Part shown: one piece after another, positions 1-37,988 of the stretch | Position numbering within the stretch: position 1 is the first letter of the stretch | Layout of the letters: each line of letters starts with the position of its first letter | Assembly (NCBI GenBank): GCA_016712865.1 | Contig: JADJQH010000006.1 | Span: forward strand, 1 to 37,988 | Length of the DNA stretch: 37,988 nucleotides | From: Dokdonella sp. | GTDB lineage: Bacteria > Pseudomonadota > Gammaproteobacteria > Xanthomonadales > Rhodanobacteraceae | Direction: 5' to 3' | Notes under the pieces: model-generated | Databases searched by the model: none | Told to the model about the DNA's origin: nothing | The model's input: the letters and a program-made list of their open reading frames with translations, nothing else | Translations under genes and position numbers: made by a program

Positions 1-1
1 G

Positions 2-289
2 ATGACCACTGATGAACTACTCGAACAAAAGCGGCAAATCGAATCCGAGCTTGTTGGGCGGATCGATGAAGAACTGGCGAAGATCGATGCCCGACGTGCT
101 GAACTGCTGGCGATGAAGCCGGCTGAGAAGCCGAAAGAACCGGAGAAGAAAAAGCGCGTGAAGTCTGCGCGGCCGGCTAAGTACCGCAACCCCAGCAATC
201 CAGAACAGACCTGGACCGGTCTCGGCAAGCCGCCGGCTTGGGTTGACGTGGTGGGTCGTGAAGCCTGCTTGATTACGGCGGAGGGCTAA
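2..289 (+). CDS. H-NS family nucleoid-associated protein
   Basis: The 95-residue product has an acidic, helical, coiled-coil-like N-terminal half (about residues 1-40), a Lys/Pro/Glu-rich linker (about 40-58) and a C-terminal H-NS DNA-binding motif with the core TWTGLGKPPAW (about residues 70-80). H-NS proteins oligomerise through the N-terminal half and bind AT-rich DNA through this C-terminal loop, silencing acquired genes. The ATG is the second base of the window, so an upstream start or ribosome site cannot be checked. The gene runs on the plus strand, opposite to all phage late genes, just beyond the last tail gene. It could be a phage accessory gene or host DNA. The family call is firm; the role is inferred. 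Confidence 0.8.
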   Translation: MTTDELLEQKRQIESELVGRIDEELAKIDARRAELLAMKPAEKPKEPEKKKRVKSARPAKYRNPSNPEQTWTGLGKPPAWVDVVGREACLITAEG

Positions 290-411
290 GCAATGCTGAA
301 ATTTGAAAACGAAATCATCAGGATTTTCCGCGAGAGACCCCTTCCTTTAGGGAGGGGATGGATAGCGGGCCGTCCGCAAGGGCGGCTGCTTTTCGGGCGA
401 TAACCCAACCC

Positions 412-440
412 TTGACAGCCTTTACAGTATACATTATATT
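412..440 (+). promoter_or_regulatory. Sigma-70 promoter for the HNH gene
   Basis: A perfect -35 box TTGACA (412-417) is followed by a 17-base spacer and a -10 box TATATT (435-440). The HNH start codon lies 36 bases downstream, preceded by AAAGGA (464-469) at good ribosome-binding distance. The promoter lies inside the inserted element, so the gene carries its own expression signal. Confidence 0.75.
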
Positions 441-475
441 TTCTCCACAAGCTAAAGTAATTAAAGGATACTTTA

Positions 476-1165
476 ATGGCATACGAAAAAACCCAACAAG
501 CAAGGATTAACTTAGGGTTGTGCAAAGACTGTGGAGCAGATCGTGGAAAAGATGGAACTACAGTCTTTTGCCGACCATGTGCAAAAATCCATGCAGTCAG
601 GTCTGCGGATAGAGTTAAAAGGCTTCGTTCTTTATACAAAGATAAGAACTGTTGCAACCAATGCGGCAAACAAAAAGAGCAAAGCAATACAAAACTGTGT
701 GATTCATGCAAAGAGTTAGGAAGACGTAGCTCAAATAAACGAAGGTCAGAAAGAAGGCGTGAACATCCAATTTTAGGTCTGTGCTTGGATTGCACAAGTA
801 AGGTTTTCGGTGAAAGTAAATACTGCAAAAAACACTGGCTAGAATCATTTTCATTAAAATATAAAATAAACGCAGACGATCTCTTTTTAAAGCTAGAGCA
901 GCAAGAATACAAATGCGCGTTTACAGGAAAAACTTTAATCCCAGGAAATAACGCTTGTATTGACCACTTAACCCCACGCTCTATTGATCCTGAAAAAGAA
1001 TCTGACATTGACAACATTGTCTGGTGCGACAAACGTATTAACCTTATGAAAGGAAATATGACGTACAAAGAATTTATTGATACGTGCGCTCTTGTGGCGG
1101 TGTTAGCCTGTGGAGAGACGGTAAATCCGGTTGTTGCGAAAGCAGCCATCGGTTCGACTCGGTGA
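476..1165 (+). CDS. HNH endonuclease with zinc-ribbon repeats and a TnpB-like C-terminal tail
   Basis: The 229-residue product has three Cys pairs or Cys/His pairs in its first ~125 residues (CKDC/CRPC, CNQC/CDSC, CLDC/CKKH), which look like successive zinc ribbons. A C-terminal HNH nuclease core follows (about residues 145-205), with CAFTG, IDHLTPRS and DNIVWCDKRINLMKG. Such proteins usually act as homing or mobile-element nucleases. The gene is much more AT-rich than its surroundings up to about position 1085. After that the composition turns GC-rich and the last ~25 residues (ACGETVNPVVAKAAIGSTR) look like the end of a TnpB protein, running into the right-end hairpin. I therefore read it as an HNH gene joined in frame to a tnpB 3' remnant. 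It lacks RuvC, so it is not an IscB. Confidence 0.8.
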   Translation: MAYEKTQQARINLGLCKDCGADRGKDGTTVFCRPCAKIHAVRSADRVKRLRSLYKDKNCCNQCGKQKEQSNTKLCDSCKELGRRSSNKRRSERRREHPILGLCLDCTSKVFGESKYCKKHWLESFSLKYKINADDLFLKLEQQEYKCAFTGKTLIPGNNACIDHLTPRSIDPEKESDIDNIVWCDKRINLMKGNMTYKEFIDTCALVAVLACGETVNPVVAKAAIGSTR

Positions 1166-1196
1166 AGCAGGAAACCCTGATTGTGAAGTCAGGAAT

Positions 1197-1226
1197 CCCC
1201 GTCCTTCAGGGCGGGGAGGATGTCAA
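1197..1226 (+). repeat. IS605/TnpB-type right-end hairpin, copy 1
   Basis: This 30-base unit is an 8-bp stem, a TTCA loop and the trailing sequence GGGGAGGATGTCAA. The other copy, at 22896-22925 on the minus strand, matches at 28 of 30 positions. In TnpB elements this stretch forms the 3' stem of the omega RNA, and the bases just beyond it serve as the guide. Here they would begin at about 1227. Confidence 0.7.
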
Positions 1227-1264
1227 GTCGATATAGCGTCTGAGCATGTCCTTCCAGTCGTGAT

Positions 1265-1489
1265 TCACACCTCAATCTCCGTCCCCGGCAAATTCGGCGC
1301 CGGCCCCTCGACAACCCCGCCGCGCACGTAAACCCAATCCCCCAGCGTCGCCGTCCCGCGCGCCCGGATAAGCGCCCCGGACACCAGTCCCACGATTACC
1401 CCATCGCCATCGCCGTCCAGCACCTCGCCCACGTCGGTGGGTGGGCCGGCGGTCAGGGCGACCAGGCGCTTATACGGATTCCAGCTCAT
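1265..1489 (-). CDS. Small phage tail-region protein
   Basis: This 74-residue protein is the last gene of the phage late operon. It starts inside the end of the upstream tail gene (20-base overlap), which suggests translational coupling. It is rich in Gly and Val with short beta-prone segments (GVIVGLVSGALIRARG, LGDWVYVRGGVVEG), fitting a small carbohydrate-binding-like or tail-tip accessory fold. I do not recognise the family. About 40 bases separate its stop from the IS605-like element. Confidence 0.7.
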   Translation of the reverse strand: MSWNPYKRLVALTAGPPTDVGEVLDGDGDGVIVGLVSGALIRARGTATLGDWVYVRGGVVEGPAPNLPGTEIEV

Positions 1490-3623
1490 GCGTCTCGATC
1501 CTCACGGTTTGCCGGCATTTCGGAAACTCCCAACGTAGGGAAACGGACCGGCTCAGCCCGATATGCGTCTGCCCCTGCTCGCTGTACTCGATCAGATTCC
1601 CCGGCAAGATGATCCCGGTCTCTTCCAGCACCGGCAGCTTGATCCCGATCAGCGCCTGCCGGCCGGTATCCGCCAGGACCCGCAACCCCCGTTGCCGAGT
1701 CATGATCGGGTCGGTGGCCAGCGAATCGACCACGGTCGGCGCATGCCGATCCGCCGCCGACCCCGCGCGCTTGATATGTTCGCGCCGCCCACCGGCCCCG
1801 CCGACGATCCACGCTGCATTATAAGCCGCCTTGTCACTCCACTCGATGTCCTCGGTGGTGCAGACATCCTCCGGCAGCACGATGTCCGGCGTGGCGGTGG
1901 CCCACTCCCAGGGCGCAATGGGGTAGTACGGAAGAATGTGCAGGATTTCCTCGCTCTTGTCGGCCTGCACGTACCCGCCCCCGGCCTCGGCGATCCGGGT
2001 GGCCGCGCCGATATAGGTCCCGGTGTAACTCCACGCACCGGCCGGCACCGGCCAATCCTCCAATTGCCAATCCACGGTCCAGCCCAGCGGCACCCCGTTG
2101 AGCGTCAGCGCGTCATCGAGGAGTTGCTGAGCGGTGCGGGACTCCGTGTTCATCACCGAGATCGTCGGGCTGCTCGGGTCCGCCAGCGCCGCCGCCCGGC
2201 CACGCCCACTGATCTTGATGGCCGATTTGCCGAACTGCCGCGAGCGCCCCAGCCGCTCTACGACGCAGCGAATCGCCGTCCCGTTCAGCGTGGCGATCAG
2301 CTCCACGAACTCCCCCAGCGCCGGCGACCGCACCAAGTCCATCTGCGAACCGGGCACGGTCGCCGACCAGGTCCAGGTCCAGGAGTCCGCGTCGATGGCG
2401 GCGTCGAAATCGATGGCAATGACCGGTTCGGCGGTATCCGCCCGCACCAGCGAAAAGGTATTGAGCACGACGTAAACCTCCCGAACCGGCACCACGATGC
2501 CGGGTTGCGGCTCTTCGCCCCCGCCGCATGGCGGCTGAGCGACGTTGTTCCAACTCAGGACAATCGGGCAAGCCAGCGGGCGCGGCGTGTAGCCGGGGAT
2601 CAGCACCACCGGCGCGGTCAGTGGTGGGACAACGTAACGCGGCCACCAGCGGCCCGGATCGGGCCACTTCGCTTGCTGCCAGCGGATCGACAGCCGGTTG
2701 GCGGTGACTTGCGCCTGGTGCTGGCCGAGGGTTAGGGGCAACGCCGTCGGCAGCGCCGCTTGTTGCCCCATCGCCAGCGGGTTGCGGGTGCGGATCGTGT
2801 CCGTATGCGGCGCCCGCGTCCCAGCATCGAGCGGCAACCCGTGGGCCTGCGGCAGCTCCACGCCCCGCCGGACGCGGATCGCCTCGGCGTGATCGATCCC
2901 CGCGCCGCCCCAGCGCGGCAACCCGTGGGCCTGCGGCAGCCCCACACCCTGCCGCACCCGCAATCCATGGGCCGCCAGCAGTTCGGCGCCGACCTGGATC
3001 GGCGCGGCGGGCTGCTCCGCAATCCCTACTCCACGGCGGGCCGGTTGCATCTGCTGCTGCGCCATCGTCAACCCGGTCGTGGTCTTCGCGGCCGGCTGGC
3101 TCTCGATGCTCACTCCCGTACCGTCGGCATCGGGCAGGGCAATATCCAGCGTGATCGACGCCGACCACGATACCAACAGCGACGGCGGCGGGATCGTCAT
3201 CGTCACCGCCACGGGCTGAATGGTCTCGACCTGAGCCGCCAACGAGACCTGCAGGGTCGGCGGCTGGATTGTGACCGCAATGCTGACAGCGTTGATCCGC
3301 TCTCGCGCCCGGAATGTAGCCGGTAGGATCGGCGGTAAAACGGTGAGAGCCAGGGTTGCGGGCTGAACCTTCGTCCCGGTCGCCGCAAAGTCGGGCGGCG
3401 CGGGCCGATAGAGCCGCTCGACATACAGGCTGTTCGCGCCGAGATTCGGGCGCTGCCGAGCCGAGAAAGAGACCGGTGGCGTCGGCGGTGGGATCGTGAC
3501 CGCCAGCGTCCCATCGACGACCACCACGGTCGCGCCCAGCACCACCGGATCGGTCAGCGCCGGCGGCGTGTATCCCGGCGAGAGGACAACCGGGTCAGTC
3601 AGCGCCGGCGGGGTGTAGGCCAT
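1470..3623 (-). CDS. Tail hub/tip-like protein with N-terminal YTPP repeats
   Basis: The 717-residue product opens with two near-identical copies of YTPPALTDPVVL (about residues 3-14 and 18-29). A degenerate copy occurs mid-protein (GYTPRPLACPIVLSW, about 360-375). YTPP-type repeats are familiar from siphophage tail proteins. The first ~300 residues are low-complexity, with Pro-rich beta-like stretches (VTIPPPTPP, VTIQPPTLQ) and repeated GVGLPQAHGLP units. The last ~330 residues look globular and resemble the hub/adsorption proteins that sit at the tail tip downstream of the tape measure. The gene lies 3 bases after the LamG-like gene. Function is inferred from position and repeats. Confidence 0.75.
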   Translation of the reverse strand: MAYTPPALTDPVVLSPGYTPPALTDPVVLGATVVVVDGTLAVTIPPPTPPVSFSARQRPNLGANSLYVERLYRPAPPDFAATGTKVQPATLALTVLPPILPATFRARERINAVSIAVTIQPPTLQVSLAAQVETIQPVAVTMTIPPPSLLVSWSASITLDIALPDADGTGVSIESQPAAKTTTGLTMAQQQMQPARRGVGIAEQPAAPIQVGAELLAAHGLRVRQGVGLPQAHGLPRWGGAGIDHAEAIRVRRGVELPQAHGLPLDAGTRAPHTDTIRTRNPLAMGQQAALPTALPLTLGQHQAQVTANRLSIRWQQAKWPDPGRWWPRYVVPPLTAPVVLIPGYTPRPLACPIVLSWNNVAQPPCGGGEEPQPGIVVPVREVYVVLNTFSLVRADTAEPVIAIDFDAAIDADSWTWTWSATVPGSQMDLVRSPALGEFVELIATLNGTAIRCVVERLGRSRQFGKSAIKISGRGRAAALADPSSPTISVMNTESRTAQQLLDDALTLNGVPLGWTVDWQLEDWPVPAGAWSYTGTYIGAATRIAEAGGGYVQADKSEEILHILPYYPIAPWEWATATPDIVLPEDVCTTEDIEWSDKAAYNAAWIVGGAGGRREHIKRAGSAADRHAPTVVDSLATDPIMTRQRGLRVLADTGRQALIGIKLPVLEETGIILPGNLIEYSEQGQTHIGLSRSVSLRWEFPKCRQTVRIETHELESV

Positions 3624-3626
3624 GGA

Positions 3627-4532
3627 TTACGTTGCGGTGATCGTGTACGGTCCGTGCGTAATCGGCTGACAACCATCGGCGAAATACGTCAGGTAGTATT
3701 CGCCCTCAGGTATATCATCCGACCAGTTTGCAACCCCTCCAAGAGCCACCAGCTTTACCAGCTCTTTCGTCGTCGCGTCGATGATCACAACGTAATCGCC
3801 CGCGCCGTTGCCTGATACCGTGACGTTGTTTCCGACGGCAATGAGCGGTGGGCTATAGTCTGGAAAATGCGGAACGACAAGTGGACCAGGCATATCAGAA
3901 AATGAATCAGGATAGCGGCCATCATCTCTCGTGATTCGAACTCCGCACATATACCCCGGCCCAAAATCACGATCCGAGGCTGTAGCGTCGTGTCCGATAT
4001 AGAAAACGGACGTTGGCATTGGCTTGCTAACTGTTCTAGAGAATTGCAATACGCCGTTTAGTATTACCTTGAATACTCCCGCCACGCGTTTCAGAACGAT
4101 GTGATTCCACGCCGATAATGCCAGTGTATTTACGCTTACATCGTAGGTCGTTGTTCCGCCATGCAAAAACAGCCCTAGCTTGTTATCGGTTCGCCACTCG
4201 AAATTAAATCCGTACGTTGCCAAAATATGAAATAGCATATCGACCGACCCAGATGGAGCACTACTTTTCCACGCGTAGCACTCGATAGCAAAATCACCGA
4301 GACCGGCAAATAAATCAATTGAATCTGTAGTGCGTAGATATCCGGTTGGGCCTGGGAAGTTGACGCTACGTCCGTAATATCTGCTTTGATTGCTGCTGAT
4401 TGCTACTGACCCAACAACCGATATATTTTTTGGCGACGAAGAGAAATCTCCAAAAGCTTGGCTGCCGCCTCCGCCAAAACACATGGGCAGCAATAAAGTA
4501 ACGCTATCGTAAAGCGGGTCTTTCTCGCTCAT
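3627..4532 (-). CDS. LamG/concanavalin-like tail protein, probable receptor binding
   Basis: The 301-residue product has a lectin-like jelly-roll pattern of the LamG type across about residues 10-215: SVNFPGPTGYLRT, FAIECYAW, LSAWNHIVLKRVAGVFKVILNG and FYIGHDATA. A short C-terminal beta domain follows (IAVGNNVTVSGNGAGDYVVI). In tail operons such domains usually bind surface sugars. Its start overlaps the previous stop by four bases (ATGA). Its composition is visibly more AT-rich than the flanking tail genes, as expected for a host-range module exchanged by recombination. Confidence 0.78.
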   Translation of the reverse strand: MSEKDPLYDSVTLLLPMCFGGGGSQAFGDFSSSPKNISVVGSVAISSNQSRYYGRSVNFPGPTGYLRTTDSIDLFAGLGDFAIECYAWKSSAPSGSVDMLFHILATYGFNFEWRTDNKLGLFLHGGTTTYDVSVNTLALSAWNHIVLKRVAGVFKVILNGVLQFSRTVSKPMPTSVFYIGHDATASDRDFGPGYMCGVRITRDDGRYPDSFSDMPGPLVVPHFPDYSPPLIAVGNNVTVSGNGAGDYVVIIDATTKELVKLVALGGVANWSDDIPEGEYYLTYFADGCQPITHGPYTITAT

Positions 4533-4966
4533 CCCTGCACCACCGCGCTCACCAGTCGCGCATATTCGCCGTTCAGTAACAGCGTCTCGACCAACTTGAT
4601 CTCGCCGCTCCCCAGCTCCTCAGACACGGTCAAATCCGCCCACCAATCGCCATCGCCGTCCAGCACTCGCGCCAATGCCACCTCGGTTCCGGTGCCTGGG
4701 TCAGCTCCATCGACTTGTGCTTCAATGGGGACGACCAGTTGGATTTGAAACAGGTCGGTATCGACGGTACCCGCCGTGGATGCCAGCGGGATCGAGGCCA
4801 CCACGGATTCGCTGGGCGTATCGCCCGGCGTGCTCCATGCCCCCGCTGGGTAAAAATCGATTTGGGCGTTGACGGTGTTGGCATTGAGCAGTGCCAACCG
4901 CGCTTGCAAGGCCGGGATGCGGCAAGCGGCAATGACGGCGTTGGCGTGTTTCGTGCTGATGTCCAT
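4529..4966 (-). CDS. Conserved-looking phage tail protein
   Basis: The 145-residue product has a helical N-terminus (MDISTKHANAVIAACRIPAL) and then beta-rich sequence with several Asp/Gly turns (DPGTGTEVALARVLDGDGDWWADLTVSEELGSGEIKLVETLLLNGEYARLV). It lies between the 1214-residue tail protein and the LamG-like gene and overlaps the latter by four bases. GAGGTGA lies at ribosome-site distance before the ATG. I cannot name a family; a small tail-tip or fiber-attachment protein is likely from its position. Confidence 0.7.
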   Translation of the reverse strand: MDISTKHANAVIAACRIPALQARLALLNANTVNAQIDFYPAGAWSTPGDTPSESVVASIPLASTAGTVDTDLFQIQLVVPIEAQVDGADPGTGTEVALARVLDGDGDWWADLTVSEELGSGEIKLVETLLLNGEYARLVSAVVQG

Positions 4967-4974
4967 GGGTCACC

Positions 4975-7900
4975 TCACGGCCGGTCGATGTTGCCGAGCG
5001 CGTAAATTTCGCAGCCGTCAGCACCATCGTCGTCGGGTTCGTCGGACTGCTGAATCGAGCGTGCGACCCAGAAATCAGCAATCGCGCCGACGGTGGGAAT
5101 GAAAATCACGTTGCCCGTGGCCCAGCCGCCGCCGTTGGCGCGCTGCGGAATCGTCAGGTACGGCGTGCCGTTCTGGCCGTTTTCGTCGCGCGTGCGGGGG
5201 TTGATTGGAGCAACGTCAACCGGCGTGCCGCTGATGTAGGGCGCGTAGGTACCGCTCCACACTAGGCCCCGATGCTCCCCAATCAGCTCCCAGAGGTTCG
5301 AGGCGGCATTGGTACAGCGGAATACCCAGCGCTCGGTATCCGCGCCCTCGTTGGTGACGTTGATCGGATAGTCGATCAGGTTAAGGGTGGCGGTGGCGGC
5401 GCTGCCGTAAATCGCATCCCGCCACACGCCATCCCAGCTCGCTTGGTCCCAGGCCGTTTTGACCCGCGCCCGGCGGTCGCCGTGAATCAGACACGAGGCG
5501 ATGATGGATTCGTCGGCGGGGAAATCATGCGAGAGCGAGCGCGCCAGAGTCAGCCAGCCGCTGATTTGTGCATCGGTGATCATGCGCAGATCGGCGACGG
5601 TGTGCTTGACGGTCAGCGGGGTGGCCAGGCCGGATATGTCGTCCCAGTAGACGATCCCCAGCTTGCGGTCCAGACCCGATAAGCGCACGCCGTTGCCGTC
5701 AACCGTGGTTTGGAGCATCACGGTGTCGCCGTTGTCGTCGTCGATCTTGACCCAGCCGATGCGCGTGCGGCCGCATGACAGCATATAGCGCTGCACGGTG
5801 ACTTCGGCGCCCTCGGAATCCGTGTAGGTGTAATCGCCCAGCGCGGGCGTCGCCGGCGCGTTGGTCTGCGGGTGCAGGATCACCACCACATCCCCGGCGC
5901 GATAGATCGGCACCCGGCCATCGGGAGGCAGCCGCACCGGATCAATACCTAGAATGTCGGCATTGAGGGGCAAATAGGAGTAGGCTACGGCGCTGTAGCG
6001 GATCGTGCTCGGATCGACCGCGCGCGGCACCCAGGTTTCGCCATCGAGCTGCCCGAATTCGACGGCGGCGACGCCGAATTGATAGTTCGCATTGCCCCGC
6101 ATCCACGTCCCGACGATCACGCCGTCCGCGTCCGCCGATCCGGTGATTTGCTCGCCATCGTCGGTGACCGCGACGATACTGAGCGCCTCCGGCTTGAGCG
6201 GAGCCAGCGCGGCCCGGAAACTGGCCTCAATGGCCGTCCAGTCGCCGAACCGAGTGAGCAGCGCGCTGATCGTCACCGCTCCCGATCCGGTCACGTAATC
6301 AGTCAGGGTAGCCACGCCGTCCAGATAGTTCATCGTGCCGGCTGGGGTCCCGGCGCCGGTGGCCGGCGACACGTCGCGGTAAATGACACCGTTGCGCTCG
6401 ATGTAGACGTGTCCGTTCCACGAAAATCGCAGTCCGCCCGGCACCAAGGTTTCGTCCAACAGCCGGGGGATGACCTTGATTTGCAGCGGCGGCAGATCGA
6501 TTTCAATGGAGACGGCCGTTTGTGCCGCGCCGGCCGGGGTGTACCACACGTTGACGACGCCGGACGTAAACGCCAGATCACTGCTGCGGCTATTGTTTGC
6601 CCAGGTGTTCGATGAGCGCTCCCAGGTTGATTGAGTCACCGCCGGCAACAGCGGCAGCGTCAGCTCGCCGGTTGCGTACGTTACTACGCCGCCATCGTCA
6701 ATGATCCCGCCGATGCCGTCGTCGGTCGCCCAATTATCGTAGCGCCGTGTTTTTTCGCTCGTCGTGCCCGATGTGATTTCGTAATAACCCTCGCCCTCCG
6801 GCTTGTGCAGCCAGCCGATGGTTTTATAGGAGCTGTCGAATTTGGTGGTGCTGACCGTGCTCCAGAACAGCGTAATGCTGCCCGGCTCCACGGCCTCGCC
6901 CAGATCGACGACCGCAATCCCGCCCGGCGCCGAGACGCCGGTGAGGGTCTGCTGGGTCTGCGTGACCCGCTGATAGTCCAGACCGATCTTGCTGTTCGCG
7001 TCCGGCGGCACGGTAAATTCGAGGCGTAGATCGCCGATCACGGCGCTCGCATAGCCCCCACAGTCACCGCTGATGGTGCCATCGACCGCGACCGTGGCGG
7101 TTTTCTCGATTCCGCCGACCAGCCAACTGATCGTCATCGTGCCCGGCTTGAACGCCTCGCCCAGCGAATGCGTGACCGTGATCGTGGTGTCGATGGCGGG
7201 GTTGCCGACCCGAATGCTGGTATGCACCGGGGTTGCCCAGGCCAGCATGATCTGACTGCCGACATCCGGCAGCGCGCCCAGCGTGACCGGTGCGGCCCCG
7301 GTGATATAGCTGACCGTGCCCGCGCCGAACGATGGGTCCGAGCCGCTGACCGTGCTCGCGCTGTTGTCGCTCAGCACGTACCAATTGCCTTGCGCCATGT
7401 ACGCCAGCGAGAAAGTGCCCGGCAGCGGGATCGGCGCCAGGGTTTCGATCCAGTTGAGCCGCCGATTTTCGGCCGTGACCGTCAATGCCATGTTGTGCGA
7501 TTGCATCGCGACGGCGGCGGCCGGGATGTAGTTGACAGTGGCCGTGCCGCTGGCGGACGGCGCCGATGAGCCTAACGCGCATTCGCCAGTAGCGTAGGCC
7601 CACACGCCAACGGTTACCCCGTTGTATTGAGCGTTCCCTGCGCCATCGTCGGTGATCGTGACGCCGCCGACGGTGACGCTGATCGAGCCTTGGTAGGCTC
7701 CAGTGTCGAGCACGATCTTGCCGTTGGGGGCAATGACCGCGCCGGCGACGGTGTAGCTGAGCGCCGTGGCGCGGCTGGCGATCATCGGCGTCTGGCCGCT
7801 GGTCATCGGCTGATTGACCAGCGGCGTTTCGGTTTGGGCGCTGGGTACGAGCTGGGCGAACATCGACGCCGCGCGGATCTTCAGCTCAGTGGCTTGCGCG

Positions 7901-8619
7901 GCCTCGGCGACGCGCGTACTGCCGTAAAACCGGGTGGCGTCGGCGACCGTGGTATCGCGAATGCGAGTCTTGCCGGTGTAGCTGTAGGCATCAGTCCGGT
8001 TGACGGTGTGGCCGTTAAAGTCATAGAGCAGGTCTCCAGACAGGCTCATGGTGACGATCCAGCGCGTGTAGTCGCCGTTGCTGTCAGTGAAAGTCGTCTC
8101 GACCGCATCCACACCAACGACCCGGACGTACTGTTCCTTCTCGGTCGACAGCCCTTCATTTTGCACGAGGCAAAGGGTTTTTCCAGATACCGGGAGCGCG
8201 GTGCCGACTCGTTGAATGACGCTGATCGCCCGCATGCCTTTGATATGATTCTCGTTCAGCGCGCCGGGCCACAGGGGGCCTTTGTAGAGATAGGACTCGA
8301 CGCGGTTGGCGGCGTCAGAGCGCATGTCGAACGGATCGTCAGTGGTGAACAGCGCGTAACCCAGCGCGAGGTCGGTCGGCAGCCCAGTAATGACGGTTTT
8401 CGCGCCGCCATACAGATCCGTGTCGAGCGACCGAACGGCCAGCGCCAGCTTGCGCAAGTTGAAGCGGCCGTAGGCGCGGTCTAGGTCCGAAATATCTTCG
8501 AACACGTTGTTCATCACGCCATCGGCGACGACTTCGCCGGTCGCGGCACCTCCGCCTTCGTCAACGTCGTCCATCACTTGGGTTTTGAGGAAGACTATGT
8601 TTTGTTCTTGGATGGCCAT
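4975..8619 (-). CDS. Large tail protein (1214 aa), central tail-tip or fiber component
   Basis: It starts one base after the tape-measure stop, and only 8 bases separate its own stop from the next start. The N-terminus (QEQNIVFLKTQVMDDVDEGG, then NNVFEDISDLDRAYGRFNLRK) matches a type of large tail protein I recall from proteobacterial siphophages with the same gene order. The middle is a long run of beta-strand segments separated by Gly/Thr/Asp turns (for example TISWLVGGIEKTATVAVDGTISG). This suggests repeated Ig-like or fiber-like domains. No catalytic motif is visible. A structural tail-tip or side-fiber role is inferred. Confidence 0.75.
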   Translation of the reverse strand: MAIQEQNIVFLKTQVMDDVDEGGGAATGEVVADGVMNNVFEDISDLDRAYGRFNLRKLALAVRSLDTDLYGGAKTVITGLPTDLALGYALFTTDDPFDMRSDAANRVESYLYKGPLWPGALNENHIKGMRAISVIQRVGTALPVSGKTLCLVQNEGLSTEKEQYVRVVGVDAVETTFTDSNGDYTRWIVTMSLSGDLLYDFNGHTVNRTDAYSYTGKTRIRDTTVADATRFYGSTRVAEAAQATELKIRAASMFAQLVPSAQTETPLVNQPMTSGQTPMIASRATALSYTVAGAVIAPNGKIVLDTGAYQGSISVTVGGVTITDDGAGNAQYNGVTVGVWAYATGECALGSSAPSASGTATVNYIPAAAVAMQSHNMALTVTAENRRLNWIETLAPIPLPGTFSLAYMAQGNWYVLSDNSASTVSGSDPSFGAGTVSYITGAAPVTLGALPDVGSQIMLAWATPVHTSIRVGNPAIDTTITVTHSLGEAFKPGTMTISWLVGGIEKTATVAVDGTISGDCGGYASAVIGDLRLEFTVPPDANSKIGLDYQRVTQTQQTLTGVSAPGGIAVVDLGEAVEPGSITLFWSTVSTTKFDSSYKTIGWLHKPEGEGYYEITSGTTSEKTRRYDNWATDDGIGGIIDDGGVVTYATGELTLPLLPAVTQSTWERSSNTWANNSRSSDLAFTSGVVNVWYTPAGAAQTAVSIEIDLPPLQIKVIPRLLDETLVPGGLRFSWNGHVYIERNGVIYRDVSPATGAGTPAGTMNYLDGVATLTDYVTGSGAVTISALLTRFGDWTAIEASFRAALAPLKPEALSIVAVTDDGEQITGSADADGVIVGTWMRGNANYQFGVAAVEFGQLDGETWVPRAVDPSTIRYSAVAYSYLPLNADILGIDPVRLPPDGRVPIYRAGDVVVILHPQTNAPATPALGDYTYTDSEGAEVTVQRYMLSCGRTRIGWVKIDDDNGDTVMLQTTVDGNGVRLSGLDRKLGIVYWDDISGLATPLTVKHTVADLRMITDAQISGWLTLARSLSHDFPADESIIASCLIHGDRRARVKTAWDQASWDGVWRDAIYGSAATATLNLIDYPINVTNEGADTERWVFRCTNAASNLWELIGEHRGLVWSGTYAPYISGTPVDVAPINPRTRDENGQNGTPYLTIPQRANGGGWATGNVIFIPTVGAIADFWVARSIQQSDEPDDDGADGCEIYALGNIDRP

Positions 8620-11600
8620 CTATGCGGCACTCCGTTGGGCGCGTTCGAGTTCGTCCAGGAAACTGGTGGGGTCTGTCGTCGTCGTGGCCGGCAGTGTGCG
8701 GCCGTTGACGCCCGTCAGGTTGAGGTTGTAGGTGCGGGCGCTGGTGCCGGAACTGCTGGGCAATGCCGCCGCGCCGGCGCCGCCAGGGAGTGCGGCGGTG
8801 CTGGTGGTGTTGCTGGCTGACTGCTGGCGAGCGCTTTCGGCATCGGCCTTGATGTTCTTTTCCTTCAGCGCGTTCAACTCAGTGAGCTTGCGGGCTTGCT
8901 CTTCGTATAGCGCTACCAACTCGCGGTTGCCTTCGAGTTCGGCTTGGCTGCGCTTGGCTTCGATGTCCGCCAAGGCTTGCTGGTAGTCGAGCTGCTGCTT
9001 GAGCAGCGCGGCTTTTTCGGTGTCGCCTTGTTCCGCGGCTATTTCTGCATTGAGGCGGGCGATGTTGGCGCGAGTATCCTCGGCCTCTTGCTGCATTTGT
9101 TGGAGCTTTGCGTTGGCGGCGTCGATAGCGGATTGCAGATTGTCCAGCCGTTGCTGATCGAGCAGGTCGAACTCACCCGACACGCCGCGCGTCGCTTCCG
9201 CCATGGCGGCCATATTGACGCGCCCGTCGTCGGCCATGGCTTGAAGCTGCTCCGTCAGACGCTGGGCGGCCTCTTTTTGGCCGTTGAAGCGCTGCTCGAT
9301 TTCCAGAGCGCGGATCGCGACTTTGTTCGCCCACTCGACATAGCCACCGGTGGCCAATCCAGCAATCGCGTCCGCCAATTCTTGCGAGCTGTCGGCGGCT
9401 TTCTGAGCACTTCCGTCGTAACCGTCAAAGGCTTGCCGGGCTTTGTCGGACAGCGCGCCCAGCCGGTCGCTCCAGCCTTGCAGCGCGCTACTGGCAAAAT
9501 TGCTGGCGGCTTGGGTTTGATCGGCGGCGACTTTCGCGGCATCGGCGGCCTGTTCGGCGGCGGCCACGGCGGCGCGCAAGGCGTCAGCGGCGCCGGTGTC
9601 AGCATCTTTCTGTTTCTCGGCGGCATCGGCGACCTTTTTCCGTTGCTCTTCTTCGAGTTTCAGCGCGGCCGTGTACTGACCGGAGGCCAGTAGGGCCAGC
9701 TTCTTGGCCTCAATTTCGTCGTAACCGGCGGCGACGAACGCTTGCGTCTTGGCGGTCAGTTCGGCGGTGGCCTTGGCGGTCTCGGTTTTAGCGGTCGCGG
9801 CTCCGGCTTCGATGGCGGCGATTTGCACCGCAATCTGCTGTTGCTGCCGTTTGAGCTCCAGGTCTTTCCCGACCTCTTCGTTCGCCGCTTTCCGTCTCGC
9901 GATTTCGGCATCGATGACGTTCAGCACATCAATCGCGGCGGCCGCTTCCAAGCGCTTCTGTTCGGCGATCAACTCCTGCATCCGTGCCTGTTCCCTGAGC
10001 TTCTCGATGGTCAGCGCCCGCGCGTCACGTTCCCGACCCTCGGCCTGCGCTTGCTCGATGAGGGCATCGTAGTAGGCGGCGCTCGCGGATTGCAGGCGCG
10101 TGTAGCCATCGACAACTTGCCCAATCTGCTCGACCCGCGCCTTCTCGGACGTGGTCAGCAGTTCAACGGAATGCGCTTCGTTCGCCAGCTTATCCGCCAA
10201 GGCTTGCGCCGCTTCGGCCTCGGCATGCTTGGCCACCGCGCCTTCTTGAGCCAGCGCCAGGCTTTTTTGCTGTCCAGGCGTCAACTGGTCCTGAACATCC
10301 CGCAGCTTCTCCAGCGTGGCGATCTTAGCCTCTTCGGCGTTGGCCTCGGCTTGCGCGAGCCCGGCGGCCTGCTGAGCGGCCTTGGCGCTCTGCTGGGCAA
10401 TCTCGATAGTCAGCCGCTCAACTTCGTTTGTATCGCCAAGGGCTTTCGCTTTGTCGATCAGCGCTTGCGTTTCAGCGATTTCCGCGTCCGAAACCTGTTT
10501 GAGATACTTTTCCCGAGCCTGCAAGATCCCGCCCACTTTATCGAGGGCGGTGATGAGCTGGTTGTAGGCCGTGACTTGCTTCAGATCGGCGTTGGCCGCC
10601 TCCTGCTGCGCTTCGTTCACGCGCTTTAGAATATCGGCCCGCTTTTCTTCGAGTCCTTGCAGCTTGCCGTTGGCATCCGCCAGCTTGCCGTTGGCCTCGG
10701 TCAGTGCGCGCACCGTCAGATCGGTCTTGGTCCCGGTCTGCTGGTAATACGCCATGATGCCGTTCAGGCGATCCACCTCGCCTTGCAGATCGCTCACGAC
10801 GCGGCGCTGATCCGCCAGCGCATCGTTCACTTTCAGCAAGGCAGCCGACGCTTGGGCGGCATTCATGCGCTTCAGGGCGTCGGCATAGCGATCCGTGGAG
10901 CCCGTCAAGTCATCGACGGTTTGCTTGTTGTCCGAAAATAGCGAGAACAGCAGCCCGAACGCTGAAATCGCTGCCAGCACCAATCCGCCCGGACCGGCCA
11001 GAAACGCCAGCGCCCGCGAGAACAGCCCGACGCTGGCAGCGGCCGGGCCTTGCGCGGCATTCAACGCGGCTTGCGCGGCGGCATAGCGCTGGGTGGCGGC
11101 TGCGGCGGCATTGGCGGCGGCGGTGGCTTGCCCTCGGGCAATGGCCAGGGCTTCCTCGCTGGCAAACAGGCCGGCCAGAGCTTCCAGAGAGGCCAGTTGC
11201 GCTTGAGTGGCCCGCTGCTCCGCCAGCGCCCGGTTGTAGGCAGCCTGCGCGGCGGCGACATGGCTTTGCGCGGCCGCGATATTGGCGGCCTGCTGCTGTT
11301 CAGCGGCGATGGCTTGCTGACGGGCAGCATCCCGCGCGGCAATCGACGCCGTGACAAACTGCCAGGTGCTTTGTACAGCCTTGGCGGCGGCGGTGGCGAA
11401 AGCCGCGCCCATCAGGGCGGCCACCGCATCCATGTTGTTGGCCAGGAACTTCAGGCCGTCGGTCAGTGAGTGAGTCGCGCCCAGTTGCTCGTTCAGACGG
11501 CCGACAAAGAGCGTGGCGGCGTTATCGAGCTGCTGCGTAGCCTGCGCTACGGTCTGCGGCAGCTTGGCGTAGGTTTCGTCAATCGCGGCCTTTTGCGAGA

Positions 11601-12240
11601 GCAGCGCTTGTACGACGCGATCCGACGTGAGTTGCCCGGCTTCGGCTAGGCCGCGCATTTCGCCGACCGTGACACCCAATCCGTCGGCGATGGCCTTGAT
11701 CAGCGCCGGGCTGGCCTCCAGAATGCTGTTGAATTCCTCGCCCCGCAGCACGCCCGAACCCAGCGCTTGCGTGAATTGCAGCGTCGCGCCGGCCGCCGCC
11801 CCCGCTTCCGCGCCGGAGAGCTGCATGCCCTTGGCGACCACACTAGTGACATCGGCGACTTGCTGCTGACTGATGCCTAGACTGTCCGCGTTCTGCTTGA
11901 CCTTACCGTACAGCCGGGCCGTGCTGTCGAGGTTGGCGTTGGCGTCCTTGGCGACGTCCGCCACCGACTGCATCGACGCCTGATAGTCGGCTTCATCGTT
12001 CGTGGCGACTTTGACTTGATTGGAGAGGTTGGTGTAGGCGTCGGCGCGGTCGGTCAATTCCTTGGCGCCACCGACGCTGACGGCCGCGCCAATCAACGCC
12101 CAAAACGATTGCAGCGGTTCCAATGCAGCGCTGGCGGCATTGCCAATCCCAGCCAGCCCGGCTCGCGTCCGCTCGATAACGACGGCGCCTTCGTCTCGGA
12201 CCCGCAGGACCAGTTCAGCCAGCAGGGAGCGCGTTGCCAT
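8620..12240 (-). CDS. Tail tape measure protein
   Basis: The 1206-residue product is the longest tail component besides the 1214-residue protein. It has the standard tape-measure N-terminal domain, with GEEFNSILEASPALIKAIAD and GLGVTVGEMRGLAEAGQLT at about residues 165-210. A hydrophobic stretch in the middle (LAFLAGPGGLVLAAISAFGL) is followed by hundreds of residues of Ala/Gln/Glu/Lys-rich coiled coil. Tape measure proteins set tail length and pass into the host envelope at injection. I chose the ATG at 12240 (MATRSLLAELVL) rather than an in-frame upstream start, because it overlaps the preceding stop as most genes here do. Confidence 0.93.
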   Translation of the reverse strand: MATRSLLAELVLRVRDEGAVVIERTRAGLAGIGNAASAALEPLQSFWALIGAAVSVGGAKELTDRADAYTNLSNQVKVATNDEADYQASMQSVADVAKDANANLDSTARLYGKVKQNADSLGISQQQVADVTSVVAKGMQLSGAEAGAAAGATLQFTQALGSGVLRGEEFNSILEASPALIKAIADGLGVTVGEMRGLAEAGQLTSDRVVQALLSQKAAIDETYAKLPQTVAQATQQLDNAATLFVGRLNEQLGATHSLTDGLKFLANNMDAVAALMGAAFATAAAKAVQSTWQFVTASIAARDAARQQAIAAEQQQAANIAAAQSHVAAAQAAYNRALAEQRATQAQLASLEALAGLFASEEALAIARGQATAAANAAAAATQRYAAAQAALNAAQGPAAASVGLFSRALAFLAGPGGLVLAAISAFGLLFSLFSDNKQTVDDLTGSTDRYADALKRMNAAQASAALLKVNDALADQRRVVSDLQGEVDRLNGIMAYYQQTGTKTDLTVRALTEANGKLADANGKLQGLEEKRADILKRVNEAQQEAANADLKQVTAYNQLITALDKVGGILQAREKYLKQVSDAEIAETQALIDKAKALGDTNEVERLTIEIAQQSAKAAQQAAGLAQAEANAEEAKIATLEKLRDVQDQLTPGQQKSLALAQEGAVAKHAEAEAAQALADKLANEAHSVELLTTSEKARVEQIGQVVDGYTRLQSASAAYYDALIEQAQAEGRERDARALTIEKLREQARMQELIAEQKRLEAAAAIDVLNVIDAEIARRKAANEEVGKDLELKRQQQQIAVQIAAIEAGAATAKTETAKATAELTAKTQAFVAAGYDEIEAKKLALLASGQYTAALKLEEEQRKKVADAAEKQKDADTGAADALRAAVAAAEQAADAAKVAADQTQAASNFASSALQGWSDRLGALSDKARQAFDGYDGSAQKAADSSQELADAIAGLATGGYVEWANKVAIRALEIEQRFNGQKEAAQRLTEQLQAMADDGRVNMAAMAEATRGVSGEFDLLDQQRLDNLQSAIDAANAKLQQMQQEAEDTRANIARLNAEIAAEQGDTEKAALLKQQLDYQQALADIEAKRSQAELEGNRELVALYEEQARKLTELNALKEKNIKADAESARQQSASNTTSTAALPGGAGAAALPSSSGTSARTYNLNLTGVNGRTLPATTTTDPTSFLDELERAQRSAA

Positions 12241-12797
12241 TATCCGGTTCGCCGATCCACGGCCGTTTCCAGCCGTTTCAAGAAGTCGTTTTGCAGCGCT
12301 TGCGCCGACTTTCCAAGATCGGCATCGCTGAACAAAATGCTCAGCAGCGCGGCGGCCGACGGCCCCAGAGCTACTGCTAAGTCGTGCCCTTTGAGCCGGG
12401 TGGTCAGCGGCGCCTGGTACTGACCGAACGGATTGACGAACCCGGCCGCGACCTTTTTCCCGCCCGGCCAATCGATCAAGATGCGATGGCGGGCCGGGTG
12501 ACCGGTGGGCTGATGCGTCCAGCGGTAATCTGGAACCGGAATCCCTTTTTGCGAGGGCCGGATTTGCGCTCGGTAATCACCCGGGCGGTTGGATCGCCGA
12601 ATCGGCGTTCGAGAATTCAGCAGCGCGCGCCGCAATCCGGTTTGTGCCATGGCCAGCACCACCAAGCGCCGCCGGGTCGCGGTCGCGGTGGTGCCCACCG
12701 ATCCGCGCGCTGCCCGCACGATTTCCCCTTTGAGCGCGCCGATTGCTTGGATGGCCTCGGCCAGCCCGCGCTGTTCGATCAGGTCACTGGCGGCCAT
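12240..12797 (-). CDS. Minor tail protein, gpZ/tail-completion-like
   Basis: The 185-residue basic product starts with a helical segment (LAEAIQAIGALKGEIVRAARG) and a run of Thr/Arg. It then has GKKVAAGFVNPFGQYQAPLTTR, a pattern seen in gpZ-like minor tail proteins. Its stop overlaps the tape-measure start. Tail-completion proteins of this type join the top of the tail to the head or help finish the tube. The family assignment is tentative; the gene call is solid. Confidence 0.78.
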   Translation of the reverse strand: MAASDLIEQRGLAEAIQAIGALKGEIVRAARGSVGTTATATRRRLVVLAMAQTGLRRALLNSRTPIRRSNRPGDYRAQIRPSQKGIPVPDYRWTHQPTGHPARHRILIDWPGGKKVAAGFVNPFGQYQAPLTTRLKGHDLAVALGPSAAALLSILFSDADLGKSAQALQNDFLKRLETAVDRRTG

Positions 12798-12809
12798 GGT
12801 TATGCAGGC

Positions 12810-13250
12810 TCATGTCACTACAATCAATCGCAATTCGTCCAGCGCGTAAGTCCACCCGGCAGGTGGGCTAGCCGGCGGCAATGTGGCAAATCCCGCCAAC
12901 GGCATCACGCGAATCGGCCCCTCCCCGTCATGGCGCGGCATCACGGTAAACATCCGGCCATCATGCAGGGTCAGCGTGAAGGTCGCCTCGGCCACCAAGA
13001 GCGCCGCCCGCAAATCGGTCAGGCTGGAAAATCCCATAAAGGGCTGATTCAGCAAGACCCATGCGGTATAGCGGCTGCCATCCTTGGCGCCGGCCAGCGT
13101 AATCGGCCGGCCGGCCTGCTTGACCGCCTCATCAACGATCAGCGAGCCGGTCAGGCCATATTCGGTGCTCTGAGCGATAGGCGACCAGGCGTGCTCATCC
13201 GACCACACCAAGCCGTCAGGCAGCGTCAGGGCGCCCAGAGTGATGGACAT
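12810..13250 (-). CDS. Tail protein between tube and tape measure
   Basis: The 146-residue product is beta-rich (SITLGALTLPDGLVWSDEHA, FTLTLHDGRMFTVMPRHDG, YALDELRLIVVT). It reads like a compact tail-component domain rather than an all-helical tail assembly chaperone. It lies 15 bases after the tube gene and 12 bases before the gpZ-like gene. No programmed-slippage G/GT pair, typical for this slot in lambda-like phages, is evident. The exact function is unknown. Confidence 0.75.
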   Translation of the reverse strand: MSITLGALTLPDGLVWSDEHAWSPIAQSTEYGLTGSLIVDEAVKQAGRPITLAGAKDGSRYTAWVLLNQPFMGFSSLTDLRAALLVAEATFTLTLHDGRMFTVMPRHDGEGPIRVMPLAGFATLPPASPPAGWTYALDELRLIVVT

Positions 13251-13265
13251 ATCGCGCGGCGTCGG

Positions 13266-14027
13266 TTACGCGGCGGCAAGATCGGTAAACTCAGCCTGCC
13301 ACGGCGAGGACTCGTTGGCGGGCGTGATCAGGCCGCCGGCAAAGGTGCCTTTGAGATACCCGCCAGCCACCACGTCGAACGTGCCGCTGGCGGCCAGCGA
13401 TGCCTTGTGGACGATAATCAGGCATCGAGTCTGGCTGACCTTTTCGGTCCCTGTCCCGACAAATTTCAGATAGGCCGACTTAGCCTTGCCAGCTTTATGC
13501 GTCTCGATTGTGCGCGCGGTGACGGTATAGCTGACCTTGGCCACGGTCGCCCCGGTAGAATTCAGCGCCTTGAATAGCCCGCTGACCAGGTCTACCGAAT
13601 AATTGGCCGGGTCCACCGTGACATCGCCCGACGTTTTGGCGCTGAAAGTGGAAATGTACTTGTTGGCAAGGGGAACCCAAAGCCCAACCGCCGGGACGAT
13701 CGCTTCGTCGGTTACCGTGCTACTGCCTTGCGCCACTTCGGACAGATCGGCGCCCAACAGCAGGGCAAGCATCTGCGGCGACATGTAGTCGGCCTCGGCT
13801 GACAGCGCGGCCGCTTCGGTGGGCTTTTGAACTTGCGCCAAGTTTTCGCCGAAATCGCCATCTCGGTTCGAAATCAGGCTATCGGCCTCCTGGGTTTGCG
13901 CCGTGATCTCAAATTTGGTGAAGTTCACCGCGTCATAAAACTGGGTCGGCGGCGTATCTCCAGACCAGAATCCAGGGCGAAAGGCGCAATTCAGATACGT
14001 GGCGCGCGCGGCAACGGCTAGAGTCAT
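13266..14027 (-). CDS. Major tail tube protein
   Basis: The 253-residue product is beta-rich with Thr/Val/Asp-rich strands (TSGDVTVDPANYSVDLVSGLF, AKVSYTVTARTIETHKAGKAK) and a long helical insertion near residues 70-90. It occupies the tube slot after the tail-terminator gene. I use the ATG at 14027 because GGAGG lies at ribosome-site distance before it; an upstream in-frame ATG lacks such a site. A strong hairpin lies just upstream at 14051-14065. Tube subunits form the hexameric rings through which DNA leaves. Confidence 0.78.
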   Translation of the reverse strand: MTLAVAARATYLNCAFRPGFWSGDTPPTQFYDAVNFTKFEITAQTQEADSLISNRDGDFGENLAQVQKPTEAAALSAEADYMSPQMLALLLGADLSEVAQGSSTVTDEAIVPAVGLWVPLANKYISTFSAKTSGDVTVDPANYSVDLVSGLFKALNSTGATVAKVSYTVTARTIETHKAGKAKSAYLKFVGTGTEKVSQTRCLIIVHKASLAASGTFDVVAGGYLKGTFAGGLITPANESSPWQAEFTDLAAA

Positions 14028-14050
14028 GATCAATTCCTCCAAATAACGGG

Positions 14051-14065
14051 CCGCCGTCTCGGCGG
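14051..14065 (-). promoter_or_regulatory. Stem-loop after tail-terminator stop, before tail tube gene
   Basis: A perfect 6-bp GC stem (CCGCCG/CGGCGG) with a 3-base loop lies immediately after the upstream stop codon and 24 bases before the tube start. There is no U-run, so it is not a classical terminator. It may be an RNA processing or stability element. Confidence 0.55.
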
Positions 14066-14512
14066 TCAAAAACCAATGAAATTACACTCGTACCCAATCC
14101 ACAGAAACATCGCAAACGTCGCGACCGGCCGTCCTTCGCTGGGTTCATCAAAGACCGCCGGCTCCACTGTCAACGGACGCTCATATCGCGTCAAAGCCAA
14201 GCGCAGATCATCCAGTAGCTCATCGCGAGCCGTTTCCCAGTCCCCGCTTTCCTTGACCCCGCCGGTCAACAAAATCCGCCGCTCCCAAAGCTGAACCTTG
14301 GTCCAGGCGTTCGTCTCGCTCGCTTCGTTATTGACCGCGCGCTCGTCAAGGGCGGCCAACAGCAGTATTGGTAAGTTGTCCGCCAGGGTGACATCTATTT
14401 CCGGCCGCCCGGAGTGCACGATGACGTTCTGCCGATACCCATTGGCCATCGTGATGGTTTGCAAGTGAGCCTTGAGCGCCTGAAAGGCCACCGCCGAATT
14501 CGGCGCGCTCAT
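14066..14512 (-). CDS. Tail terminator / minor tail protein U-like
   Basis: The 148-residue product has an N-terminal helix (AVAFQALKAHLQTI), then LADNLPILLLAALDERAV and a long alpha-beta body. It fits the slot between the head-closure gene and the tube, which in HK97-type phages holds the tail terminator that caps the tube. The start at 14512 overlaps the preceding stop as ATGA. The assignment comes mainly from gene order. Confidence 0.72.
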   Translation of the reverse strand: MSAPNSAVAFQALKAHLQTITMANGYRQNVIVHSGRPEIDVTLADNLPILLLAALDERAVNNEASETNAWTKVQLWERRILLTGGVKESGDWETARDELLDDLRLALTRYERPLTVEPAVFDEPSEGRPVATFAMFLWIGYECNFIGF

Positions 14513-15057
14513 GCCGGGGTCCCCCACAACAAGCGGACCACTCCATCATCGCCGCCCGCCACCAGCCCCAGCACCTCATAATCGACGCCGCGCGTCATGA
14601 CCCGGTCCCCTTTCTTCGCTCGCCCGACTTCGATCAGCGGCAGCTCCAGCCGGGCGCGATAAACGACCGTCTGGCTTTGCTCGCCGATAAACGGCGCGTC
14701 ATGGATCACGAAACACCGGGTATCGACGGGATTGCCGCCGGCCGGGGTATAGACAGCCGGATCGCCCACCAGCTCGGTACAGGATGCCAGCCAGTCGCGT
14801 CCCTTGCCGTCTGGATTCCGCACATGGTTGACGTGAAAAAGCTGCAAGCCATCCACCAGAAACCAGCCGGCCAGCAGATCGGGATACCGCATGCGGCATT
14901 GAATCGCCGCCGGCGAACGCAGCCCTCCAGAGACGGGCACGCTACCGGTGGCCGACGCGGAAAACCCGCCCCACACCGTCGTTACGGTCATGGCGGCCGG
15001 CGGATCGCCGGACAGCTTCTTGACGGTCACCCGTCGCCTCAACGCGCCTGCTCGCAT
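14509..15057 (-). CDS. Head closure / head-tail joining protein
   Basis: The 182-residue product begins MRAGALRRRVTVKKLSGDPP, the short basic opening typical of head-tail joining proteins. It continues as a small beta-barrel-like protein ending DRVMTRGVDYEVLGLVAGGD. It overlaps the upstream connector gene by 19 bases and the next gene by four. In HK97-type phages this slot holds the stopper that binds the connector ring and retains packaged DNA. Confidence 0.75.
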   Translation of the reverse strand: MRAGALRRRVTVKKLSGDPPAAMTVTTVWGGFSASATGSVPVSGGLRSPAAIQCRMRYPDLLAGWFLVDGLQLFHVNHVRNPDGKGRDWLASCTELVGDPAVYTPAGGNPVDTRCFVIHDAPFIGEQSQTVVYRARLELPLIEVGRAKKGDRVMTRGVDYEVLGLVAGGDDGVVRLLWGTPA

Positions 15058-15629
15058 TGCCGCCAGCCGTAGTCAGGGATGATCCAAGGCGCCAGTAGGC
15101 TATCGACGAAGGCATGTGAGGCCGCCGGCGCCGGGCCGCTTCGCTCGCGATATTCGTACAGCTCGCCCACGCGGGCGACAATCCACTGCCGAATGCCCAG
15201 GGGCACAACGGCGAGAGTTTCCCAGGAGCAGGATTGAAACGTCACCCGCACCGAATCGGGATAATGACCGACCGTTGGCCAGGTCACGCCATGCGTGGGC
15301 ACCACGATGGACGGCGGCCCCGAGACCAAAAACACATCATTCGCATTCAAGGCAACCCAATCGCCCGCATCTTGGCAATATTCGACCGTCACGCTTTGCG
15401 CCGTGGGCCACGGCAGCCGTATCTGTCGCGGCAGAGAGTCCAGAAACAACATCCAGGTTTGCGGCAGGATGGCCCGATGGAGCCGATGTTCAGCTTCATC
15501 GGAGGCGGCTCCAATCAGAGCGGCCAGCAACGTATCGTCGTCACTCAGATCGATCCGCAGGGCGGATTTGACCGTCGCCACATCAACGGGCAAATCCGCT
15601 GGGGCGACAGTCCGAATCAAACCGGCCAT
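15039..15629 (-). CDS. Head-tail connector, gp6-like adaptor
   Basis: The 196-residue product contains the typical adaptor opening: PVDVATVKSALRIDLSDDDT followed by LLAALIGAASDEAEHRLHR. This helical bundle is found in gp6-like connector proteins. WPTAQSVTVEYCQDAGDWVAL and a C-terminal helical region (GIRQWIVARVGELYEYRE) follow. These proteins form a ring under the portal. The start at 15629 shares one base with the preceding TAA. The protein family is clear. Confidence 0.85.
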   Translation of the reverse strand: MAGLIRTVAPADLPVDVATVKSALRIDLSDDDTLLAALIGAASDEAEHRLHRAILPQTWMLFLDSLPRQIRLPWPTAQSVTVEYCQDAGDWVALNANDVFLVSGPPSIVVPTHGVTWPTVGHYPDSVRVTFQSCSWETLAVVPLGIRQWIVARVGELYEYRERSGPAPAASHAFVDSLLAPWIIPDYGWRQCEQAR

Positions 15630-16078
15630 TACTTGATGACCTGCACCACGCTGGCCAAGTCGTTGGCAATGCCGGGGCCATAACGACCTTCCCCAAGCAC
15701 CACGCACGCCGCCGGCCCGCCGACCGCGTCGCCGGTCGCCATGGTGGCTCGAACATACTGTTTGCCATTGGCGATCAGGTCGGTGCTCTTAACGGCAATG
15801 ATGATTTGCTTGTTGTCGTTGGCGCTGGCGTCGGCCGCAAGCTGGGTGGCTTGCTTGCCAGTGATGTCAACGGCATTGCTGGTGCCGTCGGAATCGCAGG
15901 TTTCCACGCCGCAGTCGATAGTCTCGGCCGCCATGTTGCCCAACTGAAACACGAACAGCAGTTGATCCCATTTTGAAACGTCGATGGCGCCGGACACTAC
16001 CGGCGTGCTCGCCACGGTTTGCGGCGGAATGACGCCCACCACCGCCAACTGTTCGGCAAGAGAAACGTTCGGGTACAT
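15629..16078 (-). CDS. Small structural protein after capsid, possible decoration protein
   Basis: The 149-residue product starts at the ATG preceded by GGAGG five bases upstream; a GTG two codons earlier is less likely. The sequence is beta-rich with KWDQLLFVFQLGNMAAETID and a short Cys pair (DCGVETCDSDG). It lies directly after the major capsid gene and ends in a one-base overlap with the adaptor gene. Head decoration or neck protein is a reasonable reading from position only. Confidence 0.7.
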   Translation of the reverse strand: MYPNVSLAEQLAVVGVIPPQTVASTPVVSGAIDVSKWDQLLFVFQLGNMAAETIDCGVETCDSDGTSNAVDITGKQATQLAADASANDNKQIIIAVKSTDLIANGKQYVRATMATGDAVGGPAACVVLGEGRYGPGIANDLASVVQVIK

Positions 16079-16090
16079 ACACACCTCCAG

Positions 16091-16118
16091 AATTTCGGCC
16101 CGGAGGCCGTTCGAAATT
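16091..16118 (-). promoter_or_regulatory. Stem-loop overlapping the capsid gene stop
   Basis: AATTTCG and CGAAATT form a 7-bp outer stem around a GC-rich inner stem (CGGCC/GGCCG). The hairpin spans the end of the capsid gene and lies three bases before the GGAGG of the next gene. It lacks a U-run. It may tune read-through or transcript stability between the highly expressed capsid gene and the next one. Confidence 0.55.
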
Positions 16119-17463
16119 ATCGGTCCTCAAGGGTCACGAAATGCGACAGGGTATTGCTGCCCTTGGCGCGCGCGATCGGCGCCGACAACCACGGCTGACC
16201 GCCGATTCGGAACGACCAGCGGAACGCGGTGATCCCCTGATCGAACCAAAGATGCATGGACATGGCTTCCTTGATGCCGCCGGCCTTGTAGGGCGCGAAG
16301 TAGCCCGGCAGGTAAGCCAGAATGATGTCGCCTTTGTCGCCGAGAGTGGCGCAGGCTTCTGTGGACAGAATAGGCCGGCCCTGCAAGGTCCCGTTGGTCT
16401 GGTCGTAACGCAGCCCGCCTTCGGGGATTATCGCGCTAGCCCCCGCCGCGATACCCGCGCCGGCGCTGGACTTGAACTCAAGGCTCAAGCTCAACAATTG
16501 CGCCTCGATGTCCTGATTGATAACCCATACCGCGTTACGACGAACCCGGTCCGGCATCCGCGAAAACATCTTGAGCACATTGGCAGCCACCACGGTATTA
16601 GCGGCCTGACTGTTTTCCTTGCTGACAGTGACCAAGCACGGCGCATTCAAAATGCCCAGGTTTTGACCTTGAGAACCGGTGCCGTTGATGATTTCGTCCG
16701 TGATCCGGTAGTCGATCTTTTCGCCGGCTTTCGTGGTCAGGAAGCGGCCCAACATGGGGGCGTCTTCCAAAAGCTGGTCGGTGACGGGCACGAGGGCATA
16801 AAGCTCTTCGACCCGAACCGATACCTCCTTGAGATTGATCGCGCTTTGCGTCATCGTCGCTGCCTCGGCGCGTCGATACACCCGCACGCCGCCGCTGGTC
16901 CCCCAGGCGGTGTCCTCGTCGGTGGGCACGATGACCGTGCTACGCGAGGTGGGCACAGCGTCGCATCGGCTCAAAAACGAATCCTCGCCGGTCACTAGGC
17001 TAGTGATCTGCTCGCGATATTCGGGAGGCACGGCGAATCCGCCGTCCGTACCGACGCCCTCGTTACCGTAGGTCGCCAAAGCGGCGTCGCGAATATCTCT
17101 ATGGTGAGGATTTTCCTTGACCGCCAGGGCGAACTCGCCCAGATTGTTGAACCCCCAGCGCGGATCTTTGGACCGACGCGAATCCCCCACCGATACCCGC
17201 GCCCCATCTCGCGCTTGCATGGGTGTTCCCGCTGGATCGGCGCGGCGCCCTTGGCTTTGCGTTAAGCCCGCCTCCATATCCGCAAATCGTTGATCGCGAG
17301 CAATCTGAGCGGACAGCTTGCTCATTTCCTCGACATACCCTTCAAGCAGGTTGTTTTCCTCGTCGGTCATGTCGCGGTTTTCATCATGGCCCTTGGCGCG
17401 CAGCTCTTTGTACAACTTGGCTAGCTCCGCTTGGCGCGCTTTCATTTCGGCGATGTCAGGCAT
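16117..17463 (-). CDS. HK97-type major capsid protein
   Basis: The 448-residue product has the two-part plan of unprocessed HK97 capsid proteins. An N-terminal charged coiled-coil delta/scaffold region (about residues 1-75) is followed by the capsid fold, opening with GGFAVPPEYREQITSLVTGE near residue 145. Later it has EELYALVPVTDQLLEDAPML, RVRRNAVWVINQDIEAQL and LQGRPILSTEACATLGDKGD, all typical of this family. The N-terminal part is normally removed by the prohead protease encoded just upstream. AAGAGGAC lies at ribosome-site distance. Confidence 0.95.
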   Translation of the reverse strand: MPDIAEMKARQAELAKLYKELRAKGHDENRDMTDEENNLLEGYVEEMSKLSAQIARDQRFADMEAGLTQSQGRRADPAGTPMQARDGARVSVGDSRRSKDPRWGFNNLGEFALAVKENPHHRDIRDAALATYGNEGVGTDGGFAVPPEYREQITSLVTGEDSFLSRCDAVPTSRSTVIVPTDEDTAWGTSGGVRVYRRAEAATMTQSAINLKEVSVRVEELYALVPVTDQLLEDAPMLGRFLTTKAGEKIDYRITDEIINGTGSQGQNLGILNAPCLVTVSKENSQAANTVVAANVLKMFSRMPDRVRRNAVWVINQDIEAQLLSLSLEFKSSAGAGIAAGASAIIPEGGLRYDQTNGTLQGRPILSTEACATLGDKGDIILAYLPGYFAPYKAGGIKEAMSMHLWFDQGITAFRWSFRIGGQPWLSAPIARAKGSNTLSHFVTLEDR

Positions 17464-17485
17464 CAGTCTTGTCCTCTTAGGTGAA

Positions 17486-17551
17486 ACGCGCCGCCTCCCG
17501 GCGGTGCTTCTTAGGTTGAACTCAAATCAACGCGCCGCCTCCCGGCGGTGC
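17486..17551 (-). repeat. Two identical 22-base hairpin repeats before the capsid gene
   Basis: The same 22-base unit occurs at 17486-17507 and 17530-17551. Each contains the stem CCGCC/GGCGG closed by a GGGA loop on the transcribed strand. The second begins directly after the protease stop codon. Together they fill nearly all of the 88-base gap before the capsid gene. Confidence 0.75.
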
Positions 17552-18268
17552 CTATTTCAGCTCCGTGGCCAGTTGAAACAGATGCCCATGCTTGGCATGG
17601 AAAGCCTCCATCCTCGGCTTGGCGCACTCACGCCCCCACCAGGAGGGAACGCGGTGATAACCATACAGCCGCGCCAAATCCTCGTTGGTCATGCCCCGAG
17701 TATTCAAGGCGGCCAGTTTTTGTCCCGGCGTGATGTCCGTTACCATGCCCGCCTCCAGCGCCTCCATCGCCGTAAACCAAGTCTCGTCCCGCATCCAATC
17801 CGAAATCTTGCTGTCCTTGTTCCCGGTTCGCTGAGCGTAAATCCTCACCAGATTCTCGCGCGCCTTATCGACGGTATCCGCCATCTTGCGCATGTCGGCC
17901 GCCGTGCCGGCCACCGAACTAGCGGGCTCATGGATCATCATCAAGGCATTGTCGGCCATGTGAATCTCCGCGCCGGCCATGGCGATGATGCTGGCGATGC
18001 TGGCCGCCAGTGCATCAATATGCACAACGATGTTGGCCGTGTTCCGCACCAGGGCGTTGTAAATATTCGTCCCTTCGAACACGTTCCCGCCAGGCGAGTC
18101 AATCCGAACGATGATGTCCTTTCTCTTGCCCAGCGCGTTCAGATCCTTGACCACTTTGGCGGCCGTAATCCCTTCGTCTAACCAATCCGCACCGATCTGC
18201 CCATACAGATAAATTTCGGGCGCGGCCGATGCGGCATTCTCAATCCGGTACTGATTGCGCTGGGTCAT
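17552..18268 (-). CDS. ClpP-type prohead maturation protease
   Basis: The 238-residue product has the ClpP serine-protease layout: IVRIDSPGGNVFEGTNIYNAL, nucleophile Ser in IDALAASIASIIAMAG (about residue 90) and His in ALMMIHEP (about residue 113). The fold ends near residue 195, and the C-terminus (YGYHRVPSWWGRECAK) is an extension. It cleaves the capsid N-terminal delta region during head maturation. The start at 18268 lies 29 bases inside the portal gene's end. Position between portal and capsid is standard. Confidence 0.93.
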   Translation of the reverse strand: MTQRNQYRIENAASAAPEIYLYGQIGADWLDEGITAAKVVKDLNALGKRKDIIVRIDSPGGNVFEGTNIYNALVRNTANIVVHIDALAASIASIIAMAGAEIHMADNALMMIHEPASSVAGTAADMRKMADTVDKARENLVRIYAQRTGNKDSKISDWMRDETWFTAMEALEAGMVTDITPGQKLAALNTRGMTNEDLARLYGYHRVPSWWGRECAKPRMEAFHAKHGHLFQLATELK

Positions 18269-20159
18269 TGATCTGTTCTCCAACCTGTAAGACGACATCC
18301 GGCGCGGGCGGCGCCTCAACGTGAATGTTCGGGCGCACCTCGATAGACGGCGTTGCCTGTAAATTCTGAATCGTCACCTCGGCGGGTTGCGGCACCGGTG
18401 CCTCAACGTTGATCGCCACCGGTGTTTCGACGTGAATCTCAGGTGTGGGTGAAGCCTCGACATTGACGGTCACCTCCGGCGCGGGCGGTGCCTCGACGTT
18501 GATCGCCACCGGAGCATCGATCCGCACCTCAGGCGTGGACGTGGCCACATTGACCACCACCTCGGCCGGCTGTGGCGCTGGTGCTTCCACGGTCACCGCC
18601 ACCGGGGCCTCAATGCGCACGTCAGGCGCGGGTGTCGCGGGCGGCGCCTCGATATGAATATTTGGTTTGACCTCGATGGACGGCGGCGCCTGGAGGTTAT
18701 GAATCGTCACCTCGGCCGGCTGCGGCACCGGTGCCTCAACGTTGATCGCCACCGGGGTCTCGACTCGAATCTCAGGGCGAATCTCAGCAGCAACCGGCGC
18801 GGGCCAATGATGATCAACCTGCACGGTGGTCCCGCCTTGGGCCAGATTTAGATTCACTGGTTGTTGGCGCTGTTCATGGGCCAAGGCCAACAGACGCTGC
18901 AAGCGTTCTTCCAAGGCCGCAAGCTGCGCCTGTGGCTCCGGCGGCTGCAACTGGCCACCAGCTTCGCGCATGTTGAGCGGGGTCAGGTACTCATCGCCGC
19001 CGGCGGGAATCGGGTCCATGTCCTCCAGCCCACGCACGTCGTTGATGCTGAGCCAACCCCATTGCCGGCCCAAGGCATAGGCTTCGTAGCGGGTCTTGAT
19101 GTCACCGCGCAGCAGCGCCTCTGGCTTGATCTTGGTGTAAAGCCGACTACGCTGGTACGGCCCGAGTAGCTTGGCGTCGGCCTCCTGCTCCAGCCGCACG
19201 ATCCACGGCACCAGGGTTTCAGTGAGGAATTCGATTTGGTGCTGTTCGACGTTGTTGTAGGTCGCGCGAGTCAGCTCGTAAATCTTGTGGGGCGGAACCT
19301 TATACCAGCGAGCAATTTCCAGCACCTGATGCTGCCGAGTTTCGAGAAATTGCGCGGAATTGGGAGCGATGCTGATCGGCTTGTACGTCATCCCGCCGTC
19401 CAGATAGGTCACCTTGCCGTATTTTCCAGGGCCGCGATGAACCTTGTTCCACTCGTCCAGTAGGATGCGCTTCGCTTCGGGAGACAATTCCAACGTGCTT
19501 GGAGCCTCGATCACGCCGCCAGGGGTCGCGCCATTCCCGAAGAATGCCCCTCCAAATTTCTGGCAAGCCAACCCCAGCCCGATGCTTTCCCGCGCTAGAT
19601 CGATCGGCGAATACCCTTTGAGCCCGTTCCAGCCGGGACCTCGCAGATGGAACATGTCGCGAGCGGGAATAAAAGCACGACCCGTTCCGCTGTTCCTCGC
19701 TTCGTAGACCAACGCGCCGGTTGCGTCACGTTGCGGCTCGACCCTGTCCGGCTCGATCGGCCATAAGGCAACAGGCCGCAAGGACCCATCGCGTTCAATC
19801 TCGGCGTACCCGTTCCCCCAGGTCAACGCCCAGAACAGCATGGTTTCGCGAAACGTGTATGCGGAAAGTTCGGAATTGGGCGCGACATGCAGCAGCCAAT
19901 CAGCGGGATGTCCCTGGATGCGACTGCGCTTATTGCCATCGCGCTGCATGACGTTCCAGGGCATGGCCGAAATCGCTTCGGCGATGACCCGGCAACAAAT
20001 CCAGACCGCCGCGTAACGAAGGGCAACATCCTCGTCAACATGGACGCCAGCGGATGAAGTCGGTGACCATCCACGACGACTCTCCGGCACGGCCGGCGCG
20101 GTCAATCGCGCAATCAAGAAGTCGCGAACGGCGGGAATGATGGCGGAGATGATCGACAT
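18240..20159 (-). CDS. Portal protein with a long repetitive C-terminal extension
   Basis: The first ~420 residues are an HK97-type portal: VALRYAAVWICCRVIAEAIS, RDMFHLRGPGWNGLKGYSPI, RQHQVLEIARWYKVPPHKIY and WLSINDVRGLEDMDPIP. The portal ring is the DNA entry and exit channel. From about residue 450 to the end the protein becomes a chain of Pro/Val/Glu-rich beta-like repeats, with units such as VETPVAINVEAPVPQPAEVT recurring at least four times in variant form. This tail is well beyond the portal core and is probably extended. Similar but usually shorter tails exist in other phage portals. Its function is unknown. Confidence 0.93.
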   Translation of the reverse strand: MSIISAIIPAVRDFLIARLTAPAVPESRRGWSPTSSAGVHVDEDVALRYAAVWICCRVIAEAISAMPWNVMQRDGNKRSRIQGHPADWLLHVAPNSELSAYTFRETMLFWALTWGNGYAEIERDGSLRPVALWPIEPDRVEPQRDATGALVYEARNSGTGRAFIPARDMFHLRGPGWNGLKGYSPIDLARESIGLGLACQKFGGAFFGNGATPGGVIEAPSTLELSPEAKRILLDEWNKVHRGPGKYGKVTYLDGGMTYKPISIAPNSAQFLETRQHQVLEIARWYKVPPHKIYELTRATYNNVEQHQIEFLTETLVPWIVRLEQEADAKLLGPYQRSRLYTKIKPEALLRGDIKTRYEAYALGRQWGWLSINDVRGLEDMDPIPAGGDEYLTPLNMREAGGQLQPPEPQAQLAALEERLQRLLALAHEQRQQPVNLNLAQGGTTVQVDHHWPAPVAAEIRPEIRVETPVAINVEAPVPQPAEVTIHNLQAPPSIEVKPNIHIEAPPATPAPDVRIEAPVAVTVEAPAPQPAEVVVNVATSTPEVRIDAPVAINVEAPPAPEVTVNVEASPTPEIHVETPVAINVEAPVPQPAEVTIQNLQATPSIEVRPNIHVEAPPAPDVVLQVGEQINDPAQSVPD

Positions 20160-20167
20160 GCCACCGT

Positions 20168-20412
20168 CTAGCTGTGCATCGAAAAAAAGTCAAGCTCTTC
20201 CAGCGCTTTCAATATTCGCCAGGATACCGCCACGGTGATCTCTTGGCTCCGATTCGCCCGGCCGCCTGCTTTGAACAGATCGGCTGACTGACGGCCTGAT
20301 CCAAGTTGCCGCCATTCTGAGCCAGGCGCTTACGCAAAGTGGAGGCGGACACGCCGGACATCCGAGCCAACGTGGGCAGATGCACACTAGGCTTTTTCCC
20401 TTTGTCGCTCAT
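20168..20412 (-). CDS. Small helix-turn-helix protein, apparently frameshifted
   Basis: The start (MSDKGKKPSVHLPTLARM) leads into SGVSASTLRKRLAQNGGNLD, which reads as a helix-turn-helix. In the uninterrupted frame it ends at 20209. A one-base shift near 20285 opens a convincing continuation (DLFKAGGRANRSQEITVAVS, WRILKALEELDFFSMHS) ending at 20168, close to the portal start. I therefore give the composite range for an ~81-residue protein. It overlaps the end of the large terminase gene by 26 bases. Role unknown; a DNA-binding packaging accessory is possible. The frameshift may be a sequencing error. Confidence 0.6.
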
Positions 20413-22210
20413 AAACGCTCACCTTTTTTTGGGGTTGGTCTGGTCGTTCTTGCTCTTGTCGGCTTTCTGGCTCCTGTTCTTCCGCGCCTTGCTCTTCCTG
20501 CTCGCGGGCTTGCCGTTCCCGTGCCTCGCGAGCCTGCTTTTCATAAACGCTTTCCCCTTTCGGTTCGTCGACCTGCGGCGCCATGGCTCGACCCACGGCC
20601 ATAATCAACGCCACCGGAGAATCGATCTTGTTCTCCGCGCTTTCTTTGCGCGGGTAAATTCGTTCCTTGGCGTCCAGGTGCGCCACGACATTGCTCATCT
20701 GCCAGGCCATAACCGGGCAACCGTTATGCACCAGGGTCCGGGTCTTCACCCATGCCTGAAGCTGCTTCATGGGCTCGTTGAGATTCTGCAAGGTCTGGCT
20801 CACTTCCACCATCGGCAGATTCTTGGCGAGCAGCTCGGTCGCCAGTTGCGTGGCTTGGAACGGATCGTAGGCAATCGCCTCCACGCGCAGTAACCGACAA
20901 ACCCGCTCAATATCCTCGCGAATGCGTGAGTAGTCGGTGATGTTGCCCGGCGTCAGGGTTACCAATCCGTCGAGGTGCCAAGCGTAATAGTGCGCATGGG
21001 TGGACGACGCCCCCAACATGACCGGGTCTTCCGGTAGGTAATAAAACCCAAACCGAACCTTGCGCTCTCCATCCTCGATGAGGATTTCCAGGCCGCACAA
21101 ATCAATCTTGCTCGCCAGGTCTAGCCCCAGCCAGGCCCGCCGTCCGGCAAACTGATCGAGCATCAACGCCGGATCGGCGCAGGCATCCCACTCGCGGGCA
21201 TCCATCCATTGCGTGCCCGCATTGACCCAGATGTTCATGCGCTTGGTCAGGAAATTGACCTGCTTGACACTGTTGTGCTGGGCCTCGAAACACGCCTCTT
21301 CCAGGTTCTCCCGCGATACCGAGACGCCAATATTCGGATTGCTCTTGAGCCACACCTTGGGATCGTCCCAGCGGTCATCAGGGTCCAGCGTGTAGATCGC
21401 GGCGAACAGCGAGGGGTCATCCACCCGCCCCTCCAGCACGCGATGACAATACGCCTCCATCGCGTAACACGGCCCGGCCCGGTTGTAGCCGGCCGTGGTG
21501 GTGACCAGCATCAGAGGTTGCCGGCGTGAGCCCATGCCGGAATACATCGCGTCATAGGCCCTGGGGGACTGATGTTCGTGGTACTCGTCCACGATAGCGC
21601 AATGCGGATTCTGTCCGTCACCAGGGTCGCCCGGCAGGGGCTTAAACGTCGAATTCGCCTCGGCGCGACTGATGGCCATAACGCCAGGGTCCAGGCCGTA
21701 ATGGGCCATCAAATCCGGCGATCGCTTCACCATGGCGCGGGCGTCAGAGTACACGATCCCCGCCTGATCCTTCGTGGTGGCCAGCGCGTAGATTTCCGCG
21801 CCCGGCTCCCCGTCACCGCAGAGCATGTACAGCCCGACGGCGCTGGCGGTGGTCGATTTGGCGTTTTTCCGGCTGACGGATAAATAAGCCCGTCGAAACC
21901 GCCGAGTTTCATCGGATCGGCGCACGAATCCGAACAAATTGACCAGAACAAAGATTTGGTGCGGCTCCATCCGCAGCGTCTCTCGGCGCCGTGCCCATTC
22001 GCCTTTGACATGCGGTAACAACTCAATGAACCGAATGGCTGACTCCGCATGATCCTTGCTGTACACGAACACGCTATTCCGCGTTCTGGCTGCTTTGAGA
22101 TCGTCCAGAAATCGTTCGGCCGCCCGCTTAATCCAGCGGCAAGCGGGAATCCCGCGAGCAGCCAAAACTGACTTGGCGTAGGCGCGGGCAATGGTCAGAG
22201 AGTCGCTCAT
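20387..22210 (-). CDS. Terminase large subunit
   Basis: The 607-residue product has a terminase ATPase with a deviant Walker A (SVSRKNAKST, about residues 111-120) and Walker B (CAIVDEY, about 204-210). The nuclease domain follows, with LGLDLASKIDLCGLEILIED (first acidic residue of the RNase-H-like fold) and later EAIAYDPFQATQLATELL. It packages DNA into the prohead and cuts it. The last ~60 residues are an Arg/Glu/Gln-rich charged tail. It forms a pair with the P27-type small subunit upstream. Confidence 0.95.
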   Translation of the reverse strand: MSDSLTIARAYAKSVLAARGIPACRWIKRAAERFLDDLKAARTRNSVFVYSKDHAESAIRFIELLPHVKGEWARRRETLRMEPHQIFVLVNLFGFVRRSDETRRFRRAYLSVSRKNAKSTTASAVGLYMLCGDGEPGAEIYALATTKDQAGIVYSDARAMVKRSPDLMAHYGLDPGVMAISRAEANSTFKPLPGDPGDGQNPHCAIVDEYHEHQSPRAYDAMYSGMGSRRQPLMLVTTTAGYNRAGPCYAMEAYCHRVLEGRVDDPSLFAAIYTLDPDDRWDDPKVWLKSNPNIGVSVSRENLEEACFEAQHNSVKQVNFLTKRMNIWVNAGTQWMDAREWDACADPALMLDQFAGRRAWLGLDLASKIDLCGLEILIEDGERKVRFGFYYLPEDPVMLGASSTHAHYYAWHLDGLVTLTPGNITDYSRIREDIERVCRLLRVEAIAYDPFQATQLATELLAKNLPMVEVSQTLQNLNEPMKQLQAWVKTRTLVHNGCPVMAWQMSNVVAHLDAKERIYPRKESAENKIDSPVALIMAVGRAMAPQVDEPKGESVYEKQAREARERQAREQEEQGAEEQEPESRQEQERPDQPQKKVSVYERQREKA

Positions 22211-22315
22211 TACGGAAATTAAAAAAAGATGCCCAGTTTGTAGGTCGCGTTATTTTAAGCCGAGCGGGTTAAAATGTGAATTCTTAAGTCCTTGAAAAAA
22301 CCCACGCATAGAATA

Positions 22316-22334
22316 GCGGATCAACGAGATCCGC
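22316..22334 (-). promoter_or_regulatory. Stem-loop after small terminase stop
   Basis: A 7-bp perfect stem (GCGGATC/GATCCGC) with a 5-base loop lies one base beyond the small terminase stop. A run of six T on the transcribed strand follows only after ~15 bases, so it is a poor intrinsic terminator. The spacer to the large subunit start (about 125 bases) is AT-rich and could also hold a promoter. Confidence 0.5.
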
Positions 22335-22335
22335 G

Positions 22336-22812
22336 CTACGCCCCACGTAACCGATCGATTGCAGCAAATGGATTCTCGACTTCTTTTGGCTTGGTACTTT
22401 TGACGCGCGCGCGGCTGGACGGCGTCATGCCGAATTCCGCCAACATCGCCTTCATGGCGTCAAATGTGATTGCCGAAATCTTGAAATACGGGGATTGCAC
22501 CGGCGCCCCGCTCGGGCTTTTGATGACCAGACCATATTCACGAATTTTTTCGTTAGCCTCCACCCAGCGTGCATGCAGTTCGCAATAGGCCGCCAGCGCA
22601 TCGGCATCCAAAGCCGTCAAAATACCGGCCTCGTGCAGCATACCCCCCACCTCGGCCCAGTGCTGTCGCGCCGCCTCGCTCAAATGGCTAGGCGGATCGG
22701 GAAAGCAGGACTCCAACTTCGGCTCATCCGCCGGCAGCGGTCGCCGGCCTGGATTGCCCTGCAAGATTTTCAGGTGAGTGGGCTTAGGCTTTCTCCCCTT
22801 CACGGCTATCAT
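22336..22812 (-). CDS. P27-family terminase small subunit
   Basis: The 158-residue product opens with the P27-type signature KGRKPKPTHLKILQGNPGRR, followed by PSHLSEAARQHWAEVGGMLH and ALDADALAAYCELHARWVEA. Small terminases recognise the packaging site and stimulate the large subunit. I start at the ATG at 22812; the preceding reading frame overlaps it and belongs to a different short ORF. Standard pair with the downstream large subunit. Confidence 0.92.
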   Translation of the reverse strand: MIAVKGRKPKPTHLKILQGNPGRRPLPADEPKLESCFPDPPSHLSEAARQHWAEVGGMLHEAGILTALDADALAAYCELHARWVEANEKIREYGLVIKSPSGAPVQSPYFKISAITFDAMKAMLAEFGMTPSSRARVKSTKPKEVENPFAAIDRLRGA

Positions 22813-22969
22813 CCTCAAGCGCGCGCATCGCCAGATCACATAGCGATCGCAACGCCAATGCGCTGTTTTTGATGTTGCGGTGTTTTTTGACGGCGTTGAC
22901 ATCCTCCCCGCCCTGAACGGCGGGGCTTGTCGCGCACCGGGTCATGGACGGCAAGGTACTGTTTGCCAT
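22784..22969 (-). CDS. Short ORF running into the small terminase gene, probably 5'-truncated
   Basis: The last ~35 residues (KKHRNIKNSALALRSLCDLA, then MRALEDD) read as a real helical peptide whose stop overlaps the small terminase start. The earlier part reads through the IS605-like right-end hairpin (22896-22925) and looks non-native. A mobile element probably landed at or near the original start codon and left its end behind. No good start codon remains for the native portion. Confidence 0.35.
   Translation of the reverse strand: MANSTLPSMTRCATSPAVQGGEDVNAVKKHRNIKNSALALRSLCDLAMRALEDDSREGEKA
22896..22925 (-). repeat. IS605/TnpB-type right-end hairpin, copy 2
   Basis: This 30-base unit reads CCCCGCCGTTCAGGGCGGGG then AGGATGTCAA on the minus strand and matches the copy at 1197-1226 at 28 of 30 positions. 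No tnpB or tnpA lies on its inner side, so it is a solo end or omega-RNA-like relic. Its outer edge abuts the short ORF before the small terminase gene. Confidence 0.7.
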
Positions 22970-23054
22970 TCAAAACACCTGCCTGACGCCAGCCGCGGCG
23001 GCGGCCATCGCGCAAATCATCCAGCGGGATACCGCTAACGCCACAACCGCCTAA
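22944..23054 (+). CDS. Possible 36-residue plus-strand micro-ORF before a terminator
   Basis: MDGKVLFAIQNTCLTPAAAA is followed by AIAQIIQRDTANATTA and a stop, 15 bases before a plus-strand terminator. No ribosome site stands out. It could be a small orphan gene or the remnant 3' end of a plus-strand gene lost when the IS605-like copy inserted or decayed. The region 22926-23143 holds nothing else that I can support. Confidence 0.3.
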   Translation: MDGKVLFAIQNTCLTPAAAAAIAQIIQRDTANATTA

Positions 23055-23068
23055 ATCCGTATGAAATC

Positions 23069-23090
23069 AGCCCGCTCCGGCGGGCTTTTT
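23069..23090 (+). terminator. Rho-independent terminator on the plus strand
   Basis: AGCCCGC and GCGGGCT form a perfect 7-bp stem with a TCCG loop, followed directly by a run of T (23086-23090). It faces the plus strand, opposite to all neighbouring phage genes, which supports a plus-strand transcript ending here. Confidence 0.75.
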
Positions 23091-23143
23091 GCTGCCCAGG
23101 GCTCGAACCCGCGCAAAATCGCCAATTTCGCGCCCAAAAAAAT

Positions 23144-23599
23144 TTAACTCCCGTCCATCTTCCAATGGTTGTGAGGGTGAAAATTTGGAGCCCCCCCCTC
23201 CCCCTCTGGCCGGCGGTGGTCGGTGGCCGTGACGCGCTGACCGATCCTGCCGTGGCAGAAATGACAGAGCGGCCGAAGGTTGGATTGATCCAGCCCGAGG
23301 TCAGGACGCTCGCGATACGGGATGATGTGATCGACGAGAGTAGCGGCCGTGACGCGCCCAAGCCGCTCGCACTCGACGCAAAGCGGTCGCCGGCTCAGGA
23401 TCGCGACCCGCACCCGTTGCCATGCGGCCGTCTTGTAGAACCGGTTGGACTCCGGTTGATCGCGATTGTACGCTCGCCGCTGTTCAGGCCCGCGCAGCTC
23501 GGCAAACGGCTGACGTGGATGCCGAGGGCATCGACCATCTTGTGATGATGTGAGCGCGGAACAGCCGGGGTGCGAGCAAATTCTGGGTGGCCGTCGCAT
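23144..23599 (-). CDS. Packaging-associated HNH endonuclease
   Basis: The 151-residue product begins with a short zinc-binding stretch (RICSHPGCSALT, RCPRH) and then has a canonical HNH core: CVECERLGRVTAATLVDHII, PYRERPDL and LRPLCHFCHGR. HNH proteins next to terminase genes are standard in HK97-type phages. They are needed for cos or pac cleavage together with the large terminase. It lies ~330 bases before the small terminase, a gap that also holds the IS605-like relic. Confidence 0.88.
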   Translation of the reverse strand: MRRPPRICSHPGCSALTSSQDGRCPRHPRQPFAELRGPEQRRAYNRDQPESNRFYKTAAWQRVRVAILSRRPLCVECERLGRVTAATLVDHIIPYRERPDLGLDQSNLRPLCHFCHGRIGQRVTATDHRRPEGEGGAPNFHPHNHWKMDGS

Positions 23600-23682
23600 G
23601 AGTATTCAGATCACCATTCCGTGCGGTTACCACCAAGGTCGCGTAGCGGCGCTTGCCGGTTTTGGGGTCGATTCGGGCCATG

Positions 23683-24021
23683 TCATTTCGAAAGCAGATG
23701 ATTGATCAGCGCCGCCGCACCGAAGCCGAGCACGGAGAGCAGGGTAGCGATGACCCACATCAACACTTGGTTTTTCTGCTTTTCTTCGTTCTGGATATGC
23801 CCTTGCAGACAACCCAACACGTTACCGACCTCGGTTTTCGTGTCCCTGATTTCACCCTCGATCGACCGAAGCCGACCATCCGACACGCCCATTTTGGTCT
23901 CCAGCACCAACACGCGTTCACCCAAATGATGGACCGAGCAAACCAGGTCACGCATGTCATGATCGACGGCCCGCCGGGTTAATGGCACGGCCGAGCCGTG
24001 ATCTTCGTCTGGGTTGCTCAT
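23683..24021 (-). CDS. XhlA-like coiled-coil membrane protein of the lysis cassette
   Basis: The 112-residue product has a helical, charged N-terminal two-thirds (MRDLVCSVHHLGERVLVLET, RLRSIEGEIRDTKTEVGNVL). It ends with one transmembrane helix (VLMWVIATLLSVLGFGAAAL). This layout is that of XhlA/haemolysin-like phage proteins that assist holins. Its start overlaps the stop of the lipoprotein gene. It is the last gene of the lysis block before the packaging HNH. Confidence 0.72.
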   Translation of the reverse strand: MSNPDEDHGSAVPLTRRAVDHDMRDLVCSVHHLGERVLVLETKMGVSDGRLRSIEGEIRDTKTEVGNVLGCLQGHIQNEEKQKNQVLMWVIATLLSVLGFGAAALINHLLSK

Positions 24022-24251
24022 CGGGCCTCCAGCAGGGTTCGCAATTGTCGAGCGTAGGCGTCTTGTTCCCGATCCCGTTTCGCCAACGCGAAATAGGTGT
24101 CATCGGACAGACACGCCAGATCCGCCGACGGGATCTTGGGTAGTTCCGGCGCGGGCGGAATCAGCCACACCGGCACCGGTCGATATGCGACGACGGGCGT
24201 CGCCGAGCATCCGGCAAGCAGCAGCACCATTAGAAGAGTCAGCGCGCGCAT
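24018..24251 (-). CDS. Rz1-like outer-membrane spanin lipoprotein
   Basis: The 77-residue product has a signal peptide with lipobox (LLMVLLLAGCS), giving lipidated Cys near residue 16. A Pro-rich stretch (RPVPVWLIPPAPELPKIP) and a charged helical C-terminus follow. Small Pro-rich lipoproteins in this position are outer-membrane spanins, which link to an inner-membrane partner to fuse the membranes at the last step of lysis. The likely partner is the 24360-24587 product. The start is ATG at 24251. Confidence 0.7.
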   Translation of the reverse strand: MRALTLLMVLLLAGCSATPVVAYRPVPVWLIPPAPELPKIPSADLACLSDDTYFALAKRDREQDAYARQLRTLLEAR

Positions 24252-24261
24252 GTCGAGCCAC

Positions 24262-24363
24262 TCATCCGCCGCCCCAGTTTTTGGCCAAGGCATAAACGAA
24301 TAGCCCCGCGCCCGCGACGCCGCCCACAACAAAGGCCGGAATCAACCACCACCAGGAAATCAT
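24262..24363 (-). CDS. 33-residue single-helix membrane microprotein
   Basis: MISWWWLIPAFVVGGVAGAG is followed by LFVYALAKNWGGG and a stop. It is one hydrophobic helix with a Trp-rich start. Its ATG overlaps the preceding stop (ATGA), as for its neighbours, and 10 bases separate it from the lipoprotein gene. It could be a holin accessory, antiholin or lysis regulator. Function is inferred from place and hydrophobicity only. Confidence 0.65.
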   Translation of the reverse strand: MISWWWLIPAFVVGGVAGAGLFVYALAKNWGGG

Positions 24364-24587
24364 TCGAAGTCGCTCCTGTTTTTCATGTCGATGGGAGGAC
24401 GCTTGGCCAACTCATCCTTGATCTTCAGCGCGGCCTTGGTAATTGCCTCTTGCTGTTGATTGGCCGCTCGTCTACGAGCATCCCGCTCTTGCTCCATTCG
24501 CTTGATGTTTCGATGCGCATTGAATTGCCCAACGCCGAAGAGCAGCGCCAGCGTGCCGCCGACAATCGCCAGAATAGTATCAAGCAT
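24360..24587 (-). CDS. Spanin-like inner-membrane protein
   Basis: The 75-residue product has an N-terminal membrane helix (LDTILAIVGGTLALLFGVGQF). A strongly charged coiled-coil follows (NIKRMEQERDARRRAANQQQ, EAITKAALKIKDEL). This is the layout of Rz-type inner-membrane spanins, though it is shorter than lambda Rz. It overlaps the holin-like gene by 8 bases and the microprotein by 3-4. Pairing with the Rz1-like lipoprotein two genes on is the simplest reading. Confidence 0.65.
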   Translation of the reverse strand: MLDTILAIVGGTLALLFGVGQFNAHRNIKRMEQERDARRRAANQQQEAITKAALKIKDELAKRPPIDMKNRSDFE

Positions 24588-24831
24588 CAGCCTGTCCCCG
24601 CACCCACTCACGCCCCACCCAGATTGCAATGACCGCCGCAACCGCCACGCCGTAATCAGTCACCAGTGCTGGCGCGATTTCCCAATGAATAGGTCCGTAC
24701 TCGAAAGATACGCCGCCAGCGACAAACCGCACCGTCATCATCAACCACGACACGGCAACGAAAAACAGCGTTCGGCTTTCTCGGCCCAGCGTGTCGCGCG
24801 GGCGTAGGAAATTCCCCCAGGGAAGTATCAT
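24580..24831 (-). CDS. Holin-like membrane protein with two predicted helices
   Basis: The 83-residue product has two hydrophobic segments (TLFFVAVSWLMMTVRFVAGG and LVTDYGVAVAAVIAIWVG) separated by a short polar loop, and a basic C-terminus. Size, topology and place in the lysis block fit a class II holin, which makes the inner-membrane holes that let the lysozyme out. I use the ATG at 24831 (MILPWGNF) because an in-frame upstream start would extend deep into the preceding gene. Confidence 0.65.
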   Translation of the reverse strand: MILPWGNFLRPRDTLGRESRTLFFVAVSWLMMTVRFVAGGVSFEYGPIHWEIAPALVTDYGVAVAAVIAIWVGREWVRGQADA

Positions 24832-24844
24832 TTGGGTAGCCTGA

Positions 24845-25180
24845 TTATTTTTCCGAAAGCCCAATCCCGCTTGGAGTGGCCGGCGGTCCAACGGTGAAGG
24901 TGAAAGGGGGGGTCGCTGCGGATTCCCCCCGAACATTACGTGCCTTCACAGTAATCGTCTTTGATCCGGATACACTGGAAACATCCCATCGCAAAATAGC
25001 GCCTTGCGGCGTAGCAGTCGCCGGGATAACGACCGGCGTCTGAGTACCGGATACCGAAATCACAAACTCAGATGGTTGCGCCGTATCTGGTGGATACGGG
25101 TCTGACACGACGAACGGCGCGGCATAGATCGGAGCCGACGCCAGAGCCAAGAGAAACGGCAGTGCGGATATATTTTTCAT
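24845..25180 (-). CDS. Secreted Ig/Fn3-like small protein
   Basis: The 111-residue product has a clear signal peptide (MKNISALPFLLALASAPIYA, cleavage after AYA-like site) and one beta-sandwich-like domain: PSEFVISVSGTQTPVVIPAT, ILRWDVSSVSGSKTITVKA, TPPFTFTVGPP. GGAG lies 7 bases before the ATG. In a lysis block it may be periplasmic or surface-exposed. Its role is unknown; lysogenic conversion or exclusion is possible but unsupported. Confidence 0.65.
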   Translation of the reverse strand: MKNISALPFLLALASAPIYAAPFVVSDPYPPDTAQPSEFVISVSGTQTPVVIPATATPQGAILRWDVSSVSGSKTITVKARNVRGESAATPPFTFTVGPPATPSGIGLSEK

Positions 25181-25686
25181 CGGTAACTCCACTTGTTACA
25201 GAAATCAGGACGGGCATCATTCCAGCCCACGCACTCGTCCCCAGAATAGCTATACGGAGCACTATCTACAAGAGGCGGTTGCGAGCACGTCAACTGCGCT
25301 GACTCTTGCGACCACTGCCAAGACAGCAATCCAGCGCCAAGGCCGCCCAGCGCCAGACCGACCGGGCCAGCGGCTAGGCCGCCCAGGGTCGCACCGGTGC
25401 CGATCCATCCTCCCAAGCGCGCGCCGCCGGCCAGTGCTTGGCAATTTTCGATATCTCCGGCATCCCGACGGCTCAGGGCGAACCCTTCCACTGCCAGCTT
25501 GGCGACCACTACGCCCGGAAAGCCGAAGGGGTGGATCTCCTCCGCGCCATCAACCACTTTCAGCACGACCCAAGACACGCTGGTATCCGCGACATGGGGC
25601 GCGAACCAGACCGGATCGGCCTGGGCGGCGGCGGGCGCGGCCATGCAGCCGGACAGCAGCAGGGCGGATAGCAGCGCGCGACTCAT
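25177..25686 (-). CDS. Lysis-region lipoprotein with glycine-zipper segment
   Basis: The 169-residue product starts MSRALLSALLLSGCMAAPAA, a short signal peptide with a lipobox at LLSGC. A Gly/Ala-rich hydrophobic stretch lies at about 95-125 (GGWIGTGATLGGLAAGPVGL), typical of glycine-zipper membrane segments. Several Cys residues near the C-terminus could pair. It overlaps the lysozyme stop (ATGA). It may be a membrane-anchored lysis or superinfection-exclusion factor. I do not know a specific family. Confidence 0.65.
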   Translation of the reverse strand: MSRALLSALLLSGCMAAPAAAQADPVWFAPHVADTSVSWVVLKVVDGAEEIHPFGFPGVVVAKLAVEGFALSRRDAGDIENCQALAGGARLGGWIGTGATLGGLAAGPVGLALGGLGAGLLSWQWSQESAQLTCSQPPLVDSAPYSYSGDECVGWNDARPDFCNKWSYR

Positions 25687-26201
25687 GGCCGCAGCCCGTC
25701 ACGCTCGAACAAATCACGTTCCGCCTTCCGGCGTCTTGTTAAGCCGCGCAAGGCGACCTTCTGGCCGGTCTTCGGGTCCGTGGCCTTGTCCCATCGCTCG
25801 AACTGCTGTGCGGCGGCGGCGTACCAATGTTGGTTCAGCAGGCGTAGGAGAGTGGAGCCTTTGAGCGCGCCTAGCCCGACATTGAAAGCAAAGCACACCA
25901 GGGCATCGAACATCGATTGAGTGATAGGCGCTGTCACCAATGAGTTGACGGCGGCGGCGAACCGTTCCAGGTCGCTACGCAGATCATCGGATTGAGCCAC
26001 CGTGAGCGGCTTCGAGAATCGCTCTCTAGGCAGGATTCGATGGCCCCAACCAATCGTGGGATGCCCGGCAAAGTCACAGTACGGCACCGAGGCCATGCCG
26101 CCTTGCGGTCCCTGCTCGAATTCGTGGAGCAGGTCCAGGGCGGCTTGGGATGGGGTCATCAGTTCAGGCATGGGCGACTCCATGGATTTGCTCATCATCA
26201 T
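25683..26201 (-). CDS. GH24 lysozyme (endolysin)
   Basis: The 172-residue product has the T4-type muramidase triad: catalytic Glu in LLHEFEQGPQG, Asp in YCDFAGHP and Thr in TIGWGHRI. DALVCFAFNVGLGALKGSTL and the C-terminal helix (RKAERDLFE) are standard GH24 segments. It cleaves peptidoglycan. No signal-arrest helix is seen, so export would need the downstream holin. Three ATG codons in a row make the exact start uncertain by two codons; AGGTG precedes them. Confidence 0.93.
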   Translation of the reverse strand: MMMSKSMESPMPELMTPSQAALDLLHEFEQGPQGGMASVPYCDFAGHPTIGWGHRILPRERFSKPLTVAQSDDLRSDLERFAAAVNSLVTAPITQSMFDALVCFAFNVGLGALKGSTLLRLLNQHWYAAAAQQFERWDKATDPKTGQKVALRGLTRRRKAERDLFERDGLRP

Positions 26202-26210
26202 ACACCTATT

Positions 26211-26525
26211 TTATATGTCCTCGAACACCCATCCCGCACCCTTTTTCCGCGAGGGTCGCGTGATGGCGATAATTCGAAACGGGAATTGTTCAGCGGCGAC
26301 TCGGGTCTTGGCGCGGGCATCGTCCCGCCAGTAGCCCTTGACCTCATGAAGCTCAATCTCGCCGCTGGCCAGCATCACCACGAAATCGGGTGTGTAGCTC
26401 ACCCCCTTGGCGATTCTAAGCGTGATCCCCTCGAATCGATACCAGAGCACCTCCCCGATACAGCGGCGCGTTTCCAGCAGATTTTCATAGTCCGCTTCCG
26501 TGGAGTTGCGGACCCCGGCTTTCAT
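26211..26525 (-). CDS. PD-(D/E)XK nuclease-like protein, DUF1064 type
   Basis: The 104-residue product contains YTPDFVVMLASGEIELHEVK followed by GYWRDDARAK and FPFRIIAITR. This has the D...E-x-K layout of small PD-(D/E)XK phage nucleases, and the WRDDA...K-x-A-A pattern is characteristic of DUF1064. Such proteins probably act in phage recombination or repair. Its start overlaps the stop of the truncated IscB frame by four bases, which suggests the IscB piece is fused to the end of the original upstream gene. Confidence 0.78.
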   Translation of the reverse strand: MKAGVRNSTEADYENLLETRRCIGEVLWYRFEGITLRIAKGVSYTPDFVVMLASGEIELHEVKGYWRDDARAKTRVAAEQFPFRIIAITRPSRKKGAGWVFEDI

Positions 26526-26843
26526 TCGGCCCAGGGCGAGGATGTCTGGTTTCTTGGGTTGCTCTGGATGGCCTGGCCACGATGGGTTAGGTTAGCGCCG
26601 AACAGGACGACCGCGCCCTGTTGCTCGAAATGTCCGACCAGCACGATGCCGGTCGTTTTGCTGCCGGGATCAATCTTGATCTCGACGGGTTGAACGTCGC
26701 CATCGGCGCGTTCTTTCAGGATAATGGTAAACGGCTGTTGCCGGTAGACGGCTGCCTTGCCGGCGGTCAGCAATTGCCGACCATGGCGGGGCGGCAGGGC
26801 ATCAGCGGCTTCTTCGTGCTACTCAAGACAAAACTGAATTCAT
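26522..26843 (-). pseudogene. iscB: IscB remnant: PLMP domain and RuvC-I only
   Basis: The long frame (26522-26773) reads LTAGKAAVYRQQPFTIILKE, then KIDPGSKTTGIVLV and LTHRGQAIQ. These are the end of the PLMP domain and the RuvC-I motif of IscB, an RNA-guided nuclease from IS200/IS605 elements. Upstream, in other frames, FVLSSTKKPLMPCRPA supplies the usual IscB opening. Joining the pieces needs single-base shifts at about 26838 and 26780. The ATG at 26843 has GGAG 7 bases upstream. The bridge helix, RuvC-II, HNH and RuvC-III are absent; the frame ends in unrelated residues. It cannot be an active nuclease. Confidence 0.75.
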
Positions 26844-26849
26844 CGGATT

Positions 26850-27082
26850 ACTCCGTCTCGAAAATCGGTAAGGGTCACCTCGCCAAGAGTGCAACGGTCG
26901 TTCAGGTTAAGGATTGGGGCATTCACCGCATCGCCCGTCATTCCCGTCACCCACAGTGCCGGCAACTGGTGAAGCATCGCCGGGTGTGTCGCTTTCGCGT
27001 CTCGTTGCATCGTCTACTCGTTAAAGTGGGCTGGTTAAGTCTCATCGCTGAAATCGGGGCGGTCATGGATGACCGTCACGAT
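26850..27082 (-). ncRNA. Candidate IscB omega-RNA (HEARO-like) leader
   Basis: The ~230 bases upstream of the IscB start contain no good gene and are rich in helices on the minus strand. CGGTCA/TGACCG lies at 27060-27075, a CGC-GAAA-GCG hairpin at 26990-26999, and CCGGC/GCCGG pairs flank a loop at about 26955-26985, with CACCC/GGGTG available outside. IscB omega RNAs (the HEARO RNAs) are encoded directly 5' of iscB, so position and structure fit. I have not matched it to the consensus. The 3' end of the gene stopping at 27083 would be the natural guide source. Confidence 0.5.
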
Positions 27083-27340
27083 TCAGCACGGCGGCGACTC
27101 AACAGCCTCCATTTTCGCAATCTCTTCAAACATGGCATTGACGGCGGCAACGATCAGCGGCCATTCTTCATAACCCACGCTTATCCGGCACCGGCCATCG
27201 TCGTGATGTTGGGAAAGATCGACAAATAACCCGCCGCCCTCGTCATCGATTGAAACAGTGGTAGCTTCTTCGCAATAAATCGGTTGGCCCACCGGTTTAA
27301 CGATCAACGAGTTCGTGTGCAAACTATATTTCCCGCTCAT
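27083..27340 (-). CDS. Small hypothetical phage protein
   Basis: The 85-residue product (MSGKYSLHTNSLIVKPVGQP at the start; GGGLFVDLSQHHDDGRCRIS and LIVAAVNAMFEEIAKM later) has a beta-rich body and a C-terminal helix. It starts 17 bases inside the preceding VRR-NUC gene. It ends exactly where the candidate IscB leader begins, so the IscB element probably landed just after this gene. No family recognised. Confidence 0.65.
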   Translation of the reverse strand: MSGKYSLHTNSLIVKPVGQPIYCEEATTVSIDDEGGGLFVDLSQHHDDGRCRISVGYEEWPLIVAAVNAMFEEIAKMEAVESPPC

Positions 27341-27765
27341 GATTCATTTCCTCTTCAGCCAGAACGGCTTTAATCCCATCCGCGAATAAAACATTCTTCG
27401 CGTCGCTAAAACTGCGCACGACCGCCGCGATACCGCCGCCATCCCGAACCGCTGCGAGATATTCAAGCTGTCTTTGGTGGGTTTTTCATTGTGCCGTTTC
27501 ACCTCCAAAGCAAAGAACTGGCCACCCATTAGCATCCCGCTTAAATCCGCTTTGCCTTTGCTGCGCGGAATCTTGCCCCGCAAATAGAGAAAGTAGAACC
27601 GCAGCACCCGCCCCGACGGGTTTTTCATGCCGCCGCCGTTGGATCGCTCAAACCCCCTGCTCGCCCCCGCGCCTGTTCGACCCGCAGGTAATCGATGATT
27701 TGGCCTTGGATGTCCTGTTCCAGAGGATTGACTGGTGTGAGGCGGAATGGGTGTTTTGTGGTCAT
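27324..27765 (-). CDS. VRR-NUC domain nuclease, split by two one-base shifts
   Basis: Three frames joined give a continuous protein: MTTKHPFRLTPVNPLEQDIQ/GQIIDYLRVEQARGR, then FERSNGGGMKN...SKGKADLSGMLMGGQFFALEVK, then QLEYLAAVRDGGGIAAVVRS. This is a VRR-NUC (PD-(D/E)XK) nuclease with catalytic D-(S)-G...E-V-K residues. The needed shifts are in a G run near 27645 and an A run near 27478, consistent with homopolymer errors. The start overlaps the methyltransferase stop as ATGA. A second VRR-NUC protein is encoded at 32497-32853. These proteins are standard in phage replication/recombination blocks. Confidence 0.7.
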
Positions 27766-29810
27766 AGGCTTTGCATCGCCGCCGTGATGAAAATCGCCGC
27801 GACCTGCGGAACAATTGCATTCCCGTATCCTTTCAGTCGCATGGTTCGCGCTTCCGCCGATTGATCTGCATCTGGTACCATGCTTCGATTGCCGCATCGC
27901 ACCAAGCCTTTGGGTATCCCATCAACCAGCGGGAAAATGCCGGGTTGAGACGGCCTTGATTTTCCGTCTGAGCATGTGAGCCATTCGAGTTGACCCCAAG
28001 GACTTGACGGCCTAACAGCGCGTTGACTGGAGTATTCTGGAGTGTCGTTGCTCCGTCCTTCCAGTCCCGTGATGTCGGAGTTGCCCATAAGGTCAACGTC
28101 ACCGCGCCCGCCAATGTCGTTCCGCCAGTCTGTCCTTGCGTACGGGTATCCTTGTGTTGCGCGCCGCTCGTTACTGTTGGCGTTGGCCACCCAGAACAAG
28201 CGCTGCCTTCGATGAGGCGCTCCCGCGCCGCAAGCTGGCAAATCCGCCGCCCCAACGGCGTAGTCTTCGTCTTCCAAGTCAGCGAATACATGATCGATCC
28301 ATGCGAGGCCATTAATTCCGGCAACCTGCTCACCAAAGACGCTTGCAGGGCGGCACTCTCGGATGAGGCGGAAGAACGTAGGCCATAAGTGGCGATCATC
28401 TTCGCAGCCACGCTGCTTTCCCGCCGTGGAGAACGGTTGACAGTTGTGAACGACGATCCCGTCTGCGGTGTAGCTTTCATCTTCATCGACTGCAAGGTTG
28501 TAGACGGTGTGGGTACCGGCGGGCTCAACGGAGCGGACGAGTCCCCATCCGTGTCGTCCAAGCAATCGAAAAGACCTGACTGTCTCATACGCGGTCACCT
28601 TGTAGGATGGGCGTTCCGAAACCGGCCGACCGTCGATCACCGCCTGCCGCTGGTTGTTGATCACCCGGATTGATGCGGACGCCCCAAGCTGGTTCAGCAG
28701 TACCCGAACGCCGATCGCAAGCGCCTTCGACACTGTCGTAAACACACGCACTCGGCCACCGCCGCGCTTCCCTGTCTCCTCGTGCCCATCCGCTAGTAGG
28801 TAGCCATCCAAGAACGCGCGGCGGTACTCCTCGGGCATCCCGTAGAGCCATGCGGGAATCTTCTTGCCGTGGGCGTACTCCCCAAACTGCTCACGGAGCC
28901 ACCTAACAAAATGCTTGGAGCCGCACCGGATGCGGGACGAGGTCGGCTCCAGCGTGGCCTTCCCAAGCAACTTGGCCCCAGCGAACAACTGCTCCAGCAG
29001 GTCCGCATCGCCGACAGCTCCGCAGAGGAACACATGGTCGCGGGACACCCACCCGTCCCCGATCCAGTAGCCGAGGAACCGCGCGAAACCGGGCGACCAA
29101 ACGTCCGCAGCGTTGGCGCCCCGCACGTCAATGCGTCCATCTCGGATCGCTTCGGTCCGCGCTGCGGCCGCCTCCTCGACGGTGCCGAACAGACCGACGT
29201 AAACTGGCTTCCCCCCCTTGTCACCCTTGACCCGATACCCCTTCGACGCCTTGTCGTAGAAGTGCCCCTTGGCGGTCGGCACCATGGCGGGCACAGGCAC
29301 CTCAGGGACTTGGGCCACGTTCGCCCACCGTCGCCCTTTCAGGTCTTTGGCCTCGCACCACTCATCATTGCCAACGAGGAACGGGTGTCCTGGCGTGCAG
29401 ACGAGGCCGTGGTGCCCCTGCCCCTTCACGACCACGCACTCGGCCACATCGGAGCCGACTTCTAGGACGGCACGGAATCGGCCCTGGTGGGTCAGCACCA
29501 AGTCCCCGACGGCAACCGTCTCAATGGGCTTGTACCCATCGGTGGTCAGCACAAGCGTGCCAGCCGGGAAGCATGGACAACTTCCAGACCAAACAGGTCG
29601 GTGATCGGGCCATCCGGCGAGCCGCAGCGCGAGGCTCCATCCGCCGATTCCGGCGAAGAAATGACCTTGTTGGTATCCTCGTAGGTCGTCTGGCTGTACT
29701 TCGACAATGCTACGTTCATCAACATCACCCGGCGCGATATGGCCAGCGGCTATTAGATTTCGTAGCCATTGCGCGGCATGAGGATCGATTTCGTTGTAGT
29801 AGGTCGGCAT
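27762..29810 (-). CDS. dcm: DNA cytosine-5 methyltransferase precursor with internal intein
   Basis: The 682-residue precursor is one open frame. Extein motifs: motif I HFFAGIGGWSLALRLAGW (about residues 50-67), motif IV SGSCP|CQPFSTAGKQRG split by the intein, motif VI-like VFGEQVAG (about 491-498), motif VIII RRQRLFWVA (about 534-542) and motif X GYGNAIVPQVAA (about 661-672). After splicing (removal of residues 80-456) the enzyme would be ~305 residues, with a short target-recognition region, as in phage orphan methylases that protect DNA from host restriction. The catalytic Cys is residue 457, the first C-extein residue. The gene stop overlaps the VRR-NUC start. Confidence 0.92.
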   Translation of the reverse strand: MPTYYNEIDPHAAQWLRNLIAAGHIAPGDVDERSIVEVQPDDLRGYQQGHFFAGIGGWSLALRLAGWPDHRPVWSGSCPCFPAGTLVLTTDGYKPIETVAVGDLVLTHQGRFRAVLEVGSDVAECVVVKGQGHHGLVCTPGHPFLVGNDEWCEAKDLKGRRWANVAQVPEVPVPAMVPTAKGHFYDKASKGYRVKGDKGGKPVYVGLFGTVEEAAAARTEAIRDGRIDVRGANAADVWSPGFARFLGYWIGDGWVSRDHVFLCGAVGDADLLEQLFAGAKLLGKATLEPTSSRIRCGSKHFVRWLREQFGEYAHGKKIPAWLYGMPEEYRRAFLDGYLLADGHEETGKRGGGRVRVFTTVSKALAIGVRVLLNQLGASASIRVINNQRQAVIDGRPVSERPSYKVTAYETVRSFRLLGRHGWGLVRSVEPAGTHTVYNLAVDEDESYTADGIVVHNCQPFSTAGKQRGCEDDRHLWPTFFRLIRECRPASVFGEQVAGINGLAWIDHVFADLEDEDYAVGAADLPACGAGAPHRRQRLFWVANANSNERRATQGYPYARTDWRNDIGGRGDVDLMGNSDITGLEGRSNDTPEYSSQRAVRPSSPWGQLEWLTCSDGKSRPSQPGIFPLVDGIPKGLVRCGNRSMVPDADQSAEARTMRLKGYGNAIVPQVAAIFITAAMQSL
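27833..28588 (-). CDS. Overlapping out-of-frame ORF, C-terminal part of a WPTP/RWLMGYP family protein
   Basis: In a second minus-strand frame through the methyltransferase C-extein a 251-codon ORF runs without stops. It carries motifs I recognise from many phage hypothetical proteins: ASLVSRLPELMASHGSIMYS, LTWKTKTTPLGRRICQLAAR, GWPTPTVTSGAQ, WATPTSRDWKDG, NTPVNALLGRQV and LNPAFSRWLMGYPKAW. Its ATG at 28588 lies inside the intein coding region, 6 bases after AAGGTGA (28595-28601). The first ~45 residues are intein shadow. The methyltransferase frame is certainly coding; whether this one is also translated, or mirrors methylase conservation, is open. Confidence 0.45.
   Translation of the reverse strand: MRQSGLFDCLDDTDGDSSAPLSPPVPTPSTTLQSMKMKATPQTGSSFTTVNRSPRRESSVAAKMIATYGLRSSASSESAALQASLVSRLPELMASHGSIMYSLTWKTKTTPLGRRICQLAARERLIEGSACSGWPTPTVTSGAQHKDTRTQGQTGGTTLAGAVTLTLWATPTSRDWKDGATTLQNTPVNALLGRQVLGVNSNGSHAQTENQGRLNPAFSRWLMGYPKAWCDAAIEAWYQMQINRRKREPCD
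28443..29573 (-). mobile_element. LAGLIDADG intein in the methyltransferase
   Basis: Residues 80-456 of the precursor (377 aa) form a complete intein. Block A is CFPAGTLVLTTDGYKPIETV with nucleophile Cys80; block B is VCTPGHPFLVG. The homing endonuclease has RFLGYWIGDGWV (block C), KKIPAWLYG (block D) and RRAFLDGYLLADGH (block E), both acidic residues present. Block F is HTVYNLAVDEDESYTADG and block G is VVHN followed by Cys457. All splice residues (C1, block B His, His-Asn end, +1 Cys) are intact, so splicing and homing both look functional. The insertion lies between Pro and the catalytic Cys of the PC motif. Confidence 0.93.
29546..29728 (-). CDS. Overlapping out-of-frame ORF, N-terminal piece of the same protein cut by the intein
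   Basis: In the frame matching the 27833-28588 ORF (allowing for the 1131-base intein, a multiple of three), the N-extein encodes MNVALSKYSQTTYEDTNK, then SPESADGASRCGSPDGPITD and LFGLEVVHA. ADG..CGSPDGPTTDLFG is the usual N-terminal signature of the WPTP/RWLMGYP proteins. The frame enters the intein DNA at 29573 and stops at 29546. Thus the intein, which protein splicing removes from the methyltransferase, would split this second product into two pieces. Confidence 0.35.
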   Translation of the reverse strand: MMLMNVALSKYSQTTYEDTNKVISSPESADGASRCGSPDGPITDLFGLEVVHASRLARLC

Positions 29811-29878
29811 GGCTTCTGGTTAGATTGAATTAGTGGGTTTGAATTGGTTGCTGCCAGTCCATGCATACAACAAGGGCA

Positions 29879-30247
29879 TCATGCCTCTAGGTCAGTCCAG
29901 CCGCCGCTGCGCGCAAGTCGGATCAGTTCTTTCCCAAGCCTTGCGGCTTCATCCGGCGTAATTTCCATGTCCCGGCTTCCTTCGATCTTAATAAGATCGC
30001 CTTTTGTGCTGAGCACGCCTTCCGCGAATACATCCTCGCCTCGCGCACCGTAGATGCGAGTCACCTGGATTTTTTGGTCATGGCCAGCCATTGCGCCATC
30101 CCGATACCCGGATAAAAAGGCATCGATGACGAGGTGCGGAATCATGCGCTTGGGATCGACAATCCCATAATCAGCTATTGGTTCCCTAAGTGATTCCCAG
30201 CAGTTGATGGCTTTTTTCAAAAGTTCGGGGATGTTTTCTTTAGTCAT
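29879..30247 (-). CDS. Hypothetical phage protein
   Basis: The 122-residue product (MTKENIPELLKKAINCWESL at the start; PHLVIDAFLSGYRDGAMAG and DEAARLGKELIRLARSGGW later) is mostly helical with a central beta segment (IQVTRIYGARGEDVF). A TTG three codons upstream is an alternative start. It lies between the tnpB insertion and the methyltransferase gene, 68 bases before the latter. I do not recognise the family. Confidence 0.65.
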   Translation of the reverse strand: MTKENIPELLKKAINCWESLREPIADYGIVDPKRMIPHLVIDAFLSGYRDGAMAGHDQKIQVTRIYGARGEDVFAEGVLSTKGDLIKIEGSRDMEITPDEAARLGKELIRLARSGGWTDLEA

Positions 30248-30294
30248 CGGTTTCAACCTATTTTCCTAATAGCTTGCGCAATTCATCCCGCGCT

Positions 30295-31590
30295 TTATTG
30301 AGCGGCTCTAATGCATGATTGAGAGCGCCGGAAACTCATCGAACTCGAAGACATACGCTGCCCGGTCCATGCCGTCGGCTCAAACATCGGTTCGGTGAAT
30401 TTTTCGGCGTCGGTTCGCGATTCATCGCGGGTGTCGGGGTCATGCCCCGGCAAGTTCTTGCCCGCTCCACGCGCTTTTAGTCCCCTGTTCCCCAGGGTAC
30501 TGAACTTCAGGATATTTTTGGCGGCGTTCTCGTCACGATCATGGCGGGTGCCGCAATCGGGACACGTCCATTCCCGAACCCGCAGCGTCATTTTTTCCTG
30601 GTAGGAGCCGCACTCCGAACAGGTTTTGCTGCTCGGCGCCCAGCGGTCTATCACTTCGATTTCCCGACCGTACCACGCGGCTTTATATTCCAACTGCCGG
30701 CGAAATTCGCCCATACCCACGTCGGCAATCGCGCCCGCGAGGTGGTGATTCTTCACCATGCCCTTGACGTGCAAATCTTCGATGGCGATGCCGTCCGCTT
30801 GGCGAATGAGCGCGGTCGTGGTCTTGTGCAAGAAGTCGGCACGGCTGGCGGCGATATGGGCGTGAATCTTGGCGACCTTGGCCCGCTGGCGGTTGCGCCG
30901 GTTGCTGCCCTTCTTCATCCGAGACAGCCGGCGCTGTTGCCGCTTGAGGTGTTTCAGACGGCGCTTGAGGTGGCGGGGGTTGCCGGTCTTTTCGCCATCG
31001 CTGGTTACGGCAACATCCTTGATCCCCAGGTCAACCCCGATCACGGTTCCAGTTTTCGGAAGCGGCTGAATATCCACCTCACACGAAAAGCTCACGAAGT
31101 AGCGACCGCTGGCGTCTTTGGAAACGGTCGCCATTTTCGGGATACCCGCTGGCATCTGACTCCAACGCACTTTGACAAAGCCGAGTTTGGGCACCTTCAG
31201 GAATTCGCCCGCGCCATAGGTGCTTTGAATGTGGCGTTGGTCGAGGGTGTAGCGAACCGATTGACGATCCCACTTCGATTTGAAGCGGGGATACTTTCCG
31301 CGCTTGGCAAAGAAGTTTTGAAACGCCTTGTCCTGGTCAATCAGGGCTTGCGTCAAACAGCATGCGGCGCTATCGGCCAGCCACGGGAATTCGGTTTTCT
31401 TCCAGACGGTCACTTGCCGAGCGAGCGAGACATAGTTGTGCTTCTCTTGGCGTTCCTTGTAAGCCGTGCTTCGCATGTCCAAACAGCGATTCCACACGAA
31501 CCGGGCGTTTCCGAATTCAACCGCCAATTGATGACGCTGGGCAGCAGTCGGGTAAAAGCGGAATTTGTAGGCGCGTTGTCTAGTAACCAT
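30295..31590 (-). CDS. tnpB: TnpB RNA-guided nuclease
   Basis: The 431-residue product is a full-length TnpB. It has the N-terminal YKFRFYPTAAQRHQLA motif, then RuvC-I VIGVDLGIKDVAV (Asp ~187), RuvC-II GIAIEDLHVKGM (Glu ~271), zinc ribbon CSECG/CPDCG (Cys ~324, 327, 343, 346) and RuvC-III RHDRDENAAKNIL (Asp ~353). All catalytic residues are present, so it should cut DNA guided by an omega RNA made from the end of its gene. Two small hairpins in the gene's 3' part (GGGG-catga-CCCC type and CGCGAT/ATCGCG, about 30415-30450) may belong to it. The last ~30 residues look like read-through into a phage gene. No tnpA. Confidence 0.93.
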   Translation of the reverse strand: MVTRQRAYKFRFYPTAAQRHQLAVEFGNARFVWNRCLDMRSTAYKERQEKHNYVSLARQVTVWKKTEFPWLADSAACCLTQALIDQDKAFQNFFAKRGKYPRFKSKWDRQSVRYTLDQRHIQSTYGAGEFLKVPKLGFVKVRWSQMPAGIPKMATVSKDASGRYFVSFSCEVDIQPLPKTGTVIGVDLGIKDVAVTSDGEKTGNPRHLKRRLKHLKRQQRRLSRMKKGSNRRNRQRAKVAKIHAHIAASRADFLHKTTTALIRQADGIAIEDLHVKGMVKNHHLAGAIADVGMGEFRRQLEYKAAWYGREIEVIDRWAPSSKTCSECGSYQEKMTLRVREWTCPDCGTRHDRDENAAKNILKFSTLGNRGLKARGAGKNLPGHDPDTRDESRTDAEKFTEPMFEPTAWTGQRMSSSSMSFRRSQSCIRAAQ

Positions 31591-31591
31591 G

Positions 31592-31627
31592 CTTGTTATT
31601 GTATTATCCTATGCAATACAAAACAAG
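31592..31627. promoter_or_regulatory. Long palindrome between tnpB and the RHH gene, likely operator
   Basis: The left arm is CTTGTT-a-TTGTATT (31592-31605) and the right arm AATACAA-AACAAG (31615-31627), so 13 bases pair on each side with one extra base in the left arm and a 9-base centre. It fills the short gap between the two divergent starts (31590 and 31637). Ribbon-helix-helix proteins bind such inverted repeats, so autoregulation and control of tnpB are the obvious guess. Confidence 0.65.
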
Positions 31628-31636
31628 AGGTTTTCT

Positions 31637-31801
31637 ATGAAAAAGTCAGCAGCCGTCACCATTCGCCTTACCCCGGAACTCAAGACCTTATTGGTCAAGC
31701 GGGCGCAAGAACAGCATCGCAGCATCACGCAATATCTGGAGTGGCTGGTTATGCAAGATGCCGCTGCGGCGCGAACCGCCCCGAAAAACCGGCGCGGATA
31801 G
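31637..31801 (+). CDS. Ribbon-helix-helix DNA-binding protein, divergent from tnpB
   Basis: The 54-residue product (MKKSAAVTIRLTPELKTLLV, KRAQEQHRSITQYLEWLV) has the Arc/MetJ-type fold: a beta strand AVTIRL, helix PELKTLLVKRAQEQ, turn, and helix SITQYLEWLVMQ. AAGAGG lies 6 bases before the ATG at 31637; an in-frame ATG at 31589 would run through the palindrome and overlap the tnpB start. The partner tnpB starts 46 bases away on the other strand. Small RHH proteins repress their own and neighbouring promoters, so a TnpB regulator is likely. Confidence 0.8.
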   Translation: MKKSAAVTIRLTPELKTLLVKRAQEQHRSITQYLEWLVMQDAAAARTAPKNRRG

Positions 31802-31836
31802 CACATCAAGAACCGCCGGACGGGCTGCTCCGGGAG

Positions 31837-31868
31837 CCGTGCCCATCGCCCGGATGGCTGGGGCACGG
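31837..31868. repeat. Strong inverted repeat after the RHH gene
   Basis: CCGTGCCC (31837-31844) and GGGCACGG (31861-31868) are perfect 8-base arms around a 16-base loop. It lies in the 74-base gap between the RHH stop and the converging small gene. It may mark the right end of the tnpB-RHH insertion or act as a bidirectional terminator, though a U-run is missing. Confidence 0.45.
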
Positions 31869-31875
31869 CAAGGCC

Positions 31876-32034
31876 CTACGCAATCCCTTCTTCGACCGGC
31901 GGGGTCGCTCGTCCTCCATGACTCGCTTCATCGATAAAAGACATGACGGCGCGCTTGCAGTACGGACAAACCAATGTCGGTGTGCGGCGCACGGAGTAAA
32001 CGGGAGGATCGCTATGCGCGAATTGAGTTTCCAT
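31876..32034 (-). CDS. Small Cys-containing protein
   Basis: The 52-residue product (METQFAHSDPPVYSVRRTPT, LVCPYCKRAVMSFIDEASH) has one CPYC pair, suggesting half a zinc knuckle or a redox motif. I use the ATG at 32034 because it overlaps the previous stop by one base (TGATG), in line with the neighbours. It is the last small gene before the tnpB-RHH insertion. Function unknown. Confidence 0.6.
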   Translation of the reverse strand: METQFAHSDPPVYSVRRTPTLVCPYCKRAVMSFIDEASHGGRATPPVEEGIA

Positions 32035-32249
32035 CACAGCTTCTCGCAGTATTTGAGATTGCAAAGACAAGTCCCCTTCTGAAATAACATAATTCCGTAC
32101 TCTTCTGAGTGCATCGCCATGACTACGCCTTTCTCTCCAGCGAATTGCGCTTGCCTGCACTGACTTGAATAAGCAGAGGGCGGTGGGTTGAAAAGCACTC
32201 GATCGCCGTACTTGAATCGCTTGTCGGGTTGTAGGGGTTTGAAATTCAT
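32034..32249 (-). CDS. Small hypothetical phage protein, SH3-like
   Basis: The 71-residue product (MNFKPLQPDKRFKYGDRVLF, GEKGVVMAMHSEEYGIMLFQ) reads as a small beta barrel with a KOW/SH3-like KYGDRVLF...GEKGVVM pattern. Such proteins often bind nucleic acid. AAGG lies 6 bases before the ATG at 32249. It is translationally coupled to the next gene through a one-base overlap. Confidence 0.65.
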   Translation of the reverse strand: MNFKPLQPDKRFKYGDRVLFNPPPSAYSSQCRQAQFAGEKGVVMAMHSEEYGIMLFQKGTCLCNLKYCEKL

Positions 32250-32260
32250 ATCATGCCTTT

Positions 32261-32500
32261 TCAGAAAGGAGTTCCATCTATTTTTTGTCCGAGCAGATAA
32301 TAGCAAGTCCATGCCGCCGCTATCTTGCAATTGACGCTTAACACTGACAAATGATTACTGCACACATGCAGCGGCACGAAAGATTTAGGCCAGCATCCAG
32401 ACTCGCAAAGTTTCTCGTAGGCTTTCATGTGTTCAGGATTGTAAGGATCAAACCAATCTTCGAGTTTGATCATCACTTCGTCTTGTGTGTGCGATGTCAT
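32261..32500 (-). CDS. Small hypothetical phage protein
   Basis: The 79-residue product (MIKLEDWFDPYNPEHMKAYE, LCESGCWPKSFVPLHVCSNH, ending with IAAAWTCYYLLGQKIDG) starts within the end of the VRR-NUC gene (ATGA overlap). It has four Cys residues and an aromatic-rich body. I recognise no family. Its location in the early block suggests a takeover or anti-host function, unproven. Confidence 0.65.
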   Translation of the reverse strand: MTSHTQDEVMIKLEDWFDPYNPEHMKAYEKLCESGCWPKSFVPLHVCSNHLSVLSVNCKIAAAWTCYYLLGQKIDGTPF

Positions 32501-32853
32501 AATTCAATCCTCAGTGCGTTTTGAACGTCTTCAAATCGATAAGCAACAATAGCAATGCCGTTGCCATGGCGAACAGCGTCAAGAAATCGCTGTTGTGGTT
32601 TGGTTGGCTTCTTGCCTTTGCGCTTTACTTCAATCGCAAAGCAGCGACCATCCGATAACATGCCATGCAAGTCTGAATAGCCATCGTGGGCATCTTCAAA
32701 TCCAGGTATCGATAGCGTGTAGTTCCAGACCGGCTGATCTCCGTACTGCGCCATGCCACCGTTCACCCGGCAGAACCACGCCACAGCACCACGCGCAAGC
32801 AGCATCTTCAGGTAATCGATGATTTGCCGCTGGATCGTGCTTTCATAAAGCAT
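32497..32853 (-). CDS. VRR-NUC domain nuclease
   Basis: The 118-residue product is an intact VRR-NUC protein: MLYESTIQRQIIDYLKMLLA, FCRVNGGMAQYG, GYSDLHGMLSDGRCFAIEVK (catalytic Asp, Glu and Lys), then KGKKPTKPQQRFLDAVRHGN and GIAIVAYRFEDV. VRR-NUC enzymes cut branched or flapped DNA. It is a paralogue-like counterpart of the frameshifted gene at 27324-27765, with the same KPTK...Q layout. Confidence 0.9.
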   Translation of the reverse strand: MLYESTIQRQIIDYLKMLLARGAVAWFCRVNGGMAQYGDQPVWNYTLSIPGFEDAHDGYSDLHGMLSDGRCFAIEVKRKGKKPTKPQQRFLDAVRHGNGIAIVAYRFEDVQNALRIEL

Positions 32854-32854
32854 T

Positions 32855-33229
32855 TTATTTCACAACTGCGTTAGGTTCTGATTCTTTGAAAAAATCATCT
32901 TCAATTCCCATTCCGTCAACATATCCATCAAAATCGAAAAGACTAATAGTCTCTTTTGCTATTGCCTTTATAGAATTAATAACATCAGAACAACCTATTA
33001 ATTCCAACTCTTTTGTTGGAGCTATTGTACAACAGCAAGATTTTGAATCATAAAAAATACTATCAATGTAGCGCGTTAGCCTAGCAACAGATAATTCACA
33101 GCAAAAAGATACCATTTCCTTGATTTCATATGCAACCCCATATCTGGATTGTATTGGAATTCCAAATACTATTAATTCACTTGGATGAATTTGTGTAATC
33201 TTGTCGTAATCACAAGAGCGTGTCTTCAT
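32855..33229 (-). CDS. AT-rich orphan protein with Cys cluster
   Basis: The 124-residue product (MKTRSCDYDKITQIHPSELI; YIDSIFYDSKSCCCTIAPTK; FDFDGYVDGMGIEDDFFKES) is acidic at its C-terminus and has a CCC cluster. The gene is markedly more AT-rich than its neighbours, suggesting recent acquisition (a moron). It starts directly after the preceding stop and ends one base before the VRR-NUC start, so it is expressed with the block. No family recognised. Confidence 0.65.
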   Translation of the reverse strand: MKTRSCDYDKITQIHPSELIVFGIPIQSRYGVAYEIKEMVSFCCELSVARLTRYIDSIFYDSKSCCCTIAPTKELELIGCSDVINSIKAIAKETISLFDFDGYVDGMGIEDDFFKESEPNAVVK

Positions 33230-33430
33230 TTATCTGTCCTCTATTACAGTTGAATAAGCAGTCGCCATCACTTCAGGATCATTGCCACGTAGCAACGCCT
33301 CGGCGACAAGCGAGACCTGCATCGGCCATGTCTCGGCGCTCCAGGCGTTGCGGATCGCCGCGCCCTTCATCGCCGCCTTGAGCGCCTGAGGGAACCCAGC
33401 GAACGCCACGCGAGCGGTTTCAGGATTCAT
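33230..33430 (-). CDS. Small helical phage protein
   Basis: The 66-residue product (MNPETARVAFAGFPQALKAA, MQVSLVAEALLRGNDPEVMA) is all helical. I use the ATG at 33430 because it overlaps the primase stop by four bases (ATGA). Several other starts would need a much longer overlap. It may be a small replication accessory; this is positional inference. Confidence 0.6.
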   Translation of the reverse strand: MNPETARVAFAGFPQALKAAMKGAAIRNAWSAETWPMQVSLVAEALLRGNDPEVMATAYSTVIEDR

Positions 33431-36114
33431 TCCGGGCACCAGTCATCGGCGATGTCTTGCGGGGAGTGCGGGGAGTGCGTGGTTTGTTTCAACTCTATAG
33501 ACCCATTTGGCAGTATTATTTTTACACTATCATTTTTACAACTGCCAATTCCTTGCGTGGGGTATAGATCACTCCCCGCACTCCCCGCACTCCCCGCAGA
33601 AATAGTAGATCGAACGACTCTCCATAAAGCAGTTTTCCGATGCTCATCCTCTCCCCTAACAATACGTAAACCACTGGAAACCCTACCCTTATACTTGGTC
33701 AGCCACTTACCAAGTCGCCTTGGGTCAACTTTATCCGGGTCTCGGCGGCTTCCGGCGATTTCCAGCAGAGCTAGCAGCAAATCATCCCTTGCAATGCCAC
33801 AAACTTCGTTTGTGGTCACGACTCGTTCACCAATACTGTCATGCCATAGCGGCAATATTGAATGCAGCGATGCCATAACGGGGTCGTCTTCTTCGAGTGC
33901 AGCACGCGATAAGCATGGATCGGCCTCCCCCAACCAGACCAAGGCACTACGTATTAACCCTGACCATTCCTCGAAACTACCGTAGGGCTGGATCGGTTGC
34001 GCGGGCTTTCCCGCCACAATATAGGCGCGGAGGATCGTCAAGGCGGCGCCCAATAGATCTTGGCGATGCTCTGGAACCCAATCGTTGAGGTTGCGGCTAA
34101 ACGTGCGGGCGTCGGGTCGTTCACAGCCAGGATCAATCCGGCAGATCAGCACACGGCGCACCATATCGCCCAAGAATTGCAGGTTGTTACCGGTGGCGAA
34201 GAGGGTCAGGTTGCAGGGCATTTCCGGCGATTCTGATTTGCCTAGGATGCGCGGGTTGCAGACCGGCTCGGTCAGCATGGAATTCAGCAGTTGCCCGCCA
34301 ACAGGGCGCTCGATATTGTCCAGGTTCATCATGGAGACGCCGGCCAGCAGCAGGCTACCTAGTCGCTTCTCGTCTTCCGCCTCATCCTTGCCTTGACTGA
34401 GTAGAGGTGCCGGTCTCCCTGTGGCAATCAGCGCGGCGATTTTCACCAGGAGGCCCTTGCCGCTCCCCATCACCGGCGCATCGAAGGCAAACAATGGTGC
34501 GGTGCGTAGTGATCGCCGCACAACGGCGGTGAGAGTCGCTGCCAGCGCGATGCTGATACCCGTGGCAGGGTCGGCGAACTGGAACTCGCTGTAGGGCGTT
34601 TTGAGCGTCTCTAGCGCCGCCAGAGCATCAGCGCGGGTTGGCGCATCCGGCACATGCAGCGGCTGCCCTGCATAGTCTACGTACAGACCGGACGGCGGGT
34701 CATAGCCGCTATTGCTCAGCAGCGTCCCATCCCGACGAAGCGTTGGGCATTCGATGATGCCAGTCAGCACCGGTGCCCGCCATTGGCCGACTTTCGATAG
34801 ATAGGTGGCCGCATACTGGATAGGTGGGTCGATTGATTTCCAGGCTTGCTCCCGCTCTTGCCATCGCTTCCAGCTCGATACCGTGGCGAACCGCTCGGTC
34901 AGCCAATGCGCGGTAATCTCGCAGAGCCGCAATGCTCCTAGCGGCAAACCGTCCATCGAATCTTTCCCGGCCTGGAAATCATGCCGCACCACGCGAACAA
35001 GGTTTCCTGATCGTTGATACACACCACCGCCAAAGATCAACTCGGATTCCGCTTGGCGAACCACGCGCGGCATGTCCCCGGATCGAACCTCGATCAAGCC
35101 AATTCGGCCTATCGCTGCTTCTATTTGAGCCTTGACTCGATCTCCGCCATGAATCCAGTTGGCTAGGTCATTGAAGTCGGTCGGCTTCTCGACCTCGTAC
35201 CGCTGGCTATCCCGTTGTCGTAGCGATGCCATTGCCGCTTTGCGTTGGGATTTGCTGGGGTCTAGTCCAACATCTTCCAGAACCTCGGCATCGCATGGCG
35301 TCAGGAAGTCAGGGACACACCAGCCGGCCCCGCCAGTCAGCGCGTAGGCCGCTGCTTTAGCCTTCTCTTGCCCGGTATTTCCGCCAGACTTGTGTGCGTC
35401 GTTGTCCCGCAGATCAGCATCCTTAGCCTTGGATATGCGCCACGGATTTCCAGCGCAACTTGCTCCAAGTTTCCGGCATCGATGCATACCACCACCGGAA
35501 GTCCAGTCAGTTCGTGCAGACTCGCGCCGGTGGCGTAGCCCTCGCACAGCAGCGCCACTCGCGCACGCGACAAGGTGCCAATAATGAAAAACGCGCCTTG
35601 CTTCTCGCCGTCCTTGAGTAGCAGCTTGTCCTTGCCGTCATCGGTCGGCGTTGGCAGGATGAATTGCAGGGTTTTTCAGGTCTCCCCGCACATTGCGTAG
35701 CGGGATGGTTAGGGATTCTTTGTGCAGCCTGAGTCCGTGGGATTTGACGTGCTTTCGGACGAGGTAGGGATGGTCATTCGGTGCGGCCTTGGCATGGTCC
35801 CAAATCCACGCGGCTTTCTGTTCCGGGTCTCCGCGTGCTGTCTTTGGCGTGTCTCTCGGTCGTTGCCATCCTCGATCCATGGCCATGCCGAACAGTGTGC
35901 CGATCCCGACGCCGTTTTTTTTGAATGATTTCCAGACGGATTGTGCGTCACGTTCTTTGTGTGTTGCGCTTCCTTGTCCCCATTCGTTCCAGATTGAATA
36001 GCCGGATTCTCCCACCTCGGCCTTGATCGCCATGCCGGCCTTGACCCATTCCTCTCGGTTATCTGGGTTGAGGTAGGCCAGGGCATCTTGTATGTCTTGT
36101 TCTGTGTTTAACAT
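33427..36114 (-). CDS. Phage primase-helicase (PriCT-2, Toprim, P-loop ATPase), with two frame breaks
   Basis: Joining three frames gives one ~890-residue protein. Domain 1 is PriCT-2-like: MLNTEQDIQDALAYLNPDNR...GIGTLFGMAMDRGW. Domain 2 is Toprim: ARVALLCEGYATGASLHELT, then LRMLICGDNDAH with the DxD pair. Domain 3 is a P-loop ATPase with APVMGSGKGLLVKIAAL (Walker A) and GVSMMNLDNIERP. The shifts are an extra A near 35673-35677 and a missing G near 35403-35405, both in homopolymers; the middle frame still encodes a good Toprim domain. It primes and unwinds phage DNA. The C-terminus carries SAGSAGSAGS and HSPHSP from 9-base repeats. Confidence 0.85.
33459..33597. repeat. 20-base inverted repeat built of 9-base iterons around an AT-rich segment
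   Basis: GCGGGGAGTGCGGGGAGTGC at 33459-33478 is perfectly inverted at 33578-33597. Each arm is tandem 9-base units (AGTGCGGGG / ACTCCCCGC; two on the left, three on the right). The ~99 bases between are noticeably AT-rich. It lies inside the 3' end of the primase gene. Iterons flanking an AT-rich stretch in a replication gene are typical of phage or plasmid origins; a large RNA stem is the alternative. Confidence 0.55.
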
Positions 36115-36266
36115 GAGTGCTTTCTGTCCCGTTCCACGTCGCGGAATGCCTTGACCATCTCCCGAACGGCGGGCGCAAGTTCGCCGGGCACTGAAATCAT
36201 CTCCCGTGGCGGTCGGGTGGATTTGGGCCGTCCGCGTGTCTTTTCCTGAGTGGTTTCTTCGCGCAT
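36108..36266 (-). CDS. Small basic replication-region protein
   Basis: The 52-residue product (MREETTQEKTRGRPKSTRPP, REMISVPGELAPAVREMVKA) has an AT-hook-like RGRPKS patch followed by a strand and helix (ISVPGELAPAVREMVKAFRD) that resemble a short ribbon-helix-helix. It overlaps the primase start by seven bases. AT-hook/RHH microproteins in front of primase genes may be DNA-binding regulators or origin binders. I chose the internal ATG at 36266; the longer upstream start has no support. Confidence 0.65.
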   Translation of the reverse strand: MREETTQEKTRGRPKSTRPPREMISVPGELAPAVREMVKAFRDVERDRKHSC

Positions 36267-36348
36267 GATCGCCCCTTGTAGCGATTTTTTGATAGCGTAT
36301 TTTGATATAGAATGTAGCAAGAATCAAGGTTTACTGTGAATACATGAT

Positions 36349-37988
36349 TCATGGAGAAGACGGCTTCTTCGTCCACTCAGACCGAAGCCACGGGAAGACC
36401 GGCCTCAGTTGTGCCTCGCTGAATTGCTCTTTCAACTGCCACCAGACCCAGCCACGCTTGTATCCTTTTTCGCGGGCGATATTGAGCAAGCGGTTGTACT
36501 CATTCTTGACGCGGATTTTTTCAGTCGCCGGCCCGTTGCCGTCCAGCAGCACCAGATCGCCGGCCATGCTAACCGGTGGCAGGCGCTTCTCGCGTTCTTC
36601 CTGCTCTTGGCGGTCGCTACTGTACTCGCCTTGGCACTGTGGGCAGATGAGCCGGTCCCCGGCTGGCTTCAGGAAGTGCCCGCAGAACTTGCAACTGGCA
36701 TGGCTACACGCCGGGCAGATGATCAACTTGGCTTCCTTGGTGAACTCCGGGCTACTGCGGTCCATGCACTCAAACTTTCGCGCCATGAAGCGGTACTGTT
36801 CGACTATGCCGGGTTGCGTCGCAGCCACCCACCAGACCGAACCGGCCTCCCGTTCGACGAACAGCGCCCCACATCCAGGCAGGAAGCAGGCATGAGTATG
36901 TTCGACTTTACGCTTTTTTGATGCGCCTTCAAGCCTCCAAATGCGCTCAATGTGCGGTGGCCCGTGCTCCAAAATATTACCGGCATGGTCCAGGATAATT
37001 GCGCCGTTTTTGCCAGGTGCGGTACGCATTACGCGCCCGCACATTTGCAATTGAAGGGCTACCGATTTCGTCGGCCTAGCGAGAATGCAACATGACAGCT
37101 CTGGAAAATCAAATCCTTCCGTCAAAATTTGGCAATTGCTTACCACCTGAATATCGCCCTTCCGCCAAGCCGACTGAATCCCCTCGCGTTCCTGCGTGGA
37201 CATGGTGCCGTCCAGGTGCGCCGCTGGAATCCCTGCTGCCTTGAATTGCTCGACAATATGCTTGCTGTGCGCGATTGAAGCAGCAAAGACGATGGTCTTT
37301 TGCCCGACTGCCCATTCCTGCCAATGCTCGACAATATCTCCCACCAGTTCGGCATGGTCCATCGCTTCGCCTAGCGCGCCGTCCGCGTAATCCCCGCCGC
37401 GTACCTTCACCTTGGCCAGGTGCGGATTTGAGCTTTGCCGCCGCTTCCGGCGATGGTCCTAGACACGTTGGAGTCACCAGGGAAGCCGCCGTCAATCAAG
37501 TCAGGCACCGTGGCGACTTCCAGCAGATCGTGAAAAATCCCGTCCAGCCCTTTCCGTCAAGACGTTCCGGCGTGGCGGTCAATCCCAACACATAGGCATC
37601 AGGATAGTTCTTTAGAAGAGTCTGGTATTGTCCTCCACATACATGATGGGATTCGTCGACGATGATTAAATCAGCGGGAGGGTATTCCCGTCTAATCAGC
37701 GTCTGGATGCTGGCAATCCGCATCGGCGCATTTGGATTGCGCGAATGCGGATGTCCTGATAACACCACGTTGTAATCCCATATCCTAAAGCCCGCAGTTT
37801 CTCTGCGCATTGGTCAATCAATTCCCGGCGATGTGCGAGAAAAAGAACCCGGCGTTTCTTGGCTAGCGCGCTATGAATGATATGCGCGGCTATAATCGTT
37901 TTCCACTACCAGTTGGGGATACTAAACAAATCGACTTTTTCCTTGTCCCATCAGCGCCCGCGCTTCAGAGACTTTAGCGGCTTGATAT
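36349..37988 (-). CDS. DEAD/DEAH-type (DESHH) SF2 helicase, multiply frameshifted and running off the window
   Basis: The pieces in order are: Walker A VSPTGSGKTIIAAHIIHSAL (near 37900), FLAHRRELIDQCAEKLRALG, motif II LIIVDESHHVCG, motif III LGLTATPERLDG, then QKTIVFAASIAHSKHIVEQF and motif VI MCGRVMRTAPGKNGAIILD. A C-terminal zinc region follows (CPACSHASCKFCGHFLKP, CPQCQ). It is a RAD3/UvsW-like phage SF2 helicase. At least six one-base shifts (about 37421, 37481, 37548, 37775, 37900, 37938) break the N-terminal half; the last 353 codons (36349-37410) are open. The gene continues beyond the window or starts near its edge. Confidence 0.8.

Follow-up and report, generated by a model that had tools for sequence, protein, structure and literature searches.

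Overlapping reading frames in an intein-bearing prophage methylase gene and their probable role as two subunits of a split cytosine-5 methyltransferase

Genes and features of the locus

The window, that is, the whole stretch of 37,988 nucleotides of Dokdonella sp. DNA that was analysed (assembly GCA_016712865.1, contig JADJQH010000006.1), is the start of contig 6 of a 3.75 Mb genome. Matches to terminase, portal, major head, tape measure, tail, primase, helicase and lysozyme proteins give it the character of a prophage. Its minus strand carries a cytosine methylase gene, referred to here as alpha, which contains an intein and is overlapped by a second open frame in phase +1, referred to as beta (Table 1). 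The observation of these two frames is confirmed, and both their positions and the peptides quoted from them are as the original prediction gave them.

Motif roles are given here as generally described for C5-methyltransferases. Motifs I–VIII and X are present in the large chain, and motif IX is absent from the methylase frame. The Pfam DNA_methylase match stops at residue 550, which corresponds to profile position 168 of 324. The intein lies in frame between P79 and C457, the cysteine of PCQ, so that the catalytic cysteine is the first residue after it. It has an N-terminal cysteine, a C-terminal HN followed by cysteine, and both Hint and homing domains, with matches to Pfam Hint_2 and LAGLIDADG_3 and to TIGR01443 for its C-terminus.

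In the +1 frame, the intein brings in stop codons as predicted, and 10 of them were counted. The only other +1 stops of the gene are at 29755 and 29752, before the beta start, and at 27835, the beta end. The beta C piece matches phrog_1008 (PHROGs label 'DNA methyltransferase') with an E value of 6.2e-29; no Pfam or NCBIfam family was matched by this piece. The internal ATG is also present, with an upstream AAGGTGA that resembles the SD consensus.

Table 1. Positions of the alpha, intein and beta features in the window
Feature	Positions	Strand	Basis or remark
Alpha, cytosine methylase ORF, whole	27762-29810	(-)	682 codons; phrog_363, E=8.4e-77
Alpha N-extein, ends ...GSCP	29574..29810	(-)	ORF and intein boundary
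Intein, 377 codons (CFPAGT...VVHN), before catalytic Cys of motif IV	28443..29573	(-)	Hint and LAGLIDADG
Alpha C-extein: motif IV (CQPFS), motif VIII, variable region, motif X and stop	27762..28442	(-)	Pfam DNA_methylase, residues 457-550
Alpha motif X (GNAIVP), alpha frame	27807..27824	(-)	
Beta frame (+1), N piece, 60 codons, stop just inside intein	29546..29728	(-)	Family's favoured starts in same region
Beta frame (+1), C piece, 251 codons: ~49 intein-encoded residues, then conserved beta sequence	27833..28588	(-)	
AAGGTGA, SD-like, upstream of ATG 28588; holds the intein's last +1 stop (TGA 28597)	28595..28601	(-)	
Candidate beta start ATG (MIATYGLRSS), 3' of intein	28397..28399	(-)	
Beta SLTWK..TPLGRR stretch, predicted beta hairpin	28226..28291	(-)	AlphaFold model of A3
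Beta first W-x-T-P module (WPTPT)	28175..28189	(-)	
Beta second W-x-T-P module (WATPTSRDWKDG)	28052..28087	(-)	
Beta motif-IX-like stretch (RLNPAFSRWLMGYPKAW); alpha-frame reading is QPGIFPLVDGIP and neighbours	27902..27952	(-)	Profile match to canonical motif IX

Selection on the second frame

Two baits were used in turn to fetch relatives: the second frame and then the methylase, the latter through the patterns HFFAGIG and [VL]WTGS[CP]PC. Because the methylase bait, A2, was an alignment of beta-bearing genes and its 80 closest matches were taken, the 78 distinct genes left after removal of L155 and one duplicate do not sample phage methylases at random. Codons were shuffled among synonymous positions 200 times, leaving each methylase protein unchanged, and +1 stops were counted from motif IV to shortly before motif X (16,357 codons). 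A single stop was found in the 78 genes, versus 184.6 in the shuffles (sd 9.0; minimum 164 over the 200 shuffles). The +2 frame of the same genes is ordinary (709 stops, 684.7 shuffled), as is the +1 frame of a 5' control stretch (121 and 132.8). The C-extein of the window itself has no +1 stop in 200 codons versus 4.0 expected, and none of 500 shuffles was equally low.

Differences at fourfold sites of the methylase were compared in 3003 pairs at 60–98% identity from 140 loci of both baits, giving 0.317 in the overlap core versus 0.686 in the 5' control. The course of this constraint was followed in a family alignment of 142 of 194 genes from both baits; dropped before alignment were genes without a YNE or CQPFS-like motif, genes outside 600–1500 bases, duplicates and the window's own gene. 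Upstream of the intein site the fourfold differences are 0.58–0.68, near the 0.65–0.72 of the 5' control, and the part of beta encoded there is nearly stop-free in relatives despite its weak sequence constraint. Just past the intein site the values are 0.40–0.49, followed by 0.25–0.35 up to motif VIII and by 0.25–0.67 across the poorly aligned variable region, where some segments of the alignment reach 0.48–0.67. Differences in that region are more frequent at codon position 1 (0.460), which the second frame reads as its third position, than at position 3 (0.429). The lowest values, 0.08–0.10, lie over the DNA encoding RWLMGYP.

The stop-free +1 zone in the 142 genes opens just past two favoured ATGs, found in 77 and 83 of the genes, and closes at the beta stop. 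SD-like bases, scored by a loose pattern without a null, precede these ATGs in 53 and 50 genes. At the column of the window's ATG 28399 an in-frame ATG is found in 22 of the 142 genes (13 SD-like), and at a neighbouring column in 40 (31 SD-like).

Enzymes that carry motif IX in the methylase frame served as controls. The 19 canonical enzymes with in-frame motif IX have 185 +1 stops versus 197 (sd 7) in shuffles, and none is open. These came from 30 loci, 11 of which, L268 among them, had been set aside by a regular expression; each of 10 set-aside loci has 5–25 +1 stops, and 9 of the 10 carry an in-frame motif-IX-like sequence, with none in the stretch of L262 that was covered. Five actinophage genes with PCQPF have no +1 stop between motifs IV and VIII versus 6.4 expected, which counts against the argument. 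The general +1 protection of actinophage enzymes hinted at by the first five genes is, however, absent from a set of 22 (31 loci, less 8 set aside and one duplicate), in which 53 stops were counted versus 61 for motifs IV–VIII, and also 59 versus 66.

It could be argued that the second frame is conserved as a by-product of amino-acid constraint on the methylase, with no second protein being made. The two frames are indeed locked together, to the extent that shuffled methylases still score a median of 48.9 bits against the beta profile. The real genes reach a median of 187.6 bits, and 107 of 110 beat all 20 of their own shuffles (the 110 contain the four seeds of the profile, and 4 of 114 genes were omitted). 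The stop and fourfold tests also speak against this explanation, nothing comparable being found in the controls with in-frame motif IX. Constraint on the methylase as a sufficient explanation is ruled out by the synonymous shuffles and the fourfold sites, and we consider the by-product account hardly credible.

Stop avoidance, fourfold constraint and the limits of the open zone therefore identify the second frame as a protein-coding gene, and the evidence that it is real and under selection at the protein level is strong. The stop and fourfold tests agree with the original prediction that two coding frames are locked together and that the second is kept as a protein. Constraint confined to the methylase frame, the pattern named beforehand as speaking against that prediction, was not seen; both frames are constrained.

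Distribution of beta and its relation to the methylase

The beta family is widespread. A beta scan confirmed at least 567 candidate stretches (567 of the first 600), and within the phylum of the window 27 of 398 genomes, the window's own included, gave a match to the family. The genome loci are from Nitrospira, Verrucomicrobia, Planctomycetes, Chloroflexi, Bacteroidetes and many Proteobacteria, mostly as metagenome bins. The records of Escherichia phage K1H and Paenibacillus phage BN12 annotate the overlap but do not explain it; in BN12 the second frame is nested in the methylase gene in a region of 44% GC. The frame is open but unannotated in N15, epsilon15, Lactobacillus and Bacteroides phages, an Acinetobacter phage and others. 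Ten named phage records together have 2 +1 stops versus 29.9 in shuffles, with 9 of the 10 fully open; one more named record, L208, did not pass the ORF pattern and was left out of this count.

All of the 80 best beta-baited viral loci (of at least 567) overlap a methylase frame in phase +1. Among the 80 best of 236 genome loci, the methylase frame is stop-free across beta in 78, the other two (L305 and L313) having one alpha stop each within the overlap. All three alpha motifs pass their regular expressions in 56 of these 80, and motif IV is absent by this measure from L299, L305 and L321. Of 30 phrog_1008 loci, 23 match the first beta profile and 29 the methylase profile. One locus, L001, was considered as a dead alpha with a live beta and was dropped because alpha runs, still open, off the end of the contig. 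No convincing standalone beta was found in the best 80 viral and best 80 genome loci. The description of beta as a widespread phage protein type therefore stands as to its breadth but not as to standalone genes. The lack of convincing non-overlapping homologues, which had also been named beforehand as counting against the second protein, is what the 160 loci show; an independent overprinted gene would have homologues free of methylase overlap, and their absence fits an obligate nested subunit.

The sequence of beta indicates what such a subunit could be. Its C-terminus resembles methylase motif IX: against a motif IX–X profile of 25 bacterial enzymes it scores 17.6, column shuffles giving at most 12.4 in 60 trials, although the match is short (17 columns, hhalign probability 19.8). 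Of 78 split-type genes, 61 have their best motif-IX match in +1, versus 51 of 237 shuffles; in the other 17, and in 20 of 68 scored genome loci, it lies in a different frame, and in 8 of 19 actinophage genes it misses the expected frame 0. Canonical motif IX scores a median of -9.0 in frame 0 of the 78 relatives, compared with -1.1 in +1.

A related module is found inside actinophage enzymes. The 'DNA methylase' of the Mycobacterium phage Fancypants gene 73 type has LPTP...NPRLAAAFPEWMMGWPAGW upstream of motif X, and actinophage enzymes in general have LPTP..EWMMGWP before motif X. This module is in the methylase frame, the +1 frame being unprotected over the 22 such genes described above, and it aligns with beta at an hhalign probability of 93.7 (E 1.9e-7). 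Natural in-frame and out-of-frame forms of one module are thus available for comparison.

Structural comparisons were less informative. A search of the beta sequence against the PDB gave 0 matches, and a profile of the actinophage enzymes matched PDB methylases in the catalytic part alone. The AlphaFold model of beta alone (A3) is poor overall, with a pLDDT of 65 and a pTM of 0.25, and too weak to support a particular fold; it has predicted strands at 38–46 and 52–60 (blocks 41–60, pLDDT 94 and 90). Beta is basic in composition and rich in W, S, T and P.

We propose, with a probability of about 0.83, that alpha and beta are the subunits of one split C5-methyltransferase encoded in two frames of the same DNA, the conserved part of beta surviving the intein. 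In the proposed enzyme alpha (frame 0), with motifs I–VIII and X, would bind AdoMet and hold the catalytic cysteine. Beta (frame +1) would supply motif IX and perhaps much or all of the target-recognition region, and is thus probably the DNA-binding part that alpha lacks. The two chains would assemble into a single active methyltransferase with beta as its DNA-facing small domain. This differs from the original prediction, in which the second protein was separate from the methylase; the motif IX resemblance and the actinophage counterpart make a motif-IX subunit the better reading.

Beta could instead be a genuine overprinted protein with a function of its own, such as an anti-restriction or regulatory one, locked to the methylase by chance. 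This would be consistent with its separate reading frame, its basic and tryptophan-rich composition and its listing as a gene in some phage records. We regard this as distinctly improbable in view of the resemblance to motif IX, the in-frame counterpart inside actinophage methylases and the lack of any convincing alpha-free copy in the loci examined. Even less probable, in our judgement, is a hybrid chain made by programmed ribosomal frameshifting instead of two chains. In its favour, the module of the actinophage enzymes is in the methylase frame. Two shifts would be needed, however, because motif X, which follows motif IX, is still read in the alpha frame, and the preferred ATGs close to where the open zone begins point to separate initiation.

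With two subunits as the preferred reading, the VIII–X stretch may be one in which the second frame resembles the ancestral methylase and the alpha frame is the newcomer, the reverse holding upstream of motif VIII. With opposite ancestry on either side of motif VIII, alpha and beta would overprint each other reciprocally.

Comparison with known systems shows that the kind is not new. The closest is M.EcoHK31I, whose small chain, as Lee et al. reportedly described in 1995, is read from an overlapping alternative frame. The treatment of this YGGCCR enzyme in PMC3404938 gives motifs I–VIII and X to the large chain, motif IX only to the smaller chain, and the target-recognition domain (TRD) to the large subunit; PMC3439449 terms it a naturally split methyltransferase, and its accession (X82231) is given in PMC6174562. 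The window has the layout of this type, a large chain without motif IX and a motif-IX-like stretch on a second ORF, which overlaps the first as is reported for M.EcoHK31I. Unlike M.EcoHK31I, the pair in the window is phage-borne, its alpha has an intein and its beta has W-x-T-P modules. The location of the M.EcoHK31I TRD in the large subunit is contrary to a TRD on beta as proposed here. M.AquI, described in the same portion of PMC3404938 as a two-chain (alpha/beta) split C5-methyltransferase, differs in that the split is inside the variable region and motifs IX and X are together on the smaller chain.

In phage K1H (GU196278) a 'putative C-specific methylase' overlaps a 'putative Mte8-like protein', and these are homologues of the window's two frames. 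K1H differs in having no intein, and its record notes similarity of the second frame to other phages and gives no function. An 'Mte8-like' gene is named in a section of PMC5582158. No description of this nested phage gene was recognised in searches of open PMC papers, M.EcoHK31I being the nearest, and none of a nested phage gene in the accessible portions of PMC6456624, PMC3025963, PMC4276943, PMC5723332 and PMC4574080; the part of PMC9409062 on overprinting treats spanins only. As far as searches of open papers show, three things are new: how widely the arrangement occurs in phages, the counterpart within the methylase frame, and the intein-bearing case.

As a large overlap of two genes on the same strand in dsDNA phages, the alpha and beta pair is well supported, and phrog_1008 becomes a testable split-enzyme subunit. 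It is predicted that synonymous recoding of such methylase genes would abolish activity.

The intein and the second frame

The intein is expected to splice out of alpha, just upstream of the catalytic cysteine. In the beta frame it would part a poorly conserved N-terminal peptide from the conserved portion, which could restart at 28588, inside the intein and with GGTGA 6 bases upstream, or at 28399.

The original prediction saw in the intein a natural knockout of the overprinted gene, with which the prophage locus would yield alpha alone. The stop codons inside the intein are what such a knockout would require, the starts favoured in the family are upstream of the insertion, and the N-terminal part that is cut off may still matter since it is nearly stop-free in relatives. 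That severed part is, however, weakly constrained in sequence, and the conserved C piece of the window is open, as counted above, and has candidate starts. The prediction is not sustained on this point, and we consider a knockout unlikely.

A second viral contig, L350, provides an independent case: a related intein, 53% identical in the best segment, occupies the equivalent site. Its beta C piece is open over 425 codons and has an ATG at the corresponding position, with GGTGA 6 bases before it. Past the intein there are 0 +1 stops in 355 codons versus 4.3 expected. In both the window and L350 a +1 stop lies 51 codons before the intein end and a candidate ATG shortly after. Retention of the conserved part of beta in two intein-bearing lineages speaks against a knockout. 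Such a gene suggests a way for a selfish element to lodge in two overlapping genes with neither product destroyed.

Taken more broadly, a large class of C5-methyltransferases in phages of Proteobacteria, Bacillota and Bacteroidota might be obligate alpha/beta heterodimers made from overlapping frames. The 0–5 W-x-T-P modules of beta would be exchangeable target-recognition units, and intein-bearing copies would start beta within the intein gene, one DNA serving as intein and beta leader. We offer this generalization tentatively and give it less than an even chance. Tandem TRDs are a feature of Bacillus phage enzymes.

Constraint on the 3' end of the intein in the beta frame is suggested by the comparison of the window with L350. 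In the last 50 codons of the intein 7 of 17 fourfold sites differ, versus 81 of 107 earlier (Fisher p 0.0076, one pair). The indication is merely suggestive because the p value comes from one pair and the stretch is open by chance anyway, synonymous shuffles of these 50 codons likewise yielding 0 stops. In L351, too, the intein ends in an open +1 stretch, and in L352 it nearly does.

Annotation and composition of the second frame

The PHROG family phrog_1008, labelled 'DNA methyltransferase', falls not on the C5-methylase frame (alpha) but on the overlapping +1 frame (beta), for which no methylase family was matched in Pfam or NCBIfam. The number of W-x-T-P modules per beta ranges from 0 to 5 among the best 80 of at least 567 viral matches and the best 80 of 236 genome matches. 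This variation is reminiscent of the multi-TRD methylases, which occur in phages. Among actinophages, five different methylase genes that contain PCQPF (L210-L213 and L217) lack any +1 stop from motif IV to motif VIII, compared to 6.4 expected from synonymous codon shuffles; this depletion was not seen in a wider set of 22 actinophage methylase genes.

Nuclease and nuclease-like ORFs at or near the frame pair

In two of the compared loci, the stop of beta is followed by an ORF that looks HNH-like from its sequence, and alpha remains open through that ORF. In Komagataeibacter phage phiKX1 (L005), alpha reaches its own motif X beyond the HNH-like ORF; in L001, the contig end comes before motif X. 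Based on this frame arrangement, the HNH-like ORF is possibly a second gene nested within the same methylase. In Klebsiella virus KpV2811, beta runs without an intervening stop into an annotated endonuclease VII domain protein, giving an ORF of 453 codons in total.

In the window, a TnpB/OrfB-type nuclease gene adjoins the methylase on its upstream side. The ORF pair on the 3' side looks, from its sequence, like a single small nuclease-like gene split by a frame change.

Coordinates of features in the window and in the compared loci
Locus	Position	Strand	Feature
Window	30295-31590	(-)	TnpB/OrfB-type transposon nuclease; OrfB_IS605 and Cas12f1-like TNB matches
Window	27344-27897	(-)	Two overlapping ORFs 3' of methylase; no Pfam match
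L005	1634-3290		Region in which alpha reads through an HNH-like ORF after beta
L001	from about 3590		Region in which alpha reads through an HNH-like ORF after beta
L004 (KpV2811)	1722-3080		Beta-endonuclease VII ORF
L209	1350-1823		Shortened methylase
L075	636-3286		Tandem array
L036	561-1743		Apparent joint shift of alpha and beta
L351	2713-5424		Intein-containing C5-methylase-like gene

Rearranged loci and a related intein

The methylase in the Dunaliella viridis virus SI2 record (L209) is shortened and lacks the catalytic part. Despite the truncation, both C-terminal frames are retained, including GNAI and RWLMG. One short viral contig (L075) carries two methylase/beta pairs and a broken third in tandem. 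In L036, alpha and beta are displaced jointly by one apparent frame change. A related intein (30% identity) is found at the motif IV Cys of a C5-methylase-like gene of a different type (L351).
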